A DNA stretch of 64,000 nucleotides, from NCBI RefSeq assembly GCF_014695385.1, contig NZ_JACJOD010000006.1, positions 558,001 to 622,000 of the forward strand. Reading direction: 5' to 3'. Below the pieces are notes generated by a model that saw only the letters and a program-made list of their open reading frames with translations, ran no database searches and was not told the DNA's origin. The position numbers were made by a program, and so were the translations under genes. The stretch is from Trichocoleus sp. FACHB-46. Lineage in GTDB: Bacteria; Cyanobacteriota; Cyanobacteriia; FACHB-46. Positions 1 to 64,000 of this stretch are shown here, piece by piece (position 1 is the stretch's first letter; each line of letters begins with the position of its first letter).

Positions 1-740
1 TGGCGCAAAATATCATCGGCGACTCGGAATGCCTCTTGAACCGGAGTCTGCTCGGAGATCACTGACAATAATTTGTCGTTGGGAATAACGATCAGGGTGT
101 CTACTCGGCTTTGTAGGGCTGCGATGCCTTCATCTGCTTGGCTGGTGCGTCGTCGGCCTTCAAAGGTAAACGGACGAGTGACGACTCCTACCGTTAAAGC
201 GCCAACTTCCTTAGCAATCTCAGCCACAATCGGAGCTGCGCCAGTTCCGGTGCCCCCGCCCATGCCAGCGGTGATGAACACTAAGTCAGAATTTTCTAGG
301 GCTGCTGCAATTTCATCGCGGGACTCTTCCGCTGCTTTCTGCCCGATCGCTGGATTACCACCTGCACCTAGACCACGAGTCAATTTTTGGCCAACTTGTA
401 AATGCTTGGGAGCCATTGCCTGAGCTAGAGCTTGAGCATCCGTATTAACGGACCAAAACTCAACTCCTGATACGTCGCTGGCAATCATGCGATTGACTGC
501 GTTGCCACCCCCTCCACCAACGCCAATTACTTTGATTTTGGCAACACTACTGGGGACAATCCCATCCATCCGAGATTCTTCTAGCACAACTTTTGCGTCG
601 CGAGATTGATTAAACCGAACTGTAGAGTTGCTAAACGGGTTTTTGGCAGTATCTGCCACTGAGAAAGAGGATTGCTCTTCTGCGTGGGAGCCTTCGGTGA
701 TAGAGCCCAATTTACTATTAGATGTACTATTAGATGTCAT
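1..740 (-). CDS. ftsZ: Cell division protein FtsZ, N-terminal part (runs off the window)
   Basis: Tubulin-like GTPase that polymerises into the Z ring at the division site. The visible part is the first 246 codons, read leftward from ATG at 738-740. After a variable, Ser/Asn-rich cyanobacterial N-terminal tail of about 65 residues comes the GTPase fold: the first glycine-rich loop ([12 protein letters not shown]) and then the tubulin signature GGGTGTG. The order ftsQ then ftsZ on the same strand matches the division cluster of other cyanobacteria, with 195 bases between the two genes. The C-terminal domain lies outside the window. Identification is certain. Confidence 0.98.
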
Positions 741-935
741 TGGATCGGGGATGGCTTATAAACAACTTTTTAATTCTGGGCAGCGCTGGGCAACTCTAGT
801 TAACTATAGGGTAAGTCGATTGAAAAACCAATGATAGCATTAGGCTCCCACCCATCTTTAATCTGATTTGATCTGACTGATCAGCAGCATTCCTAAAGAT
901 AGTTATCGCTGACTTATTACCTACAGGTGGCAAGC

Positions 936-1805
936 TCAATCAGTACTATCCGTATTAGATTTTACCGAGTTATTGGCCTTCTGCATTTGAATTGAGGGAG
1001 CATCTGGATTTTGTAGATCAACATAAGCAACTTGCTTGGGATTCAGCTTGTCTGAGAGTTTTCGTAGCTGATCCATCGCTTGGATTTGCTCAGCAAATCT
1101 AGAACTATAAGAGCCGAAATGAAAGATTCCTAACTCAGTTTTAAGGACTATATTGCTTGGGTCACGCCAGTCAATTTCTGTGACTTTAACAGGGCTTTGG
1201 CTAACTGATTGATACAGCTCAGCCCACTGCGATCGCTTCTGTTCTTGATAGCCAACAATTTTGAGAGTTGGCAACTGGAACGATTGATCAAAGGAAGTAT
1301 AGCTCTCAATGGGAATCCAGACACCATTCGCATCCAGAAATCCCACATTTGAGAGACCTATTGCTGGTTTTGTCTCTTTGTCTTTAACAGCTTCAGCGTT
1401 AGGGAGATCGGAGATCATGGCGACGGGATAGCGTTCTTTGACCTGCACAATCAGTCTGGGGGGGAATAGCTGACGTGCTACAGTGGCGTCCTCGATCGGC
1501 GCTTTTGATTCTAGCTGGGCTGCGATCGCTTGAGGTTCAAGTTGCAGCAACGATTGAGGATAAGCCATTGGCAATAAAGACTGAATGGCTTGAGACGAGA
1601 GAAACCGATTACCTGCGATCGCAACTTGTTCGGGTTGGCGAATCACCCAACCTGGCAAGGTGATCACCCAAGCGAGTCCTCCCGCCAGACCGCTGACTGC
1701 TATAGTGCGCCAACTGGTTTGCAAGGCTTTCAAGCGTCGTTCTTGGCGGAGCTTCTGGCGTCTTTGCGCGAGTTCGTTTTGAGAGACTGCTGAAATACTA
1801 GTCAT
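936..1805 (-). CDS. ftsQ: Cell division protein FtsQ/DivIB family (POTRA domain)
   Basis: Bitopic divisome protein linking early and late division proteins. The 289-residue product has a basic cytoplasmic N-terminus, one membrane segment near residues 35-55, then a periplasmic POTRA domain (starting around PEQVAIAGNRFLSSQAI) and a beta-rich FtsQ domain. ATG at 1805 is chosen over a GTG six bases upstream because GAGAGG lies five bases before it. It is the gene directly upstream of ftsZ on the same strand. Sequence is divergent, as usual in cyanobacteria, but POTRA, size and neighbour agree. Confidence 0.9.
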   Translation of the reverse strand: MTSISAVSQNELAQRRQKLRQERRLKALQTSWRTIAVSGLAGGLAWVITLPGWVIRQPEQVAIAGNRFLSSQAIQSLLPMAYPQSLLQLEPQAIAAQLESKAPIEDATVARQLFPPRLIVQVKERYPVAMISDLPNAEAVKDKETKPAIGLSNVGFLDANGVWIPIESYTSFDQSFQLPTLKIVGYQEQKRSQWAELYQSVSQSPVKVTEIDWRDPSNIVLKTELGIFHFGSYSSRFAEQIQAMDQLRKLSDKLNPKQVAYVDLQNPDAPSIQMQKANNSVKSNTDSTD

Positions 1806-2164
1806 CGGCACCTCTCAATTCGCAAAATGAAGAGTATGTAGGGACGGGGGAAGATGCATAAGTTTGCGAGTGCAGCGAGGAATGGGCAATTGGGTGAAGA
1901 GCGGACTGGTTACCAAACCATCAACTGAATTGACGAGGAATTGACTGTGATTGCAACCAACCCTGTAGAAGTTTAATCGCTACTGGCTTAATTTGCGATC
2001 GCTAGAGCCAAATCTAAGAGGGGATCGCTCCTAGTAGAGGAGGAATTGGCCACTCGTTGCCCTAGGTTGCCAGATTTAGCATGCAGCGCGGCAAATTCCA
2101 AGAATTTTACTAGCTTTTATAAAATACGTTGGGGCGATCGCCGGAGTCGCGAGGCGCTAAACAG
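1806..2164. other. Intergenic gap upstream of ftsQ
   Basis: About 360 bases between the ftsQ start and the stop of the next leftward gene. It contains several HIP1-type GCGATCGC sequences and no open frame of useful length. It probably holds the ftsQ promoter, but I see no convincing -35/-10 pair. Confidence 0.5.
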
Positions 2165-2584
2165 CTAGGAGTAGCTAGCAAGTTCTTGTTGCAGATGTCT
2201 ACCCCAATTCGCTGCTAATGTGACATCCGTGAAAGGGATGCGAATGGGCTGGGCTGGGTTAGGTAAAGAAAATTCTAGAAAAATACTACGACCTTTTTGT
2301 GGCAATGCGTTTAAGTCTACTGCTTGGTCGTCCACTAGTAGGCGAATGGCTTGAACTTCCTTAAGTGAAAAAGCAGCTAAATTAATCGGGCCGCGACGGG
2401 TGGGTTGCCCCCAAGTGAGGTCACTGCCCTGCTGTCCTAGAACGGCGTAAATATCGTATTTAGCTCGCTCAAATTGCTCAGCCCAGCGGCGGTAAGCTTC
2501 TACTTTTTGATACTCGTTCCAGCCTGCCCAAGCGAGCCAAATAAAGACGCCTAGCAAGGGTAGCCACAAAAGACCTCTTTCCAT
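2165..2584 (-). CDS. Conserved hypothetical membrane-anchored protein, 139 aa
   Basis: I do not recognise a named family. The protein opens with a single hydrophobic segment (residues 4-20, rich in Leu and Trp) followed by a charged stretch with Tyr/Trp/Glu and then a mixed alpha/beta domain that would lie outside the membrane. ATG start at 2584. The stretch FLEFSLPNPAQPIRIPFTD suggests a beta-sandwich or a domain that reads out small conformational values, but this is only an impression. It stands alone, upstream of ftsQ and divergent from the protease gene at 2703. Confidence 0.7.
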   Translation of the reverse strand: MERGLLWLPLLGVFIWLAWAGWNEYQKVEAYRRWAEQFERAKYDIYAVLGQQGSDLTWGQPTRRGPINLAAFSLKEVQAIRLLVDDQAVDLNALPQKGRSIFLEFSLPNPAQPIRIPFTDVTLAANWGRHLQQELASYS

Positions 2585-2702
2585 AATCGAATTTAGAGAT
2601 AATCCAGAAAAATTATCAGTCCGTAACTATCCTGCAATATTACCGCTACCCCCTAGTGCGTGAGCTATGGTTGAAGGCAACGAGCTGTAGTGATGAGTTT
2701 CT

Positions 2703-4484
2703 ATGAGAAGGCTGGGGCTGGTGGGCTTGTTTTTGGCGGGGCTAATGTTAGCGATCGCCAGCTTTAAAGGATTGGCAGCAAACGGAACCTACGAATCGAT
2801 TGTGCTGGATTTTCGCGAGGATATTCCAGCGGTGCAAATTCAACAACAGTTGGATGCGATCGCGCAGCAGTATCAAGTGAAGCCTCGGTTAAATAGCGAG
2901 TTTTCCGAGGGCGATCATCTTTATATTGTGGAAGGAAATTCTCGACTTCTACAAGCGCTACAGAAATCTAAACTGGCTAAGTCTACCGAAGCGATCGAGC
3001 CGAACTATATTTATCGAGCCTTTTTCACCCCTGACGACCCCGAATACAGCAAGCAATGGAACCTCAGAAGCATTAATGCGGAAGCTGCTTGGGATGAAAC
3101 TAAGGGCAGTGGGGTCACCGTCGCCGTAATTGATACGGGAGTTAGCCGGGTACCTGACCTCAAAGATACCCAGTTTGTGGAAGGCTACGACTTTGTCAGC
3201 GACCGCAGTGATGCTAGTGATGACAACGGTCATGGTACTCACGTCGCAGGCACGATCGCTCAATCCACTAACAATGGTTATGGTGTAGCGGGAGTTGCTT
3301 ATGAAGCAAACCTGATGCCTTTGAAGGTTTTGAGTGCAGCGGGTGGCGGCACAGTGGCCGATATTGCCGAAGCAATTAAGTTTGCCGCAGACCACGATGC
3401 TGATGTGATCAATATGAGCTTGGGGGGTGGCGGCGAAAGTGAAGTCATGCAAGAAGCGATCGCCTATGCGCATGACAAAGGCGTGGTGATCATCGCTGCC
3501 GCAGGCAACGCCAATCAAAACTCAGCTTCTTACCCCGCTCGCTACCCACATGTGATTGGAGTTTCCGCTTTAGGCCCGACAGGTGAAAAAGCCATCTACT
3601 CCAACTATGGGGCAGGTGTAGATATCGCAGCCCCCGGTGGCCAAACCCAAGGTGAAGACAGCACAGGCGGCATTCTGCAAAATACCATTGATGCAGAAAC
3701 GGGCGAACCGATCTTTGCGGCTTTCCAAGGCACTAGTATGGCTGCTCCTCATGTGGCTGGTGTAGCAGCGCTGATCAAAGCGTCTGGGGTACAAGAACCC
3801 GATGCCATTCGGAATGTACTTTTGGAGTCGGCCCGCGCCGTCACAGATGACGGTCTCAACTACTATGGGGCAGGTCACTTAGATGCTGCCAATGCTGTGA
3901 AACTGGCAATGCGAGGGCAAATCACCTTCCGCGATTTCTTCCGCTGGCTGCGGGATAATGGCTATCTCAACCCCCGTTTTTGGATTGATGGCGGTGCCGT
4001 GGCCCTACTACCTAAGGTCGCAATGGTGCTGGGGTCTTACTTGCTGGCTTGGTTCCTCCGCAACTACTTACCTTTCTGGAGTTGGCCGCTCACTAGTGGG
4101 TTAGTTGCTGGAAGCGCGGGGTTATTTGTCTTTCGCGGCTTCTATATTCTGGATTTGCCCCAGTGGCCCTTCCGGGTGATGGGTAGCTCAATCCCCGAAT
4201 TAGGCACGGCGCTTCAAGGGACAAATGCACTGAATCCTATCTTTGCCAGCGTTTTGATTCCCTTCCTCTTGCTGGCCTTGTTTCTCGGCCATGCGGAATG
4301 GAAGTGGTTTGCCGTTGGCACAACTTTGGGAGTCGCCTCTTGCTTAGCCATTAGTGCGTTTATGTCTCCACACCTGCTTTGGCTCGGTACAGGCGCGATC
4401 GCCCAAGCTTACTTAGCCGTAAACGCCCTGTTGTGTTTCGGGTTAGCCTATCTGGTAACGAGAGGAGAAGGAGAAGCCGCATGA
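2703..4484 (+). CDS. Subtilisin-like S8 serine protease with C-terminal membrane domain
   Basis: 593-residue subtilase. An N-terminal signal or anchor (residues 1-24) is followed by an inhibitor-I9-like prodomain to about residue 105. The catalytic domain shows Asp144 (VIDTG), His177 (NGHGTHVAG), oxyanion Asn269 (AAAGN) and Ser345 (GTSMAAPH), so all key residues are present. After residue 400 the protein changes to four or five hydrophobic segments (about 432-452, 462-482, 513-530, 535-553, 560-585), an unusual C-terminus for a secreted subtilase, which would hold the protease at a membrane. The stop overlaps the start of the next gene (ATGA). It probably acts outside the cytoplasmic membrane; substrate unknown. 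Confidence 0.92.
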   Translation: MRRLGLVGLFLAGLMLAIASFKGLAANGTYESIVLDFREDIPAVQIQQQLDAIAQQYQVKPRLNSEFSEGDHLYIVEGNSRLLQALQKSKLAKSTEAIEPNYIYRAFFTPDDPEYSKQWNLRSINAEAAWDETKGSGVTVAVIDTGVSRVPDLKDTQFVEGYDFVSDRSDASDDNGHGTHVAGTIAQSTNNGYGVAGVAYEANLMPLKVLSAAGGGTVADIAEAIKFAADHDADVINMSLGGGGESEVMQEAIAYAHDKGVVIIAAAGNANQNSASYPARYPHVIGVSALGPTGEKAIYSNYGAGVDIAAPGGQTQGEDSTGGILQNTIDAETGEPIFAAFQGTSMAAPHVAGVAALIKASGVQEPDAIRNVLLESARAVTDDGLNYYGAGHLDAANAVKLAMRGQITFRDFFRWLRDNGYLNPRFWIDGGAVALLPKVAMVLGSYLLAWFLRNYLPFWSWPLTSGLVAGSAGLFVFRGFYILDLPQWPFRVMGSSIPELGTALQGTNALNPIFASVLIPFLLLALFLGHAEWKWFAVGTTLGVASCLAISAFMSPHLLWLGTGAIAQAYLAVNALLCFGLAYLVTRGEGEAA

Positions 4485-4705
4485 GTATTAAAGTCACGGG
4501 CAAGATCGAACGTAAAGGAATCGGGCCTGGTACTTGGGCGCTAGTCGGTGAAGATGGCCAATCTTACGAACTGCACAATGCTCCTGGGGACTTAAAAAAG
4601 TCTGGCATCCAAGTCACGGTGGAAGGCCAAGTCCGGGAGGATGTGATGACATTCGCCATGATTGGCCCTGTTTTAGAAGTCACCAAATTTGAAGTGAAAG
4701 ATTAA
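4481..4705 (+). CDS. Small soluble protein, 74 aa, translationally coupled to the protease
   Basis: The ATG at 4481 overlaps the protease stop codon as ATGA, and GAGAAGGAGAAG lies just before it, so translation is almost certainly coupled. The product is short, beta-rich and lacks a signal peptide or membrane segment. The pattern (IKVTGKIERKGIGPGTWALV, then a Val-rich strand GQVRED) resembles a small OB-fold-like or SH3-like barrel, but I cannot assign a family. The stop codon shares the palindrome TTAA with the stop of the convergent thioredoxin gene. Coupling suggests a role with the protease, possibly as a cytosolic partner or regulator; this is inference. Confidence 0.8.
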   Translation: MSIKVTGKIERKGIGPGTWALVGEDGQSYELHNAPGDLKKSGIQVTVEGQVREDVMTFAMIGPVLEVTKFEVKD

Positions 4706-5028
4706 CCTTCGCCAGCCGGAACTGTTTCTAGAACCGCCTGTAACCGACTTCTAAATTCACCTTTGGGGTGGCCGCCTTTGACTTCTCCAAGAATCTTAAA
4801 TTCTGCATCAGGAGAGTCACAAACAATATAAGTGGGCCACCCCATCCCTTCTTTGTCAGGATATTGGGCCAGCAAAATCTTGCGATACTGGCGGTAAGTG
4901 ACCGTATCTTGCATCATGCAGTTGATGAAGCGGAGACCGAGTTCTTCAGCCACTTTTTGGTCGTAGAAGGACATTTTGTGGCAAGTCCCACAGTCTTCTG
5001 AAGAAAACTTAATAACAGCTCGATCCAT
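4702..5028 (-). CDS. Thioredoxin-family protein
   Basis: 108-residue protein with a thioredoxin-like fold. The motif CGTCHKMSFYD near residues 13-23 gives a CxxC redox pair (Cys-Gly-Thr-Cys), replacing the canonical CGPC. The start is set at ATG 5028 because AAGGAAAT lies just upstream; the open frame continues 24 codons further but without a ribosome site. No signal peptide, so cytoplasmic. It ends tail to tail with the 74-residue gene. Atypical thioredoxins of this length are common in cyanobacteria; the target is unknown. Confidence 0.88.
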   Translation of the reverse strand: MDRAVIKFSSEDCGTCHKMSFYDQKVAEELGLRFINCMMQDTVTYRQYRKILLAQYPDKEGMGWPTYIVCDSPDAEFKILGEVKGGHPKGEFRSRLQAVLETVPAGEG

Positions 5029-5126
5029 AAAATTTCCTTGCCTTCGTTGAGCAAAACTAGAATGAGCGAAACTAGAAGCAACCCTGCGATCGCGGCTCAC
5101 AAGCTGACGCTAGGGTTTAATTTCGA

Positions 5127-5831
5127 TCATAGGTGCTGATGCGCGTTTACAGAGGTGGGTTGACGATATCGCTGAAGCGATCGCAAAACTTCTTGCTGAC
5201 AGACCAGCCACCAGTACAAAGTCAAATTCACCAGTCCCAAAAGCTTTGTGCCATCTTCTAGCAGCATTCTGGCAGGTGCCCCTGGAGCCGCAATTCTGAG
5301 CAAATCGACCACCCTGGAAATGACAACTAGACTAATCGCTGCTAAGAGCAAGGCGTAGGGTGTGGAGTGAATCCGTTTCCGAAAGCTGAAGATATAGCCC
5401 AAGGCAGCTACGCCATAAAGGCTGGCAATTAGTACTTTAGAAACGCCAAACCAAGTTACCAAACTAATCGTAATCCGGTAGACCTCATCAATCAAAATGA
5501 TCGAAATTCCAGTGGCAGAGAGCAGGAGAAAACGGTCCAACCTACCCTGAGGGTGGATCTGCTTCATCAAGCCTAAGCTAAAGGCACAATAGGCCACTGG
5601 TAAGCCCCACAGCACATTGGAGATCAGGGTAAGAAAGCCTAGATGCGGCTGTTTGGTGGGGTCTGCTTTATGAAATAAAAACTCAATTTCCTGGGGGCTA
5701 CCCCAAACTTTGGCATGCGTGAGCAAAACCAGGAAAAGTACCAAGGTTAAGCCATTGATCCACAGCACAGAACGATTGCCCAAAAGCTGTTGACAAATAT
5801 TCTTCGTAATCGTGGATAAAGCGGATGCCAT
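5127..5831 (-). CDS. Hypothetical multi-pass membrane protein, 234 aa
   Basis: Not recognised as a named family. Six or seven hydrophobic segments are visible: about residues 22-42, 63-85, 96-115, 120-140, 150-168 and 188-212. Charged residues cluster in the loops (for example RLDR, RKR) and at the C-terminus, which is polar. ATG start at 5831 with no clear ribosome-binding sequence. It follows the thioredoxin gene's upstream region on the same strand, 98 bases from the thioredoxin start, so the two may be co-transcribed. Confidence 0.75.
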   Translation of the reverse strand: MASALSTITKNICQQLLGNRSVLWINGLTLVLFLVLLTHAKVWGSPQEIEFLFHKADPTKQPHLGFLTLISNVLWGLPVAYCAFSLGLMKQIHPQGRLDRFLLLSATGISIILIDEVYRITISLVTWFGVSKVLIASLYGVAALGYIFSFRKRIHSTPYALLLAAISLVVISRVVDLLRIAAPGAPARMLLEDGTKLLGLVNLTLYWWLVCQQEVLRSLQRYRQPTSVNAHQHL

Positions 5832-6295
5832 CTGTGAAACCAGGGGCTAGCTGCTTTCCGACCATAGCATTGAGCTTATGAAGCCGCAATCAAGGCAGTT
5901 GAGCGATCGCATCAAGCTCTAGTGAAGATCTAGGCCTTGAGCCAGCCCACAAAAGAAATCCCCCGACTGCCCGAAGGAGCCAGGGGATTAAAATCAGGGT
6001 GCATCTACCAAACTACTTTTCTAGCGCCCTGCCTTGAGATCCGGAAGTTTGTCTGTACAAATGGACAATTTCTCTGATTAAGTGGCAAATGACTGGTAAC
6101 TTTTTGCCTAACTTCACCGTCATTCCCTGAAGAGCGAAGGATGTTGTGCTCTCTGTAACTACTCCGCTCGATCTAGCTCATTTCAAGCTTTTTGGGCAGG
6201 ATTGTCATTAGAGTAGAGTGAGAGCCGATTTGGCATCAGTGGTGGATGGAAGCTCTCAAAAAAGAGCTTGAGAGCAGGAGTGCATTTGTAGGTTA
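5832..6295. other. Intergenic gap between divergent genes, with a hairpin
   Basis: About 460 bases between the leftward membrane protein and the rightward CHAT gene, so it should carry both promoters. AATCCCC (5957-5963) and GGGGATT (5983-5989) form a 7-bp stem with a long loop; no T-run follows. Nothing else is supported. Confidence 0.4.
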
Positions 6296-9200
6296 ATGGT
6301 CTTGCGGAGTGTAGCTGTGACGCAGGAATTTCATCTTTCTGTTACCCCAGTTGGGGAAGATGAGTATTTAATACGGACGGAGCGAGTTGCCCCAGGGGTA
6401 CCTCTAGCCGAAGAACAAGTGGTTTGGCCCGTTGAAGAGTGGCTAAATCAGGCGCGCCAATTGATGAATGACCCGCTGCTGGGATTGTTGCAGGAAGATG
6501 CTTTTAATCCTGGGATAGATAAACTGCATAACCCAGGCGATCGCGAACTGGACTTGGTGCTCGGAGGCAGCGAGCCGAACCAAAATCTACCGCCACGTCA
6601 TTTAGTAGCGTTAGGACAGCAGCTTTATAATGCTTTGTTCCAGGGTACGATCCGCGATAGCTGGATGACCGCACAAGGGATTGCCCAGCATCGACGAGAA
6701 GTTTTGCGTTTACGTTTAGGCTTAAAAGGAGCCCGCTTAGTTCGCTTGCCGTGGGAGGTATTGCACACCGGAGAGCGGCATCGCGTGGGTGGCGCTTCTC
6801 GGCCCTTAGCGACGGGCACAGATGTTTTATTTTCTCGCTATCAACCTAGCCCAGGGTTAGTGGGGGCAACGACAGCTCTGAGAGAGTTGATGCGTGAGTC
6901 GCAACAACCGCTCAAGATTTTGATGGCGATCGCAGCTCCAACGGATCAAGAGCAACTGGAGCTGAAACGTGAAGCCCTACACCTTCAAGAAGAATTGCGT
7001 AGCCGTCATGGAGCTGCCTCAGAATCAGGTGGCGGCACAGCAGAAATTCAGTTGACGATCTTAGACCAACCCGATCGCGAGCAATTGACTCAAGCTTTAG
7101 AGCAAGGCCAGTTTCAGGTTTTGCACTATGCGGGCCACAGCAACTTAGGGGCCGCAGGAGGCAACCTCTACTTGGTGAATGGCAAAACTGGGCTAACCGA
7201 GGTGCTGAGCGGAGATGACTTGGCGGGGCTTTTGGTCAACAATGGCATTCGCATGGTGGTGTTTAACTCCTGCCGTAGTGCCTATACCGCCACTTCAGAT
7301 TTGGAGCATGAGATTGGCGAACAGAATCTCGCTGAAGCTTTGGTGCAGCGGGGAATTCCTGGCGTATTGGCAATGGCTGAGCGGATTCCAGATGATGTGG
7401 CACTGACGTTAACCCGTTTGTTTTATCGCAATCTGAAGCAAGGGTATCCAGTGGATCTCAGCTTGAGTCGGGCACGTCAGGGGTTGATCTCGGCCTATGG
7501 CTCTCACCAGTTGTACTGGGCTTTGCCCATTCTCTATCTGCATCCCGAATTTGATGGGCAGTTGATCACTGGGAACGTACCAGACCTTTACAGTGCGGCT
7601 CAAGAAATGGCGACTGCACGTTGGCGGAGTCCTAGCGATCGCCCTACCAATCACTTAACTTCCCTAGGAGAGGCTCGGCATTCTGGTTTGGTTGACGAAG
7701 ACGTCTTTCCAGCCTCTGCTCAGTCCCTCAATGGCATAGCAGCAGATTTAGAGGACGAGCCCTACGACTACGGTGACGAAGACCTGGGTGAGTTAGATGA
7801 TCTGGAGTTTGATGATGGGTTCGGGTCCGAAGCCGACTCGGCTTTAGTGGCTGAGTTGATTGAGCAGTTGTCAAAAAATCCTGCCGATCCCCAACTGGCC
7901 GCAGAAGAACCATTTTTGTCTGCTCCTGCGGCTGAAAATCTCCGATCAGATCCTCAGCGCTCCCCTTATCTGGATTTGCCAGGCTCATCCAAACCCCAAC
8001 CTACCCCACTTAAGTCCACGCCTCCTCGCAACCCGCCACCCCAAACGCCGCCTACCAACCCAGCGATCGATCCACGCTTAAGCCAAGTCTTCTCGGATTT
8101 AGAACAAGGATTAGCTGCCCCTACCAATGCTAGTACCGCGATCGCCACGGCTCGAAGAGCAATTCAAGCAAATCCCAATGATGTTGATGCCTATAACCAG
8201 CTAGGATTAGCCCTCTATCAACAAGGTAACTTTGCGGATGCGATCGCTGCCTACCAAGCAGCCCTGAAAATTAACCCCAGCTTGGCTGAGGTGTATAGTA
8301 ACTTGGCTTTAGCGCTATACAAGCAAGGCAAGGTTGCAGAAGCTAAAACAGCGTATCAACAAGCGGTGAGCCTAGCGGCACTGCCTGATGGTACGAACTC
8401 AACCGCAGGTAGAAACTCAGCGTTACAGCCTGAATATCCTCGTCGAAGTTCTAGCGGCTGGGGTGCTTGGTTGCAGCAGCCTCGTAGACGCTCTAAGCTG
8501 TGGCTGATCTTGGCGGCGGCAGGAGTTACGGCGATCGCTTTGCTAGGTTTTTGGTGGTTCCAGCGAAACCGAAGTCCTCAGGTTTCGATTCCAGCCTTGC
8601 CCGAATCTATTTCCAACAACTCCAACAATTCTTTTGCCATTGATCCGCAAACCAACCGAACTACATTAGACCTGAAAGCAACTAATACGGCTACAGTCAC
8701 AGCCGCTGCTATTGACTACCTAAGTCGGAAACAACTGGTCGCAGGGCAACAAGCGATCGCAGAACTGCTGGATCGTGGAGCCTTGCCTCAAGCCAGTGCT
8801 GCCTTGGTTGCTGTTCCTAATACTGTGATTGATGATCCAGCCGTGAGTTTTCTACGCGGTCGCTTGGCTTGGCAGTCCATGCAAACAGGCAACCAAGACT
8901 ATAGCGTTGATGATGCCCGCCGCTACTGGGAAACTGCGGTTCGCCAACAAGCTGAAGCTGAACAGACGGATGCAGCATCCCTAGCGCTGTATCAAAATGC
9001 CTTAGGCTTCGCTTACTACGCTGAGCAGAATTGGGACCGAGCCAATCGGGCTTGGTTCCAAGCACTCTACTTGCAAGAAGAAGCGCAAACGACTACGCCA
9101 TCTGAGTCAGGTGTTATTGCTTCCACTCCAACGGTAGCAACCGCGCCAGCCGCAACTGCAAAGCCAGGGAACCAAGAGAATCTGATGGCTTATGCTGGCC

Positions 9201-9406
9201 TAGCCCTAGTGCTGGCCAAGTCTGCCCAAAGTCAACCTGCCGAGCAACGCGCTAACCTGCAAAATGAAGCGCTCAAGCTTTATCAAAAAGTGATGACTGA
9301 GAATCCAGTGGCCTTCCAGCCTGATGCCTTAAGCAAAAACTGGATGTGGACCGAATCTACGATCAAGGACTGGGGAGCGATCGCTAAACTCCAGCCGCAA
9401 ACCTAG
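6296..9406 (+). CDS. CHAT-domain (caspase-like) protein with TPRs and one membrane segment
   Basis: 1036 residues. Residues about 100-415 form a CHAT domain, a cysteine peptidase fold of the caspase clan, with the expected dyad His281 (HYAGHS) and Cys326 (FNSCRSA). Residues 485-600 are acidic then Pro-rich and probably disordered. Two clear TPRs follow (about 625-692), then a basic stretch and one membrane helix (735-755). The C-terminal 280 residues are again TPR-like helices on the other side of the membrane. CHAT-TPR proteins are common in cyanobacteria, and CHAT proteases act in cleavage cascades in some defence systems. Here no obvious substrate gene is adjacent. The ATG at 6296 has only a weak ribosome site. 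Confidence 0.9.
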   Translation: MVLRSVAVTQEFHLSVTPVGEDEYLIRTERVAPGVPLAEEQVVWPVEEWLNQARQLMNDPLLGLLQEDAFNPGIDKLHNPGDRELDLVLGGSEPNQNLPPRHLVALGQQLYNALFQGTIRDSWMTAQGIAQHRREVLRLRLGLKGARLVRLPWEVLHTGERHRVGGASRPLATGTDVLFSRYQPSPGLVGATTALRELMRESQQPLKILMAIAAPTDQEQLELKREALHLQEELRSRHGAASESGGGTAEIQLTILDQPDREQLTQALEQGQFQVLHYAGHSNLGAAGGNLYLVNGKTGLTEVLSGDDLAGLLVNNGIRMVVFNSCRSAYTATSDLEHEIGEQNLAEALVQRGIPGVLAMAERIPDDVALTLTRLFYRNLKQGYPVDLSLSRARQGLISAYGSHQLYWALPILYLHPEFDGQLITGNVPDLYSAAQEMATARWRSPSDRPTNHLTSLGEARHSGLVDEDVFPASAQSLNGIAADLEDEPYDYGDEDLGELDDLEFDDGFGSEADSALVAELIEQLSKNPADPQLAAEEPFLSAPAAENLRSDPQRSPYLDLPGSSKPQPTPLKSTPPRNPPPQTPPTNPAIDPRLSQVFSDLEQGLAAPTNASTAIATARRAIQANPNDVDAYNQLGLALYQQGNFADAIAAYQAALKINPSLAEVYSNLALALYKQGKVAEAKTAYQQAVSLAALPDGTNSTAGRNSALQPEYPRRSSSGWGAWLQQPRRRSKLWLILAAAGVTAIALLGFWWFQRNRSPQVSIPALPESISNNSNNSFAIDPQTNRTTLDLKATNTATVTAAAIDYLSRKQLVAGQQAIAELLDRGALPQASAALVAVPNTVIDDPAVSFLRGRLAWQSMQTGNQDYSVDDARRYWETAVRQQAEAEQTDAASLALYQNALGFAYYAEQNWDRANRAWFQALYLQEEAQTTTPSESGVIASTPTVATAPAATAKPGNQENLMAYAGLALVLAKSAQSQPAEQRANLQNEALKLYQKVMTENPVAFQPDALSKNWMWTESTIKDWGAIAKLQPQT

Positions 9407-9461
9407 GATGCAATTTTTCTTGAGCTGCACTAAGCTCAATGGCAAGTTTCTGGCCGTAGAG

Positions 9462-10145
9462 CTAAAGCAAAGAGGAAAGGGGTTTTTGTTTGCGAAGGTC
9501 CATCATCTCTGCTAGGCTCGCCTCGCCCCAGTCTAAAGGATGGCTTTCGTTCTCTGGAACCACAGTGACGACTGGTTCTATGATCACAGGGCTTGGTGAG
9601 TAGCCCCTTTGACTCGTGCGCACAGGCTCAGCGTGGAGAACAGTGGCCGCTGAAGCATTGGCTCGTTTGGCTGAAACCGCTACTGCTTTTTTGCGGCGCA
9701 TAGGTGAGCTGGGCCGACGAGTCGCTGTTGCAGGCTGACGTTTTTGAGCCGCTTTCATTTGAAAGGGCATGGCTCGTTGCTTTGACTTTGGCTGTGCTTG
9801 CTGGGGCTTCGGCTCCATTCGTTCAATGCGCCGAGAAATGAAAATAGAACCGGCTGCACATCCCAAAGCAACAGCACTGAATAACCATAAATTGAGGTTT
9901 TGCTCCTGAAGCTCAGGAGATGGAACTTTGGCGGGCGCTGTGGCTACTTTTGGTTCAACAGGCTCAACAGGCTCAACAGGACCAGGATAAATTAACCCTT
10001 TGAGGGCAAATCCTCCCAGCAGTAAAACCAAGACTAAAGACGCTCCCCAAAGGATAAAAGGATGCTTTTGTATCAGTTGTGAAGTCGTACCCAAAAGCTG
10101 TGGCTGCCGATGGGGATGAGTCTGGTTAACCATAGCTACTTTCAT
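9462..10145 (-). CDS. Hypothetical protein with two membrane segments, basic linker
   Basis: About 227 residues; ATG at 10145 is preferred, with an in-frame TTG at 10163 and another ATG at 10133 as alternatives. Two hydrophobic helices (roughly residues 28-48 and 86-105 from this start) flank a short Pro/Val/Glu segment with PVE in triplicate. The remaining 120 residues are basic and low-complexity (many Lys, Arg, Gln, Ala, Pro), so probably disordered in the cytoplasm. It lies 111 bases downstream of ddl on the same strand and may be part of the envelope/division cluster. Function unknown. Confidence 0.72.
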   Translation of the reverse strand: MKVAMVNQTHPHRQPQLLGTTSQLIQKHPFILWGASLVLVLLLGGFALKGLIYPGPVEPVEPVEPKVATAPAKVPSPELQEQNLNLWLFSAVALGCAAGSIFISRRIERMEPKPQQAQPKSKQRAMPFQMKAAQKRQPATATRRPSSPMRRKKAVAVSAKRANASAATVLHAEPVRTSQRGYSPSPVIIEPVVTVVPENESHPLDWGEASLAEMMDLRKQKPLSSLL

Positions 10146-10256
10146 CTTGGCTAGGGAGTCCAAAGGGTTTAGAAATGGGGATTTTAGCTAGAATTCCCTG
10201 TTGTCTCTAGATTGTACTGAAGCGATCGCCTTCTCGCCAAAAATTGTGATTTGGTT

Positions 10257-11324
10257 TTAGGAATGTCGCTCCAGAGCAAACTGAATGAGTTGATCAACCA
10301 AGGTTGGGAAGGCAACCCCACTAGCAGCCCACAGTTGAGGATACATGCTAGTCGCGGTAAAGCCAGGTAATGTATTGATTTCGTTAATCAACACTTCCCC
10401 CGTAGACTCCACATAAAAGAAGTCAATTCGCGCTAATCCCGCTGCATCGACCGCAGCAAATGCCTGCAAGGCCAGTGTTTGCACTTGAGCGGCGATCGCC
10501 TCTGGTAGGAGAGCAGGAATATGTAGATCGGCTCGCCCTTCCGTGTACTTCGTTTCATAGTCGTAGAAATCACTGTTATAAGTGATCTCTCCTACGATAG
10601 AAGCTTGCGCTTGGTCATTCCCTAAAACTGCGCATTCCACTTCTCTAGCCACGACTCCAGCTTCCACAATCAAGCGGCGATCGTAACTCGCGGCACTGTC
10701 TAAGGCTGCTTCGAGCTGAGCACGCGATCGCACCTTAGCAATGCCAACAGAGGAACCTAAGTTAGCAGGCTTAACAAAGCAGGGATAGCCCAAGGTTGCT
10801 TCGATTTCGTCACAGAGTTTGGGATACACGCAGGGGTTCGACCAAACTTGGGAGCGGTTGACCGTCATATATTTGACTTGCGCCAAGCCAGCCTGAGCAA
10901 AAGCGCTCTTCATGGCAATCTTGTCCATGCCTACTGAGGAAGCCAGTACGCCTGACCCGACATAAGGTACTTGCATTAACTGCAACAAACCCTGAATCGT
11001 GCCATCTTCGCCGTTGGGTCCATGTAGAATCGGGAACCACACATCAATTTCGGCGGCTAGAGGTGGGAATTGCCAAAGATGAGTGCGGGTAGTGGGTGAG
11101 CCTGTTTCTTCAGAAGGCAGCGGCACGCCAGACTCTAGAACTGACTGGGCAATGTCTGGGGATTGCCAACGGCCATCTTTTTGGATGTAGAAAGGCAGCA
11201 CTTCGTACTTGCTAGGGTTTGGGTCTGTGTTTAAGGCGTTGGCGATCGCCCGTGCCGAACGAATCGAAACTTCATGCTCCCCCGAGCAACCGCCAAACAG
11301 CAACCCCACCCGCAGCTTCGTCAT
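10257..11324 (-). CDS. ddl: D-alanine--D-alanine ligase
   Basis: ATP-grasp enzyme that joins two D-alanines for the peptidoglycan stem peptide. The 355-residue product starts [21 protein letters not shown], the typical N-terminal motif, has the ATP-grasp core ([17 protein letters not shown]) and the Mg-binding C-terminal motif [18 protein letters not shown]. The ATG at 11324 is chosen over one 18 bases upstream because AGAAGGA sits seven bases before it. Length is normal. Same strand as miaB upstream (gap about 150 bases) and as ftsQ-ftsZ further left, consistent with an envelope-growth neighbourhood. Confidence 0.97.
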
Positions 11325-11472
11325 GACTGATCCTTCTGGCACAATCTATCGCAGCTAGCGTATCACACCCGCTTCGTCTTGCCAGAGGCAATTGTTAACA
11401 ATTTTTTGGGATTGCTGGATGAGCGATCGCTAGCTGGATAACCAACTGTGCTACGGCTTTGGCAGGAAAACC

Positions 11473-12831
11473 CTAAGCGCAAATCGCTGGAACGACGGGT
11501 TGACCTGTCAAGCTAAAGGCTCGCACTTCCGTAATCTTGGCCTGAACCACTTGGCCTTTAAGTTCGTTGATGTCGCCGGGGAAGAAGGTGAGACGATTGC
11601 CACGGGTGCGACCCATGACTTGGCTGGGGTCTTTGCTGTTTTGGTCTTCCACCAAGACTTCCTCGATGCGGCCTAAATAACGCTGCGACCGCTCGGCGGC
11701 TTTGGTGTTGACCAGATGATTGAGGCGTTGCAGGCGATCGCTCTTGACTTCTTCACTGAGTTGGTTTTCCCACAGGGCAGCGGGAGTGCCAGGGCGCGGG
11801 GAGTAAGCGGCTGTATTGAGTAAGTCAAAACCAATTTCATCGACGAGCTTCAGGGTGTTCTCGAATTGGGATTCGGTTTCACCAGGGAAGCCAACGATCG
11901 CATCGGCACTGATGGAGGCATCGGGCATATAGCTGCGAATCGTGTCGATGATGCGGCGGTATTTTTCTTGGGTGTAACCGCGGGACATGGCTTTGAGAAC
12001 TTCGTTATCGCCAGATTGAAAGGGGATATGGAAGTGCTCGCAAACCTTGGGGAGTTCGGCACAAGCTTTGATTAAGCGCTCGGTGAAGTAACGGGGGTGG
12101 CTTGTGGCAAAGCGAATTCGCTCGATGCTAGGAACATCGTGCACATAGTAAAGGAGATCGGTGAGGGTGTGCTGGTGCCGACCTTCGGGAGTCACGCCTG
12201 GGAGATCGCGCCCGTAAGCGTCAATGTTTTGGCCCAACAGCGTAATTTCTTTGTAGCCCTGTCGTCCCAGTTCTTCAATTTCAGCTCGGATAGCTTCGGG
12301 TGTGCGTGACTGCTCCACCCCCCGAACTCCGGGAACCACGCAGTAGGTGCAGCGCTCGTTGCAGCCGTAGATGACGTTGACCCAAGCGGTGACTTTGCTA
12401 TCCCGACGCGGCTTGGTGATGTCTTCAAAAATGTGGACTGCTTCAGTCGCCACCACTTGGTTGCCGCTGAAGACTTGCTCTAGGAGATCCTGAAGGCGAT
12501 TGGCATGCTGCGGTCCCATCACCAGATCCAGTTCTGGCACTCGCCGTAACAGAGCTTCGCCTTCTTGCTGAGCTACACAGCCTGCCACTACCAAAGTTAG
12601 GTCCGGTTCTTCATGCTTCCGCTTGGCTTGCCGACCAAGGTAGGAATAAACTTTTTGCTCTGCATTATCCCGAATGGTGCACGTGTTGTAGAGAATGACG
12701 TTGGCCTCATTCGGGTCTTCTGACCATTGAAAACCCATGTCTTCTAGAATGCCAGCCATGCGTTCGGAGTCAGCTTTGTTCATCTGACAGCCAAAAGTAG
12801 TGATGTGATAGCGGCGAGAAGAAGTGGTCAT
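11473..12831 (-). CDS. miaB: tRNA-2-methylthio-N6-dimethylallyladenosine synthase MiaB
   Basis: Radical SAM methylthiotransferase that adds the 2-methylthio group to i6A37 of tRNAs reading U-starting codons. Domain order is complete in 452 residues: N-terminal UPF0004 domain with its cluster cysteines (Cys15 in [11 protein letters not shown], then NTCTIRDNA and VAGCVAQ), the radical SAM motif CNERCTYC near residue 160, and a C-terminal TRAM domain ([14 protein letters not shown]). ATG start at 12831. The cytoplasmic enzyme needs two 4Fe-4S clusters. It is an ordinary housekeeping copy. Confidence 0.97.
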
Positions 12832-13310
12832 GGTGAGCTACAGGCCAAGTAGAACAAGTGTCAAACCTTCATTATAAATTTTTGTCGGCACTCTGCCTGG
12901 AGATAGAAATTAATTCGGTGCGATCGCTGGGCTGCTCTCAGTATTTCTACTCATTCAAACTTACCCACTAGTGATTCAAGGAAATGGCCCTGGGTTCGAG
13001 ACCATAACTTTGCTGATAGTTCCTAGATTTTGGCTACTTGAGGAGAAAGCAGAGCAGTTCATCTTTGTAATCATGGTTGGCAGAACAACAGCTTTAAGCT
13101 TGCAAAAGTCAAGAATTTTTGTCTGATTGAATTGTAAAAAATGACACATTTGAAAATATTCAAGATGTAATTCTAGCTAGAACTTTTATGATGAAACCCT
13201 CGTATTTAAAGGTGTTTAAGTAATGGTAGATACTGTGATTTACGAGTTTACTAATTAATCTGCTGGAGGTTGCTTTCACAATTATCTCTTTAGAGGAATA
13301 GGTTGCCCCC
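12832..13310. other. Intergenic gap between divergent miaB and GT39 gene
   Basis: About 480 AT-rich bases between two divergent genes; it should contain both promoters. A GGTTCGAGACC-like string near 12990 is not part of a tRNA cloverleaf. I see only open frames of under 20 codons here and no clear hairpin. Confidence 0.4.
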
Positions 13311-14915
13311 ATGCCTATCCGGGAAGCTGCTTCAAGTCCTACTTCTACGTATTTAAGAAAAGGAAAGGGCCAAGTTCGATCTTGGCAAAGTTTATCAACC
13401 ACGTTTGAGCTGTTGTTGAACTACCGGGTTGCTGGTAGTTTTTTTGTGCTTTTGTGTGCTTGCTACTTCGTATTTTTTTGGCATCTTGATGCTCTCTCTC
13501 TGCGCACCTATGACGAGGCTAGGCGGGCAGTGAATGCTTTAGAGATGTCACTCAATGGCAATTTCATTGTCAGCTATTTTGATGGGCAGCCCGATTTGTG
13601 GGGAACCAAACCACCATTGTTGCTTTGGTTGATTGTTGCCTGCATGAAAGTGTTTGGCTACAACGAATTTGCGGTGCGTCTGCCTTCTGCGATCGCCGCC
13701 ACCACAACTGTCCTAACTTTGTTTCTATTTTCTACCTTTTACTTGCAAAGCTTGGTGGTCGGAATTACCAGTGCTTTTGTCTTAATGACTAGCTATGGGT
13801 ATGTAGCAGAGCATGTGGCGAGAACGGGAGATTATGATGCCCTGCTAACTTTATGGATTACCGTTTATTCCCTCACTTATTTTGTCTATATCCATGCTAG
13901 CAGTTCCAAAAAGCCTTGGTATCTATGGCTAACCGCGATCGCAATTATGTTGGCAATGTGGACAAAAGGAATTGCTGCCTTGATTCCATTGTTAGGTCTT
14001 TTTGTTTACACAATCTATCAAAAACGGTTGGGTCAATTATTGCGATCGCCATCATTCTATAGCTCGGCAATTTTCGTGATTGGAGCTGGGCTAAGCTACT
14101 ACTTGCTGCGGGAGTATTACAACCCAGGCTACCTAGAAGCAATGTTAAGTAATGAGGTAGGGCGCTACTCAGAGTCGGTAGAGGGACATACAGGTGACTT
14201 TTGGTTTTATCTGCAACAGATGCAGCGTACATTTATTCCCTGGCTGTATCTACTTTTGCCTAGTTTAGTCGTCGCTCAAATCAGTCAAAAGCGATTAATT
14301 AAAGCTTTAGGAGCCTTCTGTGGTTTTTACTTGATTTGTCACTTTCTAGTTGTTTCTAGTTCTCAAACTAAATTGGCTTGGTACAACGCCCCACAATATC
14401 CGATCGCGGCATTGCTAATTGGGCTAGGAGTTTCTGAAGCTTGTCACTGGTTAATCAAATACTTGCGGATAAACCCACGTTCTAAACAACAGCTAATTGC
14501 AGGTTTGTTTGTATGCGCTTTGCTGTTTTTACCTTCTCTGAGAATGGCTCGTAAAGTGAGTGGCACTTATGTCTATTCTCGCCCTCACGACCCACCAGAA
14601 GTACAGTTGGGATATTACTTGCGTCGCTTGCAAAAAACTCAACCAGAATTAACCACATTTCAGGTGGTGGATATGGCAAAAGGGACAGTAGGAGGACGCA
14701 GAGCCCATACGCTTTTTTATGTTAAAGCGGCTGATTTAGATCCTAAATATGCGATCGCGCTCTCTACTCCTGAGCAAACTGTGCCGAACAATCAAGTCGT
14801 TGTGACTTGTATTCCGGCGATCAAAACGCAACTGGTGGCGCAATACCAACTGAGTACGATTGATACGAAGGGAGCTTGTAGCGCGTTGATAGTGAAACAA
14901 GCGAAAGCTAGTTAG
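13311..14915 (+). CDS. Membrane glycosyltransferase, GT39/ArnT (PMT) family
   Basis: 534-residue GT-C fold enzyme that would transfer a sugar from a polyprenyl phosphate to a lipid, glycan or protein outside the membrane. The first helix (about residues 41-58) is followed by the conserved acidic pair of this family in YDEARRAVNALEM (Asp68-Glu69), then QPDLWGTKPPLLLWL and about ten further membrane segments, with a 100-residue soluble C-terminus. ATG at 13311. The gene is more AT-rich than its neighbours, as seen in many cyanobacterial glycan genes. It stands alone, so the acceptor cannot be deduced. A short basic N-terminal extension precedes helix 1. Confidence 0.88.
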   Translation: MPIREAASSPTSTYLRKGKGQVRSWQSLSTTFELLLNYRVAGSFFVLLCACYFVFFWHLDALSLRTYDEARRAVNALEMSLNGNFIVSYFDGQPDLWGTKPPLLLWLIVACMKVFGYNEFAVRLPSAIAATTTVLTLFLFSTFYLQSLVVGITSAFVLMTSYGYVAEHVARTGDYDALLTLWITVYSLTYFVYIHASSSKKPWYLWLTAIAIMLAMWTKGIAALIPLLGLFVYTIYQKRLGQLLRSPSFYSSAIFVIGAGLSYYLLREYYNPGYLEAMLSNEVGRYSESVEGHTGDFWFYLQQMQRTFIPWLYLLLPSLVVAQISQKRLIKALGAFCGFYLICHFLVVSSSQTKLAWYNAPQYPIAALLIGLGVSEACHWLIKYLRINPRSKQQLIAGLFVCALLFLPSLRMARKVSGTYVYSRPHDPPEVQLGYYLRRLQKTQPELTTFQVVDMAKGTVGGRRAHTLFYVKAADLDPKYAIALSTPEQTVPNNQVVVTCIPAIKTQLVAQYQLSTIDTKGACSALIVKQAKAS

Positions 14916-14921
14916 GGAGGC

Positions 14922-17114
14922 TCAGCAGCCCGCTACAAATAGCATTTGCGTTTCAATTTCTTCCCAAGTTTTGGCGGAAACTCTCACGGCTGCTTGCTTG
15001 CAACGGACGAGTAGGCAGTTGGCGTAGAGATAGTGTTCTAGGGCCTGTAACTCTGCAGCGGACAAATCCACCAGAGCAGCATCTAGCTTCAGAGCGTGGA
15101 GCCAGACTTGAGAGAGGCGATCGCGAAAGGCTTGCTGCACTTCGTAGGGTTGGCTGGTATCTGGGGCTTTTGTTTTGAGGGCATCCAGCCGGGCAATTAA
15201 TGGGTGAAAGTTAACGCTGTTAAACAGTTGGCTCTTGCTGAACTCTTGGGCCAAAGAGTTGGTGACAGCACGAGCTAAAGTTCGGGCAGGAATTCGGTTG
15301 AGGCTGCGAGTACGAGCACGGGCACGAGCGGGGACACAATCTAGATCCAAGTTGCGGGCTAATTCCATCGCACGAGCTAAATCGATCGCCTGCACCGGAG
15401 CGGGGGCACAAACCAGATCCAGAGTTCGCACCAGATCCAAAACGCGAGCGGTGTTGGGATGGAGTACCCGGACGAGATCCAAGGCGCGATCGCGGGCTAA
15501 AGCGAGAAACAAAGCCGAGGCGCGTTTCACTACAGGTTTCACGGTCGTGCCTGGCCCCTCTGTAATCTGATGCGCCCACTGCAACAAAGCTTGCAACTTG
15601 GGAGTGGTGATGTAGCGACGAGTTTTGCGCGCCATGCGAACTAGCAGTTCATCAGCACCATGCCGCATCAGCCCTGCTACCAGCAGAAATACTTCTTGCC
15701 AGCGGGGGTCCGTGAGGTGATCGGCGACTAAGCGAGCGACTTGATGATTGTCAGCAATGTACTGGGCGGTGAGATATTCTTGCAATGTCAAATGGGAGAA
15801 GGAAAATACATCTTCTGCCCGTTCGACCAAAATGCCTTGCTGAATGGCGATCGCATCCAACACTGCCTCTCCATTTAAGTGCTTAGGCGCGTTTAAGTTG
15901 TCAGTTAAAAAAGTCTTGATTTGGCTGACAATTTCACCTTGAGAGAAGAAAAGTCGGTCTGATTTGAACGCGCTATAAGCAATTTCTGACAATAAAATTT
16001 CTTCTAACTCTGTGCTTAAACCTTGGTAGATTTCATCGCGTAAAATGCGCTTTTCCGAAGCCCATTCTTCTAGCAAGACTCGGAGAGCTTTACGATAAAG
16101 CACGCTGCGATTGTTGGGGAAATTCTGGGAGCGATCGTAGACCAAGCAAAGCAACGTTAGCAGTAGCGGCGAGTGAGCTAGTTCCTTGGCAGCAGCATTT
16201 TCTGGCTTCAGCAGTAACTCCCAACACTTCTGCCCCGTACCTGCCTGTTGGTCTGCGTCGGAGCGAAACCAGTTGTGAATGAACTGCTTAATCTGAGAAG
16301 CATCAAAGTCAGCCATTGCCACATCAGTAAAGCGCCGGAAGTTATGGCGATAGGCGGCGAGACGGCAAGAGGCGATAAAACGGTTTTGGTCGTACTGATC
16401 GACAAAGTTTTGAATTTGGCAAATCGCTTCATTCAGATTTTTGCCAGGAACTTCATCTAAACCATCTAATAAAATTAAGAGTTTGCCTTGCTCTAACAGT
16501 TGAGTCGTGGCTTCATCGGAGTGGGGAAAGCCACAAATCTTGAATTCCTGGGCGATCGCTTTCTCGATGTTGATCTTGCTGCTGGTAAAACTCTTTAGCT
16601 CAATCAGAACCGGGATACATTCATGCTCATAGCCACCTTGGGTTCCCTTGAGTGCTTCCAAACCCAACTTGCGGAGAAATGTAGATTTACCAGCCCCCGG
16701 ACCACCCAGCACCATCAAATATTGTTTTTCATTGGCAACTCTCAGGCCATCTTGACGACTAGATTCGCGTGGTTGAAAGCTGCGCGATCGCGTTTGACGA
16801 TAGGCTTTTTCTAAAGTTTCAATCGACTCAAAGCGCCGCAAATCCCACTTGTCTAGCAATTGCACCGTCGTATAGACCGACTCTAAAGGCGCAGGTTCAC
16901 GCATGCCCAAAACCTTCAGGATGCCGTGACGCTCGCCATAGTTTTGGATGTACTGAACGGAAGCTTCTGCGACCGCTTGTTTGGTTTTTTCATCTAGGCT
17001 TTTTTTGCCCATCCAACCGAGCAGCTTGCCGCCTCCCTCCCAAACCACACGGCTGAAAATGCTAGCCAAACCCATACTGGCTGCTTGAAGGGCGATTTTT
17101 TCCAGTCCAATCAT
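14922..17114 (-). CDS. NACHT-domain NTPase (STAND family) with C-terminal helical domain
   Basis: 730 residues. A helical N-terminus of about 115 residues is followed by the NACHT NTPase with Walker A GGPGAGKST (137-145) and Walker B LLILLDGLDEV (about 212-222), and the winged-helix end FSHLTLQEYLTAQY (439-452). Residues 535-616 hold degenerate ARxLDLx repeats. The last 50 residues (LEHYLYANCLLVRCKQAAV, then W and IE) look like the helical domain found at the C-terminus of cyanobacterial NACHT conflict-system proteins. STAND ATPases of this type sense a trigger and oligomerise; several bacterial NACHT proteins protect against phage. No separate nuclease or peptidase domain is visible, so the effector is unclear. 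Confidence 0.9.
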   Translation of the reverse strand: MIGLEKIALQAASMGLASIFSRVVWEGGGKLLGWMGKKSLDEKTKQAVAEASVQYIQNYGERHGILKVLGMREPAPLESVYTTVQLLDKWDLRRFESIETLEKAYRQTRSRSFQPRESSRQDGLRVANEKQYLMVLGGPGAGKSTFLRKLGLEALKGTQGGYEHECIPVLIELKSFTSSKINIEKAIAQEFKICGFPHSDEATTQLLEQGKLLILLDGLDEVPGKNLNEAICQIQNFVDQYDQNRFIASCRLAAYRHNFRRFTDVAMADFDASQIKQFIHNWFRSDADQQAGTGQKCWELLLKPENAAAKELAHSPLLLTLLCLVYDRSQNFPNNRSVLYRKALRVLLEEWASEKRILRDEIYQGLSTELEEILLSEIAYSAFKSDRLFFSQGEIVSQIKTFLTDNLNAPKHLNGEAVLDAIAIQQGILVERAEDVFSFSHLTLQEYLTAQYIADNHQVARLVADHLTDPRWQEVFLLVAGLMRHGADELLVRMARKTRRYITTPKLQALLQWAHQITEGPGTTVKPVVKRASALFLALARDRALDLVRVLHPNTARVLDLVRTLDLVCAPAPVQAIDLARAMELARNLDLDCVPARARARTRSLNRIPARTLARAVTNSLAQEFSKSQLFNSVNFHPLIARLDALKTKAPDTSQPYEVQQAFRDRLSQVWLHALKLDAALVDLSAAELQALEHYLYANCLLVRCKQAAVRVSAKTWEEIETQMLFVAGC
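15260..15515 (-). repeat. Degenerate coding repeat in the NACHT gene
   Basis: This segment encodes residues about 534-618 of the NACHT protein and consists of imperfect units such as RALDLVR, RVLDLVR, TLDLV, AIDLARAMELA, RNLDLD. At DNA level the units share GATCCA and CGAGC strings. The frequent Ala-Arg and Leu-Asp pairs suggest a short solenoid or coiled segment between the NTPase and the C-terminal domain. Open frames on other strands here are by-products of the biased composition. Confidence 0.7.
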
Positions 17115-17277
17115 AGGAAGGTGGGAGGAGAGTTTAGAACAAGTTTGTCATATAGATGAGCGGTTGCACTAACTCAATCGTGTTAGTTAAACCCCACACT
17201 TTCTATCTTTTCGTAGTTGTTGAGCGATCGCTGAGTGTGAGAAGGTCCTAGCGGAGAAATGTGAGTCAGCCTTGCTT

Positions 17278-18195
17278 ATGAGTGCGCTAGTTCAAGAAGT
17301 TCGCTCCAGTTTATTGAATCTTATCGGTCAGGCAGTGGAGGCATTTCCAGGGCTGGTTCTGGCTCTGATTGTGCTCTTGTTAACTCGCTATGCTGCCAAC
17401 GTGTTGCAAAACCTCACGGCTGCCACAATGGGGCGCATGGTACGGAGCCCATCTCTGCGATCGCTGCTGATGCAAATGAGCTATGTCGCCACTTGGGTGG
17501 TGGGAGTGGTGGTCGCCAGTGTGATGGCGTTTCCCGATTTAGGCGTGGGCGACATTATTGGCTTGTTGGGGTTAAGCTCAGTTGCGATCGGCTTTGCCTT
17601 TCAAGACATCTTCAAGAATTTTCTGGCGGGCGTCTTGCTGTTGCTAAATGAACCCTTCCGCCTCAATGACCAGATCATCGTGAACGACTTTGAAGGCACT
17701 GTAGAAGAAATCACGATTCGCTCCACTCAAATTCGTACTTATCAAGGCGAGCGGGTCGTAATTCCCAACTCGATTGTCTTTACCAGCCCGATCCAAGTTT
17801 TGACTGCAATGCCCCACCGCCGCACTGATCTAGCCATTGGGGTTGATTACAATACCCCTTTGCCCCAAACAATTCAAACTTTGCTACAGACGGTGAACCA
17901 AATAGACGGAGTATTAGTCAAGCCAGCGGCAGAAGTAGATATTGTGGGCTTTGGTGAAAGTTCCATTGACTTGATGGTGCGTTATTGGACGCTGCCACCG
18001 AAAGCAACCGTCCGTCGGACCCAAACAAACGTGATGATTGCCTTGAAAGCAGCTTGCGATCGCGACGGTATCTCCATTCCTTATCCAATTCGTACCGTTT
18101 ACTTTTACGACCAGCAGCAGTCTAAAGCAGCGTCAGTCGATGGCTTATCTAACTCGGCGATAGAGGCTAAACGCAGCGATGCTCGGCGCAGCTAA
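17278..18195 (+). CDS. MscS-family mechanosensitive ion channel
   Basis: 305-residue small-conductance channel that opens on membrane tension to release solutes during osmotic downshock. Three membrane helices are seen (about residues 18-38, 62-84, 92-125). The third has the pore-lining Gly/Ala pattern (GLLGLSSVAIGFAFQDIFKNFLAG, given here only as position 92-118). The beta domain follows (LNDQIIVNDFEGTVEEITIRST) and the alpha/beta C-terminal domain. ATG 17278 is preferred over an in-frame TTG six bases upstream; GGAG is about 20 bases away, so the start is not certain. Divergent from the NACHT gene. Confidence 0.93.
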   Translation: MSALVQEVRSSLLNLIGQAVEAFPGLVLALIVLLLTRYAANVLQNLTAATMGRMVRSPSLRSLLMQMSYVATWVVGVVVASVMAFPDLGVGDIIGLLGLSSVAIGFAFQDIFKNFLAGVLLLLNEPFRLNDQIIVNDFEGTVEEITIRSTQIRTYQGERVVIPNSIVFTSPIQVLTAMPHRRTDLAIGVDYNTPLPQTIQTLLQTVNQIDGVLVKPAAEVDIVGFGESSIDLMVRYWTLPPKATVRRTQTNVMIALKAACDRDGISIPYPIRTVYFYDQQQSKAASVDGLSNSAIEAKRSDARRS

Positions 18196-18207
18196 CTAGA
18201 TAGAAAT

Positions 18208-19737
18208 TTAGTCGGAACTACTGGATTGTCGCGATCGCTTGTTTGGGTTCATCCGGGCTTCTAGGAAGCTAAAGGCTTGAGAGGAAAGTAGATTTAGCAC
18301 TAAGTAGACCAGGGCTACAGCGGCATAAATTTCAAAGGCGCGGTAGTTGTCGGCCACAATCAATTGCCCGCGGCGGAGGAGTTCCTCAAACCCAATCACA
18401 GAAACCAAACTCGTATCTTTTAGCAGAGTGATGAACTCGTTGCCTAAAGGTGGCAACATGCGCCGAAACGCCTGCGGAAAAACCACATAACGCAGTGTTT
18501 GTCCTGGCCCTAAACCGAGGGATTGCGCCGCTTCTACTTGCCCTACCTCAATGGATTGAATCCCCGCCCGCACGATTTCAGCTAGATACGCTGTGCTATT
18601 CAGGCTAAGAGCCAACACCGCTGCACCCAAACGGTTAAATGTAAAGGTAAAACCTAGCCCCTGAACCAAAGCTGGAATGCCAAAGTAGATCATCAAGATC
18701 TGCACCAACAACGGCGTACCGCGAAAAAAGTCAATGTAGGCTCTCGCGAACCAGCGTAAAGGCCGAGAAGCAGAGAGCCGCGCCAACCCCATGAGCGTGC
18801 CACCGATTAATCCCAGCAAAACTGAGAGCGCAGTCAATTGCAGCGTGATTAAAGCGCCTTGTAGCAGAATGGGTAGGGCTCGCGTGATGACTGCACCGGA
18901 AGTAGCGAGGGGAGCGGTTTCAGATTGAGGCGTTGAACCAGGCACCGTAGCTGTGGCAAGAGAAGGAGCCTGCGCGTTAAACCATTTGCGGTAGATCTGG
19001 TCATAGGTGCCATTGCTGAGGATGCGAGTCAGGCCAGCGTTGATTCTGTCTAAGTTTGGCGAATTTTTGGGCATGGCAACGCCGTAGAACTCCTCCGTTA
19101 GCAATTGGCTCGTGACCTTAATCCCGGTGAGGTTGTTGGCTTTGATCGCATACAACGTCACAGGCGCATCATTAATCACCGCACTCACATTGCCGTTGAG
19201 CAGTGCTTGCAACGCCAAGGGAGCCGAATCAAACGTGCGAATAGTGGCACCAGGAATTTTGCGGGCGGTTTCTGCGCCTGTAGTGCCAATCTGGACACCG
19301 ATCGTCTGGTTCTGCAAACTAGCCAGGTCAGTCGTGTTGGTGTTATTGGCCCGAACTGCGATCGCCAACCCCGCCTTGAAATATGGCCGCGAGAAATCCA
19401 CCGTTTGCTGCCGCTCAGCCGTGATCGTCATCGAACTAATCGCCGCATCGACGGTTCTGGCTTGCAAGGCAGGAATCAAGCCATCAAACGGTAAACTCTG
19501 GAACTCCACCCGCAACCCTTCCGCTTGCGCGATCGCCTGCATCAAATCAATATCAAACCCTTGCAGCCCGCCCCCCGGTGCTTGAAACTCAAACGGTGGA
19601 AAAGCAGGTTCGGTGCCAACTCTCAAAACATTTTGGCTCTGAGCAATAGAAGTTGAGTGACCCAGCAGAATCAGCAGCAAACAACTGCAACCGAACACAA
19701 AGCGTTGCAGCCAACGTGACCTTAAAAAATTCGGCAT
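18208..19737 (-). CDS. Amino acid ABC transporter, fused substrate-binding and permease protein
   Basis: One 509-residue chain combines two functions usually made separately. Residues 1-32 are a signal peptide. Residues about 38-255 form a family 3 binding protein for polar amino acids (VGTEPAFPPFEF, GFDIDLMQAIA). Residues about 285-495 form the His/Glu/Gln permease domain with EAA loop EAAQSLGLGPGQTLRYVVFPQAF. The same fusion is known in BgtB of Synechocystis and Anabaena, part of the basic amino acid and glutamine uptake system; I do not assert the exact substrate. The ATPase partner is the divergent gene at 19895. Confidence 0.93.
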   Translation of the reverse strand: MPNFLRSRWLQRFVFGCSCLLLILLGHSTSIAQSQNVLRVGTEPAFPPFEFQAPGGGLQGFDIDLMQAIAQAEGLRVEFQSLPFDGLIPALQARTVDAAISSMTITAERQQTVDFSRPYFKAGLAIAVRANNTNTTDLASLQNQTIGVQIGTTGAETARKIPGATIRTFDSAPLALQALLNGNVSAVINDAPVTLYAIKANNLTGIKVTSQLLTEEFYGVAMPKNSPNLDRINAGLTRILSNGTYDQIYRKWFNAQAPSLATATVPGSTPQSETAPLATSGAVITRALPILLQGALITLQLTALSVLLGLIGGTLMGLARLSASRPLRWFARAYIDFFRGTPLLVQILMIYFGIPALVQGLGFTFTFNRLGAAVLALSLNSTAYLAEIVRAGIQSIEVGQVEAAQSLGLGPGQTLRYVVFPQAFRRMLPPLGNEFITLLKDTSLVSVIGFEELLRRGQLIVADNYRAFEIYAAVALVYLVLNLLSSQAFSFLEARMNPNKRSRQSSSSD

Positions 19738-19894
19738 ATGTTTAGAGCTTCCACTCCCCTCCGCCGTAGTTGAAAAGCAGGATGATGGCGATCGCTAAGG
19801 CTGTGCCAATCAAGAGATTGCGTCAATCTTACAAGCTGAACCGCAGAGTGTCGCTAGAATCAGCATTAAATGATCTGTTCCTTCTTCTGGCCCT

Positions 19895-20653
19895 ATGGAC
19901 AGCACAACCCCAGCTATCTTGTTCGAGCAGGTAGAAAAAAGCTTTGGTGACTTAAAAGTTTTACAGGGAGTCAGCGGTGCCGTCCAGCCAGGAGAAGTCG
20001 TTGCCGTGATTGGCCCCTCTGGGTGTGGCAAAAGCACTCTACTCCGCTGCTTCAACCGTCTCGAAACCATCAATAGTGGGCGCTTACTCGTCAACGGCAT
20101 GGATCTATCAGCACCCCGACTGAAAATGCACCAATTGCGCCACCTGCGATCGCAAGTCGGCATGGTCTTCCAACAGTTCAACCTGTTCCCTCACCTCAGC
20201 GTCCTCGAAAACCTCACCCTTGCTCCCCAAAAAGCCCTCGGCAAATCTCGCCCAGAGAGCATAGAACTCGCCCAGACCTACTTAGCCAAAGTTGGTTTAG
20301 CCCACAAAGCCACCGCCTACCCAGACCAACTCTCCGGCGGCCAAAAACAGCGAGTTGCGATTGCCCGTAGCCTCTGTATGAACCCCAAAATCATCCTCTT
20401 CGACGAACCCACCAGCGCCCTCGACCCCGAACTCGTCGGCGAAGTCCTCCAAGTCATGCAACAACTTGCCGAAGACGGCATGACCATGATCGTCGTCACC
20501 CACGAAATGCAATTCGCCCGCGAAGTCGCTCACCGCGTCCTCTTCCTCCACCAAGGCCAAATCGAAGAAACCGGCGCTGCCCGAGAGGTGCTAACTCAAC
20601 CACAGAGCGATCGCCTGAGAGCCTTCTTGAGCCGAATGGGACGAGGAGAGTGA
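19895..20653 (+). CDS. Polar amino acid ABC transporter ATP-binding protein (GlnQ/BgtA type)
   Basis: 252-residue cytoplasmic ATPase of the polar amino acid uptake family. Visible motifs: Walker A GPSGCGKST (40-48), Q-loop QQFNLFPHLSV, signature LSGGQKQRVAIARSL, Walker B IILFDEPTSALD and the switch His in VVTHEMQFAREV. Divergently transcribed from the fused binding protein/permease with a 157-base promoter region between, so the two surely form one transporter. Codon use in the second half is unusually C-rich in third positions compared with the neighbours. Length normal; ATG start. Confidence 0.95.
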   Translation: MDSTTPAILFEQVEKSFGDLKVLQGVSGAVQPGEVVAVIGPSGCGKSTLLRCFNRLETINSGRLLVNGMDLSAPRLKMHQLRHLRSQVGMVFQQFNLFPHLSVLENLTLAPQKALGKSRPESIELAQTYLAKVGLAHKATAYPDQLSGGQKQRVAIARSLCMNPKIILFDEPTSALDPELVGEVLQVMQQLAEDGMTMIVVTHEMQFAREVAHRVLFLHQGQIEETGAAREVLTQPQSDRLRAFLSRMGRGE

Positions 20654-20656
20654 AAA

Positions 20657-20712
20657 GAGGAAGGATGAAAAATGAGGAAGCAGGAGACAGAAGTCAGAAA
20701 TTAGAAAACAGA
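20657..20712. repeat. Purine-rich intergenic tract, left of ispH
   Basis: Nearly all-purine top strand directly after the ABC ATPase stop. It contains GAGGAAGGATGAAAA (20657-20671), which recurs exactly at 22151-22165 on the other side of ispH, and both are followed by a GTCAGAA string. It resembles the short tandem purine repeats common in cyanobacterial intergenic DNA. Confidence 0.45.
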
Positions 20713-20732
20713 AGACAAAAGTGAGCCACCAG

Positions 20733-20811
20733 AGACCCCAGAGTTACCTCTGGAGGGGGTCTGGGGGACGCAGCCGTCCCTCAGCGGGAGTTTGAGGGCA
20801 GGTGCCCTCAA
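20733..20811. terminator. Three consecutive hairpins between convergent genes
   Basis: Between the ABC ATPase (rightward) and ispH (leftward) three stem-loops follow one another: CCAGAG/CTCTGG extended by AGACC/GGTCT (20733-20762), GGGACG/CGTCCC with loop CAGC (20765-20780), and TTGAGGGC/GCCCTCAA with loop AGGT (20792-20811, perfect 8 bp). A weak T-rich stretch follows on the top strand. Likely a bidirectional transcription barrier; it could instead be a copy of an intergenic repeat. Confidence 0.55.
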
Positions 20812-20829
20812 GTCTTGGTTTTGCAATAA

Positions 20830-22038
20830 TTAACTAACCGCAACAGATGCCTTCAGCGAAAAAATCCGCTCAATCACATCCTCCACCACCTTATCCGGCG
20901 TAGAAGCCCCCGAAGTCACCCCAATCACCAACGGCCCATCCGGCAGCCAACCCTCCGCCACCTCAATCTCTTGGTGTAAAGGTTTATGCTCAATGCGATC
21001 GCGCGACAAAATCCGCTCCACACAATCAATGTGATAAGACGGAATGCCCCGCGCCACCGCAATCTCTTGTAAATGAGTTGTGTTGGAAGAATTGTAGCCA
21101 CCGATGACCATCATCAGGTCTACCTGCTCATCCACCAGCTTAAACATGGCATCTTGCCGCTCTTGAGTCGCGTCACAGATGGTATTGAAGCTGAGGAAAT
21201 GCTGATTTAATTCCGCAGGGCCATACTTCTTCAGCATCGTATGCTCAAACATCTTGCCAATCTGCTCAGTTTCACCCTTGAGCATCGTCGTTTGGTTGGC
21301 AATACCAATCCGCTCCAAATCCTTGTCTGGATCAAAGCCCTCCGAACAAGCCTTGCGGAACTTCGCTAAAAACTCCTCGCGATCGCCGCCATGCAAGATG
21401 TAATTGCTCACATACTCAGCCTCAGCCAAGTTCAGCACGACCAAGTAGACACCTGCAAACGAACTCGTTGCGATCGTCTCCTCATGGTTGTATTTGCCAT
21501 GAATAATCGAGGTGTAGGTGCCTTTCTTGTGCTTCTCCACCGTGTTCCACACCTTCGACACCCAAGGACAAGTCGTGTCCACAATGGTGCAGCCTCGCTC
21601 GTTCAGCAATTGCATTTCCTGCACACTGGCCCCAAACGCAGGCAAAATCACCACATCGCCTTGCCCCACGCCAGAAAAATCTTTTTGCCCCTGATTGACT
21701 TCAATAAACTCCACCTGCATTTCCCGCAGACGTTGATTCACTGAAGGGTTATGAATAATTTCGTTCGTAATCCAAATCCGTTCGGTGGGGAAGTGCTGGC
21801 GGGTTTCATAAGCCATTGCCACCGCTCGCTCTACTCCCCAACAAAAGCCAAACGCCTCTGCCAGTCGAATCTTTACATCACCACGCTGTAGCGTATAGTT
21901 GTTGTCTCGGATTAGCTGAATCAAACCGCTCTGGTATTCCGACTCCAAAAGGCTGGCAACTTCGGCTTCATGCCCGAACCCCTTGCGATGATAATTCTCA
22001 GAACTGTTGAGTGATCGTTTGAAGGCTTTAGTATCCAT
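20830..22038 (-). CDS. ispH: 4-hydroxy-3-methylbut-2-enyl diphosphate reductase IspH
   Basis: Last enzyme of the MEP isoprenoid pathway, making IPP and DMAPP with an iron-sulfur cluster. The 402-residue length and N-terminal extension are those of the cyanobacterial/plastid type. Cluster cysteines are visible in [18 protein letters not shown] and NTICDATQ, and the C-terminal motif [10 protein letters not shown] is intact. ATG at 22038. It feeds carotenoid, phytol, quinone and hopanoid synthesis. Its flanks carry a matching pair of purine-rich tracts. Confidence 0.97.
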
Positions 22039-22130
22039 TCAGCTTTATCCCTGAAGTGATGGCGCTACACCGTTTTTAATTCCCCTTGATCATAGAACGC
22101 GGTGGGAAGGATGCAGGGGTGTTGAGGGGA

Positions 22131-22185
22131 AGTTCTTCGCAAGGAGGAGGGAGGAAGGATGAAAAGGGGAGTCGGGAGTCAGAAT
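22131..22185. repeat. Purine-rich intergenic tract, right of ispH
   Basis: Lies between the start of ispH and the stop of the SGNH hydrolase gene. It shares 15 identical bases (22151-22165) with the tract left of ispH and includes GGAGTC and GTCAGAA strings. Probably a short tandem-type cyanobacterial repeat; it contains no gene. Confidence 0.4.
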
Positions 22186-22191
22186 ATAAAG

Positions 22192-23034
22192 TTAGGGTTG
22201 GGCGGCTACGGGTTCTAGTTCCATTTGGCGGAAGAGTTGCAAGGCCGATCGCCAGACTAAGTAACCTTGAGAACTTAAGTGCAAACCATCGGTCGTGAAT
22301 TCAGACCGTAAATTGCCTTGGGCATCTGTAAACAGCGGATGTAAGTCGAGAAAATGCACCCCTGACTCCTCAGCGATCTCCTTTAGCTCCTGATTTAGCT
22401 CCCGAATGCGATCGTTGGAAATCGCCTTCAGACGGTCTTTACCTTGCCAGGTGGCGCGATCGCCTGCGTGCGGCAATATAGACTGCAAGACAATTTGGGC
22501 TTGGGGATGCACCTGTTGTAAGTCGTAAATAATCTGCCGCTGATTTTCGAGTAATTCGGCATCGCCAACCCCTCGAATCAGGTCATTAATGCCAATGAGA
22601 ACAAAAATAGTTTCTGGCTGAGCTTCATCAAATAACTCTAGACGGCGGAGTAGCCCAGCGGAGGTCTCTCCAGAAATACCTTGGTTGAGCCAGTTTTGCT
22701 GAGCTGGCAACAAATCGGGTGGAAACCAGAGGCTCAAAGAATCTCCAGCCAGAATATTCAGGCGCTTGGGGTGGTCTGCTGCTGCCGCATTAGCCTCTTG
22801 TTGCAAGAGAGCCAGCCATTGCTCATAGGTGAGTTGATGACGCGCTCCTAACTCTGGCGGTGCAGAAGCCGTGGGACGCGGTGGCTGGCTTTGGGTTGCA
22901 GCAGCACTAGCTTTCGCCAGCGACGGCAAGCGGTGGCCTCGAAGCAGCAGCAGCACAGTCAATAGCAGAAGGCTATTCGCTGCGAGTGACAACAAGGCCC
23001 AAGCAGGAACGATTTTTCGAGAGCGAGTAGGCAC
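22192..23034 (-). CDS. SGNH/GDSL-family hydrolase, membrane-anchored
   Basis: 280-residue esterase/lipase-like protein. A single hydrophobic helix near residues 8-28 is followed by a Pro/Ala linker to about residue 60. The SGNH blocks are all present: block I AGDSLSLWF (Ser), block II NQGISGETS (Gly), block III IFVLIGINDL (Asn) and block V DGLHLSSQGY (Asp, His). The N-terminal helix looks like a signal anchor, so the enzyme should work on the outer side of the membrane, on acyl or acetyl esters of lipid or glycan. The start is GTG 23034 without a good ribosome site. Confidence 0.9.
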   Translation of the reverse strand: MPTRSRKIVPAWALLSLAANSLLLLTVLLLLRGHRLPSLAKASAAATQSQPPRPTASAPPELGARHQLTYEQWLALLQQEANAAAADHPKRLNILAGDSLSLWFPPDLLPAQQNWLNQGISGETSAGLLRRLELFDEAQPETIFVLIGINDLIRGVGDAELLENQRQIIYDLQQVHPQAQIVLQSILPHAGDRATWQGKDRLKAISNDRIRELNQELKEIAEESGVHFLDLHPLFTDAQGNLRSEFTTDGLHLSSQGYLVWRSALQLFRQMELEPVAAQP

Positions 23035-23103
23035 TGAAGCAAACTCAACGTCGTTTTGAATCAGATTGTAGTCGCAATCTGGTATTCGTCCAAAAAATTG
23101 GGA

Positions 23104-24507
23104 CTACTCCCTGTTGTAGCTGAGTCCAGAGGCAAATTCTTGGCCGTAGCCTTCTTCCCCATGTTCATTGACGTCCAAACCTTGGTCTTCCACTACAGGC
23201 TTAACCCGTAGATCCATGACCAAGCTGAGGAGTTTCAAGATCACAAAGGTACCGACTCCCGCAAAGATGTAGGTGACGACCACTCCCACAATCTGCTCCC
23301 ACAACTGAACAGGATTGCCGAAGAACAAGCCATTGTCACCCAGTTCGTTAACGGCTTTAGTAGCAAAGAAGCCTGTCAGAATTGCTCCAATGGTGCCACC
23401 TAAACCGTGGATGGGGAAAGTGTCTAAGGAGTCGTCGAACTGAAGCTTGGCGCGGAGGCTAACCGCGAAGAAGCAGCAAACAGCAGTAATGGAACCAATC
23501 AAAAGTGCACCGATGGGAGTAACAAACCCTGCTGCTGGAGTTACACCGACTAAACCTGCCAAGAAACCACTAGCGATACCAATGGCAGTCGGTTTGCCAC
23601 GGAGTAGCCATTCGATAATCACCCAAGTCAGTCCACCAGCGGCGCTGGAGACCATCGTTGCCACAAAAGCGACCGTTGCTAAAGCACCAGCACCTAGGGC
23701 GCTACCCGCATTGAACCCAAACCAACCGAACCACAGTAGACCAATACCTAGCAGCACGTAGGGCACGTTGTGAGGAGCGGCAGGCTGCACAGGGTAAGTT
23801 TTCCGAGGACCGAGCACCCAAACCGCGACAAGCGCAGAGACACCAGAGCTGATGTGGACGACCGTGCCACCAGCGAAGTCAAGTGCTCCCATCGCACCAA
23901 TCCAACCCTTACCCCAGACCCAGTGAGCGAGGGGCGAGTAGATCAGGGTAGACCACAGCGTCACGAACCAGAAGTAAGCTTTGAAGCTCATCCGCTCCAC
24001 GATCGCGCCTGAAATCAGGGCTGGCGTGATGATGGCGAACATCATCTGGTAGGCCATGAAGAGTTGGTGCGGAATGGTTGTCGCATAGCCCACAGGGTCG
24101 GGGTCCGTGCCAACGCCGTTCAAAAATAGCCAATTCAGGCTACCAATGATGGGATTTGCTGTAAATGCAGGCTCAGCTCCAGGGGTGATGGAGGTAGGAG
24201 CAAAGGCAAGGCTGTAGCCCCACAATACCCAGGTGACGCCGACAACGCCCATGAGGATCAAGCTCATCATCATGGTGTTGAGCACGTTGCGCGATCGCAC
24301 CAATCCTCCGTAGAAGAAGGCTAAGCCTGGAGTCATCAATAATACTAATGCTGACGAAACGAGCACGAAGGCTGTGTCGCCTGTATCAATCGGATTTGCG
24401 TCCACTTCCTGGGCTAGAGCCGTTCCCATTAAGGGACCACTCAGAAGCCACAGAGCGATCGCTCCGATCATCAAACCTTTCTTCAACACTTGTGTTAGCC
24501 CTTCCAC
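23104..24507 (-). CDS. amt: Ammonium transporter, Amt family (copy 1)
   Basis: Trimeric channel taking up ammonium. The 467-residue product has an N-terminal signal-like segment ending near AQEVDAN, then eleven membrane helices with hallmarks GLAFFYGGLVRSRNVLNTMM and DFAGGTVVHISSG; the conserved pore His residues are in GTVVHIS and FPIHGLGGTIGA. Start: GTG 24507 gives a basic N-terminus suited to a signal peptide but has no ribosome site; ATG 24471 has GAAAGG four bases before it and is the main alternative. An NtcA-type site lies upstream. Paralogue of the next gene on the same strand. Confidence 0.95.
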   Translation of the reverse strand: MEGLTQVLKKGLMIGAIALWLLSGPLMGTALAQEVDANPIDTGDTAFVLVSSALVLLMTPGLAFFYGGLVRSRNVLNTMMMSLILMGVVGVTWVLWGYSLAFAPTSITPGAEPAFTANPIIGSLNWLFLNGVGTDPDPVGYATTIPHQLFMAYQMMFAIITPALISGAIVERMSFKAYFWFVTLWSTLIYSPLAHWVWGKGWIGAMGALDFAGGTVVHISSGVSALVAVWVLGPRKTYPVQPAAPHNVPYVLLGIGLLWFGWFGFNAGSALGAGALATVAFVATMVSSAAGGLTWVIIEWLLRGKPTAIGIASGFLAGLVGVTPAAGFVTPIGALLIGSITAVCCFFAVSLRAKLQFDDSLDTFPIHGLGGTIGAILTGFFATKAVNELGDNGLFFGNPVQLWEQIVGVVVTYIFAGVGTFVILKLLSLVMDLRVKPVVEDQGLDVNEHGEEGYGQEFASGLSYNRE

Positions 24508-24524
24508 GTCAAGAGAAATGAATT

Positions 24525-24569
24525 TGATTGCACCAATTTTTGATGAGTTGATTCTGTATCAAGATATAC
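24525..24569 (-). promoter_or_regulatory. Promoter block of amt copy 1 with an NtcA-type site
   Basis: GTA-N8-TAC at 24556-24569 fits the NtcA consensus exactly. It is followed (leftward) by a block ending TTGGTGCAATCA that is repeated upstream of amt copy 2. Of the 36 positions in the common part, 28 lie in identical strings (15, 4 and 9 bases). NtcA is the cyanobacterial nitrogen regulator and typically activates amt genes under nitrogen limitation. No convincing -10 element is seen. Confidence 0.65.
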
Positions 24570-24710
24570 AAAAATCTTCTACGGCAAATAACTAGTGAAA
24601 ATTCAGTAGCAATTTATATCGTGGTGACAATTTACTCCTGACATTCAAAAGCTGTCCACCTCTGTTTCTTGAAGATCGCGAGCGCAGTATTTTTCATCAA
24701 GAGAACTCCA

Positions 24711-24750
24711 TAGAAAAGAGCTGCTAAGGCTCACCTTTAGCAGCTCTAAG
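24711..24750 (-). terminator. Rho-independent terminator of amt copy 2
   Basis: On the bottom strand AGAGCTGCTAA and TTAGCAGCTCT form an 11-bp perfect stem, extended by two further pairs around a GTGA-type loop (24717-24746), followed by TTTTCT. It lies about 75 bases after the stop of the amt gene at 24821. Confidence 0.85.
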
Positions 24751-24820
24751 CTCTTGACCAGAAGGTATAACTAAGCTGATTTAGCAACCGATAGGTTAGC
24801 TAAATTTAGAAAACTCAATC

Positions 24821-26377
24821 TCAGCGAATGGTGCTACCAGTCATGCCGCCTGCATCTTTGAGGAATCCACTGTACGCTTCCATACCGTGCTCACCAATAT
24901 CCAGACCCTTGAGTTCTTCTTCTGGCGAGACGCGAATGCCTAAGGTTGCCTTGAGGGCGAACCAGAAGATAGCGGAGAGAATTCCGATAGTCAAAGCAAT
25001 AGCCGCGGTGCCTAAGAGTTGCAGGCCTAGTTGATTCAGCCCGCCGCCCAGTAAGAAACCTGTGCTAGGACCAGCAGTGTAGAGGATATCTTGACCCACT
25101 TTGACGTTAGGACCAACGGCAAACAGACCGACGGCGATCGTGCCCCAAACGCCATTAACTAAGTGAACCGAGATTGCGCCTACAGGGTCATCAATTTTTA
25201 GACGGTCGATCCAGAGAACGGCAAAGACAACCATCACTCCACCGATCGTGCCAATGATGGCAGATGCCCAAACTGGGACGAAGGCACAGGAGGCTGTGAC
25301 CGCAACTAATCCTGCTAGGATGCCGTTGATCACCATTGAGAGATCAGGCTTGCCTAAGATGATCCAGGCGGTGATGGTCGCAGCCAAACCACCAAAGGCA
25401 GCAGCAAGATTGGTGGTCATGGCAATGTGACCGATTTGCCAAGTGATGCTCATGGTGGAGCCTGGGTTAAAGCCAAACCAGCCTAGCCAGAGAATTAAAC
25501 AACCCAGGGTGGCGATCGCAATATTGTGTCCTGGCATGGCATTGGAACTGCCATCTTCGTTGTACTTGCCAATGCGGGGTCCCAAGATCGCCGCACCCAG
25601 CAGTGCAGCCCAACCACCCACAGCATGAACTACCGTTGAGCCTGCGAAGTCCCAGAAACCGAGGTCGGCGAGCCAGCCACCGCCCCAAATCCAGTGTCCT
25701 GTCAGTGGGTAAGCAACGCCGACTAGCAACAAGCTGAAGATTAGAAAATCAACAAACTTGATTCGTTCTGCCACCGCACCGGAAACGATGGTCGCAGCAG
25801 TACCCGCAAAGGCAAGTTGGAAGAAGAACTTTGCCAGCAGCGGGACACCTGCCCAGTTCAGTGAACCATAGGCTCCTTGGTAGGCATCCAGGGTGGCTGG
25901 GCTGTTGTCAACACCAGAGAGGAAAAAGACGCCATCGGTACCAATAAACTCGCTACCACCGCCAAACATCAAGCCGAAGCCCGCGACCCAAAAAGCAATG
26001 GTAGACATAGCGAAAACGATTAAGTTTTTAGCCAAAACGTTAACCGCATTTTTCTGGCGACAGAAGCCAGTTTCTAGCATGCAGAAGCCAGCATTCATAA
26101 AGAACACCAGCATTGCGGCTACCATTACCCACATGGTGTCTAAGCCCACTTTTAGGTCAGACGTCGCCTTAGCTACATCTGTCAAGTTAGGAGCGGTTTG
26201 AGCGACACCCGCGTAGCCCCAAGCCAGCACGATGACGAGGGCTAAAGGAATGCAGGCTTGCCAGCTTGGTGAGAGCATTTTGGCGTACCAGTTGGGAGAA
26301 AACCACTTGGCCGCTTTCGGTAAGGACAGCTGTCTATGTCTGCCCCGCGACTTCTTGGTGAGCATTAGTTTTGACAT
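24821..26377 (-). CDS. amt: Ammonium transporter, Amt family (copy 2)
   Basis: 518 residues from ATG 26377; an in-frame GTG at 26422 would add 15 residues without better support. A long, basic N-terminal stretch (about 40 residues) precedes a signal-like helix ending near GVAQTAPN, then the eleven Amt helices (MLVFFMNAGFCMLETGFC, DFAGSTVVHAVGGWAAL). The pore His pair is in VVHAVGG and SVHLVNG. It belongs to a different Amt subgroup from copy 1, starting from MWVMVAAMLVFFMNAG. Its leader is long, with a conserved promoter block about 187 bases upstream, and it has its own terminator, so it is monocistronic. Confidence 0.95.
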   Translation of the reverse strand: MSKLMLTKKSRGRHRQLSLPKAAKWFSPNWYAKMLSPSWQACIPLALVIVLAWGYAGVAQTAPNLTDVAKATSDLKVGLDTMWVMVAAMLVFFMNAGFCMLETGFCRQKNAVNVLAKNLIVFAMSTIAFWVAGFGLMFGGGSEFIGTDGVFFLSGVDNSPATLDAYQGAYGSLNWAGVPLLAKFFFQLAFAGTAATIVSGAVAERIKFVDFLIFSLLLVGVAYPLTGHWIWGGGWLADLGFWDFAGSTVVHAVGGWAALLGAAILGPRIGKYNEDGSSNAMPGHNIAIATLGCLILWLGWFGFNPGSTMSITWQIGHIAMTTNLAAAFGGLAATITAWIILGKPDLSMVINGILAGLVAVTASCAFVPVWASAIIGTIGGVMVVFAVLWIDRLKIDDPVGAISVHLVNGVWGTIAVGLFAVGPNVKVGQDILYTAGPSTGFLLGGGLNQLGLQLLGTAAIALTIGILSAIFWFALKATLGIRVSPEEELKGLDIGEHGMEAYSGFLKDAGGMTGSTIR

Positions 26378-26563
26378 TGCCAGTGAATGATTCCTTTGTG
26401 AACTAAGGCAGTGAACTCGCACAGAAAACTACAGCCTGACTGCAAGCAAAGCCACCCTCAACTTTGCTACGAGCAGACTGCTAGAAATAATCGACAATTG
26501 CGCCACTCCGAGAGCCGAACGCCTAACTAGAAAGACTTAAAGATCTTGGTTAGCAAGTAAAAA

Positions 26564-26608
26564 TGATTGCACCAATTTCAGGGCAGTTCGTTCTGTATCC
26601 CTTGTAAC
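26564..26608 (-). promoter_or_regulatory. Promoter block of amt copy 2 with a relaxed NtcA-type site
   Basis: Shares TGATTGCACCAATTT, AGTT and TTCTGTATC (top strand) in the same spacing with the block at 24525-24569. The NtcA-like element at 26595-26608 reads GTT-N8-TAC on the coding strand, matching the relaxed GTN10AC form but not the full palindrome. It lies about 187 bases before the chosen start, unlike copy 1. Confidence 0.55.
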
Positions 26609-26737
26609 AATTTCGTACTTGGTTCACCTTTTGGGGTGGTTAATTTTGCAGTTAAGCTCTCTACAGGCGATCGCACTGATTCAGACTGCTTGTTTCAGCT
26701 AAGCCAAAACTATAAATCTAGGAATTCGCTGAGACAG

Positions 26738-26766
26738 TTGACAAAATGCTAGATTATCAATACATT
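26738..26766 (+). promoter_or_regulatory. Sigma-70-type promoter upstream of the candidate small RNA
   Basis: TTGACA (26738-26743), a 17-base spacer and TACATT (26761-26766) make a good vegetative promoter pointing right. The predicted start is near 26773. A perfect GTA-N8-TAC motif (26768-26781) overlaps that start, which would fit repression rather than activation by NtcA, if it is used at all. Confidence 0.55.
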
Positions 26767-26772
26767 TGTACT

Positions 26773-26834
26773 AAGTGTTACCTCATCACTCCTTTAGGAG
26801 CTGGCCCCCAACGACCTCTGGGGGCTATTTTTTT
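26773..26834 (+). ncRNA. Candidate small RNA or transcription attenuator, about 60 nt
   Basis: From the predicted start near 26773 a transcript would contain a small hairpin CTCC-TTTA-GGAG (26789-26800) and then a strong terminator: GCCCCCA (26804-26810) with TGGGGGC (26819-26825), followed by TATTTTTTT. No protein gene ends here on this strand, so the terminator must stop either a free small RNA or a leader transcript of the MarR gene 85 bases downstream. The single-stranded part has CUCCUUU, the same as the end of 16S rRNA. I cannot assign a known cyanobacterial RNA family. Confidence 0.5.
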
Positions 26835-26918
26835 AGAGATATGTGCTGCTGAATACTCAAAATAGAACTCACTCCATTAAAATAGTAAGCGTGCTAAGTA
26901 ATGCCACTTGGAGCTGCA

Positions 26919-27386
26919 ATGACCTCTTCCCCTGCCAAGCAAAAGTTACCTAAGGAATGGCAGGAAGTATTGGCTCCCCACGGCTTGGGTTATCGCATCA
27001 AGCTACTCTCTCAGCTCTTGAGCCGTAAGTTTCAAGAACGCCTAGAACCTCTGGGACTGACTCCCTTTCACTGGGTAGTGCTGTGTTGTCTTTGGGAAGA
27101 AGATGGCTTGGCAACTTCCAGCATCAGCGAGAAACTGCAACAAGTGGGTGGAACTTTAACTGGCGTTCTAGACCGCATGGAAGAGCGAGGGCTAATCCGG
27201 CGAGAACGAGACTCTCAGGATCGGCGAATCTGGCGAATTTGGTTGACAGATGCAGGCAAACAGTTGCATGAAGTGTTGCCTCCGATCGCAGTGGAAATTC
27301 GCGACAGTGCCTTGGTTGGAATTTCGTCATCAGAGCGCCAGCAGTTCTCAGACTTACTGGACCAAATGATTGCCAATATTTCCTAG
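26919..27386 (+). CDS. MarR-family transcriptional regulator
   Basis: 155-residue winged-helix regulator. The pattern LTPFHWVVLCCLWEEDGLA, the recognition helix region GGTLTGVLDRMEERGLI and the wing RRERDSQDRRIWRIWLTDAG are typical MarR features, with helices at both ends for dimerisation. ATG 26919 is chosen because GGAG sits seven bases upstream; an in-frame ATG at 26901 has none. MarR proteins usually respond to phenolic or lipophilic compounds and often control a nearby exporter; the MFS gene 260 bases downstream in the same direction is a plausible target. Confidence 0.92.
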   Translation: MTSSPAKQKLPKEWQEVLAPHGLGYRIKLLSQLLSRKFQERLEPLGLTPFHWVVLCCLWEEDGLATSSISEKLQQVGGTLTGVLDRMEERGLIRRERDSQDRRIWRIWLTDAGKQLHEVLPPIAVEIRDSALVGISSSERQQFSDLLDQMIANIS

Positions 27387-27646
27387 ATAATGAATATTTT
27401 CTAGATAAAACAATGGGCTGAGTGCCAGGACCTCTACCAAATTGGTCCAACAGATTCTGGTCAAAGTTAGATTCAATTCACGCAGCATTTCAGGATATGA
27501 GTCTTGTTTGTGATTGGAAGTCTGTTGAAGCGACGGTTGATTTCCACTTGAGTTTGCTGTGAACTGGGCTGTAGGTAGAGTTCTGGCGAACAACCAGTTA
27601 GTAGCTTGAGTAAAGCAGTCAGCGTTAGAGACTAGGACAATCAAGC

Positions 27647-28927
27647 ATGAGGCTGGACACCAGAAGACTCAACTCGATCTTTCGAGCTTTAGAGTCAAGA
27701 AACTACCGTCTATTTTTTGCAGGTCAGGGTTTGTCTTTAATTGGCACCTGGATGACCCAGACCGCGACAATTTGGCTGGTGTATGACCTGACTAATTCTG
27801 CTTTGCTATTGGGGGTCGTGGGTTTTGCTCAACAAATTCCTAACTTTTTGTTGACTCCCTTTGCTGGTGTATTTGTCGATCGCTGGAATCGGCATCGCAC
27901 GCTGTTGATTACTCAAGTTTTGGCAATGATCCAGTCGCTGGCGTTAGCAACTTTAGCCTTGACTGGCACCATTCAGATTTGGCAGATTATTGCCTTGAGT
28001 GTATTTCAAGGGTTTATCAATGCCTTTGATATGCCAACTCGCCAAGCATTTGTAGTAGAGATTGTGGAGAAAAAAGAAAACCTGGGTAACGCGATCGCCT
28101 TGAATTCTTCTGTGTTTAGTGGGGCACGGTTGATTGGTCCTGCGATCGCTGGCTTTGTGATTGCCGCCGTAGGCACTGGGGCTTGCTTTCTAATTGATGG
28201 CATTAGCTATATCGCTGTAATCACGGGATTGTTGGCGATGCGATTACCAGCCAGATCACTCAAGCTGAAGGCAAGCAAAGAACCTATCTGGCAAAAGCTA
28301 ACCGAGGGCTTCACCTACGCCTTTGGATTTCCACCTATCCGCTCCCTGTTGTTGCTTATTGCTTTAGTCAGCTTCATGGGCATGCCCTACACTGTTCTAG
28401 CCCCTATTTTTGCAACTGAAATTCTACAGGGTGGCCCTCAAACGTTAGGATTTCTCATGGCCGCTTCTGGATTGGGGGCGTTGATGGGAGCCATTTACCT
28501 AAGTTCGCGGCAAACCATCATTGGTCTTGGCAAAATCATTGCTACTGCCCCTGCTGTGTTTGGCTTAGCGCTGATTGTTTTTGCTCTGTCTCACGTACTG
28601 TGGTTGTCCTTGCTGGCGCTGCTGTTTGTAGGCGCAAGCTTAATTTTACAAGCGACCTCTAGCAATACGATTCTGCAAACGATTGTGGATGAAGATAAGC
28701 GAGGTCGTGTAATGAGTTTCTATACCGTTGCCTTCATTAGTATGGTGACGTTTGGCAACTTAGCAGCAGGTAGCTTGGCCAGTCAGATTGGAGCTGCCAA
28801 TACATTAGTAATTGGTGGGTTGTTCTGTATTCTGGGATCTTTGTTGTTTACCAGACAGCTACCCGCGTTACGAAAATTAGTTCGACCAATTTACCTACGC
28901 ATGGGTGTGCTTTCTAAAGCTCATTAG
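27647..28927 (+). CDS. MFS transporter (enterobactin exporter/MFS_3-like)
   Basis: 426-residue major facilitator with twelve predicted membrane helices. The N-terminus (ALESRNYRLFFAGQGLSLIGTW) and the loop 2-3 motif GVFVDRWNRHR are typical of the MFS_3 group that includes EntS-type and macrolide-type exporters. A second conserved loop, DEDKRGRVMSFYTVAF, lies in the second half. Substrate unknown. It follows the MarR gene in the same direction, which suggests control by it, although the 260-base gap could hold a separate promoter. Confidence 0.9.
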   Translation: MRLDTRRLNSIFRALESRNYRLFFAGQGLSLIGTWMTQTATIWLVYDLTNSALLLGVVGFAQQIPNFLLTPFAGVFVDRWNRHRTLLITQVLAMIQSLALATLALTGTIQIWQIIALSVFQGFINAFDMPTRQAFVVEIVEKKENLGNAIALNSSVFSGARLIGPAIAGFVIAAVGTGACFLIDGISYIAVITGLLAMRLPARSLKLKASKEPIWQKLTEGFTYAFGFPPIRSLLLLIALVSFMGMPYTVLAPIFATEILQGGPQTLGFLMAASGLGALMGAIYLSSRQTIIGLGKIIATAPAVFGLALIVFALSHVLWLSLLALLFVGASLILQATSSNTILQTIVDEDKRGRVMSFYTVAFISMVTFGNLAAGSLASQIGAANTLVIGGLFCILGSLLFTRQLPALRKLVRPIYLRMGVLSKAH

Positions 28928-28945
28928 CGATCGCGGATTTCTCGG

Positions 28946-28968
28946 AGGATTTTGGTAGCTAAAATCCT
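28946..28968. terminator. Hairpin after the MFS gene
   Basis: AGGATTTT and AAAATCCT form a perfect 8-bp stem with a 7-base loop, 19 bases after the stop codon. There is no clean T-run, so it may only stabilise or weakly terminate the transcript. Confidence 0.4.
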
Positions 28969-29378
28969 TAAAAATTAAGTACCTGTACTGAAACGCTCAA
29001 TAAATTAGTTGATTGCATTGATTAAAAACATAAACTTGAGCGATCGCTACTTACGTATTTTCTTAACACTGGTACTTGTGGGTTACACCACTACTGAGAG
29101 CATGCGTCAGTACCGTATTTACTATTAAATTTCTTGCTTCTGCTGCATCAAGATAGATGATCTTCAAGCCACTTCTAGCAACCTGAATCGATAGAAAACT
29201 GGTTAGTAGTCTGCATAATCTGATTGCAGTATTTTGTTTCAAAATGTTGCTCAATCAGCAATGCAGCAATATTTGAATTTATCCAGCAGTTGATACTGAC
29301 AGTACACCAGCTAACGATTAGAGCAATTTTTCTAAGTCAGCTCAGATGGGTAAATGGTCAACTTAAAAACTCTTGCTA

Positions 29379-29420
29379 GGTGCAAAGTTTTAGTAAAGAT
29401 CTAAAAACTATGATTGCACC
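29379..29420. other. Long two-part stem-loop in an intergenic region
   Basis: GGTGCAA (29379-29385) pairs with TTGCACC (29414-29420), and inside it AGTTTTAG pairs with CTAAAAACT with one extra A. The result is a 15-bp interrupted stem. No T-run follows on either strand, so it is not a plain terminator. Confidence 0.45.
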
Positions 29421-29974
29421 CGTCTAGTCTGTGAGTAGTCTAGAACTGGAAGTTAAGCTTTGTATGTCGCAAAGATGAGTGGTAGAACCAATTCTCTAGC
29501 GTTACTCTTAGTTCGAGGTAGCAAAGGTATAAGCGATCGCGCTTTTAAGGTCAGGCATCTATCACGACTGTGGAGTTAATGGCAAACATTGACAGGGCTG
29601 TTGATGATTTCGGAGCTAGGTCTGTACTCTCTTCATCTAATACAATTTTGTTACTCAAAAATAAAACAGCCCAGTCGGGAACTTCTACTCTCAAGTAGCG
29701 TTCTAAATGTATACGGGTATCCAGTTAGACCAGTAAAGCTAAAGGCGCTTAACTTTTGTAATCAGCTTGAGCGAAGCGTTTTTAGAAAAACACGGTTGCT
29801 AATACCCTCTAAACCTTGTTTCTTTTTAGACATCTACTGATTCTATTACTTACTCTCTAGCAAGACTCAGCTCAGGATGACTGGACTAAAAATTTTTGGA
29901 CTTAGTTGAATTCCCTGCTGCTGGAGTCGCGTTTTCTGTCCATTGTTTGTTCACCGTTCAGTGAGGATTCTTCT

Positions 29975-32104
29975 GTGATTAATCAATCAACCCGGTATGT
30001 TGTTTGTTTGGGTCTTTTAGCTGGAAGCTTGGCGATCTCAACGACCGCTCGGGCTGAAATTTCAGTAACTGGCGGTCGGACAAGTGGCGATGCAGCGTTT
30101 TTTGTGCCTGATGCCGCAACTACAACCACAACTACAACCACAACAAGCGGCTGTGGTTGTGACCAGACCAGCACTACTTCCGCTACCTCTACTCCCGCTC
30201 CCGGTGGCGACACAGTTCTATTCGATGCTAGAACTCGTCAACTGAGATTAGAAACGTCAGCGGGTGTAACGGTTAACTCTCGCTTTACCCCCACTGCTGG
30301 TCGTCTAGATGCCACTACGGGTGTGCCCAAGGGCGGTGAAACTGGACAACTTCAAGGTTTGCTCTCTGGTCGTGCTTTTACAGCCACAGGCAACCCAGTA
30401 TTCTTTCAGAATGTAAAAACAACTCTGGATTTCAAACTCAACTCTTTTGCACCTGACAGTTTGATCGGCGGTACATTGATTACCCCGCTAACAAGTGCGG
30501 GTAGCTCCAGTAATACCTCCAGTAATACCTCTAACAACACTTCAACCAATACTTCGACCAATACCTCAACTAATACTTCGACCAACACCTCCAGCAATAG
30601 CTCAACAGACAGTTCTGCACCCCCCATCTTCTTGCCTATCACTGGGGTAACTCTGTCTCAAGAGTCCGCTAGTTCGTTCCAAGCGCAAGATGGTCAGCTC
30701 TACGTAGGTCAGTTTGAGGCCAATCTCCCTGGTGGTGCGATCGCTCTACCCTCTGACTATCGCTTCACTACCGCTAGTACTCAGCCAAATTTGCCTCCTA
30801 GCAATCCCATTGGCAGTGGCGACACCAAATTTAAGTTTGAAGGTAAAGGCAACGGTACAACTACCTTTGTAAGCACTACTGGCACCAACAGCACTGTTGA
30901 CTTCGATAGTGCTAGCAGCAAGACAGACTTCAAAATTGAGGGCACAAACTTCAAGATCGACGGTCGGAGTGATGGTCCCACAGATTTCAAACTTGGTGGT
31001 ATCACTAGCACCGGCGTAACTGGCAACATTGCTTTCAAGGGTGACACCCAGTTCAAGATTGAAGGTCAGGGGATTGGTAATACTCAGCTTGATACTGCAA
31101 CAGGTGAAGTTGGTTACAAGAGCACCAACAGCAACACCAAGTTCAAGATTGAAGTAGGTGCCAACAAGTTAGAAGGCAGCAGTGTTGGTGAAGCAGAAAT
31201 CAATGTAGGTGGTATTGGCATCAGTTCTACTGGTAGCACCACAACCACTGGTGGCACAACCACAGGTAGCACAACGGGTGGTGCTACAGGTGGTACAACC
31301 ACAGGCAGTACGACTGGCAGCACAACTACAACAACGGGTGGTGCATCCAGCGGTACAGCTAGCGGCAGCTTCACAGCCCAAACCACTTACATTCAACTCT
31401 TCACCGTTGACTCGCTCTCAACTAGCCAAGTTGCATACGTTGTCTCTCCGTCTAACAGTGATGACGACGGTGACGATGATGATGATAACGAGCTTGAGGT
31501 CCGCCGTAGTGAACGTAATGAAGGCCGTGGTCGTGGTCGTCGGGTAGCGCGTGGTCGCCAAGGACAGACAACTTATGTCCTCGTTGGTCCTTCCAGCCGT
31601 GTCTTCCCCGGTTTGGTTGGTTTGAGACAACTACCACCCGCATCCAGCACCTCTACCAGTACCACTGAAGAATCGACTACCACTGAGTCCACCACTGGTA
31701 CCACTGACTTTACTACTCCAACAACTGAGTCCACCACTGGTACTACCGAAGAGTCGACCACCACGACTGAGTCCGGTGCAACTGAGTCCACCACAACTGA
31801 GTCTGGTGCAGCCGAATCCACCACCACAACTGAGTCCGGTGTAACTGAATCCACCACTACGACTGAGTCTGGTGCAACTGAGGCTACCACAACTGAGTCT
31901 AGTGCAACTGAGTCCACCACGACTGAATCCAGCCCAAGTACGACTGATACCACAACCGAGGCTACCCCGACTGAGTCTGGCTCTACCACCCCAACGACCA
32001 GCCCTACCACTGGCACGAGTGATGACTCAACAACCATCAACTTCTCTAGCCCAGCGGGTACTGGAACGGTTCAGTTCACTCCTGCTCCCAGCACCAACCC
32101 ATAG
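29975..32104 (+). CDS. Secreted Thr/Ser-rich repeat protein, 709 aa
   Basis: GTG 29975 is chosen because GAGGA stands eight bases before it and the product then begins with a signal peptide (Tyr-Val-Val-Cys-Leu-Gly-Leu region, cut near TTARA). The mature part has a Thr8 run followed by CGCD, an FxL-rich domain, an (NTST)n tract (about residues 180-215), four TxFKIEG-like beta repeats (about 285-410), a Gly/Thr/Ser tract, an acidic DDDGDDDDDNE patch followed directly by an Arg-rich patch, and a C-terminal ESTTTESG repeat of about 110 residues. I recognise no family. Composition suggests a cell-surface or matrix protein, possibly glycosylated on Thr/Ser. Confidence 0.85.
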   Translation: MINQSTRYVVCLGLLAGSLAISTTARAEISVTGGRTSGDAAFFVPDAATTTTTTTTTSGCGCDQTSTTSATSTPAPGGDTVLFDARTRQLRLETSAGVTVNSRFTPTAGRLDATTGVPKGGETGQLQGLLSGRAFTATGNPVFFQNVKTTLDFKLNSFAPDSLIGGTLITPLTSAGSSSNTSSNTSNNTSTNTSTNTSTNTSTNTSSNSSTDSSAPPIFLPITGVTLSQESASSFQAQDGQLYVGQFEANLPGGAIALPSDYRFTTASTQPNLPPSNPIGSGDTKFKFEGKGNGTTTFVSTTGTNSTVDFDSASSKTDFKIEGTNFKIDGRSDGPTDFKLGGITSTGVTGNIAFKGDTQFKIEGQGIGNTQLDTATGEVGYKSTNSNTKFKIEVGANKLEGSSVGEAEINVGGIGISSTGSTTTTGGTTTGSTTGGATGGTTTGSTTGSTTTTTGGASSGTASGSFTAQTTYIQLFTVDSLSTSQVAYVVSPSNSDDDGDDDDDNELEVRRSERNEGRGRGRRVARGRQGQTTYVLVGPSSRVFPGLVGLRQLPPASSTSTSTTEESTTTESTTGTTDFTTPTTESTTGTTEESTTTTESGATESTTTESGAAESTTTTESGVTESTTTTESGATEATTTESSATESTTTESSPSTTDTTTEATPTESGSTTPTTSPTTGTSDDSTTINFSSPAGTGTVQFTPAPSTNP
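30508..30606 (+). repeat. In-frame minisatellite coding (Asn-Thr-Ser-Thr)n
   Basis: Imperfect 6- and 12-base units of the type AAYACNTCN repeat about sixteen times inside the secreted-protein gene. The third codon positions vary while the protein repeat is kept, which argues for selection on the protein. Confidence 0.7.
31660..31990 (+). repeat. In-frame repeat coding Glu-Ser-Thr-Thr units
   Basis: Units of about 30 bases coding TTTESGATES or close variants are repeated eight or more times near the C-terminus of the secreted protein. Codons differ between copies. Recombination between units could change repeat number among strains. Confidence 0.7.
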
Positions 32105-32184
32105 TTGGCAACTCCCCAGTTTATGACCTTGGTTAGCCGTGTAACTAAGGACAGACTAGGAAAGTTCTAAAAAGTTGTGAGGCG

Positions 32185-32218
32185 ATCGCCCTAGGCTAAT
32201 TCCTGGGGCGATTTTTAT
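32185..32218 (+). terminator. Terminator after the secreted repeat protein
   Basis: ATCGCCCTAGG (32185-32195) pairs with CCTGGGGCGAT (32202-32212) and is followed by TTTTATT. The stem includes part of a HIP1 sequence. It lies about 80 bases after the stop codon. Confidence 0.8.
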
Positions 32219-32274
32219 TCAAGATTCATCTACAAAGTTTTAAGATGCACTCCAACGGCGATCGCTTGAATCAA

Positions 32275-33081
32275 TCAAGCAACTGCTTGGCTGACAATAC
32301 CAGACCATTGCACTCGTTTTAAGCCATCACGACGGTAGGAGAAAAAGTGTTCTGGCTGTTGATAGGTGCAGTGGGGGGCGATCGCGACTTGTTCCGGACT
32401 AAGGCCAAGCTGTTCTAACTGCAAAGCATTGACTCGCCGCACATCAACTCGGATGCGATCGGGTTCTGCATCAGCAAGTACAGGTGGCTCAGGCAGCGCG
32501 TGAAGTTGCTCAATGACGACCTTGGTAGCAGTATCAGCCACTGGAGTAATGGTTGCGCCCAGAACTGCTGCTACATCCAGCGAGACTTGATATACATCTC
32601 CGGCGATCGCGGGTCCCATCGCCACTCGGAGATTGTGCAGTTGGCTGCCTTGGGCTTGTAGACGAGCGATCGCTTGCGGCACAATTTTAGCGGCAGTCCC
32701 ACGCCAGCCTGCATGCACAGCCGCAACCTGACCTGTTGTCGCATCCGCAATTAGTACGGGCGTGCAGTCAGCACTACAGACCCAAACTGCTTGCTCCGCT
32801 CGTTCGGTTAGTAAACCATCAGCAGGTGGCAAATCTGGTTCGGGAGCACTCGTGTCATTGCCAGAAGTACGACTGAGTTCAATTTCTGAAGGGGCTAAAA
32901 CTACGTTGCCGTGTACCTGCCTGACTCTATAAACCTGAGCCTCTGACTGTAAGGCGCTAACTAAATGACTTGGCGTTTGGGGCCAAAAATGTTGCGTAAA
33001 AAAGCCATGAGACCATCTCTCTAAAAGGCTACAGGTAAGATAAGGCCGTCCGTCCCAAGTTTGCCAATGCCAAGTGTGCAT
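32275..33081 (-). CDS. pgeF: Peptidoglycan editing factor PgeF (YfiH/laccase-domain family)
   Basis: 268-residue member of the multicopper-polyphenol-oxidase-like family now known in E. coli as PgeF, which removes wrong amino acids from peptidoglycan precursors. Metal-site residues are in RQVHGNVV, SADCTPV and VHAGWRGT, with the C-terminal APHCTYQ and FFSYRRDG motifs. ATG 33081, no ribosome site visible. Nothing suggests secretion. It lies divergent from birA. Older annotations call this protein a polyphenol oxidase or laccase. Confidence 0.92.
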   Translation of the reverse strand: MHTWHWQTWDGRPYLTCSLLERWSHGFFTQHFWPQTPSHLVSALQSEAQVYRVRQVHGNVVLAPSEIELSRTSGNDTSAPEPDLPPADGLLTERAEQAVWVCSADCTPVLIADATTGQVAAVHAGWRGTAAKIVPQAIARLQAQGSQLHNLRVAMGPAIAGDVYQVSLDVAAVLGATITPVADTATKVVIEQLHALPEPPVLADAEPDRIRVDVRRVNALQLEQLGLSPEQVAIAPHCTYQQPEHFFSYRRDGLKRVQWSGIVSQAVA

Positions 33082-33165
33082 GAAGAAGGTTCAGAGCTTT
33101 ACAAAACGAAATCAGTCAAAAAGCAATGAGTCCATGCTAGCCTAAGCGACGATCTCTCCAGACTT

Positions 33166-33999
33166 TTGCCCGTGGGATTTGAGCATCAACGGTTTGAGCT
33201 AGCGCTACAGCAAGTACGCCACCATCTATCTACCGTCTTTCAACCACCCCATATCTCCAATGCTTTGCCCCTGTCGTTGCAGGTATTCGAGACTTTAGCT
33301 TCTACGAATCAAACCCTGTGGGAGTTGGTCAGTCAGGGCGCGATCGCGGGTACTGCTGTTTTAGCTTTGCAGCAAGAGTCAGGGCGCGGACAGTGGGGCC
33401 GCCAGTGGCAGTCTCCTTTAGGGGGCTTGTACCTCTCGGTCGCGCTCAGTCCTGCTTTACCAGTTGCCAATAGTGCTCAACTGACTTTGTGTAGTGCTTG
33501 GGGAATTGCGACAGCGCTACGCAGCTATAACTTACCTGTGCAGTTGAAGTGGCCAAATGATTTAGTGCTCAACGGGCGCAAGTTGGGAGGCATTTTGACT
33601 GAAACTCGAATTCGTCAAGGTCAAGTGACCAAAGCCGTGGTGGGCGTCGGTATTAACTGGACGAATCCAGTTCCTCCTACGGGAATCAACTTGGCAGCGG
33701 CCTTAGCAGAACAGACGCAACCTGCGATTGATTCCTTAGAAATGTTGGCTGCGATCGCGCTACAAGGAATTGCGTCCGGATATGCAGCTTGGCGACAAGA
33801 AGGGATAGAAAACCTCTTGCCTGCTTACCTAAGCTTGTTGACGAGTTTAGGCCGCTCGATTGTGCTTGACGGTGTCACGGGGACTATTGTAGGAGTCTCG
33901 GCAAATGGGGAATTACAGATCCGTTCAGCATCCAACAGCCCGTCTTCTAGGGAAATTCTGCTAAAGCCCGGTACAATCAGTCTGGGTTATGATGTCTAG
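33166..33999 (+). CDS. birA: Biotin--[acetyl-CoA-carboxylase] ligase
   Basis: Attaches biotin to the carboxyl-carrier subunit of acetyl-CoA carboxylase. The catalytic domain is complete: ETLASTNQTLWEL, biotin/ATP loop QESGRGQWGRQWQSP, LKWPNDL and KLGGILTET, then the small C-terminal SH3-like domain. No N-terminal DNA-binding domain, so it is a group I ligase without repressor role. The start is uncertain: TTG 33166 or GTG 33172, neither with a ribosome site. Two-gene divergent arrangement with pgeF. Confidence 0.93.
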   Translation: MPVGFEHQRFELALQQVRHHLSTVFQPPHISNALPLSLQVFETLASTNQTLWELVSQGAIAGTAVLALQQESGRGQWGRQWQSPLGGLYLSVALSPALPVANSAQLTLCSAWGIATALRSYNLPVQLKWPNDLVLNGRKLGGILTETRIRQGQVTKAVVGVGINWTNPVPPTGINLAAALAEQTQPAIDSLEMLAAIALQGIASGYAAWRQEGIENLLPAYLSLLTSLGRSIVLDGVTGTIVGVSANGELQIRSASNSPSSREILLKPGTISLGYDV

Positions 34000-34037
34000 T
34001 TCCAAAAACAATCAAAAAAGCGCCCTTAATCTGAAGC

Positions 34038-34056
34038 TCATCCCCCCGTGGGATGA
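34038..34056. other. Hairpin between birA and the M23 gene
   Basis: TCATCCC and GGGATGA form a perfect 7-bp stem with loop CCCGT, extended by GC/GC across a small bulge. No T-run follows. It may mark the birA transcript end or sit in the leader of the next gene. Confidence 0.35.
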
Positions 34057-34136
34057 CAGCCGAGGAACAAATTAAGTAAATAAAACGACTGATACTGCTA
34101 GCTTGAGCGACTTAAATGCGTAATAAGGGGACTGAA

Positions 34137-35435
34137 ATGAACCAGCAGACTCGTTCTGCCCAACCTACGCTCAAAACCTCCCGTCAGCGTCCGCTTTGGA
34201 TGCAAAGCCTTGCCTGTCTGGGTGGAATTGGACTTTTGAGTGCAGGGACGCTAGGAGCCCAAACCGCTCCGGTGGATTCTGTTGTAGTACCTGCAATTTC
34301 TGAGCCTCAATCAGCGCTGGAAGCCACTCCTATAGAAGCCGCTCCCGTTGATGCTCCTGCTGTAGTCGCTGAGCCAGAACAATTTGCGCCAGAAGCATCA
34401 GCAGAATTTGCGCCAGAACTCGCTCCAGAGCCCGCGATCGCAGCGCAAGAAGAGCCTGTTCCTAGTTTGGCTGTCCCAACTCAAGAGGAGCCAATTGCAG
34501 CCCCGCCAGCAGCCAATTCACCTGACGCGGTCGCAGCAGGGTCTGAGCCGCCGAACTACAACAACGCTTATATTGACCCGACCCGTTACAACCTGGGAGC
34601 CACCGACCCTTACGAGCAGCCTAGCTCGGTAGTCTTATCGGAACGCTCAACAGGGTGTCAAGCGGTTCTATCGGGAGGCCAAGGCTTATCCGGTGGCATT
34701 TGTGGCACTGCCCCAGAGCCTGCTTCGGCTCAATCTGCGCCTTGGCGTCCTGGCTCTGTAGAGAATACTTGGGCGAGCACATCAGGTGGCAGTCAAAGCG
34801 GCAGTCAATGGGTTGCCGCCTCAAACTCACCAGCAGTGCAGTTAGGCCCAATCAACATCAGTGCTAGAGGGATTGGCATTGGCCAAACGACTGCTTCTGG
34901 CCGCTCGTTTTACTACCAGACCGCTCGCCCCACAGGCCGCTTGGGGAATGGCAACCTCAGATTGATCTTCCCCCTGTCACTTCCTGCTCCCATTACTTCC
35001 ATCTTTGGTTGGCGCATTCACCCGATTAGCGGAGATAGCCGTTTCCATTCTGGTACCGACCTGGGTGCCCCAATGGGAACGCCAGTTGTGGCAGCTTATG
35101 CGGGTAAAGTCGCGATCGCAGATTTCCTGGGTGGCTATGGCCTAACCGTGACAATCGATCACAACAAAGGCAAGCAAGAGACCTTATATGCTCACCTTTC
35201 GGAGATCTTCGTCAAACCAGGCGAGGTGGTGAAGCAAGGAGCTGTAATCGGTCGGGTTGGCAGCACAGGTAACTCCACTGGCCCCCACTTACACTTTGAA
35301 TTGCGCCAACAAACGGCGAATGGTTGGGTGACGCTAGATCCTGGTTCACAGCTAGAGCTAGCCGCCGCTGACCTCATTAAGTCTCTACAAACTGCCCAGA
35401 CAGCCGCTAAGCTAGTTCCTCAACCTCAAGGTTAG
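34137..35435 (+). CDS. M23-family peptidoglycan endopeptidase (LytM/lysostaphin type)
   Basis: 432 residues from ATG 34137, chosen because AAGGGGA precedes it. An N-terminal signal/anchor helix (about residues 20-40, ending near GAQTAPV) is followed by 100 residues rich in Ala, Glu, Pro and then a Gly/Ser linker. The M23 domain starts near residue 290: zinc ligands His and Asp in FHSGTDLGAPMGTPV and His-x-His in HLHFELR are present, so it should be active rather than an EnvC-type activator. It cuts peptide cross-links in peptidoglycan. Single gene with its own terminator. Confidence 0.92.
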   Translation: MNQQTRSAQPTLKTSRQRPLWMQSLACLGGIGLLSAGTLGAQTAPVDSVVVPAISEPQSALEATPIEAAPVDAPAVVAEPEQFAPEASAEFAPELAPEPAIAAQEEPVPSLAVPTQEEPIAAPPAANSPDAVAAGSEPPNYNNAYIDPTRYNLGATDPYEQPSSVVLSERSTGCQAVLSGGQGLSGGICGTAPEPASAQSAPWRPGSVENTWASTSGGSQSGSQWVAASNSPAVQLGPINISARGIGIGQTTASGRSFYYQTARPTGRLGNGNLRLIFPLSLPAPITSIFGWRIHPISGDSRFHSGTDLGAPMGTPVVAAYAGKVAIADFLGGYGLTVTIDHNKGKQETLYAHLSEIFVKPGEVVKQGAVIGRVGSTGNSTGPHLHFELRQQTANGWVTLDPGSQLELAAADLIKSLQTAQTAAKLVPQPQG

Positions 35436-35466
35436 GAGCCACACAGCTACATAGCGATCGCTAAAG

Positions 35467-35495
35467 TAAGGGAGAGCAGTCCCAACTCTCCCTTA
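35467..35495. terminator. Bidirectional terminator between convergent genes
   Basis: TAAGGGAGAG (35467-35476) pairs perfectly with CTCTCCCTTA (35486-35495), a 10-bp stem with a 9-base loop, followed on the top strand by ACAGTTTTAGG. It separates the M23 gene from ribE. Confidence 0.75.
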
Positions 35496-35528
35496 ACAGT
35501 TTTAGGCAGTTTTAGGCGGTGAGTCCGC

Positions 35529-36257
35529 TTATAAATAGCCGTGTTCGGTCAAGAAGGTGGGAGTAATCACCTCAGAGTTTGGGTGGGTTGACTCCGAATC
35601 ATTGGATAGCTCGTTATAGCTGGCTGAGTTGAGGGTGTGTTCTAGCGCTTGCCCAGAGCCGAAACGGAGAAACTTTTCTACATACTTGCCCAGAACATCG
35701 CCCTCCAAGTTTACCCAACTGTCTGGCTGCAAATAATGCAGATTGGTTTCAGCGTAGGTGTGAGGAATCACGGCCACCTTAAACCAAGTGCCAGTGGTGT
35801 TGCACTCCGCTACAGTCAAGCTGACACCGTTGACAGCAATACTGCCTTTCGGCACGATATAGCGGGCGATCGCTGGATCAGCCACCGTAAAACTCATTTC
35901 CCAAGAATTACCCGTTTCCTCTGCTGCCTGGAGGCACCCAATCCCATCTACGTGACCTGTCACAAAGTGACCTCCAAGCTTACTGCCCACCCGCAGCGAT
36001 GCCTCCAGGTTGACGTAACCTGCTTCTAGTTGTTTTTCTAGTGTGGTGCGACGGATGGTTTCGGGGGAAACGGCGGCTAGAAACCCTTGAGGCAAGATTT
36101 GTGTAACTGTGAGACAGACTCCATCCACCGCCACACTGTCACCCAGCGCTAAATCTTGCAAAATAAAATGGTAGGTACCAGAGGTACAGGTGACTTGGAG
36201 TTCATCTTCTCCCAAGCGTCTGATGGTTCCGAGTGCTTGCACAAGTCCTGTAAACAC
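35529..36257 (-). CDS. ribE: Riboflavin synthase alpha chain
   Basis: Converts two 6,7-dimethyl-8-ribityllumazines into riboflavin. Two lumazine-binding repeats are visible: residues 1 to about 95 (start FTGLVQALGTI, DSVAVDGVCLTV, GHFVTGHVDG at its end) and about 96-190 (GSIAVNGVSLTV). The start is placed at GTG 36257 because the family begins MFTGLV; a TTG 18 bases upstream is possible. The last 35 residues are an extra polar tail. Cytoplasmic trimer in other bacteria. It is divergent from the DUF151 gene. Confidence 0.95.
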   Translation of the reverse strand: MFTGLVQALGTIRRLGEDELQVTCTSGTYHFILQDLALGDSVAVDGVCLTVTQILPQGFLAAVSPETIRRTTLEKQLEAGYVNLEASLRVGSKLGGHFVTGHVDGIGCLQAAEETGNSWEMSFTVADPAIARYIVPKGSIAVNGVSLTVAECNTTGTWFKVAVIPHTYAETNLHYLQPDSWVNLEGDVLGKYVEKFLRFGSGQALEHTLNSASYNELSNDSESTHPNSEVITPTFLTEHGYL

Positions 36258-36664
36258 GGTTTTTAAATCACTCAAAACTGCTGAACTAAACTCTGATCAA
36301 AGGAAGCTCTGACTTTGGCTGGCTCTGTGCCTGAGTGACCCGCTGCTTCGCTAGACTTTAGAAACATACTCATGGATTCAGGTCAGGGATCAGGGCATAC
36401 TGAAGGTCAACCAATCAATTAAGCTTAATGACAACCAAGCTGAACTGTGATTTTGTGCTCCACCTTCTATGGTAGAGATAGCCTGGTTGGATTACTGTAA
36501 GTTTATTTATCCCAGTCATACTTTCATACGTCTGAATTGCGTTAACTAAGAGTGTATAGAGAACTAGGTGTATATAGAGGTAATGCGAGCTTGCTTCCAG
36601 GTCCAACCAGTCCAAGTGTATTCTCGACTCACAACTCTCTTTGCCAAGGATTGAGGCCAAACCA
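36258..36664. other. Gap between divergent ribE and DUF151 gene
   Basis: About 400 bases between divergent genes, so both promoters are expected here. The right half is AT-rich with several TATA-like strings. I found no FMN riboswitch features (ribE of cyanobacteria usually lacks one) and no gene. Confidence 0.4.
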
Positions 36665-37165
36665 ATGATTGAGATGAAAGTTGCTGGAATTGCGCTGGAT
36701 GCAGCAACCCGCCACCCAATCGTACTCTTGAGGGATGCTTCTGAGCGTCGGGCTTTGCCAATCTATATTGGTCAGGACCAGGCCAGGGCAATTATCAATG
36801 CACTCGAAAACCAAGCGCCACCTCGGCCCCTTACCCACGACTTGATGATTAACATCCTGGAAGAGTGGGATATGGTTTTGGAGCGAATCATTATTCACTC
36901 CTTGCAGGACAACACTTTTTACGCGATCTTAACGGTTCGGCAAGGGGAGGTCAAAAAAGAGATTGACGCTCGCCCCAGTGATGCGATCGCCCTGGCTCTG
37001 CGGACGAATTGCTCAATTTGGGTGATGGAGGAAGTGGTAGCAGATGCCTCGATCCCAGTCGATCGAGATGCTGATGAAGCCGAGCGGCAGGCCTTCCGGA
37101 GTTTTTTAGAAAATCTCCGCCCAGAGGACTTTACTCAACGACGGGAATTCGGCAACGACTCCTAA
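36665..37165 (+). CDS. Bifunctional nuclease-type DUF151 protein
   Basis: 166 residues with the DUF151 core: MKVAGIALDAATRHPIVLLRD, LPIYIGQDQARAI, RPLTHDLM and IDARPSDAIALALR. Members in plants (BBD) have nuclease activity and bacterial ones are mostly unstudied, so function is only suggestive. ATG 36665 is chosen because GAGG lies eight bases upstream; an in-frame TTG 24 bases earlier is rejected. Cytoplasmic. It is followed 16 bases later by the aldo/keto reductase gene, so the two probably form an operon. Confidence 0.92.
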   Translation: MIEMKVAGIALDAATRHPIVLLRDASERRALPIYIGQDQARAIINALENQAPPRPLTHDLMINILEEWDMVLERIIIHSLQDNTFYAILTVRQGEVKKEIDARPSDAIALALRTNCSIWVMEEVVADASIPVDRDADEAERQAFRSFLENLRPEDFTQRREFGNDS

Positions 37166-37181
37166 AAATCTAACTGTAAGC

Positions 37182-38309
37182 ATGCGCTATCGTCGGTTTG
37201 GTAAAACTAACCTGTTGCTGTCTGTCTTTTCTCTCGGAACGATGCGCTATTTGGCTTCTGAGGAAATGGCAGCCCAAACAGTCAGCCGAGCGATCGCTTT
37301 AGGCATTAACCATCTAGAAACAGCCAAGGGCTACGGTAAGAGCGAGCAGTACTTGGGCTATGCTTTGGCGCAATTGGCGATCCCGCGCTCGCAGCTTTAC
37401 ATCACCACTAAAATTTCTCCCACGCCTGATTCTGCCTCTATGGCTCGGCAGATTGATGAGTCTTTGGCTCGCCTAGGCATAGATTATGTGGATTGCTTGG
37501 CAGTACATGGCCTCAACACCGAGGAGCACCTGAGTTGGATTGAGGCGAAAAACGGCTGTATGCAGGCAGTGCAACAGGCTGTTACGGATGGCAGAGTCCG
37601 ACATGTAGGTTTCTCCACCCACGGGCCGCTAGAGCTGATTCTGGCCGCGATCGCGACTGATTTATTTCAGTTCGTGAGTCTGCACTACTACTACTTTTTT
37701 CAGCGCAACGCGCCTGCGGTGGCATTGGCAGCGGCAAAAGACATGGGTGTGTTTATTATCTCGCCTGCTGATAAGGGAGGGCAGCTTTACACCCCGCCGC
37801 CGAAGCTGCAAGAGTTATGTGCGCCCTTATCCCCTTTACATTTCAACTATCGGTTTCTGCTTAGTGACTCCCGCATCACTACGCTGAGTGTCGGAGCAGC
37901 CAACCCAACTGAGCTAGACTGGCCTTTGAGCATAGCGGACTCTGATGGCACCTTGAACCCTACAGAAACAGAGATTCTGCAACGTCTGCAAGCTCATCAA
38001 GCCTCCGTACTAGGGCCAGATCAGTGCAGCCAGTGCTATGCTTGCCTGCCTTGTCCAGAAGCGATTCAGATTCCAGAAGTATTACGGCTACGGAACTTAG
38101 CGATCGCCTACGACATGACCAATTTCGGCCAATATCGCTACCGTATGTTTGAAAATGCAGGTCACTGGTTTCCGGGGATGAAAGCAAATCGCTGTAACGA
38201 CTGTGGCGACTGCTTACCAAAGTGTCCAGAACAACTGAATATTCCTGCTTTGCTTCAAGATGCTCATGAGCGCTTAAATGGCCCAGTGGGTCGGCGGCTT
38301 TGGAGCTAA
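37182..38309 (+). CDS. Aldo/keto reductase with C-terminal iron-sulfur motifs
   Basis: 375-residue NADPH-type oxidoreductase. The N-terminal TIM-barrel has the expected Asp/Tyr/Lys/His set: LETAKGYGKSEQYLG (Tyr), TTKIS (Lys) and AVHGL (His). The last 90 residues add two Cys clusters, CSQCYACLPC and CNDCGDCLPKC, of the 4Fe-4S ferredoxin kind, which could accept electrons from ferredoxin or a quinone. This AKR-ferredoxin fusion is common in cyanobacteria and clostridia, but the substrate is not known. Runs as an operon with the DUF151 gene. Confidence 0.93.
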   Translation: MRYRRFGKTNLLLSVFSLGTMRYLASEEMAAQTVSRAIALGINHLETAKGYGKSEQYLGYALAQLAIPRSQLYITTKISPTPDSASMARQIDESLARLGIDYVDCLAVHGLNTEEHLSWIEAKNGCMQAVQQAVTDGRVRHVGFSTHGPLELILAAIATDLFQFVSLHYYYFFQRNAPAVALAAAKDMGVFIISPADKGGQLYTPPPKLQELCAPLSPLHFNYRFLLSDSRITTLSVGAANPTELDWPLSIADSDGTLNPTETEILQRLQAHQASVLGPDQCSQCYACLPCPEAIQIPEVLRLRNLAIAYDMTNFGQYRYRMFENAGHWFPGMKANRCNDCGDCLPKCPEQLNIPALLQDAHERLNGPVGRRLWS

Positions 38310-38375
38310 TCCAATCCCAGAGTTTGCGGTGAGTGGGATACTAACTCTATCCGAGTTCGTCATTAATTTCGTGAA

Positions 38376-39062
38376 GTGCTGGGCTGGGAGGCTAGAGCTG
38401 TGCAAGCAAGAATTGTGCAAGCCAAAACTGTGCAGATCAAAGGGCAGCGAGGAGTAAAATTACCATTTGGTAGGGCGAGAATAGCGCGATCGCTGGAACT
38501 GCTAGGTTTTGCGGGAGCGATCGTAGTAGGTTTGAGCCAACCGCTCCTCGCTCAAGTGCCTTTAGAGCCTATTCCTGACCCTCTAGACACTGAGTTGGTT
38601 GAGCAACAGCAAGAAAGTGCGCCATTGCTGACTCCTGGTGCTTGTACCGTAGGTGATGCGGTGATCACTTCCAATACCATTTGCCAGAGCAATATTACAA
38701 TTCCGAGTTTGTGGTGGCTAGAGGAGCAATATCGGCAACTGAATGGCAAGCTAGTCAACACTTGGTTAGCTTACCCAGAGGCTAGCGGCAGTTCTCGGCG
38801 GGTAGATTTAGTGGTGAATCAACAGGTCTGGAGCTTGCTCGATTACTTGGAGCGCTACAAATTTACGGACTGGTTTGGCACAACCGCTAGAGATTACGGC
38901 TTTAGCACCAGAGTTTTTAATAGTCAGGGCCGCTTGTTAGCTGCTTATACCTGCGCTTTTTCGCCTGCAAGCCCATCTGCTCAGGCAACACCGACCTGCC
39001 GCCTCTTTGTAGATGCTTTAGGGAAAAACGGCTTGGGTAGACCGATTCAGTCATCCCCTTGA
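38376..39062 (+). CDS. Hypothetical exported protein, about 200-228 aa
   Basis: No family recognised. From GTG 38376 there is a basic, Gln/Val-rich N-terminus, then a hydrophobic segment (about residues 40-58) ending near LLAQVPLEP, which looks like a signal peptide cleavage region. The mature part has four to five Cys residues (CTVGDAV, TICQSN, YTCAFS, TCRLF) that could form disulfides, and a Trp-rich region. Start uncertain; later GTG codons would give a more ordinary signal peptide. The last 12 bases overlap the convergent lipoprotein gene. Confidence 0.7.
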   Translation: MLGWEARAVQARIVQAKTVQIKGQRGVKLPFGRARIARSLELLGFAGAIVVGLSQPLLAQVPLEPIPDPLDTELVEQQQESAPLLTPGACTVGDAVITSNTICQSNITIPSLWWLEEQYRQLNGKLVNTWLAYPEASGSSRRVDLVVNQQVWSLLDYLERYKFTDWFGTTARDYGFSTRVFNSQGRLLAAYTCAFSPASPSAQATPTCRLFVDALGKNGLGRPIQSSP

Positions 39063-40256
39063 GGAAGTTGGGCGCACTGCAAGCCATAAAGCTTGATATT
39101 GCTCGATCGCCTTTGCCGATAGGGGGTAGAGAAACTCACTCTTCTCAATCACCGATGGCTCAGGTAGCAAGACTGGCTGCTTCTGTAAAGCGTTGGGTAA
39201 AGTGGCGCGATCGCGGCCTACTAATGTTGGCGAAGCAGCTTGGCTCAAAATTGAAAGCTGAATCGCGGTTTGGGGTTGTAAACAGAAATCTAGCCACTGT
39301 TCTGACAAACTTAGTTGGCCGTTATTGCTGGCTGCGGTTGGGGTGGCTACCGCAGGACGTACCCAAAGCTCTGACCAAAGCTTTGTGCCTGAGCGCGGAA
39401 CAACAGCAGCAATTTGGCGATTATTTTTCATCAAGCTTAGAACATCAGTGGACCAACCCACCGCCAGCCAAGTGTCCCCTAAAATCAAGGGTTGCAGATA
39501 ACTGGTGGAGCTATAGAACTTAACTTGTTGGTGGAGCGCCTGCAATTCTGACCTGAGAGCAGCTACCTTGGTCAAATCTTCTGTGTTGTAAGAATGATTT
39601 AATTTCTTCAGCGTTAGGCCAATGACTTCCCTGGGTTGATCTAATAGCGAGATGCGATCGCGCAGTTCAGGTCGCCACAAGTCGCTCCAATCGGTAGGCA
39701 CAGCCCAGTCTTGCTCAGCAAATTTGTCAGCACGGTAAGCAATCACAGTCGTACCCCAACGGTAGGGCATGCCCCAAACTTGACCCTGCTCCGCCACTTG
39801 TCCTTGGCGATCGCGAGTCACGAGCTTTTGCCAAGCAGGGGGCACTTGGGCCCAAGCGGCCACCTGTTGGGGATTGAGAGGTTGAATCAAGTTTTGTTGA
39901 ATTGCTTGAGCCAACCAATAATCTCCTAGAGTTACCAAATCGGGTACTCCTGTAGCAGCACCTTGCCGATTCCGAGAAACGAATGGCCAGGAGGTCTGGG
40001 GTTGGGGCTGCGTGGAGGCTGCTGGACGCTGCCAATTCTGTAGAAGCTGAAACAACTGACCGAGTTGAGGCTCTGGGGCAAAGTCAAGTCGAGCGGGCTG
40101 CTGGAGACTCCGACGAAATTTGTCCAAAATCTGTGGTGGAATCGAGCTTTTGAGTAAGCGAACCCTCAAAGCTTCGCGGGCTGAACCGTTACACCCTGCT
40201 AGCGCTTGGCTCAGCCCTAAAACGCCAACTCCTTGAAGAAAAGACCGTCGATCCAT
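39051..40256 (-). CDS. ABC-type extracellular solute-binding lipoprotein (spermidine/putrescine type)
   Basis: 401 residues from ATG 40256. The N-terminus MDRRSFLQGVGVLGLSQALAGC contains a twin-Arg-like start and a lipobox LAGC, so it is probably exported folded and lipid-anchored. The rest is a family 1/polyamine-type binding protein (PDLVTLGDYWLAQAIQ, GMPYRWGTTVIAYRADKF, WSDLWRPELRDRISLLD). No permease or ATPase lies next to it, so the transporter partner is elsewhere or absent. It starts 17 bases after the end of the broken lyase gene, on the same strand, and overlaps the hypothetical gene at 38376 by 12 bases at its 3-prime end. Confidence 0.9.
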   Translation of the reverse strand: MDRRSFLQGVGVLGLSQALAGCNGSAREALRVRLLKSSIPPQILDKFRRSLQQPARLDFAPEPQLGQLFQLLQNWQRPAASTQPQPQTSWPFVSRNRQGAATGVPDLVTLGDYWLAQAIQQNLIQPLNPQQVAAWAQVPPAWQKLVTRDRQGQVAEQGQVWGMPYRWGTTVIAYRADKFAEQDWAVPTDWSDLWRPELRDRISLLDQPREVIGLTLKKLNHSYNTEDLTKVAALRSELQALHQQVKFYSSTSYLQPLILGDTWLAVGWSTDVLSLMKNNRQIAAVVPRSGTKLWSELWVRPAVATPTAASNNGQLSLSEQWLDFCLQPQTAIQLSILSQAASPTLVGRDRATLPNALQKQPVLLPEPSVIEKSEFLYPLSAKAIEQYQALWLAVRPTSSRG

Positions 40257-40272
40257 TGAACTGCTGCGACTC

Positions 40273-40932
40273 CTACGCCGACTGTTTGTGCTCAACCCCA
40301 AAGCCAATTAGATCAATCACGCTCGGAATTTCGTGGGGTTGAGGCCGCTGATACGTCACGATGGTGCGGAGGCGTACGTTTGGTGCAATTAAACGCATTT
40401 GATCAACCGCTACAGAACGATTGTAGAACGTTGTCATTTCCAACGTTTGACGAGTGGGCTGATAGGTAAAGCGACCCGCGATCGTACCCGCTTCTGAATA
40501 ACCTGCATTAGGTAGGTAAAACCCCTGAATAGTTTCTCCTGCTGGTTAGGTCGAGATCTGGGCTGCGATCGGCAACAACGGCGCGTTGCCAGTGGTATTG
40601 GAAGCTACAACTAAGCTATCCGCAACAAATAAGGCTTGCAGGCTCATTGCCACGGTTTCTCCAGTCTCGGAGCGAGTATTAAAAGCGATCGCAAATCCTG
40701 GCAAATTGTCTTGATCCTCAATCAAAGCTGAGAAGTCATTTTTTGTTGCTTGTGATTGTAATGTTGCGGTCTCAGAGGGAAGCAAAATCTGCTTTTTGTC
40801 TGCCGCAGTCAGGGGTTGAACTTGGTATTCCGTATAAGAACGCTCGATCCTACTTTCAGCAACAAAATAGTAAGTTCTCTCAGTTGTCCATGTCCCGGCA
40901 CAAGCAATGAAAAAGCCCTTAAGGCTCAGCAT
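40273..40932 (-). pseudogene. Phycobiliprotein lyase-like (CpcS/CpeS-type) gene with an in-frame TAA
   Basis: Reading leftward from ATG 40932 the first frame gives about 128 residues (start LSLKGFFIACAGTWTTERTYYF, later FNTRSETGETVAMSLQALF) and stops at TAA 40546-40548. The same frame is then open for another 90 codons to TAG at 40273, coding GFYLPNAGYSEAGTIAGRF, MTTFYNRSVAVDQ, and the LRLRTIVTYQRP motif, which complete a CpcS-like lipocalin fold of about 219 residues. These lyases attach bilins to phycobiliproteins. The downstream part is conserved in style, so the stop is recent, a sequencing error, or read through. Family assignment is from memory of the motif pattern. Confidence 0.7.
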
Positions 40933-41558
40933 TTCTTTGCACAATGACGGTTGGACTTCTTTTGAGTAACTCTTTAGCCAATTAGACAGTTAGCTTTAAT
41001 TAGCAATAAGTAGTACAGAAGTTTAATTAGTTGTTAGGGCTGGCGCTTATTTCATCTAGATAGCAGCATGAGTATACATCCTGAGTCGAGTCGAGAGATT
41101 AAGCATGCCACAGAGCTACAACTAGTTTGGCTACGCGCGATCGCCTGAAAACTTGAAAAAGCTGCTCAGATTAGGCCTACTGTAGCTGTTCTAGACGCTG
41201 AGACTACCAGGGAGCTGGATAGCAGCTGTTTTTTTGAAGCTGAGATACCTTCCTAAACCTAAGCTTAAGAATCGAGTTTGTTACAGTTTGAATGATTGTG
41301 ATGGCAACTACCAAAACTCTTGCTGTTCTAGGAGTACAGTCTAGAATTAGGCAGGATTTAGATAAATTCAATAATGAGATTTTGTATTGAGTTTGATTAA
41401 TTTTTGGAGAGATTAAATGGTTTGATTGTTGGCTCAAATTTATTAAAAAGCTGATGAATTGCTACTTTGTCGAAAGGTTAAATTATTCAGCACTAGTCGT
41501 CACATTTGGGAATCCTTTCTTAGGATAAAGAGAATTCATTAGGCTACTAGGGCACCCC
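40933..41558. other. Gap between the lyase gene and the coiled-coil gene
   Basis: About 625 bases. It carries the leftward promoter of the lyase-like gene and a possible structured rightward RNA at 41156-41235. The one longer leftward frame here has no coding character. Confidence 0.45.
41156..41235 (+). ncRNA. Candidate structured RNA ending in a T-run
   Basis: AGCTGCT (41160-41166) pairs with AGCAGCT (41221-41227), and flanking AAAA with TTTT beyond a bulged G, closing a 55-base interior that includes the palindrome TAGGCCTA. The 3-prime side is followed by seven T residues, as in intrinsic terminators. No gene ends here on this strand. Evidence is structural only. Confidence 0.3.
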
Positions 41559-41936
41559 ATGGATCCAATTCAAGAACAAGTCATTGCCTTAAATACAAAA
41601 GTTGATGGACTTCAGAAGCAGATGATTGAGCATTTCAACCATCGACTTTCAGAAGCTGTAGCTGAAATGAAGCTATTGGTGATGCAGGGAGCACCATCGA
41701 CTCAGCCAGAAGCTCACGGCAGACGCTATCTCTACTCAACTCATAGCAGTCGTGAAATGGGGATGGATCACAAGGATGTATTGACTGATACCAGCTACCC
41801 CAGCATGGAAGATCAAAGTAGCGAGCGCGATCTAGCGCCCGAGATCCAAATTCGTCGGCTGACAGTGCAATTGACTGCGGCTTACAATCGCATTGCGGCT
41901 CTAGAAGAGCAATTGCTATCTCAGAGAGTTCACTAA
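41559..41936 (+). CDS. Small protein with two coiled-coil ends, 125 aa
   Basis: Unrecognised family. Residues 1-45 are helical with heptad-like Leu/Ile/Val spacing (VIALNTKVDGLQKQMIEHF) and residues 95-123 again (IRRLTVQLTAAYNRIAALEEQ). A polar, His/Ser-rich linker of about 50 residues joins them. No signal peptide or membrane segment. ATG 41559 with a weak ribosome site. Such a build fits a small scaffold or dimeric adaptor. It ends 46 bases before the cobT stop (convergent). Confidence 0.7.
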   Translation: MDPIQEQVIALNTKVDGLQKQMIEHFNHRLSEAVAEMKLLVMQGAPSTQPEAHGRRYLYSTHSSREMGMDHKDVLTDTSYPSMEDQSSERDLAPEIQIRRLTVQLTAAYNRIAALEEQLLSQRVH

Positions 41937-41981
41937 CGAACGCAATCCTGCAATTCGAGTGCAATTGAGTTCATAACTAGC

Positions 41982-43127
41982 TTAAGAGTGATTGAGAAGC
42001 AAATTTTGCCTTGAGTCAGCTTGACAGTAGCGTTCTGCCAACGCCTCGATCGCTTGCAGCAATTGCGCTTGACTCCAGTTTTGATAAAGAGAAGCTGCGA
42101 TCGCACAACCGCCAGCCCCTACGCCTTCTTTCACATATCCTTGCTCATAAGCTTGGAGCTGTGAGTAGCGAGCTGCTGTAAATTGCAGCTGGGTAGCCAA
42201 AAGCGGGACCGTGCCAATCAGATTGGCTAAGCCTACTGTGTCTCCTGTCGCATCTTCAGCAACCCAGCGAGTTGTGCCTACGACAATCTGCTCTGGTTGC
42301 CATGACAAAGTGTAAGTAGTCGCGATCGCTCGTAACAAAGCATAAACCGCCAACATCTGGGTGCCTCCGGCTAGCATAACGCCACAACTTCGACTAGCCG
42401 CGATCGCCATGCCCGCAACCACAATTTGCATCGGATCGCCTACTGCGGCTACCAACTGAAGCGGGTCAACCTCGGAGTTAACCAAACCCGCTTGCCGTAA
42501 ACCTGCCTGGACAACTTCCCACTTTTGGCTATGGTTGCAGGTAGGATGACTGCTGTTGACTTTGCCAACCGCTGCAAGGCCGAGACCTGTCAAAATGGCT
42601 AAAGCTGTGGTTGTGCCACCCACAACGCATTCTCCCAAAATTAAGTAGCCTTGGGGAACTTGAGCCGCGAGCTGCTGGCCCCAAGCTAATCCTTGCTCCA
42701 GCAGATGTTGAACGACTGGTCGGCTTAAGGCTTGGCCTTGGCTTAAGCATGCCGCAGCAGTCCCCCCCAAATCAACGCAAGGAACTGGGGGGGGGACGGG
42801 TAAACCAGCATTAAATAAGTAAAGTGGAATTGCTTGGGCCTCCACGACAGCCCGTGAAATTAAAACCGGGGATGCACCAGCCTGGAGGGGCGGCAAAGCA
42901 TATTGAGAAGCAGCTTGAGGTCCCTGGTAGAGGAATTCGGCATCAGCGATCGCGGTATAGCGCCGATCTTGTGGGGTAGCACCCGCTGCAGAAATGCCTG
43001 GAATTAGACCCGTGGCTGTAAACCCAAGTACACAGGCGAATAAAGGGCGATGCCGTTGGTAGCGCTGGACCCATTGCTGTCCCAACTGCGCTTGCGTATA
43101 AACCCGAATCATCTCGGCTAGAGACAT
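41982..43127 (-). CDS. cobT: Nicotinate-nucleotide:base phosphoribosyltransferase, CobT family
   Basis: 381-residue cyanobacterial-type CobT that activates the lower-ligand base of cobamides with nicotinate mononucleotide. Key pieces: ECVVGGTTTALAILTGLG, VAAVGDPMQIVVAGMAIAA and SCGVMLAGGTQMLAV, plus catalytic Glu region EGVGAGGCAIAAS. Cyanobacteria make pseudocobalamin, so the base is likely adenine. The ATG overlaps the stop of the upstream DUF2232 gene (TAATG), so the two are coupled. Confidence 0.9.
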   Translation of the reverse strand: MSLAEMIRVYTQAQLGQQWVQRYQRHRPLFACVLGFTATGLIPGISAAGATPQDRRYTAIADAEFLYQGPQAASQYALPPLQAGASPVLISRAVVEAQAIPLYLFNAGLPVPPPVPCVDLGGTAAACLSQGQALSRPVVQHLLEQGLAWGQQLAAQVPQGYLILGECVVGGTTTALAILTGLGLAAVGKVNSSHPTCNHSQKWEVVQAGLRQAGLVNSEVDPLQLVAAVGDPMQIVVAGMAIAASRSCGVMLAGGTQMLAVYALLRAIATTYTLSWQPEQIVVGTTRWVAEDATGDTVGLANLIGTVPLLATQLQFTAARYSQLQAYEQGYVKEGVGAGGCAIAASLYQNWSQAQLLQAIEALAERYCQADSRQNLLLNHS

Positions 43128-43894
43128 TAATCAGCCTCGTAATCCAGAATCACCTGTACCCACTTAGGAGGCGCTGGGATCGGGTTGCCTAAACGCTCTA
43201 AAAGCAACCAAGCCGCTAGATGGACAACAAAAAGATAAACAATATTGTTGATCACAATCATGATCGCCGCGATCGCTTGAACCAACGCTAGTTCAGGCTG
43301 GATCAACAGCCCTAGCTTCACAAAACCCCATTCCACCAATTCTGTAATTTGAGTGGTGATATAAGCCCACAGATCGTCACCCAGCAAAATCGAAACTAGC
43401 CAAATCCGGAAAAAGAAGCCAAAAGTGCCAATAATTGTGCCGATACTGATGGAAACAAACCAGTTTGCTCGCCGCCGCCAAAGCGCTCCTAATTGAACTC
43501 CCAACAGCCCAAAAGGCATTAAAAACAGAATGCTGCGGGTTGGCCCCATGAGGACTGATAGCAGCAACCCAGACACTAGGGCTGACATCCAAGCAGCGCG
43601 GTGTCCCCAGCGCAAGTAGGTCAGGGCAATGGGGACCGGGAAAAAAATCCGTAACAAAGGCCCCATCGGGAAGTAATAGTTGACCAGCCAAATCAGGCTC
43701 GCTGTACTGGCTAAGAAAGCAGTCTCCACCATAGCTAGAGGAGCTGCACTCGTGACTTGCGGTTCAGCTAGAGCCGTTGAAGTATGGAGGTCAGTGGGCC
43801 TAGTGGAGCTTGATTCAGGAGATGCAGATTGAGTAGGACCCGGCTGAGAATCAGGCGGTCTTTCTGAGTGGCGGTCTTCGGAAGAATCACTCAT
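43127..43894 (-). CDS. DUF2232 membrane protein
   Basis: 255 residues from ATG 43894. A 55-residue polar, Ser/Pro-rich N-terminus precedes six or seven hydrophobic segments, including IRILFFPVPIALTYLRWGHR-like PVPIALTYLRW, a feature of the DUF2232 family. The family resembles transporter substrate-binding (S) components of ECF systems and some are predicted vitamin or precursor carriers. The one-base overlap with cobT suggests a link to cobamide metabolism or transport, but that is inference. No known ECF T or A component is nearby. Confidence 0.8.
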   Translation of the reverse strand: MSDSSEDRHSERPPDSQPGPTQSASPESSSTRPTDLHTSTALAEPQVTSAAPLAMVETAFLASTASLIWLVNYYFPMGPLLRIFFPVPIALTYLRWGHRAAWMSALVSGLLLSVLMGPTRSILFLMPFGLLGVQLGALWRRRANWFVSISIGTIIGTFGFFFRIWLVSILLGDDLWAYITTQITELVEWGFVKLGLLIQPELALVQAIAAIMIVINNIVYLFVVHLAAWLLLERLGNPIPAPPKWVQVILDYEAD

Positions 43895-44005
43895 GCACAA
43901 TTAGGTAAGCTAGCAGATCTACTCTATACCTAAACTCTAGACCCCATCCGCTAGTTCGGGTCAGTCTCGGCAGGAGCTAAATTTCCGCGATCGCCCCTGC
44001 CTCAC

Positions 44006-44710
44006 TTAAACCAACAGGCGCTCCAGAGCGTGCATGTCCGGAATGCAGAGAATGTCGCGATCGCGAACAATCAGTTCCTTTTTTTCCAGCTTATTCAAGA
44101 CCCGCGTCACAGTTTCACGCGCTAAACCACTCAAGCTGCTCAGTTCCCGGTGCGGCAAGTTAGGAATCTCAACTCCCTTTTGGCTCCGTTTTCCCTGCCC
44201 CTCAGCTAGAAACAACAAAATATCCGCCACGCGAGAGGTACTGTCAGACTCTCGCAACCGCAACCGTCGATTCACTTGGCGTAGCCGTCGTGCCATCAGC
44301 TGAGCTAGACGAATTCCTGCCGTTGGCTCTGTATGAATTAACTGGACAAAATCTTGGGCTGGCATATTGCCAATCACAGTAGGAGCCAAGGTAATGACAT
44401 CTGTAGATCTAGGTACTTCATCTAGCGGAGCCATTTCTCCAAATAATTCACCCTTACCAAGAATGTTGAGGGTGACCTCTTTGCCATCTAAGTTATAAGT
44501 CCGAATCTTGACCCAACCGTCCAAAATAAAGTAGACAGAACTACCCCAGTCATTTTCTAATAAAATTACTTGGCCAGAAGGATGGCTACGCATGACAACA
44601 TGGGCCGTAGCCTTTTCGACCGTAGCCTCTGGTAAGCCTTCAAAGAAAGGAGCAGAGCGAATTAGTGCAGGGCTAGACTGAGGTTCACGAGGGCTATACC
44701 GATCTTCCAT
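44006..44710 (-). CDS. Crp/Fnr-family transcriptional regulator
   Basis: 234 residues. An N-terminal cyclic-nucleotide-binding beta barrel (about residues 20-130; VILLENDWGSSVYFILDGW, GELFGEMAPLDEVPRSTDV) is followed by a long dimer helix and a winged helix-turn-helix (PHRELSSLSGLARETVTRVLNKLEKKELI). The RSTDV segment keeps the Arg-Ser of cAMP-binding pockets, so ligand binding is possible. It is not NtcA, whose helix differs. Its target genes are not visible here; it is alone with a 940-base upstream region. Confidence 0.92.
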   Translation of the reverse strand: MEDRYSPREPQSSPALIRSAPFFEGLPEATVEKATAHVVMRSHPSGQVILLENDWGSSVYFILDGWVKIRTYNLDGKEVTLNILGKGELFGEMAPLDEVPRSTDVITLAPTVIGNMPAQDFVQLIHTEPTAGIRLAQLMARRLRQVNRRLRLRESDSTSRVADILLFLAEGQGKRSQKGVEIPNLPHRELSSLSGLARETVTRVLNKLEKKELIVRDRDILCIPDMHALERLLV

Positions 44711-45649
44711 GGGGCCATTGCATTGTAATTTCTATAAAGTCAGTCAGACTAAGTGGCCTAGCAATCTAGAACCTATTAATGTCGATAATGCTTACCCTAA
44801 GGGTAGTCAGCCAGGCAAAGTGGCATTACTCCTATGGCTGAAGTTGACTCTCAATCTTGAAGCTAGCCCCGCAACTCCCTAGCCCACCAACTTGACCCAT
44901 CTGACTCAACTCAGATGAAGCATCTAAAAATAGGACACATTTGAAAGTCTAAGATACTTAAGCTGATATGAGAAATATCATTGCCACCAATCCGCCCTAG
45001 TAGCAAGGAAATCCACAGCAATAATAGCTTAAAGTTTTCCCACTTTTAGACAGAAGTGTTCGCCGAGCTACCAGATTAGTTAGACTGGCCTGATCTACCG
45101 CTTGGATTCAGGGACGAGAGGAGAACAATCTTTCATTGACACTAAGTGTGACTCCCAATGGTGAGATATAACCCAATTTGACTGGTGGGCAGCTCAGCAG
45201 GTCCTTTAAAGCGAGATAAATTTCGCCAAGTCGTAGAACTTTTAGCCTGTTCTGGCGTAAACTTTGTCCAACTGTTGGCCTGCTGGTCATCTGAAATCTT
45301 CAAAATTATTTCAGTTGGCAAAAATCTAGCAGTGCTTGATAGTGCTTGAAGTTAAATTAATTCTGGCGATCGCAAAACGACGACTAATATGAAGATTAAT
45401 AACCAGAGCTTCGTTGATTTTTGATTAGCTTCAAACTAGCTTCTACACTGTAGCCTTAACCCACCTCTGGAAATTGCTTAACCCTCACTTTTAGACCAAG
45501 TTCTAGATGAAGGGGGCAAATGATCGAAAAGCTCACTTTAGACTGGAGGAAAATTAGCTCCTCTGGCTGGGCAAACTAATCTTTGAAGCATCCAGAGCCG
45601 TGATCGCTTTATACCTGTCACCTGTCAAGTTCTAGTCAGGGGTTCCATC
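44711..45649. other. Long gap upstream of Crp-type gene and acidic-protein gene
   Basis: About 940 bases with no credible gene; it separates two divergent genes. Contains an inverted repeat CATCTGA-N6-TCAGATG (44898-44917) and several AT-rich stretches. The near-perfect inverted repeat could be an operator, but no proof is visible. The only longer leftward frame (45108-45290) has no coding character. Confidence 0.5.
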
Positions 45650-48600
45650 GTGACTTCTCAGAAGGACCAAGTCCAAACACTAATTGCTGAAATCGATAAA
45701 GTTCTCCAGAAACCTAGTACCCGCTTACCTTGGGTCATGTCTGGAGAGACGACTCAGCAGCGCCGAGTGTTAGAGCGAGTTCGCAGCTATCTAGTCTCTG
45801 TACAACAGCGGATGGTTGCCGATGAACTCTCTCAGACTAGAACCAAATCTAATTTATCGACCTACGATATCCAGTATCAACCCACTCAGGATCCTGAGTA
45901 CGTTAGAGCCCCGATCGCGCCAGTTGGCAATAGCCAAGACGAAGCAGCACGGCAGATTCTCCAGGTTGTAGCTCAAGAAATGGATCATCTGCGCTCCAGC
46001 CTAACGCAGCCCCTACAGGCAGATTTGGAGGCATTACGGCAACAGCGCGAGGCTTTAGTTCAGGAAATTAGACAGTTAGAGTCGCAACGGCATCACTACT
46101 CTCTAGCGCAGCAGCAAGCAAATCAGCAGAAAATCATCGGCGAGTTTCTACAAGTGCTGATGGGGCGTCTGCAAGATAGCTTGACTCAGCAGGTTGCCCA
46201 AACTTTATCGAGTCTACAGTCTCAATCAGTTTATGAAAGTCAGTCTACTGAGGCGATCGCTTTAGGTGGCCGCACGGCTGCTAATCAACCTCTGCTAAAC
46301 CCAGGCCAACGAGTAGAACAACTGCAAGTGTTGCAAGCCCGCTCCGATCAGTTGTTGATGAACCTGGATTCAACTCTGAGCGTGGTGTTTGAAGCCTTAC
46401 AAAGGAATGTCCAAAGCTATGAGGAGTCGCTTTCCACGGGGTTAGAGCGCATGCATGACCTAGGCCAACAAGGGGAAGTCATGTTCACCGCTTTGGTCAG
46501 TCACTTAGCTCAACAATTAGGTCGAGAAGCATCTTCGTTCCTGTACACTATGCCAACCCCAGAGTTGGAGTCGGGTGATGTCACTAGTCCTGAAACTGCG
46601 ACGGCTCCATTAACCTCGATTTCCCCGGCTGCTGAGTCTAGCGCTACACCCACTGCTGTATCCCCTAATGAGTCACGCACTCAAGTTCCGCAGGGAATTA
46701 AACTTGATCCAACCGCTTTAGAGCTACCTTATGCCGGCGCTGAGCTACGACGCGAAAGCCAGCAGCCGTTAGAGCTACCATTGCTGCCAGAGCTGGAGGA
46801 TGACGATTCTCTGAAAGACTTAAACCTAGAGGGCCTTAATCTAGCGGATATTGAGTTGGAGGACGATCTAGACAAGCTGCTGGATGTAAACCTCGATAGC
46901 ATAGGACTGAATCAAGCTGCTACTCCAACCAATGATTTGCCTGATAACTTAACGCCATCAACTCCTCAGCCTACTCTCCAAAGTTCTGCGGCTCCTTCAG
47001 CGAGTCCTGCAAACGTGGTCCCTACCGCTTCGGAGCTAGAGTTTTTGGCACAGCTTGATATTGCTTTGCACGACCAAGATGCTGAAGCGGATGTAGCGGA
47101 TGCCTTGGAGCCAACCACAGGGTTAGAAGATTTAGTTGGAGCAACTTCTAACGCAGAAGCTTTGAGCGCTGAAACTGCGGAGTCCAGCCTGGCAGATGAT
47201 GACCTTTATGACAGTTTGTTTGGTTCTGATGATTTAGTTTCTGGCTTGGAACCACAGGCGGAAATACCAGGCTTGACTTCTGCTGCATCAACACCTGCGG
47301 CGGCTCTGTCAGATACTCCTGAGACCGCTGATCCAAACGTTGCCTTAGCTGAATCTACGGCAGAATTGCAAGCGCGAACGTCACCAGACAGCTCTCTGTC
47401 CTCCCCGGCAACTAGTGATTTGTTCGACGGGCTTGAAGAGGTGGCATCAGAGCCAAGTCCAACTCCTCAGTCTGCGATCGCAGAGGATCTCCCAGCAGAC
47501 TTATTTTCTGCTGCCCCTGAGCCTGATGAAACAGTGACCACCCTAGAAGATTTCTTGTTTGCAGATGCAGTTGAACCAGTCCCTAGTGACGAGAATCCTG
47601 ATCTGCTCAGCTTTGATCTGCCGCCCACGCAGGCGATCGCTCCCAGTGCAGTAGCAAGCTCAGTGACAAGTTCAGCAGCTACAAGTCCAGCGGCTATAGA
47701 CTCTGGAGCACTCGATTCGGAAGCACTAAATTTAGAGGAATTTGGCTCCAGCTTTGCAGATGAGTTGGATGACGCTGATCCGTTAGCTGAATTGGCAGAG
47801 TTGCTGGGTGGGGCTGAGGTCGTGGACGAGCAACCGACTTCTACTCCTCCTATGGGTTCTACTCCGCCTACGGCTCCACCTAGCTCAGTAACATTTGAGG
47901 CTGAAGATGAGCTACTGCTGTCAGAGCGATCGCTACAGGATATCCCATCGCTGAGTGGACCTGATGCTCATGCTCTGGATGATACCTACATACCAGCAGC
48001 GCCGGAAGAATCGCTCATCGCAATTGACGATGACTTAGGCGATGAAACAGCTGATGGCTTGTGGCTGGATGAGAATGTGGTTCAGCAGTTGAATGAAGAC
48101 TTGTTTAGCTTAGAGGATTCCAACCTTTTTCCTGACTATTCAGGGACGGAGGCTATGGAGATAGAGACTAGCAACGTGGGTGATCAACCCCTGCCATCCA
48201 GCGACTCATTGACAGCAAAGAACCCAAACCAGTCGCCTGCGTGGGATACTGCTCAGTTTCCTGAGCCTCAGGACTGGGATCGTCTCACCTTAGAAGACTT
48301 TGCAGAAACCCTACCGGAAACATTGCCTCCCGTGGAGCCTGAAGCGTCTGTGGAGACGGAAGAGACGGAAGAGGTAGAAGCTCTGTCGAATGACCTCTTA
48401 GCTCTTTGGGAGGACGCAGATTTAGAACTACCTGCCGATCCAACGACTGATTTAACCTTGGATGGGTTTGATTTGTTAGCAGATTCCCCTGCGATCGCTC
48501 CTCCTACCTCGTCAGATGTTGCAGTTAAGCCGACGGCTTCTGTGCAGCCTATCGATCACCCACCTACAGAACTGGATACGCAGAACTTAACCATAGATGA

Positions 48601-48718
48601 TGCGTTTATGGATTTTCTGGAAGCTGCGAATTCTCCCATGGCAGAAAGTAGCGATCGCACTCTAACGCCTCCTGAAACGTCGAATCTCCAGTCTGACGAA
48701 AAAAAAAAGATCCAGTAG
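45650..48718 (+). CDS. Acidic coiled-coil protein; upstream part of a frameshifted ORF pair
   Basis: 1022 residues. GTG 45650 follows AGGGG at seven bases. Residues 1-290 are helical with long coiled coils (LTQPLQADLEALRQQREALV, given in part) and many Gln. From about 300 to 1020 the chain is acidic, with Pro/Ser/Thr linkers and at least eight short acidic-hydrophobic motifs such as LYDSLFGSDD, DLFDGLEE, LEDFLFAD, LTLEDFAE and LTIDDAFMDF. The zero frame ends at TAG 48716-48718, two codons after an A10 run, while the -1 frame continues as the Hsp70-like gene. Without the frameshift the product lacks the ATPase. Function unknown. Confidence 0.85.
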   Translation: MTSQKDQVQTLIAEIDKVLQKPSTRLPWVMSGETTQQRRVLERVRSYLVSVQQRMVADELSQTRTKSNLSTYDIQYQPTQDPEYVRAPIAPVGNSQDEAARQILQVVAQEMDHLRSSLTQPLQADLEALRQQREALVQEIRQLESQRHHYSLAQQQANQQKIIGEFLQVLMGRLQDSLTQQVAQTLSSLQSQSVYESQSTEAIALGGRTAANQPLLNPGQRVEQLQVLQARSDQLLMNLDSTLSVVFEALQRNVQSYEESLSTGLERMHDLGQQGEVMFTALVSHLAQQLGREASSFLYTMPTPELESGDVTSPETATAPLTSISPAAESSATPTAVSPNESRTQVPQGIKLDPTALELPYAGAELRRESQQPLELPLLPELEDDDSLKDLNLEGLNLADIELEDDLDKLLDVNLDSIGLNQAATPTNDLPDNLTPSTPQPTLQSSAAPSASPANVVPTASELEFLAQLDIALHDQDAEADVADALEPTTGLEDLVGATSNAEALSAETAESSLADDDLYDSLFGSDDLVSGLEPQAEIPGLTSAASTPAAALSDTPETADPNVALAESTAELQARTSPDSSLSSPATSDLFDGLEEVASEPSPTPQSAIAEDLPADLFSAAPEPDETVTTLEDFLFADAVEPVPSDENPDLLSFDLPPTQAIAPSAVASSVTSSAATSPAAIDSGALDSEALNLEEFGSSFADELDDADPLAELAELLGGAEVVDEQPTSTPPMGSTPPTAPPSSVTFEAEDELLLSERSLQDIPSLSGPDAHALDDTYIPAAPEESLIAIDDDLGDETADGLWLDENVVQQLNEDLFSLEDSNLFPDYSGTEAMEIETSNVGDQPLPSSDSLTAKNPNQSPAWDTAQFPEPQDWDRLTLEDFAETLPETLPPVEPEASVETEETEEVEALSNDLLALWEDADLELPADPTTDLTLDGFDLLADSPAIAPPTSSDVAVKPTASVQPIDHPPTELDTQNLTIDDAFMDFLEAANSPMAESSDRTLTPPETSNLQSDEKKKIQ

Positions 48719-48726
48719 AGACACCC
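48699..48726 (+). promoter_or_regulatory. A10 slippery tract with A AAA AAG, candidate frameshift site
   Basis: Ten A residues (48699-48708) then G. In the zero frame the codons are GAA AAA AAA AAG, so the heptamer A AAA AAG (48703-48709) is in the right phase for -1 frameshifting, as in E. coli dnaX. A -1 slip enters the downstream frame at GAT 48709. One extra A by transcriptional slippage gives the same result. A weak stem CACCC/GGGTG begins about 12 bases downstream. A homopolymer error in the sequence is the alternative. Confidence 0.6.
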
Positions 48727-48738
48727 ACATCTGACGGG

Positions 48739-50889
48739 GTGCTAGAGGATCACAACCATTCAGATGAGCTGTTGAACCAAGTATCTCAACCTGCGGGTTT
48801 TAATACCGCAGCAGAAGCTTTCTCTGAAACCGTCCCATTTACTACGCCACCTGTCGTTGAGCCCACCGGATCTGACGATCAAACTTTGCCAGCCCAGCCT
48901 CCAGTCTCAGAAGCTGTAGGAGGGGTGAAGCGGAGTTGGTATTTGGGTATTGATTGCGGTACCACTGGTTTCTCGGCTGTCTTGCTCGATCGCGTTAGTC
49001 AAAAGCTGTATCCGATTTACTGGCGAGAGCGAGCAGGCCTTGAAGCCGAAACTAAATCCTATCGTTTGCCGACCGCCGTCTATTTGCCATCTCAGTCATT
49101 GACGTCTCATGGATTGTCGGAGACTAGGGTTGCGGTGGGTTCGCAAGCAATAGCGCTGGCTTTACGCGATCGCGACACCATAGCCGTTGATACCTTAGCC
49201 TTGCCAGGAGCAACTGAGCTCACACCAGAGTTATTCATCCAAAACATTAAACCGTATCTGAAAGTTGGCATTCCCCATTACGCTACAGCCACCGATAGTT
49301 GGGAACCTGTAATTCAATGGTCTGACTACCGCCAAATTCCTCTCAGTTGGTTACAGCAGGCCTTGCAATCATTGTTGCAAACCCTGAATCCAGTTACTAG
49401 CAACTCCGATGTCGTTTGTGGTGTCAATGGTCTAGATGCCCCCGCTCTCAAGTCCGCTTTGGCTCAGTTAGAAGGGGTAATTCTTGGCTACCCGGCTAAT
49501 TGGCCAGATACCTATAACTTTAATTTGCGAGAAGCAGTCCTAGAAGCCAAATTAGTCTCTCGCCCAGAGCAAATTTTCTTTGTCGAAGATGCGATCGCTG
49601 CTGTCTTGTCGGAGCTGCGTAATCCTAACCGCTCCCAGTGGAAAGGTGGCACCCTGGTGATCAATGCAGGAGCAACCACCAGTGAAATGGTCCTAGTGAA
49701 TCTACCCGACCATCTCCCTGACTTGACCTATAGTGACTTCAGTCTGCGTAGCCTACCCTATGCAGGCAATGTGATTGACCAAGATATTATTTGCCAACTA
49801 CTGCATCCCCAGTGGTTTCGGCAATCTCGCACAGCCAACCGGAGCAATGTCGTAGAGACTCAATGGCACTGGCAGGCAGAAAACTCAGCGTTGGATGGTC
49901 TATCTTGGGATAGCTTAGGGTTAGATACTATACCACTGCCCATTCCCGGCGAACCCGACCTAGAAACTCGTCATCGCCTACAACAACGCTTAGAGAGCTC
50001 ACCCTTAGGCCAAGGGTTGTTGGAAGCCGCTAGGCATCTGAAGCTGATCTTGCAACACGAAGAGCAATTCACGTTTGAGTTGGGTGATCAGCGTTGGATG
50101 ATTATGCGACGGCAATTAGAAAGCCAAGTATTTCTCCCCTTTATCCAGCGTCTGAACCGAGAATTAAATGTTTTGCTAAGCCAGACAGGGCTGCCGATGC
50201 AAGCAATTAATCAGGCAATTTGTACTGGAGGCACTGCTTCTTTGCCTGCGATCGCGCGTTGGCTACGCCAGAAGTTGCCTAATGCCACGATTATTCAAGA
50301 TACTTACCAAGGCGATCGCAGCTTGAATATAGGCGATAAAACTGCTCATTCAGAAGACATTGACGATGTCACAACTTCTAGAGCCGCCGAACCTAAAACC
50401 GCTATTCTGGGCGATCGCTTGGTTTCTTGTAGCCGTGTTGCTTACGGATTAGCAGCGCTGCCGTTGTATCCTCAAGTGCTAGACTTGCCTCGCCAGCAGT
50501 ATGGCGATTATTTCTTGCTTTTAGAGTTATTGCGAGCTTTTCCCTCTCAGCCTGTTTCGATTGCTGGAATTATGCAGCTTTTGGAGCGCCGGGGCATTAA
50601 CACTCATGCTTGTCAGTTACATATTCTGGCGCTGCTGGAGGGGCATTTACCACCAGGTCTAGTGCCCTTAGAGCAAGATAGAAATTGCCTCACAGAATCG
50701 TCGAAACAATATCTGGACGGACATGCTCTAACTGCCGCTCCCCTCTTTTTGAAGGAGGGTAATCAAGTCTATCGCCCGAATCTAGAGCAATGTCGGCGTT
50801 TACAAGAGTACCTGTCTCAAGTGATGGCCAATACCAAACAAACTTTGGAAGAGCCATTTGCAGTTAATTTGAGCTTGGCTGTTGAATAG
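48739..50889 (+). CDS. Hsp70/actin-fold ATPase-like protein; downstream part of the ORF pair
   Basis: If translated alone it would start at GTG 48739 without a ribosome site (716 aa); the same frame is open back to 48697, and no later ATG occurs for about 300 codons. Residues 1-62 are an acidic Pro/Ser tail like that of the upstream ORF. Then comes phosphate-1 motif YLGIDCGTTGFSAVLLD, a connecting VEDAIAAVLSEL helix, a changed phosphate-2 motif INAGATTSEMVLV (NAGATT instead of DxGGGT), and adenosine motif CTGGTASLPAI. The last 150 residues are an extra helical domain. The fold is clear; whether it hydrolyses ATP is not. Continues the 45650 gene in the -1 frame. Confidence 0.85.
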   Translation: MLEDHNHSDELLNQVSQPAGFNTAAEAFSETVPFTTPPVVEPTGSDDQTLPAQPPVSEAVGGVKRSWYLGIDCGTTGFSAVLLDRVSQKLYPIYWRERAGLEAETKSYRLPTAVYLPSQSLTSHGLSETRVAVGSQAIALALRDRDTIAVDTLALPGATELTPELFIQNIKPYLKVGIPHYATATDSWEPVIQWSDYRQIPLSWLQQALQSLLQTLNPVTSNSDVVCGVNGLDAPALKSALAQLEGVILGYPANWPDTYNFNLREAVLEAKLVSRPEQIFFVEDAIAAVLSELRNPNRSQWKGGTLVINAGATTSEMVLVNLPDHLPDLTYSDFSLRSLPYAGNVIDQDIICQLLHPQWFRQSRTANRSNVVETQWHWQAENSALDGLSWDSLGLDTIPLPIPGEPDLETRHRLQQRLESSPLGQGLLEAARHLKLILQHEEQFTFELGDQRWMIMRRQLESQVFLPFIQRLNRELNVLLSQTGLPMQAINQAICTGGTASLPAIARWLRQKLPNATIIQDTYQGDRSLNIGDKTAHSEDIDDVTTSRAAEPKTAILGDRLVSCSRVAYGLAALPLYPQVLDLPRQQYGDYFLLLELLRAFPSQPVSIAGIMQLLERRGINTHACQLHILALLEGHLPPGLVPLEQDRNCLTESSKQYLDGHALTAAPLFLKEGNQVYRPNLEQCRRLQEYLSQVMANTKQTLEEPFAVNLSLAVE

Positions 50890-51286
50890 GCGGGCGATCG
50901 CTTCTACAGGGTCTCTGCCTAAATGCTCTGCCTCTTTCCGGTTCCTTTAGGCTGCTACTGGCCTGTTCACTATCAGTGTTTGCTGTTATGTGCAGTTGAG
51001 CTTAACCGTTGATTTGCATAAGGGCCTTCAGTATTCCTATACAAGCTATGTTGTTTCAGGGCTTTTGCTGAAGCCGCTTACTCTGGAGCAGGGGCTTTCA
51101 TACTCGTACACCGCATTACCACAGCGGTAGCACGAGGTAAAGTTCTTGGAACTCTTCAGAGTCGCACTTTAACTGAGTTTTTTACTGCAACAACCACATC
51201 GGAATTTTATATAACCAGTCATAAGTTCAAAGATTGGACGAACCTCCCTTGTTTTCCTTTCGGTTTGTAAAGGTGCCTTCGTATAG
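50890..51286. other. Gap before the sugar transferase gene
   Basis: About 400 bases with no clear terminator. A 29-codon frame starting at 50922 is Cys-rich but lacks a ribosome site and is not called. Likely contains the promoter of the sugar transferase. Confidence 0.4.
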
Positions 51287-52009
51287 TTGCAAGTGAGGAC
51301 CCTTAGAGCAACTCACCTATCAGCTGTGATTACAACTTCTGATTTCTCTTCTACTAACTTCACCACCAGTGGTTTCACCAAATTTGGTTGTGCTGCTGAT
51401 GTACACCCATCAGTCAATCATAAAATCAAGCGCTTCCTAGATATTCTCGGTGCATTAGTAGGATTGGTCATGACTGCCGTGATCGCTATTCCAGTTGCGA
51501 TCGCAATCCAGCTAGATAATCCAGGCCCTATTCTCTACAGCCAGATGCGCTGCGGCTGCCAAGGTCATCCCTTTCGCATTTGGAAGTTTCGTTCGATGGT
51601 GGCAAATGCGGAGCAACTGAAGCATTTGGTCACCAATGAAGCTAAAGGCCATATCTTCAAAAACCAAGCCGATCCTCGCGTGACTCGCGTGGGTCGCTTC
51701 CTGCGGCGAACCAGTTTAGATGAATTACCCCAGTTTTGGAATGTCTTAATGGGAGACATGAGCCTGGTTGGAACTCGTCCGCCTACCATAGACGAAGTCA
51801 AACGCTACAACAAGCGTCACTGGCAACGCCTCAATGTGAAGCCTGGTATGACGGGTGAGTGGCAAGTACATGGTCGGTCCACTGTAAAAGATTTTGAACA
51901 GATTATTAGCTTGGACCTCCGCTACCAACGCCGCTGGTCTATTGCTTACGACCTCTACCTGATCATTAAAACGATTGGAGTTGTTCTTAATAAGGACGGA
52001 GCTTGCTAG
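51287..52009 (+). CDS. Undecaprenyl-phosphate sugar-1-phosphate transferase (WcaJ/WbaP-type)
   Basis: 240 residues, priming glycosyltransferase for exopolysaccharide or sheath glycan. A membrane helix (about residues 50-75; LVGLVMTAVIAIPVAIAIQ) is followed by the conserved catalytic part: GCQGHPFRIWKFRSMV, FLRRTSLDELPQFWNVLMGDMSLVGTRPP and KPGMTGEWQVHGRST. The long polytopic N-terminal half of WcaJ is missing, as in the short cyanobacterial type. The start is uncertain (TTG 51287, GTG 51293 or GTG 51326), none with a ribosome site. Ends with a hairpin terminator. Confidence 0.92.
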   Translation: MQVRTLRATHLSAVITTSDFSSTNFTTSGFTKFGCAADVHPSVNHKIKRFLDILGALVGLVMTAVIAIPVAIAIQLDNPGPILYSQMRCGCQGHPFRIWKFRSMVANAEQLKHLVTNEAKGHIFKNQADPRVTRVGRFLRRTSLDELPQFWNVLMGDMSLVGTRPPTIDEVKRYNKRHWQRLNVKPGMTGEWQVHGRSTVKDFEQIISLDLRYQRRWSIAYDLYLIIKTIGVVLNKDGAC

Positions 52010-52035
52010 ATTAATTCCTCAACATTTCTATAACC

Positions 52036-52071
52036 TAAGGTGAAGATCTGCTGTGCGGCGTCTTCACCTTA
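52036..52071 (+). terminator. Hairpin after the sugar transferase gene
   Basis: TAAGGTGAAGA (52036-52046) pairs perfectly with TCTTCACCTTA (52061-52071), an 11-bp stem with a 14-base loop, followed by ACCCTGTTTATT. Reasonable intrinsic terminator, though the T-run is weak. Confidence 0.7.
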
Positions 52072-52156
52072 ACCCTGTTTATTCATTCCAGCGAGGAACA
52101 TCAGTCGGTACGATGGCAGATAGCTAGCTTGGCTCATATTACCGACTTTATCCTTT

Positions 52157-52687
52157 ATGACTGTTCCTACCTGGATTACCCTATCTCGTTTACTAGGCGT
52201 GCCTTTGCTGCTTTACGGTCTGCACGAGCCTACTCCAGAAGCTCGCTGGTTTTGTGTGGCCATTTTCCTCATTGCCGCAGGAACAGATTGGTTAGATGGT
52301 TATTTAGCCCGTAAGCTCAATCAAGTCACAGATTTAGGCAAGTTTCTTGATCCCCTAGTCGATAAACTGCTAGTGCTAGCGCCGTTGCTGTCTTTAATTG
52401 AGCTAGGTCAAGTGCCTGCTTGGGGAGTGTTTTTGATTCTGGGACGGGAGTTGGCGATCGCAGGCTGGCGAGTCAACCCAGCCATGACAGGCGGCACCAT
52501 TACAGGAGCTAATATCTGGGGAAAGCTCAAAACAGTAAGTCAAATTTTAGCGATCGCCCTCCTAATTGCGCCTTTGCCGGCTATCTGGAGTACGCCTAGT
52601 CTGATAGCATTTTGGGTTGCGGTCGGCCTCACTTGGGTCTCGGGTGCAATCTATTTGTGGCCCCAGCAGTCTCAATCTGTGTCTTGA
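52157..52687 (+). CDS. pgsA: CDP-diacylglycerol--glycerol-3-phosphate 3-phosphatidyltransferase
   Basis: Makes phosphatidylglycerol phosphate, precursor of phosphatidylglycerol, which is essential in thylakoids. The CDP-alcohol phosphotransferase signature is complete: DWLDGYLARKLNQVTDLGKFLDPLVDK (residues about 49-75), with the Asp set and Gly in place. About five membrane helices in 176 residues. ATG 52157. Upstream of rpmI-rplT in the same direction but separated by 86 bases. Confidence 0.95.
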   Translation: MTVPTWITLSRLLGVPLLLYGLHEPTPEARWFCVAIFLIAAGTDWLDGYLARKLNQVTDLGKFLDPLVDKLLVLAPLLSLIELGQVPAWGVFLILGRELAIAGWRVNPAMTGGTITGANIWGKLKTVSQILAIALLIAPLPAIWSTPSLIAFWVAVGLTWVSGAIYLWPQQSQSVS

Positions 52688-52773
52688 TGACAAGCAGCAA
52701 TTCTTCACCATCGCTTGCTATCAAGACACAACTAGCGATAAAATTGGAGACCGTGTCGAATTAAAGCCAGTCC

Positions 52774-52971
52774 ATGCCAAAACTGAAGACTCGTAAGGCT
52801 GCTGCTAAGCGTTTTAGAGCCAGCGGCAGCGGTAAAATCCTGCGCCGTAAAGCTTTCAAGAACCACTTGCTAGAGCACAAAAGTGCTAAGCGCAGAAACC
52901 AGCTCTCCCATGTAGCGGTTGTGCACGAAAGAGACGAAGAAAACGTGCGGTTGATGCTTCCTTATCTATAA
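52774..52971 (+). CDS. rpmI: 50S ribosomal protein L35
   Basis: 65-residue basic protein, [21 protein letters not shown] followed by [11 protein letters not shown], the standard L35 pattern. Paired with rplT 22 bases downstream, as in almost all bacteria. infC is not adjacent here, so the leader-based control known from enteric bacteria may be different. Confidence 0.98.
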
Positions 52972-52993
52972 AAGTTACTAGGACAATAAATCA

Positions 52994-53353
52994 ATGACAC
53001 GAGTAAAACGCGGCAATGTCGCTCGTAAGCGCCGCAAAAAGATTCTAAAGCTGGCGAAGGGTTTCCGGGGGTCTCACTCTCGCCTCTTCCGTACTGCTAA
53101 CCAACAAGTGATGAAGGCATTGCGGAACGCCTACCGCGATCGCCGTAAACGGAAGAGAGACTTTCGTCGCCTGTGGATTGCTCGCATTAACGCAGCATCT
53201 CGTCAGCATGGCATGAGCTACAGTCAGTTAATTGGCAACCTCAAAAAAGCTGACATTCAACTCAACCGTAAAATGTTGGCGCAACTGGCGGTTCTAGATC
53301 CGGCGGGCTTCGGTAGAGTTCTAGAATTGGCGAGTCAAGCAAAGTCAGCCTAA
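52994..53353 (+). CDS. rplT: 50S ribosomal protein L20
   Basis: 119 residues, [21 protein letters not shown] then [18 protein letters not shown], typical L20, an early assembly protein binding 23S rRNA and an autoregulator of its operon in other bacteria. Same operon as rpmI. Followed 29 bases later by a binding protein gene in the same direction. Confidence 0.98.
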
Positions 53354-53382
53354 GTGAAAAACTAGGTAAGGCAGCATCAAAG

Positions 53383-54222
53383 GTGTTTGAGCCGCTGAAT
53401 TTCTTCAGCAAAGTATCTAGTCTTTGTTTGGTAATTGGGCTGAGTTTAGCAGGTCAATCAGGTAGTGCTGAAACGTTGAAGTCGATTCAACAACGGGGCT
53501 ACCTGATTGTTGCTGTTAAAGAAAACCTATATCCGCTAGCGTTCAAAAATTCAGCGCAGCAGTTACAAGGATTTGAAATTGATGTGGCTCGTCGCTTAGC
53601 TCAAGAGCTGCTAGGTCAGGCAGATGCCATCCAACTTCAGCCTGTTGCTAACCAAGATCGCCTTCCATCTGTTTTGGCAGGTCGAGCAGACTTCGCGATT
53701 GCGAGAGTGACTGCAACTGAGCCCCGATCCCGTTTAGTGAGCTTTAGTCTTCCCTATTATCTAGATGGCACTGCCTTAGTAACTAAAGCGGCAACAGTCA
53801 AGCGACTAGCTGATTTAAACCAGCGTCCAGTGGCCGCGCTGAATGGTTCTAGTACGATCGCCACAGTGCGCTATCTGGTTCCTGGCGCTAAATTGGTAGG
53901 GGTAGACTCCTACGCAGCGGCATACTCTCTCCTAGAGTCAGGTAAAGTCGTTGCTTTTGCGGCGGATGTCAGTGTTTTGAGCGGGTGGGTGCAGGAATAT
54001 CCTCAATATCATGTGCTGCCGACTTTGTTATCTGCGGAGCCTTTGTGTGTAGTGCTACCTAAAGGCCTGCAGTACGACGACTTGCGACGTCAAGTTAATA
54101 GTGCGATCGCTCGTTGGCACTCTGATGGTTGGCTGCAACAACGAGCCGTCTATTGGGGTCTGCCGTGGGCTAACTTATTGAAAGATAGGGATACAAAACC
54201 TACAGAGATGTTGCGTCCCTAA
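53383..54222 (+). CDS. Amino-acid-type periplasmic solute-binding protein (family 3)
   Basis: 279 residues. A signal peptide covers about residues 1-28 (ending SGSAE). The mature part has the family 3 pattern: IQQRGYLIVAVKENLYPLAF, FEIDVARRLAQELLG, ADFAIARVTATEPRSRLVSFS and Gly-Ser-Ser loop LNGSSTIATVRYL. Such proteins bind polar amino acids or related small molecules. GTG 53383 start with only AAGG at a non-ideal distance. No permease or ATPase follows, so it either serves the transporter at 18-20 kb or is an orphan. Confidence 0.9.
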   Translation: MFEPLNFFSKVSSLCLVIGLSLAGQSGSAETLKSIQQRGYLIVAVKENLYPLAFKNSAQQLQGFEIDVARRLAQELLGQADAIQLQPVANQDRLPSVLAGRADFAIARVTATEPRSRLVSFSLPYYLDGTALVTKAATVKRLADLNQRPVAALNGSSTIATVRYLVPGAKLVGVDSYAAAYSLLESGKVVAFAADVSVLSGWVQEYPQYHVLPTLLSAEPLCVVLPKGLQYDDLRRQVNSAIARWHSDGWLQQRAVYWGLPWANLLKDRDTKPTEMLRP

Positions 54223-54276
54223 TCAGGTAAATTCTATTTAAACCAGATTGCTTAGCGGTGCTCACGCATAACAAAT

Positions 54277-54822
54277 ATGGATAGCTTGCTTCCCATCGTC
54301 TATTTGTCAATCTTGCTGACTTTGTTGGCAAGCGCAGGCTGGGCGATTCTTCGCCAAGTGCTGAAAACTCGCAAGATTGAAACTTCGATTTCGCGCTTGC
54401 AGAATAAGTTGAATAAAGAAAAAGGTACAGCCGAAGAATACTATGAACTTGGCAGTATCTACTTAGAGAAAAATTTGTTTTCTCAGGCAGTCATACAACT
54501 GCAAAAAGCCCTTAAATCACCTGATTTAGAAGGAGAGGAGAACACAGCGCTAATCTACAACGCGCTTGGTTATGCCTACTTTGCTCAAGAGCAGTATGAT
54601 TTGTCCATTCGTCATTACAAAGAAGCTCTAAAACTAAGCCCTAATTATGTGACGGCTCTCAATAATATTGGGCACGCTTATGAGCGCAAGCAGCTCATGT
54701 CTCAAGCTCTAGAATCCTATGAAGAAGCCCTCAAGCTGGACCCCCAAAGCTTAACGGCTAAGCGTCGAGCTGAGTCTTTGAAGAAGCGCTTGGTTTCAAC
54801 CACAGCAAGTGCTGAAAAATAA
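54277..54822 (+). CDS. ycf37: Ycf37-type TPR protein (photosystem I assembly)
   Basis: 181 residues. One membrane helix (about 5-25) is followed by TGLEEYYELGSIYLEKN-like TPRs: three repeats between about residues 50 and 165 (YNALGYAYFAQEQYDLSIRHY, TALNNIGHAYERKQLMSQALE). The order membrane helix, RQVLKTRKIETSISRLQ, then TPRs matches Ycf37/Pyg7, which helps assemble or stabilise photosystem I at the thylakoid in cyanobacteria and plastids. ATG 54277, terminator downstream. Family identification is from pattern memory. Confidence 0.82.
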   Translation: MDSLLPIVYLSILLTLLASAGWAILRQVLKTRKIETSISRLQNKLNKEKGTAEEYYELGSIYLEKNLFSQAVIQLQKALKSPDLEGEENTALIYNALGYAYFAQEQYDLSIRHYKEALKLSPNYVTALNNIGHAYERKQLMSQALESYEEALKLDPQSLTAKRRAESLKKRLVSTTASAEK

Positions 54823-54856
54823 AGATTGACAAGAGCTTGCTCTGACATGCAATATC

Positions 54857-54901
54857 AAAGCGATCGCCCTGGCTTGAAGATAGCTGGGGCGATCGCTTTT
54901 T
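54857..54901 (+). terminator. Terminator after ycf37 containing HIP1
   Basis: AAAGCGATCGCC pairs with GGCGATCGCTTT (54857-54868 with 54888-54899), further extended through CC/GG and GGCT/AGCT, then TTTTT. The stem is built from two GCGATCGC sequences. Confidence 0.85.
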
Positions 54902-54927
54902 GCCTAGGCTTTTGAACAAGTTAGAGA

Positions 54928-56802
54928 CTAGAAGGTGAATGTGGTTCGCAAGGCACCAATTCCTACTGTGTCGCTTTCAGGTGCATTACCTGGGTTGAAG
55001 AGCACAATCACACCTGGTGTAATCGTGATGTTGTCAGAGACGCGATAACGGTAGAACACTTCTAAGTGCGTTGTTGTACCGGGTTGATCTCCTTCAGTTC
55101 CTGCTCCGCCTGCTAGCAAGTTAGGAATATTCTGACCTGCTGGTAAGTCGCTTTCGGTGATTTTAGGCGGCTGGCCTACATAAATTCCGCCCAAATTACC
55201 TTCGCCGAACAAGTCGGGGAAGTTGAGGAACGCCATCCAGTTGGTGGTCTCCACATTGCCATCGCGATTAGGAATTCGCGAATTAGTAAAGCCACCCCAA
55301 CCGCCTACAGTAATCCCTGGGGTAGCGCGCCAAGCTACAGTGGCACCAAAGGCATCCGTTTTTAGACCAGAGCCAATGGTAACTTGGTCATCACCAATTC
55401 CTAAGCCTAAACTGCCAGCAAAGTTAGACCCAGAAGGGTTATAGGAGTTGAGGTAATGGAGCGCTAGGTCAATCGTATCCGTGGGAGAAACCGTCAATTG
55501 AGCTCCAGCAGTAGTGGCGCTACGGCGACTGCCAAATAAACCAGCGTCATTGGGGTCAGCAGGGTCACTAGCCGAATAAACACCCTGCAAGCTGATGCGG
55601 GGGCTGACTTGCCAGTCGAAGCCAGCACCACCGGTGCCATTACCAATGCTAATGATGGGGTTCCGCTGGGCAAAAGCCGAAATTGGGCCTTGACCAGAAC
55701 TTTCAACTCGGTTAGCTCCGCGGAAAACGTTGACTGCGTTAACGCCAACAGGACCTGCAACCACAGCAAGGTTACTGCCAATTAAATGCCGAAAACTCAA
55801 GTCACTGATGAGGAATTGGTTATCGCTGTCTAGCTCATAGCCCAGCCTAGTATCGTTACTGAGGCGGGGAGCTGTGCTGCCATTGCCAGCGGCTAGCCCA
55901 GTTAGCAAGATGCTGCGATTGCTCAGTTGTGTGAACAAGCTCAGCTGAACGTTGTTGATGAAGTTAATGTTTGTGGCTGGGTCTTCTGTATCTTTAACGC
56001 CATCGACTGGGAAGAAGTCAGCAGTATTGTCAGTACGGCCTTGGATGCCAAAGATAGCTTGGCCAAACAACTTGGTTGTGGTGGAGAACTGATTCGCTTC
56101 CAGTTCAGCCGTGCGAGCTTCTAGCGAATCGACTCGGCCTCTGATGGTTGCGAGTTCAGCAGAGAATTCTTCCTGCAACCGTTGTAATGTTGCTAAGTCT
56201 TCTTTCTGCACCAGCTCATCAGTGCCCGCCTGAATCAACTCATTGATCCGGTCTAGGCACGAATTAACCCCAGCCGCGAATTCATAGCGAGTTAACGCTC
56301 TGTTGCCTCGGTAGGTACCATCTGGATAACCCGCGATACAGCCATACCGTTCTACTAAAGACTGTAGCGATTGAAAAGCCCAATCGGTTGGTTGCACATC
56401 AGAGAGTTGGGAAACCGAGGTGACTTGAGCCATGCCATCACTGGCAGCTTCTGGGTTTTCCGGGTCTAAAGTGGCAACATCAATCATGCCTGGGCTGTCG
56501 TCAGACGGGCTCAAAGCTTGAGCTTGCAGGGTCGCGTCTGCGATCGCTGGGGTGGCGGAGGTCGTAGTGGCTGCATCAGCTGCTAAAGCAGTTATTTGAG
56601 TGGTGCGATCGCTAGGCTCACTCTCCTTGACAGACGCCTCAGGAGCCAAGACCTCAAGAGCCAATAAGCGGTTGGCCGCAGCCGCATCTGTACTATCGTT
56701 AGTGGCGGCTACAGCTGGAGAGACATTTGCTGTAAACAAGCCTAAAACTGTACACAACAGGGCTAAAGAGACGTTCTTTTCTAAGCCCACTGGGGATTTC
56801 AT
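54928..56802 (-). CDS. SLH-domain iron-uptake porin (OprB type)
   Basis: 624 residues from ATG 56802. The signal peptide ends near SPAVAATND. A polar stretch leads to the SLH domain (DWAFQSLQSLVERYGCIAGYPDGTYRGNRALTRYEFA, seen as two shorter motifs), a coiled coil (ELIQAGTDELVQKEDLATLQRL region, about residues 205-245), then an OprB-type beta barrel ending ALRTTFTF. Such porins (Slr1841-like) are the most abundant outer-membrane proteins of cyanobacteria and admit ions including iron. AAGGAG lies about 11 bases before the ATG. Upstream ATG codons are possible but lack a signal peptide. Confidence 0.93.
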   Translation of the reverse strand: MKSPVGLEKNVSLALLCTVLGLFTANVSPAVAATNDSTDAAAANRLLALEVLAPEASVKESEPSDRTTQITALAADAATTTSATPAIADATLQAQALSPSDDSPGMIDVATLDPENPEAASDGMAQVTSVSQLSDVQPTDWAFQSLQSLVERYGCIAGYPDGTYRGNRALTRYEFAAGVNSCLDRINELIQAGTDELVQKEDLATLQRLQEEFSAELATIRGRVDSLEARTAELEANQFSTTTKLFGQAIFGIQGRTDNTADFFPVDGVKDTEDPATNINFINNVQLSLFTQLSNRSILLTGLAAGNGSTAPRLSNDTRLGYELDSDNQFLISDLSFRHLIGSNLAVVAGPVGVNAVNVFRGANRVESSGQGPISAFAQRNPIISIGNGTGGAGFDWQVSPRISLQGVYSASDPADPNDAGLFGSRRSATTAGAQLTVSPTDTIDLALHYLNSYNPSGSNFAGSLGLGIGDDQVTIGSGLKTDAFGATVAWRATPGITVGGWGGFTNSRIPNRDGNVETTNWMAFLNFPDLFGEGNLGGIYVGQPPKITESDLPAGQNIPNLLAGGAGTEGDQPGTTTHLEVFYRYRVSDNITITPGVIVLFNPGNAPESDTVGIGALRTTFTF

Positions 56803-57258
56803 TGTTTTATTCACTCCTTCGAACACCATAAGTGACCAAGCTCTATACTTCATCGTTATCGCCGGTAGAGACTTAGACACACCTCTGCATAAATTTTTTG
56901 CCGCTAGAGCCAACAATCAAAAGGCTGCACTCAGTGACGACTCAGTTTTTCAGGAAGTTGATCACTAACCATTTGGAGCATTCCCATCTCGCAAAAAGAA
57001 TCAAACATTAAACAGAGATGAGATAATCCGCAAACACTTCTTTGAAAAAACTGAGCCAAAACGGCATCAGCTCAGTTGGGGTTGATATAGATTGAACAAT
57101 CTGCAACCCTCTGTTGCTTTTAGCACCCTAAGTCTTTTCTATCTCTTAGTAATTATCAGTCATGATGTTGACAGTCAGGCAATCTTGACAAAAAAGGATG
57201 CTTAAACTGAGTCAAATTTAAGACAAATTTTATTTATGCAAGCAATAATTGGATGGCG
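56803..57258. other. Gap upstream of the porin gene
   Basis: About 455 bases holding the porin promoter and leader. The left half is AT-rich; there is a short AAATTT-N5-AAATTT hairpin near 57220. No Fur box is clear to me and no gene is seen. Confidence 0.4.
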
Positions 57259-58995
57259 TTAGGTCCAAAGCAAGGCGATCGCCAACCGTACCGCTTCTCC
57301 TACAGATGACAATCGGGCTGATTCGTTAGCTGTTTGTTCCCAGCGCTTTAAGTGCTCTAGGAAAGCTTTATCTTGCTGAGCCCGCTTGACGATGACCTGA
57401 CTAATCAGTTTCTTTTGAATTTCTTCTGTAGAAATGCCTTGATGCCTGAGGTAATCTAACAGGTGCTCGACACTGCCCACGAACTGACTGGGAGCCTGTG
57501 AAACTAAAATATGCTGAATCTGGCGCACCACCTCTTGGTAGAGCCGCAAGCGTTTGTCTTTGTCCGTTGCGACAAATGTGGGTGGCTGTGCTTGAGGCTG
57601 AGAGGTGAGCACGGCAGCCTCTAAAGTGCTAGGTCGAGCAGTTATACCCAACAACCCTAAAATTTCCGAGCGCCGAGACAGTACACGTGGCAAAAGCTCA
57701 GGATAAAGTTGCAAAATTCGTTGAGCTAAGATTTTGCCGTTTACCGAGCGATCGGTTGTGAGCTTCAGTAAATAGCCGTTGTCTGTTAAGTCGTAGGACT
57801 GAATCGTTAAGCGCAGATCAAGGCACTCTAGTTCTACCTGAGCTAGGGTGAAAATTAAGGCTTCCCAATGCGGTAGTTCCTGCCAAACCACTTCGACAAT
57901 GGCGTCGCCTCCTTGATACTGACGAGCTAATTCGCCGGGTTCAAAGTCGCGGTTGGTAGGATAACGCTCGGTTGGGCTTTTGGTGGTGTAGTTAAACTGG
58001 GTAAAAATGTAGCGGCACTCCACCTTGGCTAGATCTGACTCTGCAATGTGCCAGTTATAGATGCAGCACCCTGTGAGTTGAGCTCCGTCTAAGTTAGCTC
58101 GAATTAGATGGCTTTCTAATAAGTAGGCATCGCTTAAGTCTGCTTCACTCAGAGTCGCCTCATTCAAGTAGGCTCCACTGAGATCAGCACGACGCAGGTC
58201 AGCACCTCGTAAGTTTGCCTCGGTTAAATCAGCTTGTAAAAGATAGACATCTTGTAAGCTAGCCCGCAGCAAATAGGTTTTCTTGCAACTGGTTTTGAGG
58301 AGATAAGCACCACTGAGGTTAGCTCGACTGAGATCCGCACTGTTTAGTACCGCTTCGCTCAAGTCAGCGCCAACGAGGGTAACGCGGTGCATATCTGCCT
58401 GACTCAAATCTGCCTGCCGCAAACAAGCACCACTCAGGTTAGCTTCAATTAAGTTGGTGCCAACTAATTTAGCCTCCCGCAGATTGGCTTCCTCTAAATG
58501 GGCTTCTCGGAGATTGGCTTGGCTGAGGTTGGCACTAATTAAGCTAGCCCGCCGCAGGTTGGCTTCCATTAATTCGGCTGCCACAAACTGAGTGCCATTT
58601 AATTTAGCTTTTTCAAGATTAATTTGATCGAGCTTGGCCCGACTCAAATCAGCCCCGCTCAAATCACCTTCTTGCAAGGTTGCCCAATTCAGATCAGCGG
58701 CTTGAAGCTGGGCCAGCCGTAAGTCAACCTTGCTTAGGTTAGCTCCGCTCAAAACTGCCTCAGTTAAGGTGCTGCTGCTTAGGCCTGCACTCCTAAGGTC
58801 TGCGCGTCGTAAACAAGCTCCAGTCAGGTTTGCTCGGTTTAATAAGGCCCAACTCAGGTTTGCGCCTGCAAGATTGGCTCCCGTTAAATCTACGTCTTGG
58901 AGGTTAATACCACTCAGCGTGGCACCACTAAGGTCAACGTGGGCGAAGTCACGCTCTCCTTGTTGATATCGACTGATGAGCTCCTGTACTTGCAT
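57259..58995 (-). CDS. Pentapeptide-repeat protein with C-terminal domain
   Basis: 578 residues. Residues about 18-310 consist of some 55 pentapeptides with the A(D/N)Lxx pattern (for example ANLAGANLSWALL), which fold into a right-handed square beta-helix. A cysteine-containing end (CCIYNWHIAESDLAKVECRYIF) closes the helix. The remaining 260 residues hold a mixed domain (around 340-420) and a helical Gln/Leu-rich tail. Pentapeptide proteins are numerous in cyanobacteria, some mimic DNA and bind gyrase, others are scaffolds in lumen or periplasm; no signal peptide here, so cytoplasmic. Function unknown. Confidence 0.88.
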   Translation of the reverse strand: MQVQELISRYQQGERDFAHVDLSGATLSGINLQDVDLTGANLAGANLSWALLNRANLTGACLRRADLRSAGLSSSTLTEAVLSGANLSKVDLRLAQLQAADLNWATLQEGDLSGADLSRAKLDQINLEKAKLNGTQFVAAELMEANLRRASLISANLSQANLREAHLEEANLREAKLVGTNLIEANLSGACLRQADLSQADMHRVTLVGADLSEAVLNSADLSRANLSGAYLLKTSCKKTYLLRASLQDVYLLQADLTEANLRGADLRRADLSGAYLNEATLSEADLSDAYLLESHLIRANLDGAQLTGCCIYNWHIAESDLAKVECRYIFTQFNYTTKSPTERYPTNRDFEPGELARQYQGGDAIVEVVWQELPHWEALIFTLAQVELECLDLRLTIQSYDLTDNGYLLKLTTDRSVNGKILAQRILQLYPELLPRVLSRRSEILGLLGITARPSTLEAAVLTSQPQAQPPTFVATDKDKRLRLYQEVVRQIQHILVSQAPSQFVGSVEHLLDYLRHQGISTEEIQKKLISQVIVKRAQQDKAFLEHLKRWEQTANESARLSSVGEAVRLAIALLWT

Positions 58996-59063
58996 GTACT
59001 TGCGCTGACTTTCACTCCATCATTACAGATTAGGAAGCGGGGCCAAACTAATGGCATGTTTAG

Positions 59064-60575
59064 TTATGGCAGCCAACGGGGGTGAAGTCCAGCCAAGGGG
59101 AGTTGTTCCGGTTGCATTTGCGCTGGAGCTTCAGTTGGACTAGGAGGGGTGACAGGCAGTAACCAGAGCCGACTCGTCGCGATCGCTTTGCCGTCATCAG
59201 TGCGGAGAGAATTGGTTTCAGCGTTGGTTTCCTTAGCGGCTGCAATGGTTTGGTCGAATAGGAAGCCCAAGCCATCAGGAGATAAGTTCATTTGGATGTC
59301 TCGTTGGTCATCGGGCAATCGCAACAAAGGTTTTGCCTCAGCAGTTTTTAGGTTGATCGCCACCAAAAAAGGCCGTTCTCGGTATTCGTTACCTGGGATT
59401 AGTTCCGTAATCAGGCTGTAGAGGACTTGCTTGGTGGGATCAAACTGAGCGCTCAAAATAGACCCTTCAGTTTTTAGCACCTCTTTTTGAATGCCTTGGT
59501 TGGTGACTAAAAAGAGTGATTTGGTGTAGTTGGTGTTGAATTTCACCATTGCCGCCGCCGAACCGTCCTGAGTAAAGCTCAAGACCATGCCGAATTTGGG
59601 TAGAAAATCCAAAGGATCGGCTTGGGGTTGTAACGGTAGAATCGCTAATCCCTGTCCTTGCGCAAAAGCTAAAGCACTACTATCCGGTGTGATTAAGAAG
59701 TCACCACCGGGCTGAGTTTTGAGCGGTTGAGGGGCTGCTCCTTCCTTGAGAAGCCAGAGCCCAAAGTCACCAGGATTGCGTTGGTTGACTCGCTGAATCA
59801 CGATGCTTTGGCCGTCTGGGGAGAGGTCAAACTTAAGGTTCTGGTACTCCTTGCTGTCGAGAACAAGCTGGAGCTGACCTGCTTTGGCGGGTTCTCGGCT
59901 CGGTTTACCAGGAGAGGCGAAATGCATCCCCGTCGTGACGGTATACAGTTTTTGATCGAGGGTACCTTGACGATTTGCCTGTCGCTCAGTTGCTGCAAAT
60001 AAAATCCGATCGCCTTCTGGATAAGCTTTGAAGTCCATCACTACCAGATTTTTCGAGGTCAGGACTCGCTTTTGCTGTTGCGATAGGTTGTAGAGAATCA
60101 ACCGTCCTTCCTCTTCTCCTTCCACGCCGATGTAAGCAAAGGCGCGATCGCGAGTCCGAAACTGGCCTAAAAATGGTTGAATTGACGCTCGATTTGTACC
60201 TTCTGCGGTAAAACGGTCTTGAGCATCCTGCAACTGAACTTGGTACTTGGTGCCGTAAGGGGCTGGCATGGTTAAGGTGTAGGCCATGCGGCGACCTGCC
60301 CAACTAATTTTGCCAGGGAGGGGTGGCTCTAGTTTCAAGTTCTTTTCTACGCTAGCCTGCTCCATGGGGCGGCTGAAGGTGAGAATAAAAGCTGTATCCT
60401 CTGCCCCAATTTGCTTGTTTTGCCAATTAAACTCCCGAATTTTGGGGGCGGAGCGATCGCCACTCCACAGGAGTAAGCCGATCAGGACTGCCAGCACGAG
60501 CATCAGCACGATCGCCACGCGGTCTAGAGGTTGGGGAAATGGCTTGAGAGGTGCGGTGGAGTTCGCCTTCTGCAT
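59064..60575 (-). CDS. Membrane-anchored protein with Ig-like and beta-propeller-like parts
   Basis: 503 residues. One membrane helix (about 20-38) is followed by a beta domain of about 100 residues whose TAFILTFSRPMEQASVEKNL pattern fits a Big_5/SbsA-type Ig-like domain. From about 135 the chain shows repeated SPDGQSIVIQR, SALAFAQGQG, LSPDGLGFLFD motifs like a TolB/WD40-type propeller. It would sit outside the cytoplasmic membrane. Homologues exist in cyanobacteria as hypothetical proteins as far as I recall. Divergent from the dioxygenase gene by 52 bases. Confidence 0.75.
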   Translation of the reverse strand: MQKANSTAPLKPFPQPLDRVAIVLMLVLAVLIGLLLWSGDRSAPKIREFNWQNKQIGAEDTAFILTFSRPMEQASVEKNLKLEPPLPGKISWAGRRMAYTLTMPAPYGTKYQVQLQDAQDRFTAEGTNRASIQPFLGQFRTRDRAFAYIGVEGEEEGRLILYNLSQQQKRVLTSKNLVVMDFKAYPEGDRILFAATERQANRQGTLDQKLYTVTTGMHFASPGKPSREPAKAGQLQLVLDSKEYQNLKFDLSPDGQSIVIQRVNQRNPGDFGLWLLKEGAAPQPLKTQPGGDFLITPDSSALAFAQGQGLAILPLQPQADPLDFLPKFGMVLSFTQDGSAAAMVKFNTNYTKSLFLVTNQGIQKEVLKTEGSILSAQFDPTKQVLYSLITELIPGNEYRERPFLVAINLKTAEAKPLLRLPDDQRDIQMNLSPDGLGFLFDQTIAAAKETNAETNSLRTDDGKAIATSRLWLLPVTPPSPTEAPAQMQPEQLPLAGLHPRWLP

Positions 60576-60627
60576 AAAAGCTCGTTGCTAAAATGTAGCG
60601 ATCGCGTCGATTGCGGGATAGTGATTC

Positions 60628-61212
60628 GTGGATTACACTTTAACACCCTTAGGAGCCGACATCTTTGTCGTCCGGGGCTTGCTGGATGCCAGCATCTGCA
60701 AACACATTTTAGAGGTGGTGAACTGCCATCAGTTTCAAGCGGCAGGAATCGAAGTGGCAACGGTGAATGCCCAGATTCGCAGTAATGATCTGCTGTCCCT
60801 AGATAGCCCTGATTCGTTGTTGCACTCTACTCATCAACTTTTGCTGGCTCGAATCGCTGTAGTGCAACAGCTATTACTGCAACATTATGATGTTGCCTTC
60901 CCTCACGCGGAAGCTTGCTCAATTTTGCGCTATCAACCGGGTCAGTACTACAAGCGCCATGTCGATAACTTATTGCTGAGCGATCGCTTTGAGGAAGTAG
61001 CTCAAGGCGTGCCAACTCGCGATATCAGTATTGTGGGCTATCTTAATGAGGACTTTGAAGGCGGAGAAACGTTTTTCGATCGCCAAAACTTAAAAGTAAA
61101 ACCTGAAACTGGCAACGTTTTGGTATTTCCGTCTTACTACACGCATCCCCATCAGTCCTTGCCAGTCACACTAGGAGAAAAATATTCCTTCACGACTTGG
61201 CTATTCCACTAG
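60628..61212 (+). CDS. Fe(II)/2-oxoglutarate dioxygenase (prolyl 4-hydroxylase-like)
   Basis: 194 residues. The double-stranded beta-helix core is complete: HxD in YKRHVDN (His and Asp for iron), GETFF and the distal His in HPHQSLPV, with Lys in GEKYSFTTW for 2-oxoglutarate. It resembles the P4H alpha/PKHD family, which hydroxylates proline or similar side chains in proteins or small molecules. GTG start 60628. Cytoplasmic. Substrate unknown; no partner gene beyond the divergent propeller protein. Confidence 0.92.
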   Translation: MDYTLTPLGADIFVVRGLLDASICKHILEVVNCHQFQAAGIEVATVNAQIRSNDLLSLDSPDSLLHSTHQLLLARIAVVQQLLLQHYDVAFPHAEACSILRYQPGQYYKRHVDNLLLSDRFEEVAQGVPTRDISIVGYLNEDFEGGETFFDRQNLKVKPETGNVLVFPSYYTHPHQSLPVTLGEKYSFTTWLFH

Positions 61213-61246
61213 CTCAGGCTGAAATCCAGCTTGTACTGATTTTTGT

Positions 61247-62053
61247 TTAGTAGTCGTACGGATTCTTAGGTTCTGGGATTTTCTTAATCGATTTAGGCTG
61301 AATCGTCAGTTGACGCTTTCCAGCAAGATCTTCTGTGATCATCTGCCCTTCGATTTCTAGCCAGGTGTCCACTGGGTAATCTTTGCGGCTTTCTTTTAGC
61401 TTCACTGGCAAACTGACTGGATACGCATCGGCGGCACAGCAGGTGATGACAAAGCGAGACAGCAGAAAATACTGCTCTGGCAGTTCCGGCGCATGGATGA
61501 CAAAGCCTTGGACTTTCACCTTTTGGCCCGTATAAGCATCTGGTTCCGGATACACGTTGAGCGTGCGCACCCACTCAATCAGCGATCGCGATTCGGAGTT
61601 ACTAGAGGCTCGAAAAGCCTGAGGTTGAGCCCTGGTTAAAGTAATTGCATCCCCGACTCCGCGTTGGATAGCAGTCTGGCTGGCGAAAGCGCGGGGCGTG
61701 ACCACAAAGCCTAAGATAGCGGTGAACAGCAACAAGGTACTACTCCAGCCCGGTGGAAAGAGCGACAGGTGCTGAGTGGTTTGGACTGGAAGCCCTGCAT
61801 TGCGTCGCTGAAATGATTGAGGTAAAAGCGTCAGGGCTTTGCCGCCGCCAATCAACAGCAAACCAATGCCACCAGCGATCGCTAGCCAAGTGTAGTTGGG
61901 ATGAATTAGCAGACTGAGTTTTCCAGTGAGCCAGTACTTGAGCAGCAAAATGCCCCAAGCACTAATCGCCACTACGTCGAGCCAGGGTAAAAATAAGCGG
62001 CGACGTTGCTCACCACTGCGGGGACGGCGGCCAGAAGTAGACTCAACTGACAT
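61247..62053 (-). CDS. TIGR03943-family membrane protein (YcgQ-like)
   Basis: 268 residues. A basic N-terminus is followed by membrane helices at about 28-45, 50-72 and 95-118, and an external domain with a conserved Cys pair VITCCAADA and beta-rich IEGQMIT region. It overlaps the upstream permease by 11 bases and is surely co-translated with it. The same pair is known in Bacillus as ycgR-ycgQ; in several bacteria such pairs belong to zinc-responsive operons, but I see no clear Zur box here, so the metal link is only inference. Confidence 0.85.
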   Translation of the reverse strand: MSVESTSGRRPRSGEQRRRLFLPWLDVVAISAWGILLLKYWLTGKLSLLIHPNYTWLAIAGGIGLLLIGGGKALTLLPQSFQRRNAGLPVQTTQHLSLFPPGWSSTLLLFTAILGFVVTPRAFASQTAIQRGVGDAITLTRAQPQAFRASSNSESRSLIEWVRTLNVYPEPDAYTGQKVKVQGFVIHAPELPEQYFLLSRFVITCCAADAYPVSLPVKLKESRKDYPVDTWLEIEGQMITEDLAGKRQLTIQPKSIKKIPEPKNPYDY

Positions 62054-63083
62054 GCAAGTTAATGAAGAGGGTAAACAAAAAGGTTAACTGCGCGGCTAAA
62101 GCAAATAGATAGATGACAGCTCTAGCCTGAAAAATAGACAGCATCAGACCCAAACCTTTCAGGTCAATCATGGGTCCAAAAACCAGAAAGGCTAGCAAAG
62201 AGCCACTAGTAAAGGCAGAAGCAAAGGACAGAGCGAAAAACGAATCCACCGTAGAGCAAATGGAGACCAAACCCGCCATCAGCATCATGGCAATAATTGA
62301 GGTAACTGGACCTTGGCCTAATCCCAAGACCACCTCTCGCGGCACAAATACTTGGATAAGAGCTGCGATCGCACTGCCTAGAATTAAGACTCCGCCTAAC
62401 TCTCGCAGTTCTTGCACCGTATTTTCCAACAACAAATACAAGCGATCTGGTAAAGGCTTACGCATGGTAGCTGCTGCGACCATTGATGCCTGCAACTCGG
62501 TGGTATCCATGCGAATCGGTTGACCAATTTGACCCAACAGAAAAGTCCCGGATTGTAACAAAGGCGAAACCCCGCTCTCCGCCTGGCTTTCTTTGGGCTC
62601 GCGCGGCATTGGCATAGCCCTGGCTACCGCAGGTTGTAATAAAGGCCGCAGATCGGCTTGAGCGCTAAAGACCCAGCCAATGATGGTCGCGATCGCCAAG
62701 GATAGACCTACTCGCAAAAACACAATCTCTGGTTGGTCGCGAAAAGCAATCCAAGTTGACCAAAACACGATGGGGTTAATCGTCGGAGCTGCGAGCAAAA
62801 AACCGATCGCCACTGGAGCAGGAGCCCCCTGCATAAGTAAGCGTCGAGCGACTGGGACGTTGCCGCACTCGCAAACTGGAAACAAGAAGCCTACACAACT
62901 GCCCGCAAAAGCTCCCAGTAGAGGATTTTTAGGCAAAACTTTGATCAGTTTGCGCTCATCCACAAAGAACAACAGCAAGCCAGAGAATAGTACTCCCAAT
63001 ATCAGGAAGGGAATCGCCTCGACTAACAAGCTTAAGAACAGCGTGAAAGCACTGTTCAATTGGTTTAGATCCATGCGCCTCAT
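62043..63083 (-). CDS. Permease, DUF318/YraQ-like (YcgR family)
   Basis: 346 residues with about eight membrane helices. The diagnostic CxC motif is in FPVCECGNVPVARRL (residues about 71-85), and a PTINPIVFWS loop follows. ATG 63083 follows GAGGAG by four bases; a second ATG at 63074 is possible. Function of the family is not established, with roles in export or delivery of metals or thiols proposed. Translationally coupled to the TIGR03943 partner downstream. Confidence 0.87.
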   Translation of the reverse strand: MRRMDLNQLNSAFTLFLSLLVEAIPFLILGVLFSGLLLFFVDERKLIKVLPKNPLLGAFAGSCVGFLFPVCECGNVPVARRLLMQGAPAPVAIGFLLAAPTINPIVFWSTWIAFRDQPEIVFLRVGLSLAIATIIGWVFSAQADLRPLLQPAVARAMPMPREPKESQAESGVSPLLQSGTFLLGQIGQPIRMDTTELQASMVAAATMRKPLPDRLYLLLENTVQELRELGGVLILGSAIAALIQVFVPREVVLGLGQGPVTSIIAMMLMAGLVSICSTVDSFFALSFASAFTSGSLLAFLVFGPMIDLKGLGLMLSIFQARAVIYLFALAAQLTFLFTLFINLHVS

Positions 63084-63715
63084 TCACTCCTCAGATTGAA
63101 GAGCGTGATCCCAGTCATTTTATCGGAATCGTTTGGGAATTGAGTTGAGTATCTCACGATCAGTAAATGCACAGGTGCTAAAAGAGGATCGGGAAGAAAC
63201 GAGCTTTAAAGCAGCCATTTAGACAATCTGTCAATTGTCACACTAGAAAAGGCAGCAGGCTGGGAATAGTAAGAGAAGTAAGCACAAAAATGTCTTGCTT
63301 AGATCCGGTGCCGCTAACGATCGCCAAAAGCTATGTCCTAAGTAAGACTGAAGTAGCTACTTTACCACTTGTGAAAGATTGTCAAAGTTTATGAAAAAAG
63401 AAAAGCTAGTAAGAAGCATGTGGTAGTAATAAGTCAGAGAAATAGCTACTTGAATTTTGATCAGAAATAATACTTATTTTCAGGGTGTATTAGGGTAACG
63501 AATTTAACTTAGTTGAGTTAAATATTTATTGAATCAAGCGATTCCAGTAGCGATCTAACTAATTCCAAAACTACCTTGCTACCGTTGAGCCGTCACGGAA
63601 AGCGTGTCTTTGTCAGACCAATCAAGGAACTGACACAGCTTGCCTAGCCTGCTTACGGAATTCTCCGTAAGTTAACTGTAGAGCCCAGGTAGTGCATCAA
63701 AAATTTAAAATACTT
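63084..63715. other. Gap between the divergent permease operon and the last gene
   Basis: About 630 AT-rich bases that should hold two promoters. An inverted repeat GACAAT-N6-ATTGTC (63222-63239) is the only clear symmetric element. No gene or terminator is seen. Confidence 0.45.
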
Positions 63716-64000
63716 ATGTTCTCCTTCCTGAAGTCACACACCGAGTTGTCTCAGCCCCTTGCACCACCTACAAGTAGACATCATTTAGTTCGGGCTACCG
63801 CTGCTGAAGTTACCCCTTTAAGATTAGGACCAACGCAACTTGATTTTGAAGATTTAGTGGAGTTTGAGCGCGTAGAAAATCAGTATTTTACTTTAGGAGT
63901 TCAGTTTTGGGGTGCGATCGCGATTCGGCCCTCTAATCCGATCTTTGTACCCAGTTCTGGCTGCTTAGTTTTGATGCCTTCCACGTTTCAGGCTGGCATT
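63716..64000 (+). CDS. Unknown protein, N-terminal 95 residues (runs off the window)
   Basis: Open from ATG 63716 to the window end. The first 40 residues are polar with no signal peptide. Then follow TQLDFEDLVEFERVENQYF and GVQFWGAIAIRPSNP, a pattern I have seen in secreted cyanobacterial proteins in which NQY...LGVxF marks the start of a beta-sandwich domain. This is recognition of style only. A HIP1 sequence occurs within it. The rest of the gene is needed for assignment. Confidence 0.6.
   Translation, partial: MFSFLKSHTELSQPLAPPTSRHHLVRATAAEVTPLRLGPTQLDFEDLVEFERVENQYFTLGVQFWGAIAIRPSNPIFVPSSGCLVLMPSTFQAGI

Follow-up and report, generated by a model that had tools for sequence, protein, structure and literature searches.

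How is a gene to be read when its two long open frames meet, out of register, at a run of adenines? The window, by which we mean the whole stretch of 64,000 nucleotides analysed, raises this question at positions 48699-48708 of the forward strand, where a candidate slippage tract of ten A residues (A10) lies in the sequence context G-A10-G. The upstream frame, ORF1 (45650-48718, forward strand), begins with GTG and encodes 1022 amino acids, comprising a helical N-terminal region and an acidic Pro/Ser/Thr linker, which would be the product made without slippage. It reads GAA AAA AAA AAG ATC CAG TAG at the junction and stops two codons past the run, the end of its zero-frame TAG (48716-48718, forward strand) lying 10 nucleotides past it. 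The downstream frame, ORF2, lies in the -1 frame and stays open between 48697 and 50889 of the same strand, with a stretch of 726 codons downstream of A10, and would be reached with one inserted A (A11). The two frames joined amount to 1746 residues, and the heptamer A AAA AAG at the run is in the correct phase for a -1 shift. The original prediction had described the run joining two ORFs, the codons and the stop at the junction, the extent of the -1 frame, the phase of the heptamer and the length of the joined product; all were confirmed from the sequence, the length by arithmetic. It had also expected one continuous frame with either A9 or A11, and this holds for A11, whereas A9 fails and the alternative to adding one A is to remove two (A8).

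Homopolymers are prone to sequencing error, and one answer would be that the run was miscounted in the assembly with the window (6.56 Mb, 92 contigs), or that the strain carries a recent frameshift mutation. Such an error had been kept as an alternative from the start, and it is refuted by the orthologues. Two other species of the genus, G001 (a one-contig genome) and G002, have A10 at the same junction and in the same frame, runs are found in 16 families, and the ATPase part encoded by ORF2 shows a dN/dS of 0.06-0.10 within the genus. Among these three species, the 30 bases on either side of the run (compared ungapped) are 40-60% identical upstream and 43-93% identical downstream, while the run and the frame are unchanged. 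The chance that an error or a recent mutation in the window strain explains the split is practically nil.

Relatives of the ATPase half were present in 34 of 59 genomes and in 212 of the 388 genomes of the class, the window genome being counted in both. From the matches we picked a subset of 111 loci by hand, the window included, which represents 22 family codes and 70 genus codes, with about one or a few loci per genus and one genome per species. The comparison with homologues that had been proposed revealed a conserved split at an A-run: in 60 of the 111 loci, from 16 of the 22 families, a run of A9-A11 separates the coiled-coil half from the ATPase half. These 60 loci consist of 43 clean split loci, 13 loci fused in frame and four with odd frames (G045, G223, G229 and G139), the last of which were set aside, so that 56 clean loci were analysed. 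The 51 loci without an A9-A11 run consist of 31 that are plainly fused, five with separate frames and 15 for which no N-terminal half could be located, owing to contig ends, to a fragment or to membership of family f24, where the search mostly missed the N-terminus. Weaker matches came from 30 further genomes; 26 were checked and 10 had the run, two of them with unresolved frames. In a profile scan with alignment A1, the best 80 of 389 loci, mostly of fused types, were kept, and a run of at least nine occurred in 25 of these best 80, whose genomes partly overlap with the main set. A scan of genome contigs with a single protein found no relative. Because many cyanobacterial families keep the run at the junction, it is, by comparison of the sequences, most likely a built-in slip point.

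Within the assembly with the window, the run is the sole A10 or T10. There are 10 other A9/T9 runs, none of them at a place where two long open frames meet; the one that comes closest has 82 open codons upstream and 334 downstream. Of 48 genomes chosen for carrying the run, 14, among them the window genome, have no A10/T10 besides it. Inside the genes of the loci (555 kb) there are 60 sense runs of A9 or longer and no sense run of T9 or longer; outside these genes (558 kb) there are seven runs of A9 or T9 or longer, both strands counted. Selection for lysine was rejected as the cause of the run, as AAA makes up 52% of the lysine codons in the 60 run-bearing genes and no other Lys-Lys-Lys occurs in them. 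In fused loci without the run, the 240 nucleotides before the ATPase contain a Lys-Lys pair in one locus. Other A10 runs were noticed elsewhere. Two are in frame, one at 1501-1510 of L243 (G146), in a protein with acyl-carrier-like repeats (of polyketide or fatty-acid synthase type by eye), and one at 1501-1510 of L221 (G125), in a protein that by eye is TPR and glycosyltransferase-like; both are possible further slippage sites. A second A10 is present in near-identical, apparently non-coding sequence in L231 and L233 (G256 and G136), from two species of one genus.

Another explanation is that the halves are two separate genes and that translation of ORF2 begins by re-initiation or at an internal start. 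In the window, no ATG comes in the ORF2 frame until 49687, 326 codons past the run, which bears out the claim that there is no ATG for 300 codons. The GTG at 48739 had been described as having no ribosome site, and a simple scan indeed found no SD-like motif for it, nor for TTG 48772 and TTG 48886, which had gone unmentioned. Among the 43 clean split loci, 25 lack an ATG in the ORF2 frame before the ATPase, six have neither ATG, GTG nor TTG there, and seven have an ORF2 start with an SD-like motif; on the other side, an ATG is present somewhere ahead of the ATPase in 18. In 35 of the 43, no more than 16 nucleotides separate the run from the end of the zero-frame stop. Of six species pairs, five have a dN/dS of 0.06-0.12 for the ATPase part and one has 0.35; for ORF1, the values are 0.17-0.25 in the f1, f16 and f3 pairs and 0.45 in the f34 pair. 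Purifying selection acts on the downstream frame, which usually lacks a usable start, and an independent start of ORF2 was rejected on the start-codon counts for most of the split loci, not for all.

Separate genes are nevertheless seen in some lineages. An ATGA overlap of stop and start, with the run absent, occurs in L062, L063, L281 and L288 (genomes G021, G037, G073 and G063), separate frames without the run occur in G359, G165 and G337, and G377 and G357 have an ATG just inside the ATPase frame. The explanation by separate genes leaves the conserved A-run unaccounted for, however, and we consider it very improbable. The ATGA overlap suggests that slippage was replaced by coupled initiation; G050, from the same family, has A9 at the junction, and a scan for SD-like motifs in G021 and G037 detected none at the expected spacing from the ATG. 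In other lineages the halves are joined for good. The f13 loci lack the run and are permanently fused wherever the N-terminal half is on the contig. The gene is also fused in f32, where five of 16 loci keep A10 and, in the 900 nucleotides before the ATPase, the remaining 11 have A-runs of six at most. That 51 of the 111 loci lack a run of nine counts against slippage, and since 31 are fused and five have separate frames, two products made by slippage are not universally needed.

In Escherichia coli dnaX, A AAA AAG drives -1 frameshifting, with a constant direction and stimulatory signals. Ribosomes could likewise slip back one base on this heptamer at the present locus and read into ORF2, and the original prediction had named this precedent. 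The phase of the heptamer in the window agrees with it, A AAA AAG or A AAA AAA is available in many of the loci needing -1, and 33 of the 43 clean split loci need -1, that is, one A inserted. The other 10, however, need +1 (one A removed), and in 13 of the 56 clean loci the halves are fused with the run kept in frame, so that a constant -1 direction was not found among the orthologues. The dnaX-type heptamer, although present in the window, is not conserved as such, and neither is the base after the run, with G at 35, T at 11 and C at 10 of the 56 clean loci; all three codon phases of the run are found among these loci. A quick tree built from the ATPase half of 108 loci shows at least 13 changes of phase and at least 10 changes in whether the run is present. 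As far as the sequences tell, what is kept across the cyanobacteria is the run, not the frame.

This is the pattern looked for in transcriptional slippage: the coding strand has at least nine A or T in a row where the frames meet, the run is kept while its flanks diverge (in 60 of the 111 loci), and the direction of shift varies among orthologues. According to the rule given by Antonov and others (PMC3711429), mixed direction among orthologues indicates transcriptional realignment and a single direction ribosomal frameshifting, so the mixed direction observed here points to a transcriptional rather than a ribosomal shift. In addition, insertions, 80% of them of one base, are described as prevailing in A/T runs during transcription in E. 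coli and Buchnera (PMC5574713), and the excess of loci that need one extra A fits these insertion-rich spectra. In the fused loci with the run outside f32, the frame +1 to the ATPase stops within two codons in all eight of eight, the control median being 10 codons; among the fused f32 loci with the run, it stops within three codons in one of five. In our reading, the early +1 stops in fused run-bearing loci are a remnant of an earlier split state, though they do not prove it.

Signals that would stimulate a ribosomal shift were also sought. An SD-like motif lies within the 19 nucleotides upstream of the run in 10 of the 43 clean split loci (background 0.11 per 13-nucleotide window) and is absent upstream in the window genome (G000), G001 and G002; such motifs are at most weakly enriched. 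Over the 60 nucleotides past the run, the mean folding z was -0.45, with six of 60 loci below -2, compared with -0.12 and nine of 180 in the controls. This mean fold signal is weak, and so is the case for RNA structure as a general stimulator. In favour of a ribosomal shift, nine of 60 loci have a z below -2 over the 70 nucleotides past the run, and there is a hairpin directly 3' of the run in the window (z of -1.78, -2.14 and -2.03) and a similar helix in G002 (z of -1.94). The hairpin of the window extends over 48709-48751 and has the form GAUCC...GGAUC, and the matching place in G002 has GAUCUAG...CUAGAUC. It might stimulate slippage or frameshifting in the window's genus. Since the hairpin comes right after the run and the heptamer is there as well, a ribosomal contribution is possible in the window's species and may exist in its genus. 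As the main mechanism, -1 frameshifting of the dnaX type is unsupported, given three phases, an unconserved following base, 10 loci shifting in the opposite direction, 13 in frame and weak stimulators, and we regard it as improbable. Slippage of the polymerase, for which the original prediction had pointed to Thermus dnaX, fits the mixed phase and direction better.

A homopolymer run is equally the kind of site at which DNA-level phase variation could act, replication slippage changing the length of the A-run and cells switching between the short and the full product. Run length or frame does differ among congeners in six of the 11 genera with at least two run-bearing loci (for example, A11 with +1 in G117 versus A10 with -1 in G257 and G353), two of these six genera involving loci set aside as odd. 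The remaining five genera, however, are uniform in both length and frame (g54, 6/6; g1, 3/3; g3, 3/3; g74, 2/2; g84, 2/2), and this stability in spite of diverged flanks argues against fast switching. The genomic run length may change slowly in the six differing genera, where one genome per species was compared. Phase variation is thus an explanation that we hold to be quite improbable.

Programmed transcriptional slippage at the A10 run, giving a short protein and a 1746-residue ATPase fusion, is the reading that the compared sequences make very likely. RNA polymerase would add or skip A residues while copying the run. The unchanged mRNA would yield the 1022-residue protein of coiled coil and acidic linker, which stops just past the run, and an mRNA with one extra A (A11) would yield the 1746-residue protein, which adds an ATPase of the Hsp70 nucleotide-binding-domain fold. 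At loci with the halves in frame, slippage would produce the shorter product instead. We infer that slippage takes place in the cell and that the cell needs both products. The idea of a coiled-coil and acidic product with and without an ATPase from one gene, as originally put forward, is supported, whereas a ribosomal shift of the dnaX type is not supported as the main mechanism.

The two halves were modelled with AF2. The conserved N-terminal helical region of about 320 amino acids (45650-46609, forward strand; alignment A2, 39 sequences) gave an all-helical model of low confidence (pLDDT 66.7, pTM 0.26), too poor for a fold search. The ATPase domain with a further C-terminal part (48931-50886, forward strand) gave a model with pLDDT 83.4 and pTM 0.87 for the domain, the part past the ATPase being mostly helical in the model. 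Foldseek matched the ATPase model to 5oby, an Hsp70 nucleotide-binding domain, with an E-value of 5e-14, and VIA-align superposed it on 7kzi over 354 residues (Z 23.7, rmsd 2.8). The ATPase half is thus predicted to have the fold of the Hsp70 (DnaK) nucleotide-binding domain. Neither half of the window protein matches a family above cut-off in Pfam or NCBIfam, and the protein does not reach the gathering score of Pfam HSP70; HSP70 matches were obtained for four of 31 aligned relatives, the window included, with E-values up to 0.01 and 0.00095 at best. Our guess is an ATPase acting as a scaffold or in assembly, with slippage setting the ratio of its subunits.

Upstream of the gene, outside the slippage unit, a Crp/Fnr-type regulator gene (44006-44710, reverse strand) is the divergent neighbour; Crp/Fnr models match it below their cut-offs. 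A homologue of it is divergent upstream in 52 of the 111 loci, in 14 families. The region 41982-44710 of the window holds three divergent upstream genes, namely this regulator, one whose protein has no match in NCBIfam, and cobT; homologues of the three flank the gene in 52, 45 and 31 of the 111 loci, respectively. The cobT-like gene has C7 and G9 homopolymers close together at 42762-42795.

Taking all the lineages together, we somewhat favour the view that the run is an old, phase-indifferent slippage switch across the cyanobacteria. Selection would keep A9-A11 and RNA polymerase would set the ratio of protein with and without the ATPase, while the genomic frame would drift among the three phases; lineages without the run would rely either on a fusion made permanent or on two separate genes, which in some cases are coupled. 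One gene would then reach its products by slippage, by permanent fusion or as separate genes. The gene that carries the run is a cellular one, not part of a mobile element, and 16 of the 22 cyanobacterial families examined have kept the run. It points to an uncharacterised protein with two forms, built around the ATPase fold of Hsp70, and opens the way to testing slippage in cyanobacteria. Automatic annotation will probably report the downstream half as a pseudogene or as a gene of its own.

That slippage occurs at A-runs is established; the gene and the breadth of its occurrence are apparently new within the literature searched. The search, which did not extend to supplementary tables, found no report of the gene or of slippage in it, so an earlier listing among the poly-A clusters of PMC3711429 is possible. 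Escherichia coli dnaX shares the A AAA AAG in phase, but its constant direction and stimulators were not found here as conserved features. Closer in kind is dnaX of Thermus thermophilus, in which an A9 run in a cellular gene gives two product lengths by transcriptional slippage at a reported rate of 50% (PMC1088944). Its protein is unrelated to the present one, and its full-length product is in frame and shortened by slippage, whereas here the short product is in frame at most run-bearing loci. Among the cases described in PMC3711429, Chlorobi dnaX with 10 A residues, transposases of IS630 type and magnesium-chelatase genes with A7-A11 (10-63% slippage in E. coli cassettes) likewise have two ORFs joined at an A-run, and the IS630-type transposases share the mixed direction of shift; these are different genes, however, and the transposases belong to mobile elements. 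The same architecture with both directions of shift is found in the tssM genes (PMC4256274). There, slippage makes the long form of tssM1 in Citrobacter rodentium (at A11, 20-25%), where both length forms are needed, and makes the short form of tssM3 in Yersinia pseudotuberculosis, and rates of 15-55% are given for genes of Citrobacter, Yersinia and Shigella. Slippage is described in that paper as uncommon among tssM genes, whereas the run reported here is present in 16 cyanobacterial families.
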